From positions 17,614-63,241 of the forward strand of contig PQAL01000021.1 of assembly GCA_003105035.1 (NCBI GenBank): 45,628 nucleotides of DNA, in the 5' to 3' direction. The stretch's first letter is position 1. Every line of letters begins with the position of its first letter. Both the position numbers and the translations under genes were made by a program. The notes under the pieces are model-generated. The model searched no databases, was not told the DNA's origin, and was given only the letters and a program-made list of their open reading frames with translations. Origin of the DNA: Anaerolineales bacterium (GTDB lineage: Bacteria; Chloroflexota; Anaerolineae; Anaerolineales; UBA4823). Below are positions 1-45,628 of the stretch, piece by piece.

Positions 1-73
1 GGCTGGTTGGCCGTACCTGGCTCCAGCGGTCATTGTATAATATTAAGCAATCCTGCATTTCCATGGAGGCTGA

Positions 74-1492
74 ATGCCATTTCCGAATTCACCCCGCTCA
101 GAGACATTGAAATCTCTCTCTGAAGCGGTATACATCCCCTTCTGGACGGATGATTCAGACCGCCCCGAACCTTCACAAGCGCTAACCGGCGGGCACACTG
201 CTGACCTGGTGGTCATAGGTGCCGGGTTCACCGGCTTGTGGACTGCCCTTCTGGCAAAGCAAGCTGATGCCTCACGAGAAGTAGTTTTGATCGAAGCTGA
301 AGAAACAGGCAGCGGAGCAAGTGGCCGCAATGGTGGATTTGTTGCTGCTTCGCTTACGCATGGTTTTGAGAATGGGCTGCAGCGATGGCCGCAGGAGCTG
401 GCAACGCTGACAGCGATGGGCCATGAGAATTTGGAAGCAATTGAAGCCACCGTCCGGCAGTATGGCATCGATTGCGACTTTCTCCGCTCTGGCGAGCTGT
501 TGGTCGCCACCGAGCCATACCAGGTTGAAGAATTATGTCATCAACCCGAAGAAGCAGCACCTTATGGTGAAAAATTAATCTGGTACGACGGCCAGCAAAC
601 CCGAGCAATGATCAATTCGCCTCTCTACCTTGGAGGGTTATTCAATCCAAGCGGGGTCGCCATGGCCAACCCTGCCCGCCTGGCATGGGGTTTGCGTAGA
701 GCCTGCCTGGAATGTGGGGTTGCGCTTTTTGAACATACCCCTGCACTAACTTTGGATGAGGATGGCGATCGGGTAAGGGTGCGAACGCCTTATGGGCACA
801 TCTTGGGATCTCAGGTTGCCCTTGCCACAAATGCATTTCCACCCCTGCTCGGTTGGCTCTCACGTTATATCGTGCCGGTGTATGATTACGTACTCGTTAG
901 CGAACCGCTTTCGGCGGAGCAACGGCAATCGATCGGTTGGGAAGGCCGCCAGGGAGTCAGCGATTCGAGTAATCAGTTCCATTACTACCGCACCACCGCG
1001 GATGGACGGATCCTATGGGGAGGCTATGACGCGGTATATTACCGTAACAATGGTGTCGGCAAGCACCTGGAAGTTAATTATGAGGTCTTTGGTCGTCTGG
1101 CAGAGCACTTCTTTACCACCTTCCCCTCATTGGAAGGATTACGCTTCACGCATGCCTGCGGTGGTGCCATTGATACTTGCTCACGCTTTAGCCAGTTTTG
1201 GGGTACGGCACACCACGGGCACACCGCGTATGTGTTGGGTTTCACCGGGTTGGGGGTTGGGTCATCTCGCTTTGGCGCCCTGGTGATGCTAGACCTGCTC
1301 GCAGGCAGGTCAAATGACCGCACCAGGCTAGAAATGGTGCGTTCGAAACCGGTCCCGTTTCCTGGCGAACCATTCAGGTCCATCGTGATCAACCTGACAC
1401 GCAAGTCTCTGGATCAAGCAGACCACCATGAAGGCCAGCGAAATTTGTGGCTGAAGCTGTTGGATAGCCTGGGCCTCGGTTTTGATTCTTGA
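74..1492 (+). CDS. FAD-dependent oxidoreductase (DAO family), amine/amino-acid oxidase type
   Basis: A 472-residue flavoprotein of the D-amino-acid-oxidase/glycine-oxidase fold (PF01266). The ADP-binding Rossmann motif GAGFTG lies at residues 49-54, and is followed by the acidic end of beta-2 (VVLIEAEE) and the GASGRNGG motif, which is typical of gamma-glutamylputrescine oxidase (PuuB)-like and glycine-oxidase-like enzymes. It should oxidise a C-N bond with FAD and O2 or another acceptor; the substrate cannot be read from sequence. About 30 residues precede the Rossmann fold, as in PuuB-like proteins. The ATG is preceded by GGAGG at 65-69, a rather short spacing, and a TATAAT lies at 36-41. 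It stands alone and converges on the aldo/keto reductase gene. A polyamine substrate would fit the agmatine genes 10 kb away, but that link is only inference. Confidence 0.85.
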   Translation: MPFPNSPRSETLKSLSEAVYIPFWTDDSDRPEPSQALTGGHTADLVVIGAGFTGLWTALLAKQADASREVVLIEAEETGSGASGRNGGFVAASLTHGFENGLQRWPQELATLTAMGHENLEAIEATVRQYGIDCDFLRSGELLVATEPYQVEELCHQPEEAAPYGEKLIWYDGQQTRAMINSPLYLGGLFNPSGVAMANPARLAWGLRRACLECGVALFEHTPALTLDEDGDRVRVRTPYGHILGSQVALATNAFPPLLGWLSRYIVPVYDYVLVSEPLSAEQRQSIGWEGRQGVSDSSNQFHYYRTTADGRILWGGYDAVYYRNNGVGKHLEVNYEVFGRLAEHFFTTFPSLEGLRFTHACGGAIDTCSRFSQFWGTAHHGHTAYVLGFTGLGVGSSRFGALVMLDLLAGRSNDRTRLEMVRSKPVPFPGEPFRSIVINLTRKSLDQADHHEGQRNLWLKLLDSLGLGFDS

Positions 1493-1511
1493 ATTAAATC
1501 ACACTTCAGGG

Positions 1512-2483
1512 TTAAGTATCCTGCCAGGCAGAGGCTTCATCTAGGATTTTCTTAGCATCCTCACTCAATCTGAAGCCAACCGCGCCAAGATTATCTTCCA
1601 GCTGTTCCAGGCTGCGTGGGCCAATTATCGGGCTGGTAATTACTGGGTTGCTGAGGAGCCAGGCTAATGCTAATTGGCTGATCGATTTGCCATTTTCTCT
1701 GGCAACTTTCTCTGTTGCTTCGTGAATCGCCCAGCCCTTGTCAGTAAAGTATCTCTGTTTTACACCTTCGAGGCGAACGGTATCCGGATCAGGCTGGTTG
1801 AGACGGTATTTCTCCGTCAGAAATCCTGAGGCCAGGGGTGAATAAGGAATTACTCCCAGCCCGTATGCGCGACACACGGCCATTAAGTCACTCTCGAATT
1901 CCACTCGATGAACCAGGTTGTAACGTGGCTGTAGCGAATCATATCTGGCTGTGTGAAAATAGCGGCTTGTCCACAGGGCTTCCGTAAGGCGCCAGGCAGG
2001 GTAATTTGAGCAACCCATATAGCGTACCTTACCCTGGTGGACCAGGTCATCGAATGCACCCAGGGTTTCTTCAATGGGGACATTCCCATCGTAAGAATGG
2101 GCCTGGTACAGGTCGATATAATCAACTCCCAGACGTTTGAGCGACCCTTCAACGGCGTGCATGATATTTTTTCGTGACAGGCCTTCATCGTTTGGAGCAC
2201 TACTCATTTTTCCACGCACCTTGGTGGCAATGACTAGCTGATCGCGCGGGATGCTCGCCTGCTTCATCCATTTTCCGATGATCGATTCAGCCACACCTCC
2301 GGGATTTCCTTCCACCCAGCGGGAATAGACATTGGCGGTATCGATGAAATTAATCCCCGCCTCGAACGCTGCACTTAGGATTTTTATTGAGAGGGGTTCA
2401 TCCGCAGTCCAGCCGAATTGCATGGTGCCGAGGCACAGCTCTGATACTTTAAGACCCGTTCTTCCCAGTGATCGATATTCCAT
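1512..2483 (-). CDS. Aldo/keto reductase
   Basis: NAD(P)H-dependent aldo/keto reductase of the AKR superfamily, subgroup resembling YajO/Tas-type oxidoreductases (323 residues from the chosen start). The N-terminus ([20 protein letters not shown]) is characteristic. The catalytic tetrad is visible as Asp and Tyr in DTANVYS, Lys in VIATKV, and His in LYQAHSYD. The C-terminal NADPH-binding segment ([16 protein letters not shown]) is present, so the barrel looks complete. An upstream in-frame GTG at 2501 would add six residues, but AGGAGG lies exactly between it and the ATG at 2483, so the ATG is the start. The physiological carbonyl substrate is unknown. It sits upstream of, and is co-oriented with, nothing obviously related. 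Confidence 0.9.
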
Positions 2484-2525
2484 GAATTTCCTCCTATCCA
2501 CTGATCAATATACCCGGTGATTACC

Positions 2526-3059
2526 CTATTTTAATAGTCCTTTTTGGTAAGCAAGCAGCACACCCAGCTGAAGGGAGCCATCGATGAAATCTCCATTCAG
2601 GATGCCCAGCAAGACATCGTCTACTGGCATGTGGATAATTTCTAATATCTCACCAGGCTCCAGACGCTGGCTGGTTTGCTCCAGCTGAGAGGCAAAGAAC
2701 AGGTTAGTGGCTGCCTTGAGCACGCCTGGGAATTGGTTGTAATATCCCAACTTTTCGAGTTTGTGAGGGTAATATCCGGTTTCTTCTTCAAATTCCCGTC
2801 TGGCTCCATCGATAGGAATTTCACCCGGCTCAAGGTGACCTGCTGGTAGGTCATAGATCACCTTCCCCACCGGATGACGGTATTGGCGGGTTAGGATGAT
2901 ACAACCTTCGGCAGTGAGAGAGACAGTTGCAACTGCTTCAACTGGGCTGGTAACATAGAAATATGGGTGTTCTTGACCGTCATACTCCAATGTATCCAAC
3001 TTTATTGTTGCATAAGGGTTATCGAATAGTGTTTGGGAATGGATTATCTTGATGTCCAT
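2526..3059 (-). CDS. NUDIX hydrolase, ADP-ribose pyrophosphatase-like
   Basis: A 177-residue NUDIX hydrolase. The full NUDIX box G-x5-E-x7-REFEEETGY occurs in the middle of the protein (starting GHLEPGE), preceded by the beta-strand pattern CIILTRQYRHPVGKVIYDLPAG that is typical of ADP-ribose pyrophosphatases (NudF/YffH type). It probably hydrolyses ADP-ribose or a related nucleoside diphosphate sugar with Mg2+. The ORF can be opened from a TTG at 3074, but the ATG at 3059 follows GAGGTG and starts at the usual MDIKII-type N-terminus, so it is preferred. It lies downstream of the START-PDZ-DinB gene on the same strand, separated by a long hairpin. Confidence 0.88.
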   Translation of the reverse strand: MDIKIIHSQTLFDNPYATIKLDTLEYDGQEHPYFYVTSPVEAVATVSLTAEGCIILTRQYRHPVGKVIYDLPAGHLEPGEIPIDGARREFEEETGYYPHKLEKLGYYNQFPGVLKAATNLFFASQLEQTSQRLEPGEILEIIHMPVDDVLLGILNGDFIDGSLQLGVLLAYQKGLLK

Positions 3060-3126
3060 ATTCACCTCTACCAATCATATTACTTCTGAATTCCGGCCGA
3101 GGTCGTCACTTACTGGTCATTTCGTT

Positions 3127-3161
3127 CAGAGCCCATGGGAGAAATACTCCAATGGGCTCTG
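3127..3161. other. Perfect 10-bp inverted repeat (hairpin) between two genes
   Basis: CAGAGCCCAT (3127-3136) is perfectly complementary to ATGGGCTCTG (3152-3161), and the loop can pair further (GGA/TCC). Neither strand has a U-run after the stem, so it is not a canonical intrinsic terminator. It sits in the only gap between the START-PDZ-DinB gene and the NUDIX gene and could act as a 3'-end stabiliser or weak terminator. Confidence 0.55.
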
Positions 3162-3187
3162 TTCGCATGCTTTAATTGGTACCTTGA

Positions 3188-4387
3188 CTATGCCTTGACC
3201 GCCTGGAGGGCTTTTTGGATCTGTTCAAGGTGGCTTTGCATGTGATATGGGTTTTGTGCTACTTCGTAGACAAGTTTCCAGAACCGACCTTTGTGGACAA
3301 GAAAATCAGCGGGGACGCTTGCCAGAAATATAACCGTTTCAGCCTGAACTGCCTTGAGCTGGGTGATCAGACTTGCTTTTGTTGGGTAAATGCTCAGAGT
3401 AGCATCGATACGAGACTGGAGGTTGCCAGAATACTCATCATAAGCGCCTTCGGTTCCACTGATGATCTCACTAGCCCGATTTTGCCAACCGACCTCGCTC
3501 TGGATTAGATGGGCAAGGATATCATTAACACTCCATTCTTTTGGATTGGGCTGGTGAGCGCACTGTGCTTCGCTGACGCCATTAATGGCCGTTTCAATTT
3601 CAACCATGGATTGGCGATATTGCTTCTCAACTTCCTTTGATAACTCCTGATAGGATGCGGGAATAGTCGGAATTGGTCGTCCGGAAAGGGTCATATTTGC
3701 GGTGAGTTTATCAGCACCGCGGTAGAAGGTGACTTCCACAACATCACCGGCATGCTTCGTCCCAAGGATGGTGCCAAGTGTGGTACCAGCAATGAGCTCA
3801 TGCCCATCGACGGCGATAATTACATCATCCTTTTGCAAGCCGACTTTGGCTGCTCCCATCCCTTCCACAACGCCATCGAGCCGTGAGCCGAAATCGACCG
3901 GGCATCCTAGCTTTTTTGCAATTGATGCATCGAAATCGCCTAGATAGATACCCAGCATGGGCCGGCGGGTAATTCGCAGGTCTGGACCTGCCTCAGTGAC
4001 CGAAGCCAGGTTTTCCAAGGCACTCTGCCACTCCTTCTGATAAACCTTGGTAATTGACTCCCATTTTTGTCCCTTTCCCATACCGCGATGGGCGAGCTTT
4101 ACCAGCGTGCCACCTCTGACTCCCTTCAGCGTTACATCTACACGTGTTTTGTGTGGCTCGCCTTTGCCAAACCAGGTGAAGGAGATGGATTTATCCGCTT
4201 TTAGTTCGAGATATTCCCCGCTGGTATAGTACTCTCCTGACCAGCACATATATAAATGACCACCCGGTTGGGCTGTTGCGGTGGCAACATCACACATCCA
4301 ATCACGCAAGGCAGTTGAGCTGGTGAAATAATGGTAGATTTCAGCAGGTGGGGCTTTAATAGATTTTTCAAGTTTTACAGTTGACAT
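3188..4387 (-). CDS. Three-domain protein: START/AHSA1-like, PDZ, DinB-like
   Basis: A 399-residue cytosolic protein in which three families seem joined. Residues about 1-130 look like an SRPBCC/AHSA1 (START-like) domain, with the opening LEKSIKAPPAEIYHYFTS and the strand order of that family. Residues about 145-235 look like a PDZ domain: LGIYLGDFD at the start, GMGAAKVGLQKDDVIIAVDG in the middle. Residues about 265-395 look like a DinB four-helix bundle, with NDILAHLIQSE and the late HMQSHLEQI supplying the usual His residues. There is no signal peptide or membrane segment. The start at 4387 was chosen because GGAGGAG lies 4 nt before it; an upstream in-frame start at 4459 has no ribosome site and adds non-conserved residues. 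Function is unknown: ligand binding, peptide binding and a possible thiol/metal-dependent domain combined in one chain. Confidence 0.75.
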   Translation of the reverse strand: MSTVKLEKSIKAPPAEIYHYFTSSTALRDWMCDVATATAQPGGHLYMCWSGEYYTSGEYLELKADKSISFTWFGKGEPHKTRVDVTLKGVRGGTLVKLAHRGMGKGQKWESITKVYQKEWQSALENLASVTEAGPDLRITRRPMLGIYLGDFDASIAKKLGCPVDFGSRLDGVVEGMGAAKVGLQKDDVIIAVDGHELIAGTTLGTILGTKHAGDVVEVTFYRGADKLTANMTLSGRPIPTIPASYQELSKEVEKQYRQSMVEIETAINGVSEAQCAHQPNPKEWSVNDILAHLIQSEVGWQNRASEIISGTEGAYDEYSGNLQSRIDATLSIYPTKASLITQLKAVQAETVIFLASVPADFLVHKGRFWKLVYEVAQNPYHMQSHLEQIQKALQAVKA

Positions 4388-4480
4388 GAACTCCTCCGTT
4401 TTCCTTATCCGTAATTTTACCTTATCGCTGGGCGTGGCCAGATGGAGAATATTCTCCACCTTTGCAGTGCTGTTCAGCGA

Positions 4481-6535
4481 TCAGTAGGCTAATAAGCCAG
4501 CAATAGCCTCCTTAATTCGGGTGACATTGGGGATGACGGCATTCATCATATTGATGTTGTATGGGACTGGGATATCAGGTGCGGTGATACGCCGCACGGG
4601 TGCATCCAGAAAGGTAAAGGCTTGCTCGTTGATCGTAGCAATGATTTCTGCGGCGAAACCATTTGTCAGCGTGTCTTCGTGCACGACCAGTGCCTTCCCA
4701 GTGCGCTGCACATCCTCCAGAACACTGCCCACATCCCATGGAAGGATGGTTCGCAGGTCCAATAGGGAGATCCGCCCAGTGAAATCACGGGCAGCATCCT
4801 GGCAGATGTGCACCATTGCTCCCCATGAGATGATTGTCAGCTCATCCCCCTGCAGGAGATGGGTTGCAACCCCAAATGGTAGGCAGAAATTATCTCCAGG
4901 GTAAGGGCGGCGAGCCTCTGCACTGTCCAGCAGTGCCCGGTGCTCGAAGAAAAACGTCGGGTCATCCCCGCGCAATGCGGTGCGCAGCAAACCCACAGCA
5001 TCTTCCGCATTGGATGGATAAGCAATCCGCCAGCCGATAAAATGAGCATAGACAGCCTCTCCTGAGACGCTATGCCACGGGTCCCCGGTCTTTTTTGCAT
5101 AACCGACCGGCATGCGTACCACGACGGGTGCGGCAAAATGGTTTTGTGTTCGCCAGCGAAGTGTGCCCAGGTCGCTGAGCTGCTCATGGGCTGGGTCCGC
5201 GTACTTACGGAATTGGATCTCAGGCACCGGCAAGAGACCTGCAGCAGCCATCCCGGTCGAACGTCCGATGATACCGTCTTCATTCAAAGAAGTATCGAAA
5301 ACCCTATCCACACCAAAGCGGGTCTGCATGCCCTGGGTTGCTCCATGCACGCCACCTTTAACCCCCACATCCTCGCCAAACACCAGGATGCGAGGGTTGC
5401 TAGACATCTCGGCTTCTAGGGTACGGCGGACAGCGTCCAGCAGGTTGATGCGAGCTCCTTGTGGCTCGGGGTCAGGTGAGCCGATTGAAAGCATGGCATT
5501 CATCGGGCGTAGCCCTCCCTGCAAGGGGCTTTCACCTTCATAATATACATGTTTCAGGGCAGTAGCAGGGTCGGGTTCCGGGGTGCTTTCCGCTTCTCGT
5601 AGTGCTTCCTGGAGCTCTTCATCCACCTGGTTTTCTAATGCCTGCCAGCCCGCATCATCTAATATTTCATTATTCAGCAGGTAGGATTGCAATTTGGGTA
5701 AGGGATCGCGTGAGGCCTCCTCCATGAGCTGCTCAGCTGATTTATATGCCTGGGTATCCACAAATGTGTGGCCAAGCAGGCGTGGCACGCGCACTCGCAG
5801 CAGGCATGGACCTCCCTCGACCCTGACGAACTGCACAGCTTCCTGGATTGCCTGCCAGGTGATGGCTGGATCAGTGCCATCGGCATCGATGGACTTCAGG
5901 TTTTCATAAACCGCCAGGTTGGCGGCAATATCGCCTCCAGGTGTCTGGCACAAGGAAGGCACGGAAAGACCGTATTCGTTGTCCTCAATAAAAAACAAAT
6001 ACGGGTACCACATGGTGGTAACGATATTCAGGGCAGCCCAAAAACCATTCGCAGCTACGGATCCTTCACCGCCGATGGCAACCGCCATTGCCCCATTCCA
6101 ATCTGACTCTTCGAGCACCTGTGTATGGTACCGGATGGATTGCGCCCAGCCTGCAGCTGGCGAGTATTGTGCGCCAACATTCCCGGAAGTGGGTAATACG
6201 GTCAGCTTGCCCAATCCCGGCAGGTTGAACATCACGCCCGTGTCGCGCCCACCCGAAGGACCTGCAGCCCGAGCCATGCCTGCTGCCAGGGCCTCTGCTG
6301 CGGACATCCCTCTCGCCAGCATAAACGGCCTGGAACGGTAGTAAACGGTAGCCCCATCATGGGGGTGGTCGAGAGCCTGAGCCAGGAGTACCTGTGCCAG
6401 CTCGTGCCCCATAGCGGAGAACTGGTATTTTATCTTACCTTGCGGTGTGAGCTGTTGAATTTCCAGGCTATCCATCTTCCTGGACAGTAATACTTTATGT
6501 GCAACTTCAAGCCAGTTTGGTGATAGTGTTTGCAT
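4481..6535 (-). CDS. Fused E1 alpha/beta 2-oxoacid dehydrogenase (TPP-dependent)
   Basis: A 684-residue fusion of the alpha (residues about 1-330) and beta (about 350-684) chains of a pyruvate/branched-chain 2-oxoacid dehydrogenase E1. The alpha half has a TPP/Mg motif in modified form, GGEGSVAANGFWAALN, followed by IEDNEYGLS; the usual GDG is GEG here. The beta half shows FGEDVGVKGGVHGATQG, then PVPEIQF and the C-terminal transketolase domain (LVVHEDTLTNGFAAEI). It decarboxylates a 2-oxoacid using thiamine diphosphate and would pass the acyl group to a lipoyl E2, but no E2 or E3 gene is in this window, so the partner must be encoded elsewhere or the enzyme may use another acceptor. AGGGG precedes the ATG by 5 nt. 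The acid specificity (pyruvate or branched-chain) cannot be decided. Confidence 0.87.
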   Translation of the reverse strand: MQTLSPNWLEVAHKVLLSRKMDSLEIQQLTPQGKIKYQFSAMGHELAQVLLAQALDHPHDGATVYYRSRPFMLARGMSAAEALAAGMARAAGPSGGRDTGVMFNLPGLGKLTVLPTSGNVGAQYSPAAGWAQSIRYHTQVLEESDWNGAMAVAIGGEGSVAANGFWAALNIVTTMWYPYLFFIEDNEYGLSVPSLCQTPGGDIAANLAVYENLKSIDADGTDPAITWQAIQEAVQFVRVEGGPCLLRVRVPRLLGHTFVDTQAYKSAEQLMEEASRDPLPKLQSYLLNNEILDDAGWQALENQVDEELQEALREAESTPEPDPATALKHVYYEGESPLQGGLRPMNAMLSIGSPDPEPQGARINLLDAVRRTLEAEMSSNPRILVFGEDVGVKGGVHGATQGMQTRFGVDRVFDTSLNEDGIIGRSTGMAAAGLLPVPEIQFRKYADPAHEQLSDLGTLRWRTQNHFAAPVVVRMPVGYAKKTGDPWHSVSGEAVYAHFIGWRIAYPSNAEDAVGLLRTALRGDDPTFFFEHRALLDSAEARRPYPGDNFCLPFGVATHLLQGDELTIISWGAMVHICQDAARDFTGRISLLDLRTILPWDVGSVLEDVQRTGKALVVHEDTLTNGFAAEIIATINEQAFTFLDAPVRRITAPDIPVPYNINMMNAVIPNVTRIKEAIAGLLAY

Positions 6536-6578
6536 GCTTACCCCTTTTTGCTAGAAATGAACCCCCATCTGGAATACT

Positions 6579-7934
6579 CTAGACTAACCCGATGGGTGGC
6601 AGTGCTACTTCTGTAGCATCACGTTGATTGACCGCGTGAATTGCCGTCCGGCTACGATACCATAACCACCCGGTCTGAATCAATGTGCTGATCACAAACG
6701 ACGCCAGGCCGATGTACAGACCGGCCACCTGGCCCCAGGTGACGCCCAAGGCCAAGGTGGCGAAATTCACTACAAGGAAGATAATCACGGCTTCGGTGAT
6801 ACCCCTGGTCTTATGGCTATGCAGGATTGAGCCCTGATACCACGATTGGAGAACCGCCAGGGCAGGCATTGGCAAGGTAAGCCAGATACCGGTTTGAGCC
6901 AGGGTTGCCAGATTATCGGGCAGGGCTGAAACGATCTTGAACCAGAAGCTAGAAAGTGGCGTCGCGATGATCAGTAGCCAGGCAATCGACGTCGCCAGGA
7001 TCAGATTTACAGCAAAGGACCATAATTTACGGGCAGATTGGCTTTCATCCAACAATGCCACGACAACCTCGTTGAAAGAGATCCCAAAACTGCGGAAGAT
7101 GAAAATCAGCCCGCTGACCACTGACCAGGCAGCTAACGATTCAAGTGGCTGGGGCATGCGGCTAAGGGCAGCTGCACCGATTGGCTGAACGAGCAACGAT
7201 AAAAGTGAGGTCATGACCAAGGGGATATAGAAGGCAAAGAAAGTCCGTCTGGTCAGGATAGGCTGGACAGCTGGTGCAGGTTTCAGCTCCGTATCAAGCA
7301 CCGGACGGACGATGATTCCTGAGTAAACAGCTTCACTGAGAACGCCTGCAGCCACAGCCGCGGTTGCCACCACTACACCAGGGATCGAATGGATGGAATA
7401 TCCGATCGCCAGCACCAGGATATCGGCTGCCAGCCGGATCAGCGTCCCAGTGCTGACCGACTTGGAGTGTCCAAAACGGATCAATACACCCTGATTAAAC
7501 CGTCGGTAAGCGATCGACCAGGTCCAAGGAAGCATGATCATCAAGCCGATGCGGGCAGGTTCAACAATCACCTGGGGCACGTCCATCAGCTGCTCAACGA
7601 TGAAATAGTATAACGGAGTGAAGGCAATCAAGATATGCAGGACAGTCAGGCTTACGCCTGCCACCATCATGAAACGGCGGATTTTTATATACGAAGTCCA
7701 ATCCTTGCTCAAGGCTGTAGAAGCTGCCAGCAGCATGATGATGGGTGATTCAATGATCAACGCCAGGGGTGTGATCACGCCACCATATGCAGCCAGGTTG
7801 ATCTCAGGATAGGGCAAGCGGGCAATCACCGCACTGATCAATGGCAGCTCAATTGCCATCAGCAGCCAGCTGGCAGCTAACGGCCACCAGGTATGAAATA
7901 TGCGTTGCTTAGAAAGCTGAGTTGATTGCGTCAA
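6579..7934 (-). CDS. Polytopic membrane protein, MATE/ANK-like transporter
   Basis: A hydrophobic protein of about 451 residues with roughly 12 predicted membrane helices, and an internal two-fold arrangement of two six-helix halves split near residue 225 by a hydrophilic loop (ELKPAPAVQPILTRR). The overall pattern fits the MOP flippase superfamily. Stretches such as VLHILIAFTPLYYFIVEQL resemble the region around the third helix of the animal ANK (progressive ankylosis) protein, so an ANK-like exporter of small anions is possible. The transported substrate is unknown. The ORF opens with a TTG at 7934 with no strong ribosome site; the next Met is inside the first helix, so the exact start is uncertain. 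It lies just downstream of the E1 gene's promoter side and is divergent from the phosphatase gene. Confidence 0.7.
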   Translation of the reverse strand: MTQSTQLSKQRIFHTWWPLAASWLLMAIELPLISAVIARLPYPEINLAAYGGVITPLALIIESPIIMLLAASTALSKDWTSYIKIRRFMMVAGVSLTVLHILIAFTPLYYFIVEQLMDVPQVIVEPARIGLMIMLPWTWSIAYRRFNQGVLIRFGHSKSVSTGTLIRLAADILVLAIGYSIHSIPGVVVATAAVAAGVLSEAVYSGIIVRPVLDTELKPAPAVQPILTRRTFFAFYIPLVMTSLLSLLVQPIGAAALSRMPQPLESLAAWSVVSGLIFIFRSFGISFNEVVVALLDESQSARKLWSFAVNLILATSIAWLLIIATPLSSFWFKIVSALPDNLATLAQTGIWLTLPMPALAVLQSWYQGSILHSHKTRGITEAVIIFLVVNFATLALGVTWGQVAGLYIGLASFVISTLIQTGWLWYRSRTAIHAVNQRDATEVALPPIGLV

Positions 7935-8102
7935 GCCAGTCGTCGCCCAGTCTGAGGATCAGGTGTGGGTAGTATAGCATTGGACAGTGATTACCAGTTA
8001 AGCATTTGATAAATAGGCAAATATCCGGCTACATTGGAGTAGAATTGGGATTTGCGATTGACTACTGCGTTTGCGAAGGAACGAGAGCGGGAAATTACAG
8101 GT

Positions 8103-8630
8103 ATGCAACCAGAATCCATGATCATCCAAAAATCCTATTGGGTCATCCAAGGCCGTTTCAGAGCAGGAGAATACCCGGGATCTGTAGAAAATGATGAAGC
8201 GAGAGCCAAATTACGCTGGCTATTGGACCAAGAAATTTATGATTTCGTTGACCTGACCCAGCCGGGTGAGGATGGCTTGATCGCGTATGAAAGTTTATTG
8301 AGGAATGAAGCAAAAAAAGAAAATAAGACCGTCCGGTATACGCGATTACCCATGGCGGATTTCTCAACTCCTTCGCAGGAACAAGTGAAGAATGTATTAG
8401 GTAAAATTGAGCGTGCTCTGCAGGCTGGGGGAAACATCTACTTGCATTGTTACGGGGGCAAGGGACGTACCGGGACGGTGGTGGGCTGCTACCTGGCGGA
8501 GCATGGATATCCAGGGGAAAGTGCATTGCGCAAGATCGAAGAATTACGGCGTGGCGTACCTGATCATGAAAAACTTTCTCCTGAGACAGATGGGCAAAGA
8601 AAGATGGTAATCGAATGGAACAAGGGGTAA
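8103..8630 (+). CDS. Dual-specificity / tyrosine protein phosphatase
   Basis: A 175-residue cysteine phosphatase. The P-loop HCYGGKGRTG (His115, Cys116, Arg122) fits the HCx5R(S/T)G signature, and Asp86 in LPMADFSTPS is well placed as the general acid. It should dephosphorylate phosphotyrosine, phosphoserine/threonine or small phosphorylated molecules through a cysteinyl-phosphate intermediate. The ORF is open from a TTG at 8052, but the first ATG at 8103 is more likely; a second ATG lies at 8118, and neither has a strong Shine-Dalgarno, so the N-terminus is uncertain by a few residues. The 3' end overlaps the protease gene by 16 nt, implying translational coupling. A weak promoter (TTGATA, 18 bp, TACATT) lies at 8006-8035. 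Confidence 0.82.
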   Translation: MQPESMIIQKSYWVIQGRFRAGEYPGSVENDEARAKLRWLLDQEIYDFVDLTQPGEDGLIAYESLLRNEAKKENKTVRYTRLPMADFSTPSQEQVKNVLGKIERALQAGGNIYLHCYGGKGRTGTVVGCYLAEHGYPGESALRKIEELRRGVPDHEKLSPETDGQRKMVIEWNKG

Positions 8631-9775
8631 AGATAACAAATGTTGAGCTAGATCCGGGGAGGCAGGTGCGGGCCAAGGAATATGCCCGCCTCAACCGGCG
8701 TTTGATGGTCGTCGACATGGTGATAACGGCGATCTACTTTCTCGCCTGGCTGGTCCTTGGCTGGTCAGGGGCTTTAAAAGATTGGTTGATGCAGTACACA
8801 TCCAACGAGTGGCTGCTAGTGTTCTTGTTTGTGCTAAGTATTGGTGGCATCCTGTTCCTAATCAACCTGCCGCTCTCATATTACCAGGGTTTCATCCTGC
8901 CCCATCGCTATGAGCTCTCTACACAAACAGTGCGCGGGTGGGTGATTGATCAAGTCAAGGGGATCCTTGTTGGAGGCGTCCTTGGGCTGATCGTATTGGA
9001 GATCATCTATGCAGTCCTGCGAGCCTACCCGACTTATTGGTGGCTGATCGCAGCCGCAATACTGCTTATTTTCAATGTCATCCTGGCTAACCTGGCACCA
9101 ACGCTCTTGATGCCCCTGTTCAACAAATTTACTCCACTGGGCGAGGAACACGCTGAGCTGGCCGAGCGGCTGGTACAGCTGGCAAAACGATCGGGAACTT
9201 ACGTTCGTGGGGTTTTCTCCTTCGATATGAGCAGGCGGACGAAAGAAGCCAACGCTGGTCTGACTGGGCTGGGGAATTCCCGGCGGATCATCATTGGTGA
9301 TACCCTGCTGAAAGAGTTCAGTAGCGATGAGATTGAGACGATTATGGCACACGAGCTTGGCCACCAGGTGAACAAGGACATTCCCTTGAGTATCATTTTT
9401 GGGAGCATAACGACCCTGGTAGGTTTATACCTGGCTTCCCTGGCGTTGAATTGGGGTGTGAGTGCATTTGGTTTTTCAAGTTCAGGCGATATCGCCGCTT
9501 TTCCACTTTTCGTACTCGTGCTGGGTGTATTCGGGCTGGTAAGCATGCCTCTGGAGAACGGATTCTCACGCTGGCGGGAGAGCAAGGCTGACCAATATGC
9601 CCTGGCATTAACCCTCAACGGAAGTGCCTTTGCTTCCGCCTTACGCAGGCTGGCGAACCAGAACCTGGCTGATGCAGACCCTGAACCCTGGGTGGAGTGG
9701 TTGCTCTATTCGCACCCCGCAATCGGGAAAAGGATCGCCATGGCAGAGCAAGATGCACATCATAAGGGGAGTTGA
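8615..9775 (+). CDS. M48 (Ste24/CAAX-type) membrane zinc metalloprotease
   Basis: A 386-residue integral membrane peptidase of family M48. The zinc motif HELGH is at residues 246-250 (context MAHELGHQVNKDI) and the third ligand Glu lies in RWRESKADQYAL, as in Ste24/HtpX-type enzymes. At least five hydrophobic segments are visible: around residues 32-50, 66-84, 115-135, 141-160 and in the 262-315 region. The N-terminal region (LNRRLMVVDMVI) and the YELSTQT motif match the Ste24 branch rather than HtpX. It probably degrades or processes membrane-associated substrates. It overlaps the phosphatase gene by 16 nt and is followed immediately by an intrinsic terminator, so the two form a two-gene operon. 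Confidence 0.9.
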   Translation: MEQGVKITNVELDPGRQVRAKEYARLNRRLMVVDMVITAIYFLAWLVLGWSGALKDWLMQYTSNEWLLVFLFVLSIGGILFLINLPLSYYQGFILPHRYELSTQTVRGWVIDQVKGILVGGVLGLIVLEIIYAVLRAYPTYWWLIAAAILLIFNVILANLAPTLLMPLFNKFTPLGEEHAELAERLVQLAKRSGTYVRGVFSFDMSRRTKEANAGLTGLGNSRRIIIGDTLLKEFSSDEIETIMAHELGHQVNKDIPLSIIFGSITTLVGLYLASLALNWGVSAFGFSSSGDIAAFPLFVLVLGVFGLVSMPLENGFSRWRESKADQYALALTLNGSAFASALRRLANQNLADADPEPWVEWLLYSHPAIGKRIAMAEQDAHHKGS

Positions 9776-9780
9776 TAAAC

Positions 9781-9808
9781 AAAAGAGACGCCGCGTGGCG
9801 TCTCTTTT
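9781..9808. terminator. Bidirectional intrinsic terminator
   Basis: AGAGACGCC (9783-9791) pairs with GGCGTCTCT (9796-9804) around a 4-nt loop, flanked by As on the left and a run of Ts on the right. It lies between the convergent M48 protease and PspC genes and can serve both. Confidence 0.93.
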
Positions 9809-9826
9809 TGTCGGAGTTTAGCTAGA

Positions 9827-10024
9827 TTATTCGTAAGGTACGACAATCCAGAGGATCAGGTAAAGTAAGAAACCGGGGATACCCCCAGGGATCAGGGCAA
9901 TTAGAAATGCCAGCCTGAACCAAAATGCACTGATCCCGAAGAAATCAGCCAGGCCACCACAAACCCCGGCAAAAATCCGATTTTTCCGTGAACGCCGTAG
10001 AATTTTCTTATCATTTATAGACAT
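9827..10024 (-). CDS. PspC-domain small membrane protein
   Basis: A 65-residue PspC-domain protein (PF04024). The basic N-terminus (KKILRRSRKNR) is followed by the conserved IFAGVCGGLADFFGI and a hydrophobic segment ending in LYLILWIVVPYE, the usual ending of stand-alone PspC proteins. It is membrane-anchored; in enterobacteria PspC takes part in the phage-shock envelope-stress response, but isolated short PspC proteins have no settled role. The start at 10024 is chosen because GGAGGT precedes it by 4 nt; the ATG at 10036 overlaps that ribosome site. Confidence 0.92.
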   Translation of the reverse strand: MSINDKKILRRSRKNRIFAGVCGGLADFFGISAFWFRLAFLIALIPGGIPGFLLYLILWIVVPYE

Positions 10025-10106
10025 AGCCACCTCCATTAATAACCGTCAAGGAACGAATTCTCTACTTGTATTAACGCAGCATGACATAAAAAGTCGCGCT
10101 CATGAT

Positions 10107-10619
10107 CTACCACTGGTTCCAATGGACGATTTCGCTTAACTCGCGCCGGCCACCTTTTTGAGGTGGGCGTACCATGGATTCGGCATCTTGCGGATAGCCA
10201 AACGAGAGAGCGAAGCGCAGGTGGAGGTCCGCAGGGAATCCAAGGATCTGGCGTGCTTTATCCCCGTCATAGATTGAAGCAATACACGAGCCGATCCCTA
10301 ATTCCCAGGCTGACAGCTGCATGTATGCCGCAGCCTGCCCAATATCGAACAATAGCTGGAACTTCTCACCAGGGTCGGGATGGACAATCGCAACAGCCAA
10401 GGCAGCTCCAGCCAGGTGACTCGCATACATGCCACACTCAGATATGGCTTGAAGGGTTACTCGGTCGGTGATGGCGATAAAATGCCAGGGTTGTGAGTTT
10501 TTCGACGATTGGGCGCGCCTGCCCGCGTTGAGGATTGTCCGGGTAGCTTCTTCAGGTAGCGGTTGACCATTGAAATGACGGATGGCTCTTTTCAAGCGAA
10601 TAGCTTCAGTAACATTCAT
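10107..10619 (-). CDS. Nitroreductase-family flavoprotein
   Basis: A 170-residue member of the nitroreductase family (FMN-dependent). The N-terminal AIRLKRAIRHFNGQPLPEEA and the FMN-contacting RRAQSSKNSQPWHFIAI are the family hallmarks, and LSFGYPQDAESMVRPPQKGGR near the C-terminus matches the typical end. It reduces nitro compounds, quinones or enoates with NAD(P)H. The protein is slightly short but complete. GAGGT lies 5 nt before the ATG. Upstream is a perfect 11-bp inverted repeat ACAATAATTGT at 10651-10661, possibly an operator. It is divergent from the Lrp/AsnC regulator gene, with a 199-bp gap that otherwise holds only the regulator's promoter. Confidence 0.9.
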   Translation of the reverse strand: MNVTEAIRLKRAIRHFNGQPLPEEATRTILNAGRRAQSSKNSQPWHFIAITDRVTLQAISECGMYASHLAGAALAVAIVHPDPGEKFQLLFDIGQAAAYMQLSAWELGIGSCIASIYDGDKARQILGFPADLHLRFALSFGYPQDAESMVRPPQKGGRRELSEIVHWNQW

Positions 10620-10780
10620 GGTTTACCTCGTTTAAGAAATATTTATTCAAACAATAATTGTATTCCATCTTTGGGCAGCATGATCGAACATCCTAGCATA
10701 GTTTTGCTGATGATCAGGGATATGACAGGCATATGACATTTGATACTTTAGTTTATGACAACGCATTTGCTAAACTGATA

Positions 10781-10813
10781 CCGTATTCGGAATTATATAA
10801 TACCGATTCGGAA
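10781..10813 (+). promoter_or_regulatory. Promoter/operator candidate of the agmatine operon regulator
   Basis: TATAAT at 10796-10801 ends 17 nt before the regulator ATG, giving a very short leader. It is flanked by two near-identical small palindromes, CCGTATTCGGAA (10781-10792) and CCGATTCGGAA (10803-10813), 22 bp apart (two helical turns). This spacing suits a dimeric autoregulator such as Lrp/AsnC. No consensus -35 is evident. Confidence 0.45.
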
Positions 10814-10818
10814 CGATT

Positions 10819-11307
10819 ATGCCACCTAGAAAATCACACCTCGACGAGCTTGATTACCAGATCATTCGACACTTGCATGCGAATGCACGCATTTCGGCGA
10901 CAGAAATTGCCCGCCGAACCGGCTCAAATGAGCGGACGATCCGGAAACGCATCGATCACCTGGTTGAAGATGGGGTATTCCGTCTGACTGCCATAATCGA
11001 GCCTCAATACTTCGGCTATATCAATACAGCCGATATCTTTCTTGAAGCGGATCCCAACCATGAAAAGGAGATCCTGGAAGGCCTGCTGCTCCTCCCTGAA
11101 ATTACTTATATTGCCTTCGGACAAGGCTCCAAGGATATCTCGATCGAAGCCCGTTTCAAGGATAATGATGAGCTTTTCACATTCCTGCACCATACCCTGC
11201 CTGAGTTACCCGGCGTTAAAGTGACCGGGTATGCCCTGGTGCCGCGCATCCTGCGTAATATCGATGAATGGTTCCCTCCCCGGGATGATTTTGGAATAAC
11301 TGAATAA
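10819..11307 (+). CDS. Lrp/AsnC-family transcriptional regulator
   Basis: A 162-residue Lrp/AsnC regulator. The N-terminal winged helix (LDELDYQIIRHLHANARISATEIARRTGSNERTIRKRIDH, split here only by its two helices) is a clear AsnC-type HTH, and the rest is the ligand-binding RAM domain (GQGSKDISIEARFKDNDELFTFL). It probably senses an amino acid or amine such as agmatine, arginine or putrescine, and controls the four genes downstream, which begin 21 nt after its stop. Two short palindromes overlapping its -10 suggest autoregulation. The ATG at 10819 lacks a strong Shine-Dalgarno; the leader is only about 10 nt. Confidence 0.9.
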   Translation: MPPRKSHLDELDYQIIRHLHANARISATEIARRTGSNERTIRKRIDHLVEDGVFRLTAIIEPQYFGYINTADIFLEADPNHEKEILEGLLLLPEITYIAFGQGSKDISIEARFKDNDELFTFLHHTLPELPGVKVTGYALVPRILRNIDEWFPPRDDFGITE

Positions 11308-11327
11308 CAAAATATTGGGAGAATGGT

Positions 11328-12341
11328 ATGCTTTTGAAGCACTTCATTGACACACAAGATTTTTCAAAGGATGAATTACTTGACATCATCCAGCTCACCC
11401 GCCTGATTAAAACAGCCGATAAGCAAGGCTGCACCCCCAAACTGCTGGCTGATGCCTCGCTGGGAATGATCTTCGAAGAACCCTCGACCCGCACCCGGGT
11501 ATCATTCGAAGTCGCCATGACCGAGCTGGGTGGGCATGCCCTATATCTGAAGCCGGGTGAGATTCACCTGGGCATACGCGAATCACTATATGACACAGCC
11601 CAGGTGCTTTCACGCATGTGTGATGTGATCATGGCTCGCACGCTTCAGCATGACACGGTGGTCAATCTGGCAAAACATGCCACGGTACCGGTCATCAATG
11701 GGCTGACCGATTATAACCACCCCACCCAGGTGGTCTGTGATACGCTGACCATGATCGAGCATATGCCGGATGGGAAGAAGCTTGAGGATCTGAACGTCAC
11801 CTTTATCGGAGATGCAACCAATGTGCTCAGCTCGCTTATGCTGATCTGCACCAGGCTGGGCATGCATTTTACCCAGGCAGCCCCTGTGAAATACCAGGCT
11901 CCGGCGAAGTGGGTGGAGTGGGCACAAGAGAACTGCAAGGTATCTTCTGGTTCGGTCAGGTTGACAGATGACCCGGTTGAAGCGGTTAGTCAAGCGGATT
12001 TTATCTATACTGACCTGTGGTGGTGGGTCGGACAGGAAGAGCAGATCCCGGAACGAAGGGCTGCCTTTATGCCGAATTACCAGGTTAACCTGCAGCTCTT
12101 TGAAAAAGCGCCTGCACATTGCAAGTTCATGCACTGCCTGCCTGCATCGCGTGGCGTGGAAGCAACAGATGAGGTGATGGATCACCCCAGATCGATTATT
12201 TTCGACCAGTCGGAAAACCGCCTGCACACCGAGAAAGGCTTGCTGGTTTACTTTGTTTACCCAAGGTTACAACATCCCTCTGAAGCACTAAAGGCCTACC
12301 ATAAAGGACAAGTTGAAGCCCACCTGCGAGCGGGTAAATAG
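11328..12341 (+). CDS. ptcA: Putrescine carbamoyltransferase (N-carbamoylputrescine phosphorolysis)
   Basis: A 337-residue aspartate/ornithine-carbamoyltransferase-family enzyme whose sequence best fits putrescine carbamoyltransferase. The carbamoyl-phosphate loop STRTR is at 53-57, followed by VSFEVAMTELGGHA. Further motifs are MAR, NGLTDYNHPTQ, FIGDAT and HCLPASRG. The region near LICTRLGMHF and the C-terminal LLVYFVYPRL resemble the enterococcal enzyme. In the agmatine pathway it converts N-carbamoylputrescine plus phosphate into putrescine and carbamoyl phosphate. An ornithine carbamoyltransferase role is less likely because agmatine deiminase is in the same operon. GGGAG lies 6 nt before the ATG. 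It is 2 nt from a second paralogue. Confidence 0.78.
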   Translation: MLLKHFIDTQDFSKDELLDIIQLTRLIKTADKQGCTPKLLADASLGMIFEEPSTRTRVSFEVAMTELGGHALYLKPGEIHLGIRESLYDTAQVLSRMCDVIMARTLQHDTVVNLAKHATVPVINGLTDYNHPTQVVCDTLTMIEHMPDGKKLEDLNVTFIGDATNVLSSLMLICTRLGMHFTQAAPVKYQAPAKWVEWAQENCKVSSGSVRLTDDPVEAVSQADFIYTDLWWWVGQEEQIPERRAAFMPNYQVNLQLFEKAPAHCKFMHCLPASRGVEATDEVMDHPRSIIFDQSENRLHTEKGLLVYFVYPRLQHPSEALKAYHKGQVEAHLRAGK

Positions 12342-12343
12342 GC

Positions 12344-13369
12344 ATGCCACAACATTTTCTTGAGCTGGATGACTTCTCGAAGGATGAGCTCCTGCACATG
12401 CTGGAGCTTATCAACTTTCTTAAGCAGGCTGATCGCAAGGGGGTGAGCCCCCGCCTGCTGCGTGGCATGAGCTTGGGAATGCTCTTCGAATCCGCCTCGC
12501 TGCGTACCAGGCTATCCTTCGAAACTGCCATGATGGAGCTGGGCGGACATGCCGTCTATCTCAAGCCTGGAGAGATCCATCTTGGGGCGCGTGAATCGAT
12601 TTACGACACCGTCCAGGTCCTTTCCCGCATGTGCGATGGCATTATGGCTCGCACTGACGCACTTGAGACCATGCAGGAGATCGCCCGTTGTTCAATGGTA
12701 CCGGTAATCAATGGCATGACCGTCTACAGCCACCCAACGCAGGGATTGTGCGATGTATTCACCATGACCGAGTGTCTCCCTCAGGGTAAACCATTGGAAG
12801 AAATGAAGGTGGCCTTCATCAGCGATGCATCACCTGTGGGTTGCATCTGCACTTCGCTCAGGCAGATCCTGCCAGTGCTGGGATCACATCTGGTGGTGGC
12901 AGCCCCTGAAGCATACCAGGTGGAAGCCCAGGAAGCTGAGAAAACCCGCATTGCCTGCCTGAGTAGCGGGGCGAGCTTTACCATGACTGAGAATCCCATA
13001 GAAGCGGTCAGAGATGCCGACTTCATCGTCACCGATGTGTGGTGGTACCACGGTTATGATGATGAAAAAGAAGCCCGTTTAAAAATCTTCATGCCGAGAT
13101 ACCAGATCAACAAAGAGCTGCTTAAGCACGCACCAGCCCACTGCAAGGTTTTACACTGCATGCCTGCCAATCGCGATTACGAGATCACCAGTGAGGTGAT
13201 GGATTCAGAATCTTCCATCATATTCGATGAAGCAGAAAACAGGTTCCACACCCAAAAGGCCTTACTGTTATGGTTCCTGTATCCCAACCGGTACGCTCCC
13301 AGCCCCGAATACCAAAAGTATATTGAAGGAGAGACTGAATCTTTCCTGCAAAAAAATATTCATTACTAA
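12344..13369 (+). CDS. Second carbamoyltransferase paralogue with altered phosphate loop
   Basis: A 341-residue paralogue of the preceding gene, starting 2 nt after its stop. It keeps the domain order and most motifs (LGMLF, LSFETAMMELGGHAVYLKPGE, HPTQ, HCMPANR, FDEAENRFHTQKALLL) but the carbamoyl-phosphate loop reads SLRTR (52-56) in place of STRTR, DYNHPTQ is VYSHPTQ, and GDAT is SDAS. These changes fall at substrate-binding positions, so it may use another amine, form mixed trimers with its neighbour, or be weakly active. Ribosome loading probably depends on coupling with the upstream gene. Family assignment is firm; the exact reaction is not. Confidence 0.7.
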   Translation: MPQHFLELDDFSKDELLHMLELINFLKQADRKGVSPRLLRGMSLGMLFESASLRTRLSFETAMMELGGHAVYLKPGEIHLGARESIYDTVQVLSRMCDGIMARTDALETMQEIARCSMVPVINGMTVYSHPTQGLCDVFTMTECLPQGKPLEEMKVAFISDASPVGCICTSLRQILPVLGSHLVVAAPEAYQVEAQEAEKTRIACLSSGASFTMTENPIEAVRDADFIVTDVWWYHGYDDEKEARLKIFMPRYQINKELLKHAPAHCKVLHCMPANRDYEITSEVMDSESSIIFDEAENRFHTQKALLLWFLYPNRYAPSPEYQKYIEGETESFLQKNIHY

Positions 13370-13379
13370 GGAGAATGAG

Positions 13380-14795
13380 ATGACCGCAGAGATTTTGCCT
13401 GTACAGGCACCTAAGAAACCGCAATACAAGAAGGTGTTAGGCGCATTAGATACTTTCCTGTTCACGATCTGTGCACTGCTGTTCGTGGATACTGTCGCCC
13501 CAATGGCCTCCATGGGTCCGACTGCCATTACCTGGTTTGTGATCCTGGTGATCCTGTTTTTCATCCCTTATGGCTTGATTGTCGCCGAGCTCGGCTCTAC
13601 CTACCCTGAGCAGGGCGGCATCTATGCCTGGGTGAAACGTGCCTTCGGCAACAAATGGGGAGCCCGCACCTCCTGGCTCTACTGGGTCAATATGGCCCTC
13701 TGGGTACCTTCCTCCTATATCTTTCTAGCGGGATTATTTTCACAACTATTTTTCCCCGGCATGTCCTTGGTCTGGATCATCGTGCTGGGTTTGGTCTTCA
13801 CCTGGTTAATGGTCTTGCTAGGCATTATCAACCTGGGCGAGAGCAAGTGGGTGGTGAACGTCGCCTCGGTACTAAAGATCGTGCTCATCCTGGGAATCAT
13901 CCTGGCTGGGATCATCTATGTGCTCAATGGCAGTGCCCCACAAAATGATGTCTCGCTTGGTGGCATCACTCCAGTGTGGGGCGATGCGCTGTTCTTCCTA
14001 CCAGCCATCATCTATAGCCTGCTTGGCTTTGAGATGATGTCGGGTGCCAGTGAGGAAATGAAGAATCCCAAACGTGACGTACCACGGGCGATCATCACCG
14101 CTGCCCTGTTCATTGGCGTGGTTTACACCCTGGCGATTCGCTCGATGCTGGTGGTAATCCCCGTTGACAGCCTCGGCCTGATTACCGGCATGATGGATAC
14201 CTTCTGGGCAGTTTTTGGCACCAGCGGTATTGGTGGAGTGATCGCCTTCATCTTCGGCTTGTTTGCCTTGTATGCCATTTTCGCCCAGACCGTATCATGG
14301 GCGATAGGTACCGTACGAACCTCCGCTCAGGCTGGTCAGGACGGTGAGTTACCGGCTTTCTTCGGAAAACTACGCTCCAGCAACCAGGCACCGATTGGCT
14401 CCTTACTACTGACGGGTATAGTCGCCTCGGTAGTCCTGATCATTTACGGTTTTCTGGCTACCAATGCTGAGGACCTGTTCTGGACATTATTTGCCTTTAG
14501 CTCGATCTTGTTCTTCATCCCTTACGCCATCCTTTTCCCAGCTTTTCTCGCGCTGCGGGTGAAGGATAAGGCTCAAGAACGAGCATATAAAGTACCTGGT
14601 GGTACAGTGGTTGGGTTTATCCTTGCCATCATCTGTGAGATCATCATTATCGGAGGAATAATCTTCTTCATTTATGTACCGGGTGAGCCAATCGACTGGG
14701 CGTATGCAGGGCCGGTGTTGATCGGGATCGTCGTCACGCTCATCATCGGTGAAATACTGCTCCTGGTACAGGGTAGGAAGAATAAGGTGGCATGA
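13380..14795 (+). CDS. APC-superfamily amino acid/amine transporter, likely agmatine/putrescine exchanger
   Basis: A 471-residue APC permease with about 12 membrane helices. The first helix contains the family pattern around [22 protein letters not shown], followed by [27 protein letters not shown], characteristic of amino-acid/polyamine antiporters such as AguD. Because it lies between the carbamoyltransferases and agmatine deiminase, import of agmatine in exchange for putrescine is the most likely job. An in-frame upstream opening at 13227 runs into the previous gene; the ATG at 13380 is preceded by AAGGAG with 6-nt spacing and is the start. Its stop overlaps the aguA start in an ATGA arrangement. 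Confidence 0.85.
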
Positions 14796-15889
14796 TGGCG
14801 CAGGTATTCAGCTCGACACCCCAGGCAGATGGCTTCCGAATGCCGGCGGAGTTCTCTCCCCATGCCGGTACCTGGATGTTGTGGCCTCAACGCCCCGATA
14901 ACTGGCGTATGGGTGGCAAGCCTGCCCAAAAAGCCTTCGTGGCGGTTGCCAGCGCTATCGCTCAATTTGAACCCCTCACGATGGGTGTCAACCATGACCA
15001 GTTCAGCAATGCTCGCCAAATGCTCCCTGCGAATATCCGTGTGGTCGAGATCTCCAACAACGATGCGTGGATGCGCGACTGTGGCCCGACCTTCCTGATT
15101 GATGAGAAGGGCGGGATACGCGGCATCGATTGGGTGTTCAATGCCTGGGGTGGGTTGTTCAATGGACTCTACTTCCCCTGGGACCTCGATGAGGGTGTGG
15201 CACCCAAGGTGTTTGAGATCGAGCAGGTTGATTACTACCGGGCTCCCATCGTGCTTGAAGGCGGTTCGATCCATGTGGATGGGCAGGGCACCTGCATGAC
15301 CACCGCAGAGTGCCTACTCAGCCCGGGACGTAACCCTGACCTGGCCCAGGAGCAGATCGAAAGCCACCTTAAGGAATATCTCAATGTTGAGAAAGTATTG
15401 TGGATTCCCCGCGGTGTCTTCCACGATGAGACAACTGGTCATGTGGATAATATCGCCTGTTTCCTGCAACCAGGGGAGATCGCCCTGACCTGGACGGATG
15501 ATAAATCGGACCCGCAGTATGAGCGTTCCGCAGAAGCTTACGATTACCTGATGTCCAATAGGGATGCGCGAGGCCGCAGGTTTGAGGTGCATAAACTACA
15601 TCAACCTGACCCGATCTTCATCACCCCTGAAGAAGCGGATGGTGTGGATGCGGTAGATGGCTCCCTACCTCGCGAAGCAGGCGACCGCATGGCTGCCTCC
15701 TATGTCAATTTTTATTTTTGCAATGGTGCCGCGATCGTCCCGACCTTCGGTGATCGGCATGACAAGGCGGCATTGGATGCCCTGCAGACATGGATGCCTG
15801 AGCGGAAGATTGTGGGCATCCCGGCGCGTGAGATCTTACTCGGCGGGGGGAACATCCATTGCATTACCCAGCAGCAACCGCAGAGATAA
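14792..15889 (+). CDS. aguA: Agmatine deiminase
   Basis: A 365-residue agmatine deiminase (EC 3.5.3.12) of the guanidino-group modifying PAD_porph family, which hydrolyses agmatine to N-carbamoylputrescine and ammonia. The N-terminal [22 protein letters not shown], the [13 protein letters not shown] motif, [10 protein letters not shown] with the catalytic His, and [13 protein letters not shown] with the nucleophile Cys357 are all intact, and Cys357 is also the catalytic position in characterised enzymes. It overlaps the permease by 4 nt, is the last gene of the operon, and is closed by an intrinsic terminator 40 nt later. The product feeds the putrescine carbamoyltransferase upstream. Confidence 0.96.
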
Positions 15890-15928
15890 AGGAATTTACT
15901 GTCAAACAAAAGCTATGATCGAGATAAG

Positions 15929-15961
15929 AAAGACCAGGTTTATCAGGCCTGGTCTTTTTTG
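15929..15961 (+). terminator. Intrinsic terminator of the agmatine operon
   Basis: AAAGACCAGG (15929-15938) pairs perfectly with CCTGGTCTTT (15948-15957) across a 9-nt loop and is followed by a T-run (15955-15960). Confidence 0.92.
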
Positions 15962-15989
15962 ATTATCTGGATGGGGATTTTATTGTGTT

Positions 15990-17057
15990 TTATAGCCCGA
16001 TGGCTTTGTATAGCCTTTCCTTGTCAAGGTGGGCTTCTACCAAGGATTGGAATTGCTTAAGCTTGGCACTCTGGCCCAAGCGGGTTTTACCGAAAAATTT
16101 TTCGATCTGCTCGATGGTTTCCATGGTGTTGGTACGCACCAACAGCACCGAGATGCCAAACTCCTCAGCCTGCTTGATCACCAGTGGGCTTGGTCGCAGG
16201 TTGCCGGTTAAGATCAGGCAGGTGGTGGAGGTCTCCAAAGCAGCCAGCTGGATATCCGTCCGGTCGCCACCGGTGATCACTGCCTTGTTGGATGAGCGCC
16301 TGAAGCGGCTCAGGGCTGCTTCAGCCGTCATCGCCCCGACGGTCAGGTTTTCCACCAGGGCTTCAGTGCGCTGATACTTGGTGAGTACTTCAGCATCCAG
16401 CAATTTAATCAGCTCTCCTACCGTCAAGGCAGAGAGCCCGCGCACTTCCGGTAGCACTCCAAAGACGTTAACATCCTTCTTCTCCAGGAAGGGAACGGCG
16501 ATTTTTCTGACGAAATCACTGGCATCTTCTGGCACACGGTTGATCAGAATCCCACAAAATGCCTCTCCCAGGCGCGCTTGGGTAGATAGCACGTCGTCTA
16601 GCATGCGCACTTCCTCACGGTACTTTGCGATGACCAGTGCTTTGCTACCAAGTTTTTTAACCACTCCTACCGTGGGCAGACCGACCACGTATCCTTCACG
16701 CAAGCTGCCCCCTCCCTCCAGGATAAGGATATCCTGGTCCTGGCTCGATCTCTGGTATGCCTGCGTGACTTTCTCCATCAGATCTTCCCGGTCGGGGTTG
16801 ATCAGCCAATCCCGTAGAAACTCAGGTGTGATCACCACCGGCGAAAGCTCCCATGGCTCCAGAGAGAGGTTCAAAACATGTTTGACATACGCGGCATCTT
16901 CGTCTGCAATCTTGTTCTCAATCCGCCATGGCTGCAGGCTGAGTGGCTTGAGATAGCCGACCCGGTAGCCGTCCTGCTGCATCCGCATACCTAATGCCAG
17001 GCAGGTGGCGGTTTTCCCCGAAAATCTCTCTGCGCCAGTTATGTAGAGTGATTTCAT
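15990..17057 (-). CDS. DRTGG/AAA_26 protein, phosphotransacetylase N-domain-like
   Basis: A 355-residue cytosolic protein with an N-terminal P-loop domain of the BioD-like AAA_26 type (GAERFSGKT near residue 8; ILEGGGSLREG near 117) and a C-terminal DRTGG-type domain (LTVGAMTAEAALSRFRRSSN, then KAVITGGDRTDIQLAALE). The same pair forms the N-terminal half of long phosphotransacetylases, but the catalytic transacetylase domain is absent, so this is probably a sensor or regulator of acetyl-CoA/acetate metabolism. AGGGA precedes the ATG at 17057; an extension to 17081 is unsupported. It is 74 nt downstream of an ADP-forming acyl-CoA synthetase on the same strand, consistent with such a role. Confidence 0.82.
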   Translation of the reverse strand: MKSLYITGAERFSGKTATCLALGMRMQQDGYRVGYLKPLSLQPWRIENKIADEDAAYVKHVLNLSLEPWELSPVVITPEFLRDWLINPDREDLMEKVTQAYQRSSQDQDILILEGGGSLREGYVVGLPTVGVVKKLGSKALVIAKYREEVRMLDDVLSTQARLGEAFCGILINRVPEDASDFVRKIAVPFLEKKDVNVFGVLPEVRGLSALTVGELIKLLDAEVLTKYQRTEALVENLTVGAMTAEAALSRFRRSSNKAVITGGDRTDIQLAALETSTTCLILTGNLRPSPLVIKQAEEFGISVLLVRTNTMETIEQIEKFFGKTRLGQSAKLKQFQSLVEAHLDKERLYKAIGL

Positions 17058-17131
17058 CGTTTTTCCCTTTCCATACCACAAACCGACCTTATGACCACGA
17101 TTTGGCTAAAGAATAAACCATGATAATTGCC

Positions 17132-19237
17132 TTATTTTAGAACCAGGCGCATATCCAGCGCTAAGGCCCCTTCGCCTTCATGGTAGACCATCAACGGGTT
17201 GATATCCATTTCGATGATTTCCGGAAAATCCTGAACTAGCTGTGAGACGCGCAGGAGGGCATCCACGATGGCGATTTTATCCATCGGCGGCTGTCCACGT
17301 ACACCATCCAGCAGGGCATGGGCGCGTACTTGTTCCAGCATCTCCTCGGCTTCCTGGTGGGAGAGAGGGGCAACCCGGAAGGTGACATCCTTGAGCGTCT
17401 CAACATAGATGCCACCCAGGCCGAAGGTGATCAACGGCCCAAACTGGGGATCGCGATTCATCCCTACCAGGATTTCCAGACCTCCTGCGGGCGCCATCTC
17501 CTGGACCAGGCAGCCCCAGATGCGTGCTTCCGGGATATAGCGTTGAGCCCGGTAAACCATCAGCTCGAATGCGTCACGCACATCCGCAGCATTCTGCAAG
17601 CCGACCTTCACACCGCCGACATCGGTCTTGTGCAGGATATCGGGGGAGGCGATTTTTAAAACAACCGGGTAACCGATCTTGGCGGCGATGGCTGCAGCTG
17701 CCTCAGGAGTCTCAGCAATCTCGGATTGAGGGATACGCAGTCCGTATGCCTGCAGCACCTGCCGCGATTCAGCATCACCGATGGTCAGGCGGTTCTCAGC
17801 GCGTACCTTGTCAAATACTTTTTTCACTGCTTCCCGGTTGACCTTATACTGCTTATACTGGGGCGTAGGCCGGCTCTGTATTGAGCGGTAAAGCGCCATG
17901 GCGCGAAAGGCATTCGCAGCCCGTTCAGGGAATGGGTAATTCGGTACACCAAATTCGGTCAGGATGTCTATTCCCGACTTGATGCGGGCTTCACCCATGA
18001 AGCACCCAAGCACAGGAATGCTGAGAGTTTTTGCGATGGTGCCGATTGATCGGGCGGTCGCGTCAATCTCAGTCATTGCCTGGGGTGTCAGCAAGACCAT
18101 GATCCCATCCACATTCGGGTCTTTAGCTACCTGTTCCAGGGCAAAGCGATAACGGTCTTGGCGAGCATCACCCAGGACATCCACCGGGTTGGCTGCACTG
18201 GCAGCATCCGGCAGGTATTGCTCGAGGGCATAAATCGTTTCCAGCTCAAACCTGGCTAATGCGAGGCCACTTTTTTCCAGAGCATCAGTAGCCAGTATGC
18301 CTGGCCCGCCGGCGTTGGTGATGATGGCAATACGGTCACCTTTTAATGGCGGCTGATAACCGAGGGCAAGGGCCATATCGAACAGGGATTCCATCGAATC
18401 TGCCCGCAGGATGCCGGCTTGCTGAAAAGCAGCCTGATACGCCTGTTCTGAGCCGGCCAAAGAGCCGGTGTGGGAGGATACAGCCCGCGAACCTGATTGA
18501 GTAACTCCAGACTTGATCGCCACCACCGGTTTTGCGCGGGTTACTTCCCGTGCAACCCGGATGAATTCCTGCCCGCTGGGCATACCCTCGCTGTAGATCA
18601 GGATGACCTTACTGTGATCATCCTTTACCCAGGTCTGCAACAGGTCGATCTCGGAAACATCGGCCTTGTTCCCCAGGCTAACGAACTTGGACAGGCCGAG
18701 TCGGCCTGCCAGGGCAATATCCAGTACCGCTGTACCCAGGGCACCCGACTGAGACATGAATGCCAGCGGCCCTGAAGGGGGTGTTCCAGCGGCAAAAGAA
18801 GCGTTCAATGGCGTATAGGAATCGATCACTCCCAGGCAGTTCGGGCCGATCAGGCGTAGATCAAACTCGTGGCAGATCTGTACCAGCTCGAGCTCCCGCT
18901 CCAGGCCTTCCTGGCCTGCTTCACGGAATCCGGCACTGATAACGATGGCAGAACGGATACCTTTCTGCCCGCATGTACGCAGCGCTTCTGGTACATGAGG
19001 ATAAGGGATAACGATGACGGCTAAATCGATTGGGTCTGGCACTTCCATTACGGAAGGATACGCTTTGAATCCTAATATCTCAGCTGCGCTGGGATTGATG
19101 GGGTAAACCTTTCCTTTGCCAGAATAACCCCCATCTAATAAATTCTTAACGACAGCATATCCCAGCTTCTCGGGATTGGTGGATGCTCCGATCACTGCGA
19201 CAGATTGTGGGGCAAAGAAGGCATCGATCCTGTTCAT
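17132..19237 (-). CDS. ADP-forming acyl-CoA synthetase (acetate-CoA ligase), fused subunits
   Basis: A 701-residue fused NDP-forming acyl-CoA synthetase. Domains in order: CoA-binding (SVAVIGASTNPEKLGYAVVK, residues 12-31), succinyl-CoA-ligase-like domains with GPNCLGVID (131-139) and the phosphohistidine His256 in SSHTGSLAG, and a C-terminal ATP-grasp domain (GYPVVLKIASPDILHKTDVGGV region, split by its loop). It interconverts acyl-CoA + ADP + Pi and acid + CoA + ATP, giving substrate-level ATP in fermenters. The natural acid (acetate or longer) is not known. The start lies 3 nt downstream of the upstream lipoprotein gene's stop, so coupling is likely. Confidence 0.92.
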   Translation of the reverse strand: MNRIDAFFAPQSVAVIGASTNPEKLGYAVVKNLLDGGYSGKGKVYPINPSAAEILGFKAYPSVMEVPDPIDLAVIVIPYPHVPEALRTCGQKGIRSAIVISAGFREAGQEGLERELELVQICHEFDLRLIGPNCLGVIDSYTPLNASFAAGTPPSGPLAFMSQSGALGTAVLDIALAGRLGLSKFVSLGNKADVSEIDLLQTWVKDDHSKVILIYSEGMPSGQEFIRVAREVTRAKPVVAIKSGVTQSGSRAVSSHTGSLAGSEQAYQAAFQQAGILRADSMESLFDMALALGYQPPLKGDRIAIITNAGGPGILATDALEKSGLALARFELETIYALEQYLPDAASAANPVDVLGDARQDRYRFALEQVAKDPNVDGIMVLLTPQAMTEIDATARSIGTIAKTLSIPVLGCFMGEARIKSGIDILTEFGVPNYPFPERAANAFRAMALYRSIQSRPTPQYKQYKVNREAVKKVFDKVRAENRLTIGDAESRQVLQAYGLRIPQSEIAETPEAAAAIAAKIGYPVVLKIASPDILHKTDVGGVKVGLQNAADVRDAFELMVYRAQRYIPEARIWGCLVQEMAPAGGLEILVGMNRDPQFGPLITFGLGGIYVETLKDVTFRVAPLSHQEAEEMLEQVRAHALLDGVRGQPPMDKIAIVDALLRVSQLVQDFPEIIEMDINPLMVYHEGEGALALDMRLVLK

Positions 19238-19240
19238 ATA

Positions 19241-19882
19241 TTACTTCGAAATATTGATAATGATAGTAGAGGTGTTGTTCATTGTGTTTAATGATAGGTT
19301 TATGGTAGCTCGGCGATCACCTTTTTCAAAGACCAATTGGGTAGCATTGGGGTAAAGGTGCGACTCATCTTTGATATATTGCCAGCCATTATTTGCCATG
19401 CCACTCTGATAAAAATCCAGCACATAAGAATATGCGCTTGAGCTGGTATAGAATATATATTGACTGGAACCGAAGTAATTAGCCATTTGCTGGTGCTCGA
19501 GCAGGGGGATGTCAGACGGTGGCTCACCGGACGGAACTTCCTGCTGGATGGCTGCCTGTGCAGTCTGAACAAGATTTGGATGGTCGGTAGCAGCGGATTC
19601 GAGGGCTCTCAAGAGTGGAGCAGACTGAGTACCAATCGCTTTTACGGTTGCCAGTACACCAGGATGCTGGGTCTCGAGTGCCTGGGCTGTCTCGATAATC
19701 GAGCTCCCAAAACTGATAACGCCACCTACCTCAGTTTTCAGAGCACTAGCCGTCTGTTTGGCTGAAGAAGCTTTTTGAATGATGCCAGGAAGAGAACAAG
19801 CGATGGAGACCGTCATCACCAGCAAGATGAGCAAGCACAAGGGTGTTTTCTGGTTTATGGTAACCTCCACCGTTTCCCTCAT
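19241..19882 (-). CDS. Lipoprotein of unknown function
   Basis: A 213-residue protein not recognised as a known family. It has a signal peptide (hydrophobic PLCLLILLVMTVSIA) and a lipobox ending at Cys29 (VSIAC), so it should be an exported lipoprotein. Residues 35-120 are Ala/Gln/Thr-rich and probably helical; the C-terminal 80 residues (SSQYIFYTSSSAYSYVLDFY, then GDRRATINLSL) look like a small beta-rich domain. Its ATG shares one base with the stop of the oxidoreductase upstream. A GGTGGAGG site lies after this ATG and 5 nt before an ATA codon, so a non-standard start giving a better signal peptide cannot be excluded. Confidence 0.65.
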   Translation of the reverse strand: MRETVEVTINQKTPLCLLILLVMTVSIACSLPGIIQKASSAKQTASALKTEVGGVISFGSSIIETAQALETQHPGVLATVKAIGTQSAPLLRALESAATDHPNLVQTAQAAIQQEVPSGEPPSDIPLLEHQQMANYFGSSQYIFYTSSSAYSYVLDFYQSGMANNGWQYIKDESHLYPNATQLVFEKGDRRATINLSLNTMNNTSTIIINISK

Positions 19883-20817
19883 CAGGATAGTGCCCCCAGG
19901 ATGCCATCCGCCATGGCCTTAAGACCTGCCGTATCCTCCAAATCCAGCCATTGCAGCATCAGGCGCTGCACGCCTGCTTCCTGCAGTTTACGGCACTGCT
20001 CAACGATCTCACCTGGAGTGCCAACCACCAGGCCTCGCTCACGCAAGTCGCTCACAGTCCGCTGACCATGCGTACGTATGTTGACCTTACGTTCCACTTC
20101 GCTGAAATCGCTGCCGAAAACACAGCCAACGGTCAGCGATCGGCGGACGTCCGTTACCGAGCGACCTTGAGCCAGTAAAAGCTTGTCAAGAAGGAAATTC
20201 AGGCGTTTGAATTCTACTGCCGTGGTAAATGGGGCGTTCCATTCATTGGCAAATTTGGCAGTCAATGGTAATGTGCGCTTTTCGCCGCTCCCACCCACCA
20301 GGATAGGTGGGCCTCCAAGCCGTTTTGGCCTGGGCAAGAGAATCGCCTCTTGTAGATGATAATAGTTCCCAGAAAAATCCACTGGCTGGTCACTCTTCAG
20401 TAATCTAGAAATGACTTCCAGGCCTTCTTCGAAACGATTAAAACGTCGTGGTTTATCCAGCAAATCCCACCCGAAATTGGCATGCTCGCGTGCCTGCCAG
20501 CCAGCTCCGACCCCAAAGGACAGACGGCCTCCAGAGAGGTCGTCCACCGCAGTGGCCATACGTGCAAGGAAAGCAGGGTGGCGAAAAGACAGTGGAGAAA
20601 CCAGAGGGCCGAACTCAATCCGTTGGGTGTGAGACGCCAACCAGGTCAGTGAAGTCCAGCATTCCAAGCTATCCAGATCGGGTGGGCTGGCGTTGGTGAA
20701 GTGGTCGGAGCGGTAAAGACCTGCGTAACCACAGGCTTCAACGGTCGCTGCAATGCGTTGCCAGCGCTCCCAGTTGAGGCCATTTTGTCCTTCAATCATG
20801 ATGGCGATCTCAATCAT
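19882..20817 (-). CDS. Luciferase-like (LLM class) flavin/F420-dependent oxidoreductase
   Basis: A 311-residue bacterial-luciferase-like monooxygenase. The TIM-barrel landmarks are GYAGLYRSDHF, RIEFGPLVSPLSFRHPAFLARMA, and DDLSGGRLSFGVGAGWQAREHANFG, all typical of F420- or FMN-dependent members. GGPPILVGGSGEKRTLPL is the usual cofactor loop. Substrate and cofactor preference (F420 or FMN) cannot be set from sequence. It precedes the lipoprotein and acyl-CoA synthetase on the same strand with a one-base overlap. Confidence 0.88.
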   Translation of the reverse strand: MIEIAIMIEGQNGLNWERWQRIAATVEACGYAGLYRSDHFTNASPPDLDSLECWTSLTWLASHTQRIEFGPLVSPLSFRHPAFLARMATAVDDLSGGRLSFGVGAGWQAREHANFGWDLLDKPRRFNRFEEGLEVISRLLKSDQPVDFSGNYYHLQEAILLPRPKRLGGPPILVGGSGEKRTLPLTAKFANEWNAPFTTAVEFKRLNFLLDKLLLAQGRSVTDVRRSLTVGCVFGSDFSEVERKVNIRTHGQRTVSDLRERGLVVGTPGEIVEQCRKLQEAGVQRLMLQWLDLEDTAGLKAMADGILGALS

Positions 20818-20862
20818 TCCCGGATCCCTTACTACGCATAAATCACCAAGAGATCTGCGCCT

Positions 20863-21699
20863 CTATTCCTGTAGTTGCTTGTTTTCGTTGGTGGAATGTT
20901 CCGGCATCAGCAGTGTGATCCCCTGCAGGAACAAGCCAATCTGCAGAATCATCAGCAGGAGGATGATGATCGTCAGGATGGTTGCCAATCCGGTGATCCA
21001 GCTGGTTAAATTCGCCCTGGCGTTAGCTACGGTAATTTTTAATGAAGCCACTTGAGACCGGTAATTCTTGATCGTTGCTCGCGCGTCTGAAAGGTTATTA
21101 TTTATATTGCTGATCTTGCTATCAAGCTCGTTCACCTGGTCTGTCAACCCCTGGACGTTGGATATGGTGGTATCCAGGTTGGTTTGAAAATTCATGAGGG
21201 ATTGCTGGACCGGATCAAGGCTGGAGGATACGTTGCCAATGGCTGTGTTTAAGGGGGTACCCGGGTTATACTGCAAGCCCAGTAGGGGCACGCTCGCAAT
21301 GCTGCTGAGCACGTTATCAATCACCTTGGCACTGGATTGTGCAGAGTTCAGTGCAGTCTGAGTATTGGTGATGGTATTGATTAAATCCTGCCCAACGAAC
21401 TGCCCCGCCGAATCCATAAAATCTGTTGTGCTCTGCATGGTCTGCGCCAATGCTTTGCTGGAATCATTGAGCAATAAGGTGCTGGTATATACATTCGATA
21501 CCACTTGCTCAATGATATATAACCCTTCATCCGTGGTTTGAAGCAATGTCGATGTGTGGTCAAGACCCACCTGCAGGCCATTGATGACTGGCTGACGATA
21601 ATTCCACACCTGGAATAGCATAAAAATGCTCAGGAGGAAGCCCAATGCTGTGATACAAATTAATACCACTCCAATAACCTTTTTTACTGTTGGACTCAT
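20863..21699 (-). CDS. Two-helix membrane protein with long coiled coil
   Basis: A 278-residue protein of unknown function. Hydrophobic helices lie at residues about 8-32 and about 236-266, separated by roughly 200 residues that are rich in Ser, Asn, Gln, Thr and Leu in heptad-like patterns (SNINNNLSDARATIKNYRSQ), suggesting a coiled coil exposed on one side of the membrane, probably outside. The ATG is preceded by GGAGG with 7-nt spacing. It lies upstream of the luciferase-like gene and may start that operon. No specific role is claimed. Confidence 0.75.
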   Translation of the reverse strand: MSPTVKKVIGVVLICITALGFLLSIFMLFQVWNYRQPVINGLQVGLDHTSTLLQTTDEGLYIIEQVVSNVYTSTLLLNDSSKALAQTMQSTTDFMDSAGQFVGQDLINTITNTQTALNSAQSSAKVIDNVLSSIASVPLLGLQYNPGTPLNTAIGNVSSSLDPVQQSLMNFQTNLDTTISNVQGLTDQVNELDSKISNINNNLSDARATIKNYRSQVASLKITVANARANLTSWITGLATILTIIILLLMILQIGLFLQGITLLMPEHSTNENKQLQE

Positions 21700-21845
21700 T
21701 CGCTTTCCTCCAGATGATCCATTTTCGATTGCTTTGTGAGATTCATTTTACCACTAAGCTGAGGCGGAGCGTTTCAAGATAAGGATACTCTCTGATAAAC
21801 CTTCCCAACCGGCATGCAAAGGGGATTTGTTGTTATAATCTCAGG

Positions 21846-22610
21846 ATGCATATTTTGGTTACCAATGATGATGGGGTAACTGCCCCAGGATTGCTCACCC
21901 TGGTGCAGGAAATGCGCAAGCTTGCTACCGTGAGCGTGCTTGCACCAGACCGTAATTGGTCTGCCTCAGGGCATGTAAAAACCATGCACCGCCCTTTGAG
22001 GGTGAAAGAGACCCAATTAGCCGATGGCTCACCAGCCTGGGCGTCAGATGGGGCACCTTCCGACTGTGTGGCACTTGGATTATTAGGCTTTATTGCTGAA
22101 AAGATTGACCTGGTTGTATCAGGGATCAATCCGAACGCGAATATCGGGCATGACGTGACCTATTCGGGCACGGTCACGGCAGCCATGGAGGCTGCCATTG
22201 GGGGTGTGCCCGGTATTGCTTATTCACTTCACGTTCCTGTAGAAGCCCAGGCTGCCGTCGATTATGGTCCGGCCGCCAGGGTTGCCAACCGGATCGTAGC
22301 CACTCTGGAAAGGGAAGGTTTTACACCTGATCTCCTTTTGAATGTAAATATCCCCTATCTACCAGATGACAAGATCAAGGGTATCCTGGTGACCAGGCAA
22401 GGCTTGCGCGTGTACCGTGACCGGCTTGACCGGCGGGTAGATCCACGCGGCAAGCCCTACTACTGGATCGGTGGAGATTCTCCCACGGCTATACCGGATG
22501 AAGGTACGGATTATGGTGCCCTGGAACGTGGTTATGTCTCGGTTACCCCTCTCCACCTTGACTTGACCGATTTCCATTCTATGGATGCTTTGATGAATAT
22601 CCGCTGGTAG
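21846..22610 (+). CDS. surE: 5'/3'-nucleotidase SurE
   Basis: A 254-residue SurE phosphatase acting on nucleoside 5'- and 3'-monophosphates. The N-terminal MHILVTNDDGVTAPGL carries the metal-binding Asp8-Asp9, followed by VLAPDRNWSASGH with its phosphate-binding Ser, and GINPNANIGHDVTYSGTVTAAMEA, the most conserved SurE motif. A TATAAT at 21834-21839 ends only 6 nt before the ATG, so the mRNA may be leaderless or nearly so. It is followed by the promoter and leader of the pyrimidine operon. Confidence 0.95.
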   Translation: MHILVTNDDGVTAPGLLTLVQEMRKLATVSVLAPDRNWSASGHVKTMHRPLRVKETQLADGSPAWASDGAPSDCVALGLLGFIAEKIDLVVSGINPNANIGHDVTYSGTVTAAMEAAIGGVPGIAYSLHVPVEAQAAVDYGPAARVANRIVATLEREGFTPDLLLNVNIPYLPDDKIKGILVTRQGLRVYRDRLDRRVDPRGKPYYWIGGDSPTAIPDEGTDYGALERGYVSVTPLHLDLTDFHSMDALMNIRW

Positions 22611-22632
22611 GGAAAACTCACCCCTTTTGCCC

Positions 22633-22660
22633 TTGACATGTGGAAGAATCGCTGTAAAAT
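22633..22660 (+). promoter_or_regulatory. Sigma-70-type promoter of the pyrimidine operon
   Basis: TTGACA (22633-22638), 16-bp spacer, TAAAAT (22655-22660). Transcription would start near 22667 and run through two terminator hairpins before pyrC. Confidence 0.7.
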
Positions 22661-22705
22661 CGGGCGGAGTGAAATATTGCAAATTACTCTGCTTCGTTGA
22701 TAAAT

Positions 22706-22743
22706 ATCGCCCAGGAGCGCTCGCTCCATTGGGCGATTTTTTT
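22706..22743 (+). terminator. Intrinsic terminator 1 in the pyr leader (attenuator candidate)
   Basis: ATCGCCCA (22706-22713) pairs with TGGGCGAT (22730-22737); inside, GGAGC pairs with GCTCC. The stem runs straight into seven Ts. It lies downstream of the pyr promoter and upstream of pyrC, so it would cut transcription short unless relieved; it can also end surE read-through. Confidence 0.88.
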
Positions 22744-22749
22744 ATAAAA

Positions 22750-22803
22750 ATGGAGAGCCCTAGCGGCTCTATTTTTTTGCCCATGGGGAGACCGGCATGC
22801 TAA
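22750..22803 (+). other. Possible 17-codon leader ORF overlapping pyrC start
   Basis: An ATG at 22750 opens a 17-codon frame ([17 protein letters not shown]) that runs through hairpin 2 and its U-run and stops with TAA at 22801-22803, overlapping the pyrC ATG at 22797. A ribosome on it would melt hairpin 2. There is no clear Shine-Dalgarno, so it may be chance. Confidence 0.25.
22754..22778 (+). terminator. Intrinsic terminator 2 in the pyr leader
   Basis: AGAGCC (22754-22759) pairs with GGCTCT (22765-22770) over a 5-nt loop and is followed by A and seven Ts. It ends 18 nt before the pyrC ATG. Confidence 0.8.
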
Positions 22804-23867
22804 CCTTACCCGGCCTGATTGACCCGCACGTGCACTTCCGGGAACCGGGGGGCACACACAAGGAAGATTGGGCTTCAGGCACGGCTGCAGCTTTGGCGGG
22901 GGGTTTTACCACCGTCCTGGTTATGCCCAATACCCGCCCACCAGTGACCAACCAGGAGACACTGGCACTGGCGTTAGAAGCAGCACAGTCCAAGGCACGC
23001 TGCGATTATGCGCAATTCTTAGGCGCTGGGCCCGACAACCTGGATGATGCAGCTGCACTGGGTAGCAGCACAGCTGGCTTGAAGATGTACCTGGACCAGA
23101 CCTATGGTCCACTACGCCTGGATGACATGGTCTTGTGGATGGAGCATTTCAAGCGTTGGCCACGCGCTTTGCCTATCGTTGCCCATGCAGAAGCCCGCAC
23201 CATGGCTGCAGTCATCCTGCTGGCAGCAATCTTTGACCGTTCAGTGCACATCGCCCATGTTTCCTTGCGGGAAGAGATCTTGCTCATCCGCCAGGCGAAG
23301 GAAAAGGGCATCAAGGTCACTTGCGAAGTGGCTCCGCACCACCTTTTCCTCACCAACCAGGATATCCCTAAAATTGGTGAAGGGTTGAGTGAAGTGCGGC
23401 CTCGCCTGGCTTCACCGGTAGACCAGCAAGCTTTATGGGAGAACCTGCCAGTGGTCGATTGTTTTGCCACTGACCATGCGCCTCATACCCTGGATGAGAA
23501 GTCTGGGCAAAACCCACCACCGGGCTTCCCAGGCCTGGAGACTGCCTTACCGCTAATATTAACCGCGGTGAGCGAAGGAAGGCTGAGCCTGGGTGACACC
23601 ATCCAGCGCATGGTGGTCCGTCCAAGGCAGATTTTTCATATTCCTGAGCAGCCCGAAACGAGAGTAGAAGTAGATCCAGACGCAGAGTGGGAAATTGCCG
23701 CCTCTAATACATTTACCCGCTGCGGCTGGACTCCATTTGAAGGGCGAACAGTTCGCGGGCGCATCAGGGAAGTTGTGCTGCGTGGCAAGGTGGCCTTCCG
23801 GGATGGTGAAGGCCTTGCGCCTCCTGGCTCAGGGAGAAACATCAGAGAAATCGCAATATCAGAATAA
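22797..23867 (+). CDS. pyrC: Dihydroorotase, CAD-type
   Basis: A 356-residue amidohydrolase that cyclises N-carbamoyl-aspartate to dihydroorotate. The metal site HVH (His11, His13 in [19 protein letters not shown]) is intact; [11 protein letters not shown] supplies the position of the carboxylated lysine, HIAHVS and [11 protein letters not shown] the other ligands, and [12 protein letters not shown] the catalytic Asp. These motifs and the length match the dihydroorotase domain of eukaryotic CAD rather than E. coli PyrC. The N-terminal small beta domain of longer type I enzymes is missing. GGGGAG precedes the ATG. First gene of the pyr operon. Confidence 0.95.
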
Positions 23868-23886
23868 TTAACGAAAAGGAGATATC

Positions 23887-24879
23887 ATGATGACCAATAA
23901 CACCCAATCTGTGCACCAGCAAAACGCCCACCTGCCCTTTGGTGACCAGCGAACTGCACCCTGGTATGGTAAGGATATCATATCTGTGAAGCAATTCTCA
24001 CGCTCCGACCTGGAATATATCTTCGAAGTAGCTCACGAAATGCACATGATGGTGGATCATGTAGGGACATTCGACCTTTTGAAGGGTAAAATCTTGGCCA
24101 GCTTATTCTACGAGCCGTCCACGCGAACTTCTTCATCCTTCACATCTGCTATGGAACGCCTGGGAGGGAGTGTTATCCCCATCAATGAGGTACGCTATTC
24201 TTCGGTTGCCAAGGGTGAGTCGTTACCTGATACCGTCCGAACCCTGGAGTGTTATGCGGATGTGATCGTGCTGCGCCATCCTGAAACCGGTTCTGCTGCA
24301 CTGGCGGCCCAATATGCCAGCAAACCCATCATCAATGCTGGTGATGGTATTGGTGAACACCCAACCCAGGCGTTGCTGGATACCTTCACTATTCGTGAAG
24401 AGATGGGTGTTATCGATGGTCTGACTGTCACCATGCTGGGTGACCTCAAATACGGTCGCACGGTCCATTCACTTGCACGCCTGTTATCCTTATACAATGT
24501 ACGCTTGAATTACATCGCTCCAGAGATCCTGCGTATGCCTGCTGAGATCGTGCAAGAACTCCCCCGCACGATGGCCCAGAAGGAATATAGTAACCTGGAG
24601 GAAGTATTGAAGGAAACCGATGTCTTATACGTGACGCGCGTCCAGAAAGAGCGCTTTGCCAGTGAAGAAGAATATGAAAGTGTACGCGGCTCTTATGTGA
24701 TTACACCTGAGCTGATGAAAGCCGCCAAGCAGAATATGATCGTCATGCACCCGCTCCCACGTGTGGGAGAGATCAGCATGGAGTTCGATAGTGATCCACG
24801 GGCCGCATACTTCCGCCAGATGGAATACGGGTTGTATGTCAGGATGGCTCTACTGGCTATGGTTTTGGGAAAGGCTTAA
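23887..24879 (+). CDS. pyrB: Aspartate carbamoyltransferase, catalytic chain
   Basis: A 330-residue catalytic chain that joins carbamoyl phosphate and aspartate. [10 protein letters not shown] is the carbamoyl-phosphate loop, [10 protein letters not shown] and HPTQALLD the second half of that site, and HPLPRVGEI the aspartate-side motif. No regulatory chain (PyrI) follows. AAGGAG lies 6 nt before the first of two adjacent ATGs. It begins 19 nt after pyrC and is followed 2 nt later by pyrFE. Length is slightly over the usual 310 because of an N-terminal tail of about 25 residues. Confidence 0.96.
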
Positions 24880-24881
24880 GC

Positions 24882-26342
24882 ATGGGCTTTTTTAGCAAGC
24901 TGGAGCAAAGGTGTAAGCGAGCAAATTCCCTCCTGTGTGTTGGCCTTGACCCCCACCCAACCGACTTAGCGACCCCTACGGTAGATGGTCTTCGGGATTT
25001 TTGTTTGAGATTGATTGAGGCAACCACCCATGTCGCCGCAGCTTACAAACCCAACAGCGCATTTTTTGAAGCTTTTGGCCCAGAGGGGATGGCAGTCTTG
25101 CAGGAGATTATTGCCAGCATCCCACCTGAAATCCCGGTCATCCTGGACTTCAAGCGTGGCGACATTGCATCGACTGCCCAGGCGTATGCAAAAGCAGCAT
25201 TTCAGGTGTATAAAGCCCAGGCAGTCACCATCAACCCATACCTTGGCTACGATGCCATTGAGCCTTTCCTGCTTGATTCGGAAAAGGGTGTCTTCTTATT
25301 ATGTAAAACCTCCAATCCCGGAGCCAGCGATTTACAAGATTTATGGGTGGTCGAGGACCCAGAAGATGATGTTGATGCTGGGTGTATAGCACTATATGAA
25401 AGAGTAGCCCTTCTAGCTCACACATGGAATTCTAAAAACAACCTCGGATTGGTCGTCGGAGCCACACAGCCTGAAGCCCTTGAACGGGTCAGGCATCTTG
25501 CGCCAGACTTGTGGATCCTGGCGCCCGGAATTGGTGTGCAAGGTGGCAACCTGGAGCAAACCTTGCGCGCCGGATTAAAACCGGATGGATTGGGTTTGCT
25601 TCTACCTATCTCGCGGGCTATCTCACAGTCTGACAACCCAACAAAGACCGCTGAAGGTATTCAACGTCAGATCAATGCAGTTCAAGAAGAGATCCTCTCG
25701 AAACCATGGGTATCGAAAGCTGAGAGGATCCATCCAGACCCATCTGGAGATATCGCAGAAATTGCCGATGGATTACTCGAAGCTGGCTGCCTTAAGTTTG
25801 GTCAATTCACTTTGAAATCAGGTCTGGTGTCACCCATCTATATCGATCTACGCCAGCTGGTTTCGTATCCGAAGTTGCTGGAGAAGGTGGCAAAGGCATA
25901 CATCAAAATACTAAAAAAACTGTCTTTCGATCGCCTGGTTGGGCTGCCATATGCCGCGCTGCCGATCGCCACTGCAATCAGCTTGCAGGCCGGCTGGCCA
26001 ATGATTTACCCGCGCAAGGAAGCAAAAGCTTACGGCACAAAGGCTGAAATCGAAGGGGAGTACAAAGCGGGTGAGACGGTTGTGGTGATTGATGACCTAG
26101 CTACGACCGGCGGGTCAAAATTCGAATCAATCGAAAAACTATCTTCAGCAGGCTTGATGGTGAAGGATATCGTAGTATTGGTCGACCGCCAATCCCGTGC
26201 ATCCCAAGCCCTGGACGAAGAAGGCTACCAGCTGCATTCGGTAGTCACTCTAACCAATCTACTGGATCATTACGAGCGGGCCAAAAAAGTAGATGCAATT
26301 AAGATCGCAGAAGTACGCCAGTTTTTAAAATCGAGCCAGTGA
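24882..26342 (+). CDS. pyrFE: Bifunctional orotidine-5'-phosphate decarboxylase / orotate phosphoribosyltransferase
   Basis: A 486-residue fusion. Residues about 1-270 are a type 2 orotidylate decarboxylase: LLCVGLDPHP at the start, catalytic DFKRGDIAST, and PGIGVQGG. Residues about 290-486 are orotate phosphoribosyltransferase: FTLKSGLVSPIYIDLR, then the PRPP motif VVVIDDLATTGGS. It carries out the last two steps of UMP synthesis with the domain order ODC-OPRT, the reverse of the animal UMP synthase. There is no frameshift at the joint; the linker is about 20 residues. Its TGA overlaps the GTG start of pyrD by 4 nt. Confidence 0.95.
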   Translation: MGFFSKLEQRCKRANSLLCVGLDPHPTDLATPTVDGLRDFCLRLIEATTHVAAAYKPNSAFFEAFGPEGMAVLQEIIASIPPEIPVILDFKRGDIASTAQAYAKAAFQVYKAQAVTINPYLGYDAIEPFLLDSEKGVFLLCKTSNPGASDLQDLWVVEDPEDDVDAGCIALYERVALLAHTWNSKNNLGLVVGATQPEALERVRHLAPDLWILAPGIGVQGGNLEQTLRAGLKPDGLGLLLPISRAISQSDNPTKTAEGIQRQINAVQEEILSKPWVSKAERIHPDPSGDIAEIADGLLEAGCLKFGQFTLKSGLVSPIYIDLRQLVSYPKLLEKVAKAYIKILKKLSFDRLVGLPYAALPIATAISLQAGWPMIYPRKEAKAYGTKAEIEGEYKAGETVVVIDDLATTGGSKFESIEKLSSAGLMVKDIVVLVDRQSRASQALDEEGYQLHSVVTLTNLLDHYERAKKVDAIKIAEVRQFLKSSQ

Positions 26343-27361
26343 AAATCTATCCATACTTCCGGGCATTGCTCTTCTGTCTGAATCCAGAGGCAGCCCATAA
26401 ACTGACTCTTTATGCCATTCGCATAGCAGGTGGATTTAAGCCTACCGCGGCGGTGCTTCGTGCGATTTACCAGCTGCCAGCAAGACCGGTTCAGGCATTC
26501 GGGCTGAGTTTCTCAAACCCGATCGGACTGGCTGCCGGCTATGACAAAGATGGGTTGGGTTGGCGAGGGTTGGCTTGCCTGGGGTTTGGCCACATTGAGA
26601 TCGGCACAGTTACCCCACAGCCTCAGGTGGGAAATCCCAGGCCCAGGTTATTTCGGTTGCCAGAAGATAAGGCTTTGATCAATCGTCTGGGCTTCCCAGG
26701 ACTCGGGGCTGAATTCGTCATGAATCAGGTGAGGCAACCCCGCCCAAAAAACTTGATCTTGGGGTTAAATATTGGTAAAAACAAGGATACACCCCTCGAG
26801 AGCGCTATTCAAGATTACCTTTTTCTGCTTAATTCATTTTTTACTATAGTGGATTACATAACAATCAACGTGAGCTCTCCCAATACGGTTGGATTACGCC
26901 AACTCCAGGAACGGCAAGCACTCGATCAATTACTTACGGAGATAATTGTATGCAGGAAGGGCCTGATAGAAAAATCTGGGCAAACACTACCCATCCTGGT
27001 CAAACTAGCGCCAGATTTAACCGATGACCAGCTGGATGATGCCCTGGATGTGATTTTGGCCAATCATATCGATGGAGTGATTGCTACCAACACAACTTTA
27101 TCGCGCCAAGGGGTGTCAAGTCCGTTGAGGTCAGAGCAGGGAGGTTTGAGTGGTAAACCACTGTTCGAGAAAAGTCTGGCGATGGTTGAGAAGATTACTC
27201 GGCGAACTTCCGGGAAGCTGCCGGTGATCGGCGTGGGCGGAATCTCTGACGCAATCGGCGTCCACAAGATGATGGACGCCGGAGCAGTGCTTGTTCAAAT
27301 TTATACGGGCCTGATCTATGAAGGGCCTGGATTGGTGAAGCGTATTCTACGTGATTTGTAG
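26339..27361 (+). CDS. pyrD: Dihydroorotate dehydrogenase, class 2 (quinone-dependent)
   Basis: A 340-residue membrane-associated class 2 enzyme oxidising dihydroorotate with FMN and passing electrons to quinone. The N-terminal helical extension (YPYFRALLFCLNPEAAHKLTL) marks class 2; the barrel shows NPIGLAAGYDKDG, LGFGHIEIGTVTPQPQVGNPRPR and TINVSSPNTVGLR with the catalytic Ser. The C-terminal IGVGGISDA and VLVQIYTGLIYEGP complete the FMN phosphate site. Start GTG at 26339 overlaps the preceding stop (GTGA), a coupled pair. Last gene of the operon; pyrK and carAB are not present here. Confidence 0.95.
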   Translation: MKIYPYFRALLFCLNPEAAHKLTLYAIRIAGGFKPTAAVLRAIYQLPARPVQAFGLSFSNPIGLAAGYDKDGLGWRGLACLGFGHIEIGTVTPQPQVGNPRPRLFRLPEDKALINRLGFPGLGAEFVMNQVRQPRPKNLILGLNIGKNKDTPLESAIQDYLFLLNSFFTIVDYITINVSSPNTVGLRQLQERQALDQLLTEIIVCRKGLIEKSGQTLPILVKLAPDLTDDQLDDALDVILANHIDGVIATNTTLSRQGVSSPLRSEQGGLSGKPLFEKSLAMVEKITRRTSGKLPVIGVGGISDAIGVHKMMDAGAVLVQIYTGLIYEGPGLVKRILRDL

Positions 27362-27415
27362 CTCAAGAATCTAAGTGCAACACTCCCGCAATTATTAAAA
27401 AACGCCTTTTCAAAA

Positions 27416-28639
27416 TTACGGCATTAAGAAGTTGAACCGCCAGGCACCCGTATTTTCCTGGGTAGGCTGGGTAGAGACGCCAACAACCTGGAACCAGGTC
27501 GATCCCGGTTTGAAGGGGAACGCTGTTCCATCGGGAAGGGTCAGGTAAAGAACAGAGTTGATGTTGGGGCGATTCCACACCAGCTGGTACATCTGCCCAT
27601 CCCTAAAAGCGTATGCGGTACCGGTTCCACTTAACAATATATCGATGATCTCATTCGGTGGCTGCTGGTAATACTCATGTCTCACCAGCACGATGACAAC
27701 ATTCGATGCACTTATCTGCTGTTTATTGAGCCGGTCGGTGAGTGGGGTGTACTCCTCGCCCTGACCGGTATCGTAAGTATTATCCTGGAAACGCATGTAT
27801 TTGCTCGATGCCGGGTCATAATCCCAGCGGGTGTAGTTATCGCCTGAGTAGCGTACATAAACTTGATTGCCAGCCACACCATTCGATTGGATTGCTGGAT
27901 TGAAGGTCATGCCATCCAGGTTTTGACGGGAATTACTCACTCCATGAGCTGTGGTATAGGCTGTCATCATGGCGGTATCACCTAGCAGAAGATCATAAGT
28001 TGCAGGCTCAAAACGACACATGGGGTCAGTAGTTGTAGGTGGACATGGAATAGGATTCCCCTCCAGGATCAAGCGGTTGGAGAAATCCGAATTGAAGAAA
28101 CGCTGGTTGATCAATGCATCGGCACTACCATATGCTAATATGCTCTGGTACATATGCACCAGCTCATAATCTAGCATGCGGCCAGAGCGGATAGGGCCGA
28201 CCAGATTGGCGTTGTTACCGTAGAAAATGGCATGGAATCGTGAATAACCACCGTTGTGATAGTAATCATAAACAATGTCAGCGAGCGATAATCCCCATGG
28301 AGGCCGGTTGGACGAACGTGGGACAATATTGACTTTGATAGCCACTGGTCGCCGCTCGAGCAAGGTTGGGTCGCTTACGACCAGGCCAGTCAATGGGTCG
28401 ACATTGGCAGGAAAATTCGCTGGACCATAGACCACCGGAGTTGGAGTCAATGAAGGGGTAGGTGTTTCAGTGACCGTCGGAGTTAAAGTAGGGGTGCTGG
28501 TGTCGGTTGGAACCGGGCTGGGGGTCACGGTGTCGACGATGGGAGAGGGAGTCAGGGTCGGTGCAGGCTGGCCTAGAATCTGACCACAACCTGTAAGCAA
28601 GATGATGATTACAAAGCCAATGAAGATAGGTTTTACCAT
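27416..28639 (-). CDS. DUF3048 lipoprotein (YerB-like)
   Basis: A 407-residue exported lipoprotein. The signal peptide FIGFVIIILLTGC gives a lipobox with Cys18, then a Pro/Thr-rich linker of about 50 residues (LTPTVTETPTPSLTPTP) and a DUF3048 domain from about residue 80 (DPLTGLVVSDPTLLERRPVAIK through SLADIVYDY, GPIRSGRMLDYEL and a C-terminal WNRPN). The family includes Bacillus YerB; its biochemical role is unknown, possibly cell-envelope related. GGAGG lies 4 nt before the ATG. Linker composition is like the other lipoproteins here, so a common anchoring habit is likely. Confidence 0.88.
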   Translation of the reverse strand: MVKPIFIGFVIIILLTGCGQILGQPAPTLTPSPIVDTVTPSPVPTDTSTPTLTPTVTETPTPSLTPTPVVYGPANFPANVDPLTGLVVSDPTLLERRPVAIKVNIVPRSSNRPPWGLSLADIVYDYYHNGGYSRFHAIFYGNNANLVGPIRSGRMLDYELVHMYQSILAYGSADALINQRFFNSDFSNRLILEGNPIPCPPTTTDPMCRFEPATYDLLLGDTAMMTAYTTAHGVSNSRQNLDGMTFNPAIQSNGVAGNQVYVRYSGDNYTRWDYDPASSKYMRFQDNTYDTGQGEEYTPLTDRLNKQQISASNVVIVLVRHEYYQQPPNEIIDILLSGTGTAYAFRDGQMYQLVWNRPNINSVLYLTLPDGTAFPFKPGSTWFQVVGVSTQPTQENTGAWRFNFLMP

Positions 28640-28758
28640 AGAGCCTCCGAGGATAAATCAAACGGCAATCATACCGCATTCGTCTATATTTGCCAATTCT
28701 ATACACATCAACATCATAATAAAGAGACGACAACACCAGTGTTAAAAAAACAACCAAA

Positions 28759-28787
28759 TTGCGTACAGTTACGTATACTGATAGAAT
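28759..28787 (+). promoter_or_regulatory. Promoter of the DUF4126 gene
   Basis: TTGCGT (28759-28764), 17-bp spacer, TAGAAT (28782-28787); start about 28794, 35 nt before the ATG. Confidence 0.5.
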
Positions 28788-28828
28788 AAGCTATTGACGC
28801 TCAAAGTGGATATTGAGGAGTTCATTCG

Positions 28829-29407
28829 ATGGATATATTTTCAGCTTTTGGTCTTTCAGCAAGTGCGGGGTTAAATGCATATATCCCTCTCCTGGTTGTA
28901 GCATTATTATCAAAATTTACCGACTTAATCACATTAAGTTCACCATGGGACACCCTTGAAAGCTGGTGGGTGATTGGAGTTCTGGTGCTCTTATCGGCTG
29001 TCGAATTCTTCGCCGATAAAGTTCCGGCGGTCAATCATGCCAACGATATCATCCAAACTTTAGTACGGCCGGTCGCCGGTGCGATATTATTCGCCTCAAG
29101 TGCCCATATTATTACTAAAATTCACCCGGTACTGGCGATGGTCATGGGCTTGCTGGTGGCAGGCACTGTCCACGCAGTGAAGTCATTGGCAGTTAGACCT
29201 GCAGTCACTGCAACCACTGGAGGGGCTGGTAATGTTCCTGTCAGCGTCGCTGAAGATATCACTTCTACCATCTTATCGGTCATCGCCATCGTATTACCGG
29301 TGCTGATCGCCGTGTTGTTGGTGATGCTCGGAGCCCTTTTTGTTTGGTTGATCTGGCGTCGGATCAATCGCGAACGCCGAGGTGATCAATACCCACAAGT
29401 TCGATGA
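28829..29407 (+). CDS. DUF4126 membrane protein
   Basis: A 192-residue integral membrane protein of the DUF4126 family. The opening FGLSASAGLNAYIPLLVVALLS is the family signature, and about four to five hydrophobic helices follow, with an acidic EFFADKVPAVNHAND loop and a cytoplasmic RRINRERRGDQ tail. Its function is unknown. GAGGAG lies upstream of the ATG. It diverges from the DUF3048 gene and ends just before a convergent small lipoprotein gene. Confidence 0.85.
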   Translation: MDIFSAFGLSASAGLNAYIPLLVVALLSKFTDLITLSSPWDTLESWWVIGVLVLLSAVEFFADKVPAVNHANDIIQTLVRPVAGAILFASSAHIITKIHPVLAMVMGLLVAGTVHAVKSLAVRPAVTATTGGAGNVPVSVAEDITSTILSVIAIVLPVLIAVLLVMLGALFVWLIWRRINRERRGDQYPQVR

Positions 29408-29435
29408 CGAAATATCCCTTGTTTTTACAACTGGC

Positions 29436-29834
29436 TCACCGCATCCCGGTGTCGTAGCTGATTTTTACTCCGGTATACTGGTCTGCGGTAACATTTACGA
29501 TCTGGTCAGATGCTTGAGGCAGGGGTGACCCGGAAATGGGGTGTAAGGTATATTCGCCAGCTGGCAGGGGAAGCTTGAAATATCCTTCCATGCTTGATTG
29601 AACCCTGGTCGCTTCCTGGTTGTCAGCGTCAAGGATCGAAATTGTTGCCTGGTAAGGCTGGTCCTGGCAGTGGGTGTCTCCGACTAGTACTGGGCCGGGG
29701 CAAACAGGACCAATCGTCACCCATCCCTCAATACCACTGGAAGGTGGTGGCGTGGGTTCGGTTACTGAGATTTGAGTGCAAGCACTCAATGGCAGCAATA
29801 ACATCACGAGGGCGAGGAGTATCCGTTTTGGCAT
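29436..29834 (-). CDS. Small lipoprotein with carboxypeptidase-regulatory-like fold
   Basis: A 132-residue lipoprotein with signal peptide ILLALVMLLLPLSAC (Cys19) and a Pro-rich linker. The rest (GIEGWVTIGPVCPGP through EGYFKLPLPAGEYTLHP and QIVNVTADQYTGVKI) has the shape of a beta-sandwich carboxypeptidase-regulatory-like/prealbumin-like domain, with two Cys (PVCPGP, THCQDQ) that could form a disulphide. Function unknown. No purine-rich ribosome site precedes the ATG, so translation may be leaderless. Confidence 0.7.
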   Translation of the reverse strand: MPKRILLALVMLLLPLSACTQISVTEPTPPPSSGIEGWVTIGPVCPGPVLVGDTHCQDQPYQATISILDADNQEATRVQSSMEGYFKLPLPAGEYTLHPISGSPLPQASDQIVNVTADQYTGVKISYDTGMR

Positions 29835-29923
29835 AGGAGAGTCTTTGCGTGATCATATCTATGACGATTTACCCTGCCCTTCAGTTCCAGCTTCTCAACA
29901 AGGAGGAAAGATGATTTGTTGGT

Positions 29924-30967
29924 TTATTTTTTCGAGAATACTTTTAAGCTGTTTTGGGGTGTGATGCTTAGGTTGATTTGAGTGCCTGGTACTGGAAGCA
30001 CCTCGGAAAAGGGGAATTCAAAGGTGAGTGGGAATTGGTTCACAATAATGGTTGCTCTCTGGCGGCTACCGCGGAAGGATGTCGCTTCTAATTCACCCCT
30101 GATCGTATACGGTCCAGCGTTATCCAACCGGGCGGTATCTGGACGGACCAAAAGGGTCACATCCCCCGATAAAGCTGTGTCGAACGGGATATTTCCCAAC
30201 TGCGAAATGATTTCGGTCCGTCCTGCTTGCCTGACTACCCTGGCTGGGACCAGGTTGGTCATCTCGAGGAAGCGCGCCACGAACAGGGTGGCTGGATCGG
30301 TGTAGATGGCCTCGGGAGTGCCAATCTGCTCGACCTGCCCTGCGTTTATCAAAATGACACGGTCGGCGATGATAAAGGCTTCCTCCTGGTCATGAGTGAC
30401 GTAGATAGCCGTCTGGTGCATGCGATGCAAGATATCTTTAAGCTCGACGACCAGTCGCTCACGCAGGTTCCGGTCGAGTGAGCCGAGGGGTTCATCTAGC
30501 ATCAGCAGATGGGGGTGAGGTGCCAGGGCACGGGCTAAAGCCACCCGCTGTTGCTCGCCACCCGAAAGCGTGTTTACATCACGTTTCGAAAAATCGGGCA
30601 ATCCCACAAGGGTCAGCATCTCCTTCACCCGTTCGTCCATTGTGGATTCATCGAGGTGCGCCATTTTCAATCCGAACGCGACATTCGTATAGACATTCAT
30701 GTGCGGGAAAAGGGCGAAATCCTGGAACATTAAGCCAAAGCCACGTTGATGGGGTTGGATGTTATCCAACGCTTTTCCATCCCATAATATCTGTCCCTGG
30801 TCAGGAATCTCAAGGCCGGCAATCACATTGAGCAAGGTGGATTTTCCGCACCCACTCGGACCCAGCAATGCCACAATCTCACCGGCATCCACGCCAAACA
30901 TAATCCCTGCTAATGCCCGGGTAGTGCCGAATGATTTGCTTACTTCTCGTATCTCCAGAATCGCCAT
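29924..30967 (-). CDS. ABC transporter ATP-binding protein, thiamine-type (ThiQ/PotA-like)
   Basis: A 347-residue ABC ATPase: Walker A GPSGCGKST, Q-loop MFQDFALFPH, signature LSGGEQQRVALARAL, Walker B LLMLDEPLGSLD and the switch His in VTHDQEEAF. A C-terminal TOBE-like regulatory domain follows residue 240 (VPARVVRQAGRTEI). It energises the import system encoded just upstream. The start at 30967 (MAILEIREV) is preferred over an ATG at 30982 because GAGG lies at a workable distance; the alternative adds five residues. Last gene of the TPP-riboswitch operon. Iron(III) or other substrates are possible for this subfamily; context says thiamine. Confidence 0.85.
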   Translation of the reverse strand: MAILEIREVSKSFGTTRALAGIMFGVDAGEIVALLGPSGCGKSTLLNVIAGLEIPDQGQILWDGKALDNIQPHQRGFGLMFQDFALFPHMNVYTNVAFGLKMAHLDESTMDERVKEMLTLVGLPDFSKRDVNTLSGGEQQRVALARALAPHPHLLMLDEPLGSLDRNLRERLVVELKDILHRMHQTAIYVTHDQEEAFIIADRVILINAGQVEQIGTPEAIYTDPATLFVARFLEMTNLVPARVVRQAGRTEIISQLGNIPFDTALSGDVTLLVRPDTARLDNAGPYTIRGELEATSFRGSRQRATIIVNQFPLTFEFPFSEVLPVPGTQINLSITPQNSLKVFSKK

Positions 30968-30994
30968 AAGCTCAATCCTCATCCCTGAACTACA

Positions 30995-32710
30995 TTAAAA
31001 CTCGCCGATATCCCCTATACGTAACCGGTCGATAAGAAGCATGCCAGCTCCAGCAACGAGCATCAGGATGGTGCTCAGCGCTAAGGCCTGGCCATAATTC
31101 ATCTCCCCTGGTCGTGAAAACAAGCGGTAGATTGCTATCGGCACAGTGGGGTACTCCGGGCGGGCAATCAAGGCTGTGGCACCGAACTCACCTAGGGATA
31201 TGGTAAAAGCAAAAGCAGCTGCAACGATAAGTGAACGGGTTATCAATGGCAGGTCAATAAACCTGAGCACAGAGCTCGGCGAGGCACCCAGCATGGCTGC
31301 CGCCTGGCGTATGCGTGGCCGGATGCTGCGCAGGGCAGGGGTAAGGTTACGCACAACGAATGGAAAAGCCACCAGGGTATGAGCCAGTGGCACCAATAAC
31401 AATGAAGAGCGCAGGTCAAGAGGTGGTTTGTCCAGCGCAACGATAAAACCGAGGCCCAGTGTGACTGCGCTTGTGCCAAGAGGAAGCATCAGCAAAGCGT
31501 CGAACCCCCGGCTCACGGGTGATGTCTCTGCTCGTGACAGGGCCAATGCTGCCGGGAAACCCAGCAGCAGTGCTAAAACGGTGGTTGCTGTGGCGTAACC
31601 CAGGGAGACGACGATGGCGGTCGTAGGGGGTGCATAGAATATCGATTGGCTGGTATTGCTGAATAGTGCCCGGTAAAAATCGAGGGTGAAGCCCGGTGAC
31701 ACGACGAACTGCTCACCCCGGTTTGGTTCTAAGTGGGTGACCGATCGAACCATCAAGGCTGCCAATGGTAAGATCAGCAAGACGAGCAAAGTAATAATGA
31801 TAATGCCAGCCATCACCTTACTACGTAGAGTGGATAATCTACGTTGGGTTACGCGGCGAGATTTTAGGGAAAGTGGTATGGAAAGTCGGCGGAGTAATCT
31901 TGTATAGATGATGGTTAATCCAAGAGTGCATATTAACTGGATGATGCATAACACCGCTGCCAGAGGCAGGTTGAACAGGCTGATGGTCTGGTAATAGATC
32001 TCTACTTCCAATGTGGCAAAGCGGGGCCCACCCAGGATGAGGATTACACCAAAAGAGGTGAAATCGAAGATGAAAACCAGCAGGGCTGCAGCTACAATCG
32101 CAGGAGCAAGCAAGGGGAAGGTTACTTTCCGAAGCGCTTGCCAGCGGCTAGCGCCTAACATGCGCGCCGCCTGTGAGAGGCGTGGGTCAAGATGTGACCA
32201 AAAATCACCCACCATCCTCAGCACAATGGTCGTGTTATAGAATACATGTGCCACCAGAATTGCTATCAAAGTGTTAGTGAAGTGGATTGGAGAGGTGCTC
32301 AAGTGAAATGCTCGGGTCAACCCGATATTTATCCAGCCATTTGGTCCCAAGAGAGCGTTGAACGCAGCTGCCACTACCAGGGTGGGCATCAAAAAGGGAA
32401 TCCCGGTCAGTGCCTGGAGGAGTGCTTTGCCTTTGAACTCGTAATGAGCGAGTAAATAGGCTCCGGGCAAACCCAGCGCAAGCGTCAACAAGGTAGATAG
32501 AATAGCCTGCCAAAAGGTGAAGATCACCACTCGCCACGTGGCAGCTGAGTTGATCGCCTCGATGAAGGGTGCAAAGATGCTCCCCGCAGATCGCTCAAGG
32601 CTCAGCTTCAGGATGCTCCCCATGGGGTAGAAGTAAAACACCAGCAAGAAGCATAGTGGTGCTACCCACAGCAGGATAACAGTGAGAGTGCAAAAGCGCT
32701 GAGAGCTCAC
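30995..32710 (-). CDS. ABC transporter permease, two-domain (ThiP-like)
   Basis: A 571-residue fused permease with two membrane modules of about six helices each. Both halves carry an EAA-like cytoplasmic loop: SQAARMLGASRWQALRKVTFPLL in the first, IRQAAAMLGASPSSVLRFIDLPL in the second. This double arrangement is typical of ThiP and FbpB. It forms the membrane channel for the binding protein encoded next to it. It starts with GTG at 32710, overlapping the binding-protein stop by 4 nt (GTGA), so translation is coupled. Confidence 0.88.
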   Translation of the reverse strand: MSSQRFCTLTVILLWVAPLCFLLVFYFYPMGSILKLSLERSAGSIFAPFIEAINSAATWRVVIFTFWQAILSTLLTLALGLPGAYLLAHYEFKGKALLQALTGIPFLMPTLVVAAAFNALLGPNGWINIGLTRAFHLSTSPIHFTNTLIAILVAHVFYNTTIVLRMVGDFWSHLDPRLSQAARMLGASRWQALRKVTFPLLAPAIVAAALLVFIFDFTSFGVILILGGPRFATLEVEIYYQTISLFNLPLAAVLCIIQLICTLGLTIIYTRLLRRLSIPLSLKSRRVTQRRLSTLRSKVMAGIIIITLLVLLILPLAALMVRSVTHLEPNRGEQFVVSPGFTLDFYRALFSNTSQSIFYAPPTTAIVVSLGYATATTVLALLLGFPAALALSRAETSPVSRGFDALLMLPLGTSAVTLGLGFIVALDKPPLDLRSSLLLVPLAHTLVAFPFVVRNLTPALRSIRPRIRQAAAMLGASPSSVLRFIDLPLITRSLIVAAAFAFTISLGEFGATALIARPEYPTVPIAIYRLFSRPGEMNYGQALALSTILMLVAGAGMLLIDRLRIGDIGEF

Positions 32711-33768
32711 TTCAATACGGTCTCAGTCCAGGCGTTTATCCAGGCCTCCCGGTTAGCAGCGATATCCTCCGGGCTGACGTAAGCTGGATGGGCAGGTGTT
32801 ACCAGGAATTTCTGGAATGTGTCGTTCAGCTTGGTGTTCTGATTGACCGGGAAGACATACATCTGCTCGGGCATATCTTCCTGGAAAGTCTTAGAAAGCA
32901 TGAAATCAACCCATTTTTGGGCCAGGTCCAGGTTCTTGGTGCCACGCAAGATGCCAACAAACTCGATCTGCCGAAAGCACGAGCCATCACCGGTTACCAC
33001 CCCTGTCTCAGGCGCTGTAACGGGGGTCTTCGATCCGATCACCTCGAATGCCGGGCTGGAGTTATAAGAAACAACAATCGGGCGATCGCCACCCCAGCGG
33101 CTAAAATTGGTGTAATACGCAGTTTCCCAGTCGTTCACTACGAGGACGTTATTCGCCACCAGTCCCCGCCAGTAATCCAGGTACTTGTCGGTACCAAAAT
33201 GACCGATAGTGGCTAAAAGAAATGCCAATCCGGGTGAGGAAGTGGCGGCGTTCTCCACCACCAGCAAGTTCTTATACTCGGGCTTGAGCAGATCCTCAAG
33301 GTTTTGCGGAGGCAGCAAGTTGTGGACAGCGAAATACACCTTATCATAGTTCAGGCATACGTCGCCCCAGTCCACTGGTAAGGCACTGTCCGTCGGGTCC
33401 AGCTTGTACTGCCCAGGGATCTCCGACAGGACAGGCGAGCTGTAGGGCTGGAAGATATTTTCAGTTATTGCTCGGCTCAGAAAGGTATTGTCCACACCAT
33501 AAAATACATCGGCGAATGGATTATCCTTGGCCAGGATAGCTTTATTCAGGGCGGTACCAGCGTCACCTGAAGCAATGAATTGGATTTTTGCATTGTTTGC
33601 GGTTTCGAACTCAGAGATCACAGATTGCGAAGCAGCAAAGGAATCATGCGTCATTACCACCAGTGTTTGCGGTTCTGCTTGTGTGGTAGCAGACGTTGAT
33701 GAAGGTGAACTGCATGCAGATAGGGCCAGGGAGGCTACAAACAAAACGGTAAGTATTTTAACCTTCAT
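32707..33768 (-). CDS. Thiamine-type ABC transporter substrate-binding lipoprotein (ThiB-like)
   Basis: A 353-residue periplasmic-type binding protein anchored as a lipoprotein (KILTVLFVASLALSAC, Cys19). After a Ser/Thr-rich linker comes the ThiB-like fold: TLVVMTHDSFAASQSVISEF, FADVFYGVDNTFLSRA, DWGDVCLNYDKVYF and a late YVFPVNQNTKLNDTF. These match thiamine-binding proteins rather than iron-binding ones. An ATG-like opening at 33831 would add 21 residues; AAGGGG sits before the ATG at 33768, so that start is used. It delivers thiamine, TMP or TPP to the permease. Confidence 0.86.
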   Translation of the reverse strand: MKVKILTVLFVASLALSACSSPSSTSATTQAEPQTLVVMTHDSFAASQSVISEFETANNAKIQFIASGDAGTALNKAILAKDNPFADVFYGVDNTFLSRAITENIFQPYSSPVLSEIPGQYKLDPTDSALPVDWGDVCLNYDKVYFAVHNLLPPQNLEDLLKPEYKNLLVVENAATSSPGLAFLLATIGHFGTDKYLDYWRGLVANNVLVVNDWETAYYTNFSRWGGDRPIVVSYNSSPAFEVIGSKTPVTAPETGVVTGDGSCFRQIEFVGILRGTKNLDLAQKWVDFMLSKTFQEDMPEQMYVFPVNQNTKLNDTFQKFLVTPAHPAYVSPEDIAANREAWINAWTETVLK

Positions 33769-33797
33769 TTTCTTGCCCCTTTCATTTCCAAATGCGA

Positions 33798-34451
33798 TTA
33801 ATCGTTCTCGCCCATTGATAAACAACAACAAAGTGTTCCTTGCCGGAGATAGATCCAGGCAGGATTTTCGATAATAACGTTACTGACACCGCGTGGGGAA
33901 CCGATTTTAAGGGTTTCGTCCACCAGGGGATATTCCAGGCCATGTGTGGTGATTCCTTGGGCATCACCGGCGAGCGGAATCAGTGATAATGTACTTCCGA
34001 CTCGATCAGCGAAAGTCGATCGGCTTTCACCATGTATGACGTGCAACGCTTGATTTCCATCCAGCAAGCTGATGGATAGGCCTGAGAATTTCGGATGAGC
34101 AGCCAACATAACATTGGCGATGGTCATATCCCAACGGGCACCCATCCCCCCAATTATGTTCACCTGGCTGATTCCTCGCTCGATAGCCAGCCACAAGGCG
34201 AGCTCCAGATCGGTTTCATCCTTGTGAGCCGGAAATTGTTTGATCTCCGTGCCTGCTGAGTGATAATAGGAAACATCATCTGGTTTGAGCGAATCGAGAT
34301 CACCGATGATGACCTGGGGTAAGATTCCCAGAGCACGGCAATGGTGTGTACCCCCATCAGCCGCAATGACCAGATCGGAAGGACGGAGCTCATTGATGAT
34401 TGGAGGCGCTTGCTCCATCTTCCCATTGGCGAATATGAATACTCGGTGCAT
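33798..34451 (-). CDS. thiN: Thiamine pyrophosphokinase
   Basis: A 217-residue enzyme transferring pyrophosphate from ATP to thiamine. VIAADGGTHHCRALGILPQVIIGDLDS is the N-terminal active-site block (here given as two parts: AADGG and GDLDS), followed by HKDETDLELAL and IIGGMGARWDM, all signature motifs. The C-terminal beta domain contains SLIPLAGDAQGITTHGLEYP and the final GVSNVI. The frame is open to 34520, but that region is the riboswitch expression platform; the ATG at 34451 follows AAGGAG by 10 nt. First gene of the thiamine operon. Confidence 0.94.
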   Translation of the reverse strand: MHRVFIFANGKMEQAPPIINELRPSDLVIAADGGTHHCRALGILPQVIIGDLDSLKPDDVSYYHSAGTEIKQFPAHKDETDLELALWLAIERGISQVNIIGGMGARWDMTIANVMLAAHPKFSGLSISLLDGNQALHVIHGESRSTFADRVGSTLSLIPLAGDAQGITTHGLEYPLVDETLKIGSPRGVSNVIIENPAWIYLRQGTLCCCLSMGEND

Positions 34452-34491
34452 AAAAGAAAAACTCCTTACCCCGTTACCGGTGGAAGGAGTT
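34452..34491 (-). terminator. Expression-platform hairpin of the TPP riboswitch
   Basis: On the minus strand AACTCCTT (34491-34484) pairs with AAGGAGTT (34467-34460) and is followed by TTTCTTTT up to the thiN ATG. The 3' arm contains the AAGGAG ribosome site, so the hairpin can both terminate transcription and hide the Shine-Dalgarno. Confidence 0.75.
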
Positions 34492-34502
34492 GGTTGTTCT
34501 TG

Positions 34503-34594
34503 CGATTCCTCCGCCGGCATTATCCGGATCAGGTTCGCGGGTCGAGATCTTGTGGATCTCCTCTCAGCCCAGGTATACCGGGCTCCCCGTGCAT
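34503..34594 (-). ncRNA. TPP riboswitch (THI element)
   Basis: Read on the minus strand, the hallmark segments appear in order: ACGGGG near 34590, GGGCTGAGA (CTGAGA at 34567-34562), and ACCTGATCCGGATAATGCC (34534-34516), then CGGAGGAAT. These are the conserved THI-box blocks that bind thiamine pyrophosphate. It lies between a consensus promoter and thiN, and represses the thiamine kinase-transporter operon when TPP is high. Confidence 0.95.
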
Positions 34595-34612
34595 GTTTAC
34601 GAATGTCAGGTC

Positions 34613-34640
34613 AGTATATCCCTATTTACAAAAATGTCAA
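34613..34640 (-). promoter_or_regulatory. Promoter of the thiamine operon
   Basis: On the minus strand TTGACA (34640-34635), 16-bp spacer, TATACT (34618-34613); start about 34606, just before the riboswitch. Confidence 0.75.
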
Positions 34641-34667
34641 GTTTCGACCAGCAAACCGCATTATTAT

Positions 34668-34696
34668 TTGACGCGGCATCGTCTTAAATGTATAAT
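34668..34696 (+). promoter_or_regulatory. Promoter of the DUF4388-GTPase-receiver operon
   Basis: TTGACG (34668-34673), 17-bp spacer, TATAAT (34691-34696); start about 34703, giving a leader of about 36 nt. It is divergent from the thiamine promoter, 27 bp away. Confidence 0.8.
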
Positions 34697-34738
34697 CTTT
34701 GCACCTCTTCATAATGAGGGGTGGCAGGAGGCCCCACC

Positions 34739-35590
34739 ATGGCATTAAAGGGCAATCTACGCGATTTTTCGATCACCCAATTGCTCAACTTGGTCAACGT
34801 TGCGCGCAAAACCGGCACGCTGATTGTAGAACGCTCCCAGGAACAGGTTTTTGTATCCTTCAGGGAAGGAAAACTGTCCTTTGCTCGTAATGGTGCAGAT
34901 GCTGCCAGCTTAACCATGGTTCTCTATCATGCAAACAAGCTGAATGCTGCCCAGGTACGTGCCATCAACGAGCGTGTGGGGGCGATGACCGATAAGGAAC
35001 TGGGCCTCTTATTAATCAACTCCAATGTGATCACCCAACAGGAAATACTAGCAAGCTTACAGGCTTACTACCTGAGCATGGTCAACCGCTTGTTCACCTG
35101 GAGTGAGGGTTTATTCCGTTTTGAAAATGAGTTGCTTCCACCCAGCGATAAGATTACCGTGCGCATCAATCTGGAGAACCTGATCATCGATGGTACCCGA
35201 AAGATGCGCGAGTGGGAACAGCTACAGGGCGAGATTCCCAGCCTGGAGATGGCTTTAAAATTCAGCGAACGCCCGGGTGTGAATTTACGCACCCTGAACC
35301 TCAGCGCTGATGAATGGAAAGTTATTTCGTTTATCAATCCCAAAAACACGATCCACCAGATTGCCAGGGCAACCAACAAAAACGACATGGAGATCCGCAA
35401 GATCGTGTATAGCTTCATCCAGGCCGGCCTGGTTGAAATGGTCAGGCCAGAAGGCAGGCCAGTGCAACCACCTGTCCAAACCGTTGAGGCTGCACCACCT
35501 GTCCAGCCACGCATCGGATTACCACAGACAAATAAGCCAGAATTTAAGTCGTTGATCAACCGCATTATTAACCGGATCCGTTCAATCTAA
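34739..35590 (+). CDS. DUF4388 (PATAN-like) protein
   Basis: A 283-residue protein. Residues 1-160 form a DUF4388 domain: LKGNLRDFSITQLLNLVNVARKTG, then TGTLIVE and VFVSFREGKLSFARNG. The region around 175-250 (NLSADEWKVISFINPKNTIHQIARATN) resembles a winged-helix segment used in such proteins. The C-terminus has a Pro-rich spacer and a basic IINRIIN tail. DUF4388 proteins commonly partner with MglA-like GTPases and receivers in signalling; that is consistent with the next two genes. GGAGG lies 7 nt before the ATG. It has no signal peptide and is cytoplasmic. Confidence 0.85.
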   Translation: MALKGNLRDFSITQLLNLVNVARKTGTLIVERSQEQVFVSFREGKLSFARNGADAASLTMVLYHANKLNAAQVRAINERVGAMTDKELGLLLINSNVITQQEILASLQAYYLSMVNRLFTWSEGLFRFENELLPPSDKITVRINLENLIIDGTRKMREWEQLQGEIPSLEMALKFSERPGVNLRTLNLSADEWKVISFINPKNTIHQIARATNKNDMEIRKIVYSFIQAGLVEMVRPEGRPVQPPVQTVEAAPPVQPRIGLPQTNKPEFKSLINRIINRIRSI

Positions 35591-35623
35591 TCGAGAGATA
35601 GCATCGCATAAAGGGATGTCGTT

Positions 35624-36166
35624 ATGCAAACTGTAAAAATGGTGGTCACTGGTCCATTCAATGCGGGAAAAACCGAGTTCATCCGTTCGGTCAGTGAGAT
35701 TGAAGTAGTTTCGACTGAACGAAAAATTTCCCTCGAATCAGAACGGGTTAAAGATCAAACGACGGTAGCCATGGATTTTGGCCGCATCTCCATTGATGAA
35801 AACCTGGTCCTATACCTGTTTGGTACTCCAGGTCAGCGCCGATTTGATTTTATGTGGGAAATCCTCTCCGAGGGCATGCTGGGATTTATCGTTATGGTGG
35901 ACAGCTCTCGACCGGAGACTTTCCGAGAAGCGCGAAATATCCTGGAGACATTTCGGGCTTATGCACCCACTCCTTATGTTGTTGCAGCCAATAAGCAGGA
36001 TGACAAGGAAGCCTGGGATATCGCTGATATTCGCATTGCCTTACGTTTGAGCCCACAGGTGAAGTTGTTACCTTGTGTGGCGAAAGACAAAGAAGCGGTA
36101 AAAAAGGTGCTCTTAGAGCTGCTTTACAGCATCCTCGAAGAGATGGAGATCGCTTCACCTGAATAG
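35624..36166 (+). CDS. Small Ras-like GTPase (COG2229/MglA-related)
   Basis: A 180-residue GTPase. The P-loop is GPFNAGKT (residues 10-17), switch II is LFGTPGQRRF, and the base-specificity motif NKQD is present. The sequence between (ERVKDQTTVAMDFGRI) fits the bacterial Srp102/COG2229 group of regulatory GTPases. It lies between a DUF4388 protein and a receiver-domain protein, an arrangement that suggests polarity, motility or a two-component output switch; the effector is unknown. A weak purine-rich stretch upstream is the only ribosome site. Confidence 0.9.
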   Translation: MQTVKMVVTGPFNAGKTEFIRSVSEIEVVSTERKISLESERVKDQTTVAMDFGRISIDENLVLYLFGTPGQRRFDFMWEILSEGMLGFIVMVDSSRPETFREARNILETFRAYAPTPYVVAANKQDDKEAWDIADIRIALRLSPQVKLLPCVAKDKEAVKKVLLELLYSILEEMEIASPE

Positions 36167-36181
36167 TACTCCCCGAAGCTG

Positions 36182-36571
36182 GTGACATTGACCAAGATCT
36201 TGATCGTTGATGATGACCGGGAGTTCCGGGAGTTAATCATTTTTGCTTTGCGCTTCACCGGCTTGTTTGCGTTCGGTGCGGCTAGTGGGGATGAATGCTT
36301 ATCTCTGGCCAGGCTACACATGCCAGATCTAATTTTGCTTGATTATGACTTGCATAATATAAACTCGAATCCCGTCGATGAGCTGTTGAAAGTTGATGAA
36401 AAGACAGCTTCAATTCCTGTAATAATGCTATTCGAAAAAAGCCTACAATCAGAAATTCAAGCGACCAACTTTGAGAGGGTGTCAGGCTTCATTAATAAGT
36501 CGGAATCACCCGACAACATCACCAGGCAAGTGATACGCTACCTGCTTAAGGCTAAAAAGCCAAATCCTTGA
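36182..36571 (+). CDS. Stand-alone response-regulator receiver with atypical switch residue
   Basis: A 129-residue receiver domain. The acidic pocket Asp10-Asp11-Asp12, phospho-acceptor Asp54 in LILLDYD, and a conserved Lys near residue 110 (FINKSE) are present. The switch Ser/Thr that usually follows the fourth strand is Phe here (VIMLFEKS), so phosphorylation-driven switching may be altered. It has no output domain. It starts with GTG at 36182; a TTG at 36188 is an alternative. The stop codon overlaps the -35 box of the tRNA-Asn promoter. Confidence 0.82.
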   Translation: MTLTKILIVDDDREFRELIIFALRFTGLFAFGAASGDECLSLARLHMPDLILLDYDLHNINSNPVDELLKVDEKTASIPVIMLFEKSLQSEIQATNFERVSGFINKSESPDNITRQVIRYLLKAKKPNP

Positions 36572-36596
36572 CACTGCTTGGCCTTACGCTTATAAT
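36568..36596 (+). promoter_or_regulatory. Consensus promoter of tRNA-Asn
   Basis: TTGACA (36568-36573), exact 17-bp spacer, TATAAT (36591-36596): a full-consensus sigma-70 promoter starting about 36603, 4 nt before the tRNA. Confidence 0.9.
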
Positions 36597-36606
36597 CACG
36601 ACGCTT

Positions 36607-36680
36607 TCCTCGATAGCTCAATTCGGCAGAGCGGGCGGCTGTTAACCGCTAGGTTCTAGGTTCGAGTCCTAGTCGAGGAG
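36607..36680 (+). tRNA. tRNA-Asn (anticodon GUU)
   Basis: A complete 74-nt cloverleaf. Acceptor TCCTCGA (36607-36613) pairs with TCGAGGA (36673-36679), with G discriminator; D-stem GCTC/GAGC; anticodon stem GGCGG/CCGCT with GTT at 36641-36643; T-stem CTAGG/CCTAG with loop TTCGAGT. CCA is not encoded; CTTTTTTT follows and may end transcription. Confidence 0.98.
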
Positions 36681-36708
36681 CTTTTTTTCTTTAATTTCGT
36701 TTTAACTG

Positions 36709-36881
36709 AGAGCGAGTGGTACCCATGGGGGTACTAACTTGTTAACCGCTGGGTTCTAGGTTCCCGTTTCCGGGACAGGTCGAGTCCTGCACCCGGGAAA
36801 CCACCGGGTGTTTCGCAAAAAGCGCTCAGCACCACAAAAAACCTGTGGTGTTTCGCAAAGAACGCTCAAGTCGAGGAGCTT
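36709..36881 (+). repeat. Interrupted tRNA-Asn copy A (5'-truncated, three inserts)
   Basis: This 173-bp unit is the tRNA-Asn sequence from the D-stem 3' strand to the end (tRNA 36628-36683), broken at three points. The pieces AGAGCGAGTGG, TGTTAACCGCTGGGTTC..GGTTC (36740-36763, one mismatch), GAGTCCT (36782-36788) and AGTCGAGGAGCTT (36869-36881) are tRNA; between them are an 18-bp insert (around TACCCATGGGGGTACT), an 18-bp insert (36764-36781) and an 80-bp insert (36789-36868). It lacks the 5' acceptor strand, so it is not a functional tRNA. Confidence 0.9.
36789..36868 (+). repeat. Two tandem 40-bp hairpin modules inside copy A
   Basis: The insert is exactly two 40-bp modules. Module 1 has stem CACCCGG/CCGGGTG, then TTTCGCAAAAAGCGCTCA. 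Module 2 has stem CACCACA/TGTGGTG, then TTTCGCAAAGAACGCTCA. The tails match at 16 of 18 positions, while three stem pairs differ in a compensated way. Confidence 0.9.
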
Positions 36882-36892
36882 ATTATTTAAAT

Positions 36893-37065
36893 AGAGCTTG
36901 CGGTACCCATGGGGGTACTGGCTTGTTAACCGCTAGGTTCTAGGTTCCCGTTTGCGGGACCGGTCGAGTCCTGCACCCGGGAAACCACCGGGTGTTTCGC
37001 AAAAAGCGCTCAGCACCACAAAAAACCTGTGGTGTTTCGCAAAGAACGCTCAAGTCGAGGAGCTT
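36893..37065 (+). repeat. Interrupted tRNA-Asn copy B (5'-truncated, three inserts)
   Basis: A second 173-bp unit, 184 bp downstream of copy A and nearly identical to it. Its anticodon-to-T-arm piece (36924-36947) matches the functional tRNA at all 24 positions, GAGTCCT is at 36966-36972 and AGTCGAGGAGCTT at 37053-37065. Inserts fall at the same three sites with the same lengths (18, 18 and 80 bp; the last is 36973-37052). The units are joined by an AT-rich linker of 11 bp. Confidence 0.9.
36973..37052 (+). repeat. Two tandem 40-bp hairpin modules inside copy B
   Basis: Same 80 bp as in copy A (no differences noticed by eye), again two 40-bp modules with compensated stems. Confidence 0.9.
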
Positions 37066-37075
37066 ATTATTTAAT

Positions 37076-37153
37076 AGAGCTTACGGTACCCATGGTGATA
37101 AAAACTGTTAACCACTAGCCTCCAGGTTCCCATTTTGGCAACAGGGCGACCCT
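37076..37153 (+). repeat. Decayed tRNA-Asn copy C
   Basis: Begins AGAGCTTACGGTACCCATGG like copy B, then TGTTAACC at 37106, a mutated T-arm region (CTAGCCTCCAGGTTC) and a changed hairpin; the 80-bp insert is missing. It is a diverged or truncated third copy, fading out near 37150. Confidence 0.75.
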
Positions 37154-37316
37154 TGGTTGAAGAGATTAGTCATTTTCTAATGCGGGCATGAAAGCTCAAG
37201 ACACACTCTAGGGGTAGTGGCCGAGACAAATTTTTAGTCACAATTCTCTGATTGCTCTGTTATTAAGGAAACTGGAGATATCTCCAACTCCCCGTTGTTT
37301 TATCCATGATATTAAT
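37154..37316. other. Intergenic stretch with no recognised feature
   Basis: Between the decayed tRNA copy and the fmdB terminator. Slightly AT-rich; I see no ORF, tRNA piece or strong hairpin here. Confidence 0.6.
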
Positions 37317-37348
37317 AAAAAAAATGGGCTCATTGCTGTGCCCATTTT
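37317..37348 (-). terminator. Intrinsic terminator after the FmdB gene
   Basis: On the minus strand AAAATGGGC (37348-37340) pairs with GCCCATTTT (37329-37321), and the T-run continues to 37317. Confidence 0.85.
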
Positions 37349-37363
37349 GAAAAATTGTTTTTA

Positions 37364-37636
37364 TCATTCCGATGATTTTTCCGTAGTTGGCTTCGCTGGC
37401 TCGTCCTTTTTTCCTGACTCGCTTTCCTTCGGTGAACGATTGAAGGAACCAGACGCTGAGCGGTGATCGGTGGAGTAAAAGCCTGAGCCTTTGAATACAA
37501 TTCCCACGGGTGTGTAAACTTTACGGAGTGCCTTCTTGTTGCATTCAGGGCAGCGGGTGAGGACCGGATCGTTATAGCTTTGAAAACGATCGAACTGGAC
37601 ACCACAATTTTCACAACGATAGCTATATACTGGCAT
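37364..37636 (-). CDS. FmdB-family zinc-ribbon protein
   Basis: A 90-residue FmdB-like protein (putative regulatory protein family). The N-terminal YSYRCENCGVQFDRFQS and CPECNKKALRKVYTPVGIVFKGSGFYSTD hold two CxxC knuckles that should bind one zinc ion; the SGFYxTD motif is a family hallmark. The C-terminal 35 residues are Ser/Lys/Glu-rich and disordered. Its role is unclear; family members were first linked to formamidase regulation but most are uncharacterised. GAGGAAAA precedes the ATG. Monocistronic, with its own terminator. Confidence 0.9.
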   Translation of the reverse strand: MPVYSYRCENCGVQFDRFQSYNDPVLTRCPECNKKALRKVYTPVGIVFKGSGFYSTDHRSASGSFNRSPKESESGKKDEPAKPTTEKSSE

Positions 37637-37768
37637 TTTTCCTCGAACCTTCCCTACCCTTTACTAATTCGAGCGCATTATAGCGCGTCCTTGCCTGAGT
37701 GACAAGACATCATCAGGGTAGTTCTAACATTACTCTAACAAATTGAGGATAAATGTATCTGTTACGAA

Positions 37769-39595
37769 TTACTTCTTCGGAGTTGGGCTGGGGGTCGGAG
37801 TACGGTTCGGTGCAGGTGTACCCGTAGTTGTTTCGGTCTTAGTTGCTTGGTTGGTACCCTCGGGCGTTTCGCTCGGTGTGGCAGGGTTTATTAACCTGAC
37901 ATGTTCTTGGGCATACTGCAGCCAGTAAGTAGGCACCTGGTCGGGAGGTAGGGCGAGCAGTTGCTCCCAATCTTTCTTAGCCTTGGTCAAGTTGCCGGCC
38001 TGTTCGTAAACCCGAGCCCGGTTGTAATACACTTCAGCTAGCTGGCGATCGGTAGCAGCCAGCAGCTCGGCACCATCAAACTGTTGAGCCGCTTGAGACA
38101 ACCGGTCGTCAGCCCATAAAGCCCTGGCTAAGGCAAGGCTGTATGGATAATTGGCTGGATCGACATTGACTGCTGCAACGAACTCATTAACAGCTGCGCG
38201 TGCATCTCCCTGGTTCAGGTGGATCAGCCCACAGTAATACCAGGATTGGGCATTGCTTTCATCTGCGGTGATGCCTTCCTGGCAGGCATTCAATGCCTGG
38301 GTGAAGTTTCCCAGCTGATACTCAGCCTGTGCCTTTATTGCCCAACCTTCGGCATCATCAGGGGCATATCCGTTGTATTGGTCAATAAATTGAATGGCCT
38401 GCTTCGAGTTGTTTTTAGCGAGGTAGATCTTGGCAAGTGTTATGTATGCAGTTAAGGATGTTTTATCTAGCTGGTAGCCCACCTGGGCAGCCTCCAACGC
38501 AGCATTCGAGTCGTTCAATTCTAGGTAGGCCTGGGCTAATAAAATATACATCATAGGTTGGCTCGGGACCAGTTTATCCACCGCCAGCAAGTCGTCCAAT
38601 GCACCGGTCGGATTGTTATGCTCAATCTTCACCCGGGCTCGGTTTAGGTAGGCGTCGACATAGTTGGGATCATACTCGATGGCGTAGTTCAGCTCACCTT
38701 CGATGTCCGCTGTCGGATTGATTTTTTCATATGCCAAAGCCCGCCCGAGGAATGCAGGGGCAAATCGTGGATTGACTTCTAGGGCTTGCTCATAAGCAAT
38801 CACGGCTTCCTGGTATTCACCCATCATGCGGTAGGCTTCTGCAATATAGTAAAGGATGTCGGGCGAGCCTGGCTCAAGCGCAGCTGCTTGTTTCATGAAG
38901 TCCAACACTGCGGCCCAATTTTCCTTCTCATAAGCACTGATCCCCGCGCGATACGCCTCCAGTGCCGGGTGGGGTGTGTTGATATATAACGGCATGGGTG
39001 TGTATGTCTCTGATAGGAACTTCCAGAGCGGTGTGGCACCTACAAAAGCCGGGGTAGGTGTGCGTACCGCCAGGGTGCGTGTAGCTGTAGGGGTGAGGGT
39101 TGGCTCAGGGGTCTTGGTTGGGAATGGAGAGACCTTGATGATCACTACCTCTTCGGGTTTATGCGGCGTGCCAAATACTGTGCCAAGAACCAGCCCAACC
39201 ACGATGAGACCCGCAATGATGAGGGTAGCAAACCGGAAAACACGGTTGTCCCAGATACGCCTGAACAGGGATTTGGGTGGCTCGGCGACTACTTCCAGCT
39301 CTTTTTCCCAGTTGCGTTTAGTGGGTGGCGCAGGTGTGACATCCTTACCTGCCTCCCGGGCTCCCAGGATGATTAGCCCGCGTTTTGCAGCCTCGTTATC
39401 GGGATCAACTCGCAGGGCAGATTCAAGACAGTAGATGCGCTCCTGGTTGGATTCAACCAACGTGCTCATCCAGAGCCAGTATTCTGACTTGGAGGAATCC
39501 GTCCGCAACAGGCGGGTGAACAAGTCACGAGCTCGGGCAGTCTGTCCCTGGTCGATCGCCTCCAGGGCGGCTTTATACATCTTTTCTTCAGCCAT
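37769..39595 (-). CDS. TPR-repeat membrane protein
   Basis: A 608-residue protein. Residues 1-70 hold two degenerate TPRs (KAALEAIDQGQTARARDLFTRLL), one membrane helix lies near 117-138 (LIIAGLIVVGLVLGTVFG), and the outer part holds many TPR units from about 220 to 560 (YYIAEAYRMMGEYQEAVIAYEQALEV and similar). Before and after are Pro/Thr-rich spacers, and the protein ends TPTPSPTPKK. This fits a membrane-anchored scaffold with a large exported TPR domain; no catalytic motif is seen. Ribosome site AGAG is weak. Partners are unknown. Confidence 0.85.
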   Translation of the reverse strand: MAEEKMYKAALEAIDQGQTARARDLFTRLLRTDSSKSEYWLWMSTLVESNQERIYCLESALRVDPDNEAAKRGLIILGAREAGKDVTPAPPTKRNWEKELEVVAEPPKSLFRRIWDNRVFRFATLIIAGLIVVGLVLGTVFGTPHKPEEVVIIKVSPFPTKTPEPTLTPTATRTLAVRTPTPAFVGATPLWKFLSETYTPMPLYINTPHPALEAYRAGISAYEKENWAAVLDFMKQAAALEPGSPDILYYIAEAYRMMGEYQEAVIAYEQALEVNPRFAPAFLGRALAYEKINPTADIEGELNYAIEYDPNYVDAYLNRARVKIEHNNPTGALDDLLAVDKLVPSQPMMYILLAQAYLELNDSNAALEAAQVGYQLDKTSLTAYITLAKIYLAKNNSKQAIQFIDQYNGYAPDDAEGWAIKAQAEYQLGNFTQALNACQEGITADESNAQSWYYCGLIHLNQGDARAAVNEFVAAVNVDPANYPYSLALARALWADDRLSQAAQQFDGAELLAATDRQLAEVYYNRARVYEQAGNLTKAKKDWEQLLALPPDQVPTYWLQYAQEHVRLINPATPSETPEGTNQATKTETTTGTPAPNRTPTPSPTPKK

Positions 39596-39787
39596 TGGTC
39601 TCTTCGCTAAAGTTTAGCACAGCATTTCACGTAGAGCAAGTTGAGAACGACAAGATTTTTCTGATACATGAAATGAAAAATCCATTGAGTGGTCTTATAA
39701 ATATTGAGAACCAGGCAATAACTATGATTCATTCTCTATGGTTGTTCTGAAAATAACCATTGCTCGGATTGGGTATAATCAAGGTCT

Positions 39788-40726
39788 ATGATACCAAGAC
39801 TAGCCATTTTGCTGTTAATCCTGAGCGTTGTCGTTAGTGGATGCGCCCAGGTGACTACTGTAGCTAGCCCCACCATCACCTCTCCAGGCGTGCTGACTCC
39901 ATATATGACGGTGACGCCTAGCCCCACTCGTGCGCTGCCAACCATCCAGCTGACGATCCCCGTGACACCCTCGCCTACCCCCACTCCATTCCTGTATACT
40001 GTTAAAAACGATGACACCATGCTGGGTATTGCCTTTCAATTCGGGATCACCCTGGATGAGCTTAAGGCGGCTAATCCCACAGTCGACCCGCATTTCATGG
40101 GTGAGGGTTTACAGCTGGTCATACCTTTGAGCGGTGCCACCCCAGAAGCTCTCCCCAGCCCCACTGCTGTGCCCGTGGTTCTAGGGTCGCCACGCTGCGT
40201 ACGCACCGGCGATGGGGGTGCCTGGTGTATCGTTGCCATCAAGAATGATCTCGAAGAGAGTCTCGAAAACCTATCGGTATGGATCGGTCTATTGGATGAT
40301 CAGGGTGAGACTTTCGCCAGCCAAACTGCCTATGCACCATTGAATATCCTAAGACCGGGAGATAGCATGCCGTTGATGGCATACTTTGCCCCACCCTTGC
40401 CAGATACTTTCGAACCGCGCAGTGAACTACTAAGCGCACTGATAGTTAATGGTGCTGACGAACGCTACCTTGATCCTCAGGTGAATATCGACCAGGTGGT
40501 GATCGACCCAGATGGCAGTGAAGCCACGCTGAGCGGCAATGTGCTGCTCCCCGAAGGGTCTACACTTTCGCAGTTATGGTTATTGGCTGTGGCTTTCGAT
40601 GCCGATGGGAATATCCTCGGGATGCGTAAGTGGAAATCGGCGGGGGAGACCGAGTTTGATTTCACGGTATACAGCCTGGCGGGTGCAATTGATCACATCG
40701 AAGTGCTGGCCGAAGCAAGACCGTAG
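39788..40726 (+). CDS. LysM-domain lipoprotein
   Basis: A 312-residue exported lipoprotein. The signal peptide AILLLILSVVVSGC gives Cys19 as the lipid anchor; a Pro/Thr-rich linker leads to one LysM domain at about 77-120 (YTVKNDDTMLGIAFQFGITLDELKAANPTVDPHFMGEGLQL), which would bind peptidoglycan or another glycan. The C-terminal half is beta-rich (FxxR pattern around KNDLEESLENLSVWIGLLDD), possibly a FxLYD-like domain. TATAAT at 39774-39779 lies 8 nt before the ATG, so the leader is very short. Role in the envelope; no enzyme motif. Confidence 0.82.
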   Translation: MIPRLAILLLILSVVVSGCAQVTTVASPTITSPGVLTPYMTVTPSPTRALPTIQLTIPVTPSPTPTPFLYTVKNDDTMLGIAFQFGITLDELKAANPTVDPHFMGEGLQLVIPLSGATPEALPSPTAVPVVLGSPRCVRTGDGGAWCIVAIKNDLEESLENLSVWIGLLDDQGETFASQTAYAPLNILRPGDSMPLMAYFAPPLPDTFEPRSELLSALIVNGADERYLDPQVNIDQVVIDPDGSEATLSGNVLLPEGSTLSQLWLLAVAFDADGNILGMRKWKSAGETEFDFTVYSLAGAIDHIEVLAEARP

Positions 40727-40857
40727 TTAGCATTACGAGACTCACGCGACTTCCCCCAAGCCTGACACATGAATAGTCTATCAATAAATCCGGGGAAAGC
40801 CTTATAATATTTCTTGATTGTGAATATAGATCTAATTGACCTGAGGAGGATAGCCGA

Positions 40858-42033
40858 TCACACCAGCGGGACCGGGATAAATACCAGGATGAAGAGAATC
40901 ACACCCAGAACTGCTAGGGCTTTGCGCTTCGGGTCGAGTGGGGTGATCTGGTCGAGCGGTTCTGCATGCAGGCGACCGAGGAAGAAGATCAGTGCTGCCC
41001 ATAGCCACCAGCCACTCCAGGCAAAGCCTAATAAAATTAAAGCGACCAAGATGAAGGGGAGCAACCTCACCGATTTCTTTCCGATCAAGACATACATGAT
41101 ATGCCCACCATCTAGCTGACCAGCAGGAATCAGGTTCAGGGATGTCACCAGTAGCCCGGCCCAACCCGCCCAAACAATCGGGTTGATGATGACATCGAAA
41201 CCACCCGCGGGTAGGGGCGAGCTGGTAAAGAAGTAACGGATCCAATATAAGATGGGGTTTACACCCGCATAGGTAGCCGGTTGGGGTAAAAGCTGCCCTT
41301 TGATGATCAATTTGAGGAGCAGATAGATGATAGAGTTGCCCTCAAAAATCTGGCCGAGTGGCAATGGGTAAGGGATCTTCTGAACCGGTGAAAGATAGAT
41401 ACCTAAAATCAGAATTGGGATAGCCACCAGCACACCTGCCAGGGGACCGGCGATGCCGATATCTAATAATATCCGTCTGTTTTTAGGTGGTTCTTTTAAT
41501 TGGATAAACGCACCCATCGTCCCGAAGTAGCTGAGTGGAAATGGGATGAAAAAAGGCAGGGTGACTGTAGTTTTGTGATACCGACCGGCAAGGTAATGGC
41601 CAAATTCGTGGAAGACCAGGATCGTCATGAGCGGTATGGCGAAAGGAAGGCCACTTTTCATAAAACTCATCCAGCCATTGACTGTGTTAGGTAGTACGCC
41701 GGTCGAAAAGAAGAATGCCCCAGCAAACGTCACGCTGATTACAGTCAGGATGAAAAACACAATATTTCCCCAGACCTTGGTTGGTTTGGGTTGAATGATA
41801 CCTTTCATCAGCTGGATAACTTGCTGATCACCTTCCATGCGGAACAGTGGAGTCACGTATAATGGCCGCAGCTCCTGCGCTAGCTGCTCATACGCCTCGG
41901 CAGAATTATCGTTAAGCAAATTACCCCGATAGCGTAGTAAATAGCCTTTCTTTTCATCACCTTCGTAGGTTTCGAACACCCGAAAGTATTTCGTGATGAT
42001 CGGTGTGTAGAGATCGTTCTCTTCAGGAAGCAT
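40858..42033 (-). CDS. Site-2 protease family (M50) membrane metalloprotease
   Basis: A 391-residue integral membrane protease. The zinc motif HEFGH is at residues 142-146 and the second motif LNLIPAGQLDGGHIMYVL supplies the third ligand, as in S2P-family M50 enzymes. About six hydrophobic helices are visible, and an N-terminal region of about 80 residues (YFRVFETYEGDEKKGYLLRYRG) is soluble. It probably cleaves membrane-spanning substrates such as anti-sigma factors. No PDZ domain is visible. GGGAAAA precedes the ATG. Lies directly downstream of the tRNA-Sec gene on the same strand. Confidence 0.9.
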   Translation of the reverse strand: MLPEENDLYTPIITKYFRVFETYEGDEKKGYLLRYRGNLLNDNSAEAYEQLAQELRPLYVTPLFRMEGDQQVIQLMKGIIQPKPTKVWGNIVFFILTVISVTFAGAFFFSTGVLPNTVNGWMSFMKSGLPFAIPLMTILVFHEFGHYLAGRYHKTTVTLPFFIPFPLSYFGTMGAFIQLKEPPKNRRILLDIGIAGPLAGVLVAIPILILGIYLSPVQKIPYPLPLGQIFEGNSIIYLLLKLIIKGQLLPQPATYAGVNPILYWIRYFFTSSPLPAGGFDVIINPIVWAGWAGLLVTSLNLIPAGQLDGGHIMYVLIGKKSVRLLPFILVALILLGFAWSGWWLWAALIFFLGRLHAEPLDQITPLDPKRKALAVLGVILFILVFIPVPLV

Positions 42034-42065
42034 AATTTTCCCAATCCTTTACCATTAATAATAGG

Positions 42066-42159
42066 CGGGAGTGGATGGGGGTCGAACCCACCGCGGCCCG
42101 CAACGCGACCCGCCACCGGTTTTGAAGACCGGGGAGCCCACCGGAACTCAACCACTCCC
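42066..42159 (-). tRNA. selC: tRNA-Sec (anticodon UCA)
   Basis: A 94-nt minus-strand tRNA with an 8-bp acceptor stem GGGAGTGG/CCACTCCC, anticodon stem CCGGT/ACCGG with loop CTTCAAA (UCA at 42125-42123), a long variable arm (starts GGCGGGTCGC, GCGG/CCGC pairing), and T-arm with loop TTCGACC. The 8-bp acceptor and long variable arm identify a selenocysteine tRNA. CCA is not encoded. Confidence 0.93.
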
Positions 42160-42167
42160 AACGGCTA

Positions 42168-42196
42168 AGGATACCGCAGGGGGGTGCTTTTGGCAA
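42168..42196 (-). promoter_or_regulatory. Promoter of tRNA-Sec
   Basis: On the minus strand TTGCCA (42196-42191), 17-bp spacer, TATCCT (42173-42168); start close to the tRNA 5' end at 42159. Confidence 0.6.
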
Positions 42197-42451
42197 GGAA
42201 ACAAGGTTAAGTTAAGTTTATCAGGCTATGTGAACAATCCGCCCAGAGGCATCTCAAGGGGAATGTCGCGTTTGTGTTGAACAATTCTGAGAAATAAGTA
42301 TATTGGGAAGTTAGGATTCCAACCGATATGTCATTGGTAATCTTGTAGATCTTCTTCAGTTTAATATACTTAATTTCTGATCGTCACGCATTGAGCTTTG
42401 GTGGCAGCAGCAACCAGGATATTCCCTTGGCTGGCCAGAAAGCGCAAACCA
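42197..42451. other. Intergenic region upstream of tRNA-Sec
   Basis: Between tRNA-Sec and the interrupted SAM-hydrolase gene. No hairpin or RNA gene is evident. A 28-codon minus-strand stretch at 42370-42453 (ending ...CVTIRN) looks coding-like in the +1 frame relative to the pseudogene end, but no family is recognised. Confidence 0.5.
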
Positions 42452-43240
42452 TCAAGATAAGATCAACTCAACCTGGTCACCAACCTGTGCACTGAGGGAC
42501 TGCGCGGCATTCCCATTCACGATGGATATGGCAATTGAGTCGCTACTATCTCGTAAGGCAATCAGGGTTCCAGATGGTTCCTGCGCAAAACTGGATGCTT
42601 AACCGGATATCGACTTATTTTTTATCCTGACAATTGCATTCCTTTGCTCACCCTCGAGACTGAAGTGCAGGTTGGTGGATAAATTTCTAAAATGATCAAT
42701 GGAAATTACCTGTCCAATCCAGCCTTTTTGAGTCGATTGTGGTCTGGGTATTTCCAAGCGGATCGGATCATCAATCAAGGTTCCCAGGGATCTAAACCTT
42801 GTTCCCAAGGCCAGATAGGCTGCGACCGAAGCAAATATATCACGCCCGTGAATGGTGTTCGACACCGATGGCAGCCAATATGCTGGTTTGTTCAGGTTAA
42901 TAAACCTCGCAGGCAAATTATTAGATTCGGCCTGTTCAATAACAATAGTCAATAGTCCATTATCGGGGGCTATGAAATAGTGTGAGCCAATATTGGCAGC
43001 AATCGCCCGGCGAGGCGTGCCCACACCCGGGACGACGACCGTCACATGAATGCTCTCATCCGGGAAATAATAGTAGGAACGACCAAGCAATAGCGCAGCT
43101 TCCAGCACGTTTTGAGGGGCAATTTCATGGCTGAGATCAGCAATCTGAGCTTGAGGGGCGATACTCCAGATCACCCCCTTCATGACTCCTGGGTATCCAT
43201 CCCGGATCCCGAAATCCGTTAGCAGCGTGATGACTGTCAT
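42452..43240 (-). pseudogene. SAM hydroxide adenosyltransferase gene with in-frame TAA
   Basis: A SAM hydrolase (DUF62/fluorinase-like) that would split S-adenosylmethionine to adenosine and methionine. The N-domain is intact: ITLLTDFGIRDGYPGVMKG, VTVVVPGVGTPRRAI, FIAPDNGLLT. The frame stops at a TAA (42601-42599) after KNKSISG, but the same frame continues for 48 codons to a TGA at 42454-42452, encoding the expected C-terminal domain (SGTLIALRDSS, VNGNAAQSLSAQVGDQVEL). No frameshift or other stop is seen, so one nonsense change or a sequence error is likely; a truncated 213-residue product is otherwise made. The ATG at 43240 is 4 nt after degV. Confidence 0.85.
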
Positions 43241-43244
43241 GCAC

Positions 43245-44096
43245 CTATTTAACCACAATTACAGTGCCGACCATCCCGGCACCAGAATGGACAGATAAGC
43301 CGGGTGTGACTTCAACCAGTGGAATATCCGCTGGGCAGCTCATCCTGCTCCGCATCTCTTCGGAAAACTGTTGGGCCATCTGGGTGGAGTTGACGTGCAG
43401 AACGCACATCTTTTCGATCTGTTTTTCACCGATAGAAAGGGCACATAGTTCGATGACCCTTTCCCAGGATTTTTTCTGGGTCCGCACCCGTTCTAGCAAG
43501 TCTAGCTTTCCGTCACGGATGGTTAAGATGGGCTTTACACTCAGCACTGATGCAACACCAGCAGCCAGGTTGCTTACCCGGCCACCCATGGCCAGATATT
43601 TTAATGTGGAAAGGGCTGTATACAAACAAGTCCTTGATCGAAGATCATCCACCACCTGGATGATCTCCCGAACAGTTGCACCTTGAGCAGCAGCTTCCGC
43701 GGCTGCCAGAACCATAAACCCCAACCCCATTGACAGGCTGCGGGAATCAATCACCTGGATTTCCCGGTCAGGAAATTCTGCACTGGCAGTGACCGCAGCA
43801 TTAAAGGTGGCACTCATTTCTTTACTGACGCATATGCATACAATCTTCGCTGCTCCAGCATCGAATGCATTTTTATACGCAGCGATGAATTTTCCTGGTG
43901 CTGGAGCGGCTGTAGTAGGCAGTTTACCCTCTCCATCAATACGGCGGAAGGTGTCTGCATCGTTGATCGCATAGACCGCTTCATAGGATTGTTCACCAAA
44001 GTTTACTGTGATGGGCACCTGGTAGATGTTATAACGTGCTGCAATCTCAAACGGAATTCTTGAATCTGTATCGGTTATTATAGCGATTTCCTGCAT
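43245..44096 (-). CDS. DegV family protein (fatty-acid binding)
   Basis: A 283-residue DegV protein. The N-terminal IAIITDTDSRIPFEIAARYNI, the TTAAPAPGKFIAAYKNAFD segment and ISV-type CVSKEMSATFNAA are family signatures, and the Ser of the TDTDSR/SMGLG loops should contact a bound fatty-acid carboxylate. Family members (FakB) deliver fatty acids to the kinase FakA, but no kinase is in this window. AGGAG precedes the ATG at 44096; the earlier ATG at 44114 is less likely. Its TAG is followed 4 nt later by the SAM-hydrolase start, so they are co-transcribed. Confidence 0.9.
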   Translation of the reverse strand: MQEIAIITDTDSRIPFEIAARYNIYQVPITVNFGEQSYEAVYAINDADTFRRIDGEGKLPTTAAPAPGKFIAAYKNAFDAGAAKIVCICVSKEMSATFNAAVTASAEFPDREIQVIDSRSLSMGLGFMVLAAAEAAAQGATVREIIQVVDDLRSRTCLYTALSTLKYLAMGGRVSNLAAGVASVLSVKPILTIRDGKLDLLERVRTQKKSWERVIELCALSIGEKQIEKMCVLHVNSTQMAQQFSEEMRSRMSCPADIPLVEVTPGLSVHSGAGMVGTVIVVK

Positions 44097-44229
44097 ATTT
44101 TCTCCTGACGGCATATCATACCACTTCCATTAACCCTCTTGGGTTTCTTAGGGTGTGATAAAATATCGGGCAATTGTCAGCAGGAAGATCAACCGGATAA
44201 TAATTGATCTGTTTGTGACTGGAGGATGT

Positions 44230-45570
44230 ATGGATCGTGCGGAATTAATCTCACGTGTAAAAGAAGACGCAGTAAAGTTTATTTCCTTGCAATTTACAGA
44301 CGTAATCGGCACTGTGAAGAGCGTGGATATCCCTATCGCCCGCCTAGCCGACGCATTAGAAGATGGCATGTGGTTCGATGGCTCGTCGGTTGAAGGATTC
44401 GCCCGCATCCAGGAGAGTGATATGCGCCTGGTAGCGGATCTCGACACGTATGCCGTGCTGCCGTGGACATTGCCGGATTTACGCCGGGCGCGCATCTTCT
44501 GTGAGATTTTCCAACCGGACGGTAAACCTTTTCCTGGGGACCCGCGCGGCACCCTTAAACGACTACTGGTTGAGTTAGCCAAGCGCGGCTGGAAGTATAA
44601 CGTTGGCCCTGAACCGGAGTTTTTCCTCTTCCGCGGGGGAAACGGTCAGGAGAGTATTCATCCAGTTCCCCATGACGTGGGCGGCTATTTTGATTTTTCA
44701 GCCAACGATGAAGCTGTGAGGGTTCGCACCGAGCTGATGGATGCCTTGGAAGGGATGGGATTAGAAGTGGAAACTGGCCACCATGAAGTGGCACTGGGGC
44801 AGCATGAGATCGACTTCCGCTTCGATGACGCCTTACGCACCGCCGATAACGTCTTGACTTTAAAATACACCGTCAAGGCGATTGCTGCCCAGCACGGTTT
44901 GATTGCCTCATTCATGCCGAAACCCATTTTTGGCATCAATGGCTCGGGGATGCACGTGCATCAATCACTGTTTGACATGCAGGGTAAAAATCTATTCTCT
45001 GACACCGAGGATGAATTCCATTTATCAAATACCGCTTATCAATTCATCGCTGGTCAGTTGCAGCATGCACGTGCCCTGGCAGCTATCGTAGCACCCACGG
45101 TGAATTCCTATAAACGTCTTGTGCCGGGTTATGAAGCTCCGGTATACATCGGTTGGGCGCAAATAAACCGCTCGGCTCTCATCCGCATCCCGCGTTGGTC
45201 ACCTGGCAGGGATAATTCCACGCGTGCTGAGCTTCGCTTCCCCGATCCGTCTTCCAATCCTTATCTGGCCTTCACGGCTATGCTGGCAGCCGCCCTGGAT
45301 GGCATCGATCGGAGATTACCTTGCCCCAAGCCCTTGAATCAGGTTAACGTCTATGAGCTATCCAGTGATGAGCGTAAGGAATTGGGTGTGGCAGAGCTGC
45401 CTGGCTCATTAGGTGAAGCATTGAACGAGTTGGAGAATGACACCGTTATCAGAAACTCAGTAGGCGATACGATTTACGAAACTTTCGTCAGGGCAAAGAA
45501 GGAAGAAATCGTGGAATACCAGATGAAGGTCACAGATTGGGAACTTGAAAGATATCTGGAACAAGCCTGA
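44230..45570 (+). CDS. glnA: Glutamine synthetase, type I
   Basis: A 446-residue GlnA that makes glutamine from glutamate, ammonia and ATP. Present are GSSVEGFARIQESDM (metal and substrate loop), EPEFFLF, NGSGMHVHQSL with the ammonia-site His, RIPRWSPGRDNSTRAELRFPDPSSNPYL and the final VxDWELERYLEQA. It lacks the adenylylation Tyr loop and the 25-residue insertion of the enterobacterial enzyme, so it fits the I-alpha, feedback-regulated type. An in-frame opening at 44155 is unsupported; GGAGG lies 4 nt before the ATG at 44230. It is divergent from degV. No regulator gene adjoins. Confidence 0.96.
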   Translation: MDRAELISRVKEDAVKFISLQFTDVIGTVKSVDIPIARLADALEDGMWFDGSSVEGFARIQESDMRLVADLDTYAVLPWTLPDLRRARIFCEIFQPDGKPFPGDPRGTLKRLLVELAKRGWKYNVGPEPEFFLFRGGNGQESIHPVPHDVGGYFDFSANDEAVRVRTELMDALEGMGLEVETGHHEVALGQHEIDFRFDDALRTADNVLTLKYTVKAIAAQHGLIASFMPKPIFGINGSGMHVHQSLFDMQGKNLFSDTEDEFHLSNTAYQFIAGQLQHARALAAIVAPTVNSYKRLVPGYEAPVYIGWAQINRSALIRIPRWSPGRDNSTRAELRFPDPSSNPYLAFTAMLAAALDGIDRRLPCPKPLNQVNVYELSSDERKELGVAELPGSLGEALNELENDTVIRNSVGDTIYETFVRAKKEEIVEYQMKVTDWELERYLEQA

Positions 45571-45628
45571 TCCTTAAAGAAGAATTTCTATGAACCGCCA
45601 TGCTCTGATCTGAACCCTAAAAAATAGA

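Follow-up and report, generated by a model that had tools for sequence, protein, structure and literature searches.

The window analysed here, the whole stretch of 45,628 nts from an Anaerolineales genome, contains an intact tRNA-Asn(GTT) gene followed by three tandem units that repeat the 3′ part of the tRNA and are interrupted by hairpin inserts. This arrangement of a tRNA-Asn and split tRNA copies with hairpin inserts, claimed in the original prediction, was confirmed by ARAGORN, Rfam, a repeat search and gapped alignment. The features of the locus are listed below in window coordinates.

36568..36596, forward strand: promoter-like site of the sigma-70 type (TTGACA-17-TATAAT, 12/12), a consensus match alone, upstream of the tRNA-Asn
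36607..36681, forward strand: intact tRNA-Asn(GTT), head of the array (ARAGORN call; Rfam 64.9 bits)
36682..36708, forward strand: T-rich trailer from the tRNA to unit A, 17 of 18 nts as behind the tRNA-Asn of genome G353 (by eye)
36709..36890, forward strand: unit A (repeat search and gapped alignment)
36720..36738, forward strand: first insert of unit A, placed at the 5′ border of the anticodon loop and made up of the hairpin TACCC-ATGG-GGGTA and a tail
36762..36779, forward strand: second insert of unit A, consisting of the hairpin CCCG-TTTC-CGGG and a tail, close to the border between T-stem and T-loop, with ends ambiguous by 1-2 bases
36789..36868, forward strand: third insert of unit A, located in the T-stem 3′ strand and composed of two hairpin subunits of 40 bp that have a REP-loop-like core
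36893..37074, forward strand: unit B, 96% identical to unit A (repeat search)
36904..36922, forward strand: insert 1 of unit B (best-split analysis)
36946..36963, forward strand: insert 2 of unit B (gapped alignment)
36973..37052, forward strand: insert 3 of unit B (gapped alignment)
37076..37163 (start and end approximate), forward strand: unit C, a decayed distal unit with inserts 1 and 2 degraded and without the 80-bp insert
37364..37636, reverse strand: FmdB-type zinc-ribbon gene (Zn_ribbon_8)

No terminator-like site was reported from the tRNA-Asn to the array. The nine window genes scanned are ordinary and encode a solute-binding protein, a thiamin pyrophosphokinase, a DUF4388 protein, a small GTPase, a response regulator, the FmdB-type zinc ribbon, a TPR protein, a LysM protein and an M50 peptidase. 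Elsewhere in the window, a TPP riboswitch aptamer (34488-34599, reverse strand, 64.1 bits) overlaps the start listed for the ORF of the thiamin pyrophosphokinase (33798-34520, reverse strand), hence the true start of this gene is probably located further in. A selenocysteine tRNA gene (42064-42159, reverse strand, Rfam 72.6 bits) adjoins the M50-type peptidase gene.

Units A and B are 182 nts each and repeat at a spacing of 184 bp according to the repeat search. In both of them, gapped alignment places the tRNA pieces in the order AGAGC....GG, insert 1, TGTTAACCGCTAGGTTCTAGGT, insert 2, TCGAGTCCT, insert 3, AGTCGAGGAGCTT, with inserts of approximately 19, 18 and 80 nts (insert 2 being 18 nts in unit B). 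The order of the inserts first described is upheld; the units had been given as 173 bp and the first insert as 18 bp. The copy in unit B matches the tRNA-Asn segment at 24 of 24 positions, as had been stated, and the third copy, described as decayed, has in addition no 80-bp insert. Unit C runs straight through the position of that insert, which there corresponds to an empty site, so the insert either postdates the split between C and A/B or was lost by C.

Taken alone, the left flank before insert 1 is weak, as 126 and 95 of 1000 shuffles score equally; with its register fixed by the right-hand piece, the same flank reaches p = 0.021 in unit A and p = 0.001 in unit B. That the boundary of insert 1 is a mere end of similarity was rejected, because the left flanks at other loci lie in the tRNA register. 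The units are themselves the repeats, without the unique spacers that would separate the repeats of a CRISPR array.

In ungapped register, eight differences separate unit A from unit B, which argues against a simple assembly repeat. It is true that the assembly of the window is a 43-contig draft and that one related case, in genome G341, ends at a contig end. However, with these eight differences and with the same anatomy recurring in several separate genomes, an assembly chimaera or a collapsed repeat has a practically negligible probability. Of the two causes initially offered for the near-identity of the units, a recent duplication fits A and B and selection found no support.

The array itself appears restricted to the window among the sequences searched. 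In its own assembly, BLAST returned weak tRNA similarity at most, and in 101 relatives, including the genome of the window, the only match was the tRNA-Asn itself. No sequence similar to the full unit was found by BLAST in 400 genomes of the order, with a best E value in other genomes never below 2.4e-5; 172 of the 400 genomes gave a match to the unit and, among the matches listed, all lay in the tRNA part. The unit and the three patterns tried were not found in phages, plasmids or viral contigs. Two hairpin-plus-T-loop patterns gave 4 and 33 stretches in viral contigs, which were discarded, the former being long variable arms of full tRNAs and the latter ordinary sequence by eye. The same sequences as inserts 2 and 3 were not found elsewhere in searches of the order genomes, the genome of the window, phages and plasmids. 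Recurrence was seen for the insert-1 type of hairpin.

In the family of the window, 27 of the 28 tRNA-Asn loci read have no array and correspond to empty sites. Some relatives have a similar zinc-ribbon gene behind the tRNA-Asn with no array between the two (read by eye). Because the tRNA-Asn loci of relatives mostly lack an array, the array of the window is an addition.

A check of other tRNA loci revealed an insert-1-type hairpin (18-24 bp, CCC...GGG) within tRNA 3′ copies; with the window included, 8 genomes carry it, at 12 tRNA loci altogether. In the genome of the window, 5 of the 43 tRNAs scanned (Asn, Lys-TTT, Val-CAC, Glu-TTC and Ser-GCT) have a hairpin-bearing 3′ copy, which starts 39-79 bp downstream, with the CCC...GGG hairpin just ahead of the matching part. 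The other carriers, in seven further genomes of the order, are the tRNA-Asn of G341, G353, G222, G097 and G296, the tRNA-Lys of G326 and the tRNA-Met of G030. The six genomes named here for tRNA-Asn or tRNA-Lys belong to family f14, in which the anatomy is present at 5 of the 22 tRNA-Asn loci read. Across the order outside the window's family, 83 tRNA-Asn loci were read and the anatomy was found in the same five f14 genomes alone, relatives having been sampled unevenly, mostly at tRNA-Asn loci picked by similarity to the tRNA of the window. In G030, 1.9 kb separate the tRNA-Met from its 3′ copy, in which the hairpin precedes the T-loop by one base, and the DNA between tRNA and copy contains a 397-aa ORF without a Pfam match. 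The 15-mer TCCCCATTGAGGGGA is common to the tRNA-Asn copies of three f14 genomes and to the tRNA-Glu copy in the genome of the window.

A scan of 206 tRNAs, for which at least 100 nts downstream were required, returned 19 hairpin-bearing and 12 hairpin-less copy rows, against 0 in the shuffled control and 8 in the upstream control, the latter rows not being inspected individually. G341 was excluded by its short downstream sequence and was counted from a separate reading. Nine of the 19 hairpin rows are real neighbouring tRNAs, of which 7 adjoin a tRNA-Gly, 1 a tRNA-Ser-TGA and 1 the tRNA-Asn at L312, and a further row (L206) is probably a chance match. Among the 12 hairpin-less rows, 7 are pieces of hairpin copies missed by the strict rule (L060, L123, L204, L208, L312 twice and L368), while the remaining ones have no such hairpin (L120, L233 and L257) or a different one (L315, two rows). 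The last locus, the tRNA-Asn of G201, carries a two-unit array with a period of 52 bp, whose hairpin differs from insert 1 and occupies a similar place; in its units, CCCCGGGAGCGCAGCGCCGGGG precedes TCGACGAGGAG, the 3′ acceptor strand of the tRNA. At L257, the tRNA-Lys of G010, the near copy (tRNA 38-72, at +60) has no CCC...GGG hairpin and adjoins another inverted repeat. In the genome of the window, 20 stretches of up to 20 kb contained no further distal tRNA copies, at a setting that also missed the known short Ser copy.

The position of the insert-1 hairpin was resolved by a best-split analysis of 15 units, which gave insert sizes of 18-24 nts and a split at most one base from the border of the T-loop or anticodon loop in 13 of them. 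The split falls within one base of the T-loop 5′ border in the Asn copies of five genomes, in both Lys genes and in Met, and at the anticodon loop in the window units (5′ border) and in Glu (3′ border). In Val, it occurs after the anticodon stem and not at a loop border, and in Ser it is poorly resolved. The nine bases to the left of the hairpin match the tRNA at 7-9 of 9 positions in 10 units and at 5-6 of 9 in five. Placed in register with the right part, the left flank beats shuffles at p ≤ 0.054 in 12 of the 15 units; that of Lys-TTT is weak (p 0.145), and the value of 0.48 at L123 is misleading since hairpin and flank overlap by one base. As the left flanks are in register with the right part, the hairpin interrupts the tRNA copy.

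The stem of the hairpin covaries between loci. In 14 units, 94.3% of the cells are paired and 7 changes are double-sided, and the covariation score of 0.233 is higher than those of all 500 shuffles and all slid controls. The compensatory changes affect the outer pair (U-A/C-G/G-U), which is absent in 4 of the 14 hairpins, and the second pair (C-G/A-U), while three pairs are invariant. This set excludes units A and B of the window, whose hairpin is one base shorter and out of register, as well as unit C and the G030 copy. A covariance model built on the 14 units was searched against about 1.36 Mb (370 kb of G296, 428 kb of the genome of the window and 564 kb mostly of family relatives). All matches above 20 bits were training units, or those units in overlapping loci, hence the hairpin was not seen dispersed in this sample. 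The tRNA-Met copy of G030 was found as a weaker hit (18.7 bits), and units B and A of the window scored 16.0 and 12.2 bits. Other hits of 18-19 bits comprise L383 and window position 13173, which are not tRNA copies, and L236, which is one.

Compensatory stem changes would also be expected if the units acted as RNA, and a structured RNA grown by insertion was the second origin initially proposed. According to this explanation, they would be co-transcribed as a trailer of the tRNA, and the T-arm/acceptor copies blocked by the hairpin would serve as decoys, terminators or processing signals. The perfect promoter-like site before the tRNA-Asn, with no terminator-like hit before the array, is consistent with such a transcript, as is the T-rich tract directly behind most of these tRNAs (a mean of 8.2 T in 16 nts behind tRNAs with hairpin copies, n = 12, versus 4.5 behind 196 others, p = 8e-4); T-rich trailers, however, occur without units too. 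In folding, unit B beats all 200 shuffles (z -3.78), but 6 of the 745 sampled 183-nt segments elsewhere in the window fold equally well or better. Furthermore, the Rfam covariance-model search of the array region gave nothing above the gathering score except the tRNA itself, distal units decay and lose their hairpins, as seen in unit C, and units are absent from most tRNAs and from most relatives read. A function as structured RNA is thus quite improbable.

The 80-bp insert is built from two 40-bp subunits that have diverged from each other, both comprising a hairpin and TTTCGCAAARARCGCTCA, and this motif plus one 5′ base occurs 4 times in the window versus 0.05 expected. The subunits share their core with REP-like palindromes from MAGs of Gammaproteobacteria and from MAGs that bear the names Ornatilinea and Anaerolinea, as well as with one palindrome in the genome of the window, the last similarity being weak when taken alone (E 0.17). 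The core GTTTCGCAAARARCGCTCA was found in 36 stretches in 257 Gb, against approximately 7.5 expected at even base composition, and complementary arms of 5 or more are present in 22 of 37 matches. The pattern GGGTTTCGC-N4-9-GCTCAACCC, searched in 201 genomes of the order, occurs once, in the genome of the window only. In the window cores, the complementary arms are only 4 and 1 bases long and the GTAG tag is missing; without the tag or proper arms, the insert was rejected as a canonical REP. It is read as a separate addition to the units, with a loop resembling that of the REP palindromes in the genome of the window.

The genome of the window also contains GTAG-tagged REPs (12 matches versus 0 in the reversed control, with 11 contexts read). 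In these GTAGGTTGGG...CGAAACCCAAC elements (L161-L171), the central hairpin varies from copy to copy and is often still complementary, and five GTAGGTTGGG copies have an extra nested insert of the type ACCTG-hairpin-CGG. These REPs, which are separate from the units, are dispersed; neither dispersed copies in the same genome nor a 5′ GTAG tag with a palindromic stem was found for the units.

A small palindromic family targeting tRNA-like DNA was one of the origins initially proposed. The part concerning the target holds, as the hairpin recurs in the 3′ copies of other tRNAs and in other genomes, with the addition that the copies resemble fragments displaced from the attachment sites of integrative elements. 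In its full form, this explanation would make the hairpin a self-standing palindromic element (REP/RPE-like, involving ssDNA and a Y1/HUH transposase) that lands harmlessly in the loops of pre-existing tRNA 3′ copies, the copies being ordinary attachment scars or tandem duplications. Consistent with an element of this kind, the hairpin breaks a continuous copy (left and right matches of 9/9 and 18/18 in Met, 9/9 and 17/18 in Glu, and 9/9 and 18/18 in G341), three different hairpin inserts are present within one window copy, some tRNA copies have no hairpin, and the genome of the window encodes one Y1_Tnp domain besides its GTAG-tagged REPs. A target duplication was not seen by eye. However, a self-standing element should be dispersed, and of the 16 CCCA-NN-GGG hairpins (stems of at least 5) in the 428-kb sample of the genome of the window, a sample centred on tRNAs, 6 are inside the tRNA copies, which together make up roughly 0.5 kb, and 10 in all of the remainder, with no dispersed match to the model above 20 bits. 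In addition, the insert-1 hairpin has no GTAG or CGTC tag that could be seen. Such an origin is therefore unlikely, if still a serious contender.

Tandem arrays were found at three loci, with periods of 184 bp in the window, 75 bp in G296 and 78 bp in G326, and in all three decay is greatest in the unit most distant from the tRNA. Going outward, the right parts match the tRNA at 22/22, 22/22 and 17/22 positions in G296 and at 19/22, 18/22 and 15/21 in G326, and the three window copies are 95.8, 96.4 and 84.0% identical to the tRNA over 24-28 nts. On contig C6 of G296, the tRNA-Asn array is present twice (L372 and L375) with identical scores, approximately 56 kb apart, as if a large stretch had been duplicated or mis-assembled. 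Identical tandem periods (75, 75; 78, 78; 184) and the duplicated trailers in G296 and at Ser could also be produced by passive decay, in which slippage would duplicate the tRNA 3′ end and template switching would make the hairpins, with neither element nor function. Local template switching would not, however, give the same 15-mer hairpin at different tRNAs of different families, and similar hairpin sequences are found at Asn, Lys, Glu, Ser, Val and Met. Together with the ORF that separates the tRNA-Met from its copy, these observations make passive decay very improbable.

Hairpin-less copies are located 0.8-5.1 kb from the tRNA-Asn in G013, G028, G024 and G022, some with genes in between, and mark insertions at tRNA-Asn; similar distal copies are present in G233 and G327. 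The cargo of the larger insertions includes HicAB and a GH113 glycosidase in G024 and an M23 peptidase in G013 and G028. In the last two genomes (L092 and L093), the tRNA-Asn and a 47-nt 3′ copy are 2.2-2.3 kb apart and each is then followed by similar DNA opening with a long palindrome, which suggests tandem related elements. The tRNA copies belonging to the larger insertions at tRNA-Asn are devoid of the hairpin, as is a tRNA-Leu copy in the genome of the window, at +918 (0.9 kb behind its tRNA).

Complete tyrosine integrase genes are present in the genome of the window beside tRNA-Val-TAC and tRNA-His (Pfam Phage_integrase, 91 and 101 bits, respectively).

L174, 209-1459: tyrosine integrase gene, ending just beside tRNA-Val-TAC
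L178, 264-1457: tyrosine integrase gene, ending just beside tRNA-His

Both loci are candidate islands, and no distal copy was found within 20 kb at that of tRNA-His. With these complete genes, an enzyme able to act in trans exists in the same genome. No member of the integrase family was found in 17 ORFs scanned at or near copies in G013, G024, G028, G022, G030 and G327, nor in the nine window genes scanned, and the window units are too small for a gene. The prediction that the T-rich tRNA-Asn trailer would be an element end with a distal hairpin copy failed in all four genomes tried (0/4, with 2.4-40 kb read).

The island-like copies, the larger insertions at tRNA-Asn and the integrases of the genome of the window favour miniature integrative elements. 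The proposed reading, to which a probability of about 0.48 is given, slightly below even odds, is that the units are attachment-site copies, left behind and multiplied as very small integrative elements inserted time and again, in a site-specific manner, at the tRNA gene. Such an element would carry the 3′ part of the tRNA, and its integration would rebuild the tRNA and displace the 3′ fragment downstream. The displaced fragment of this family would hold an extra hairpin of 18-24 bp, in most cases where a stem meets the T-loop or the anticodon loop, and this hairpin would lie close to the point at which an integrase may cut. Gene-less versions of approximately 60-185 bp would settle just behind the tRNA and pile up in tandem, with the newest unit next to the tRNA and the oldest, most decayed one farthest away. 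A tyrosine integrase may act on the units in trans, and the units may be mobile at present. The hairpin could perhaps disable the element-borne copy as a tRNA, or mark the recombination site. An element of 60-185 bp would be far below known integrative elements in size, which speaks against the proposed reading, and the hairpin-less larger insertions, the scanned elements devoid of integrase and the failed trailer prediction leave room for the palindromic-element and RNA explanations.

A bolder proposal goes beyond miniature integrative elements and is doubtful. The arrays would then consist of tRNA-anchored hairpin cassettes and represent mobile DNA of a new class, in which a recombinase would insert folded hairpins at the stem/loop borders of tRNA copies, taken as its strand-cutting points. 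The resulting polar arrays would be headed by a working tRNA and would grow from one end, much like integron or CRISPR arrays. The attC sites of integrons are hairpin-shaped recombination sites and are arranged in polar arrays; the units may be likened to them in both respects, by analogy only.

Among known systems, tRNA islands leave a rebuilt tRNA and a displaced fragment, with crossovers in the anticodon loop, the T loop or at the T/acceptor junction (PMC4383910). These Islander-type islands share with the present loci an intact tRNA with a downstream 3′ fragment in the same orientation, splits in the anticodon loop or T-loop and the existence of tandem arrays (PMC4383910). Unlike them, the units described here are 60-185 bp long, mostly without cargo, with a hairpin in the fragment and no integrase in the parts scanned. 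The Islander procedure, as outlined there, rejects candidates shorter than 2 kb or without integrase (PMC4383910), hence miniature cases would go unseen in such a search. The RAYT-associated GTAG/CGTC REPs (PMC3733652) are short palindromes with complementary stem changes, as here, and the 80-bp insert shares a loop core with REP-like palindromes, whereas the insert-1 hairpin was seen only in tRNA copies and bears neither tag. Rickettsia palindromic elements (RPE) are small palindromes inserted inside genes (PMC3733652); the target here is a tRNA 3′ copy and not an ORF, and there is no CGTC end. In the main text of a work on prokaryotic tRNA gene fragments (PMC9897764), the word “hairpin” occurs 0 times. 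No description of such arrays was found in the open literature, searched with limited coverage and narrow terms. Both REPs and displaced fragments of tRNAs belong to known kinds; polar arrays of hairpin-split tRNA fragments seem to be a variant not described before.

Mobile islands often integrate at tRNA genes. With hairpins recurring at the loop borders of displaced tRNA pieces, polar arrays would preserve a natural record of successive integration events at these genes, and they would offer a direct means of asking at which points integrases cut, which sequences are moved in trans and whether DNA takes part in folded form.
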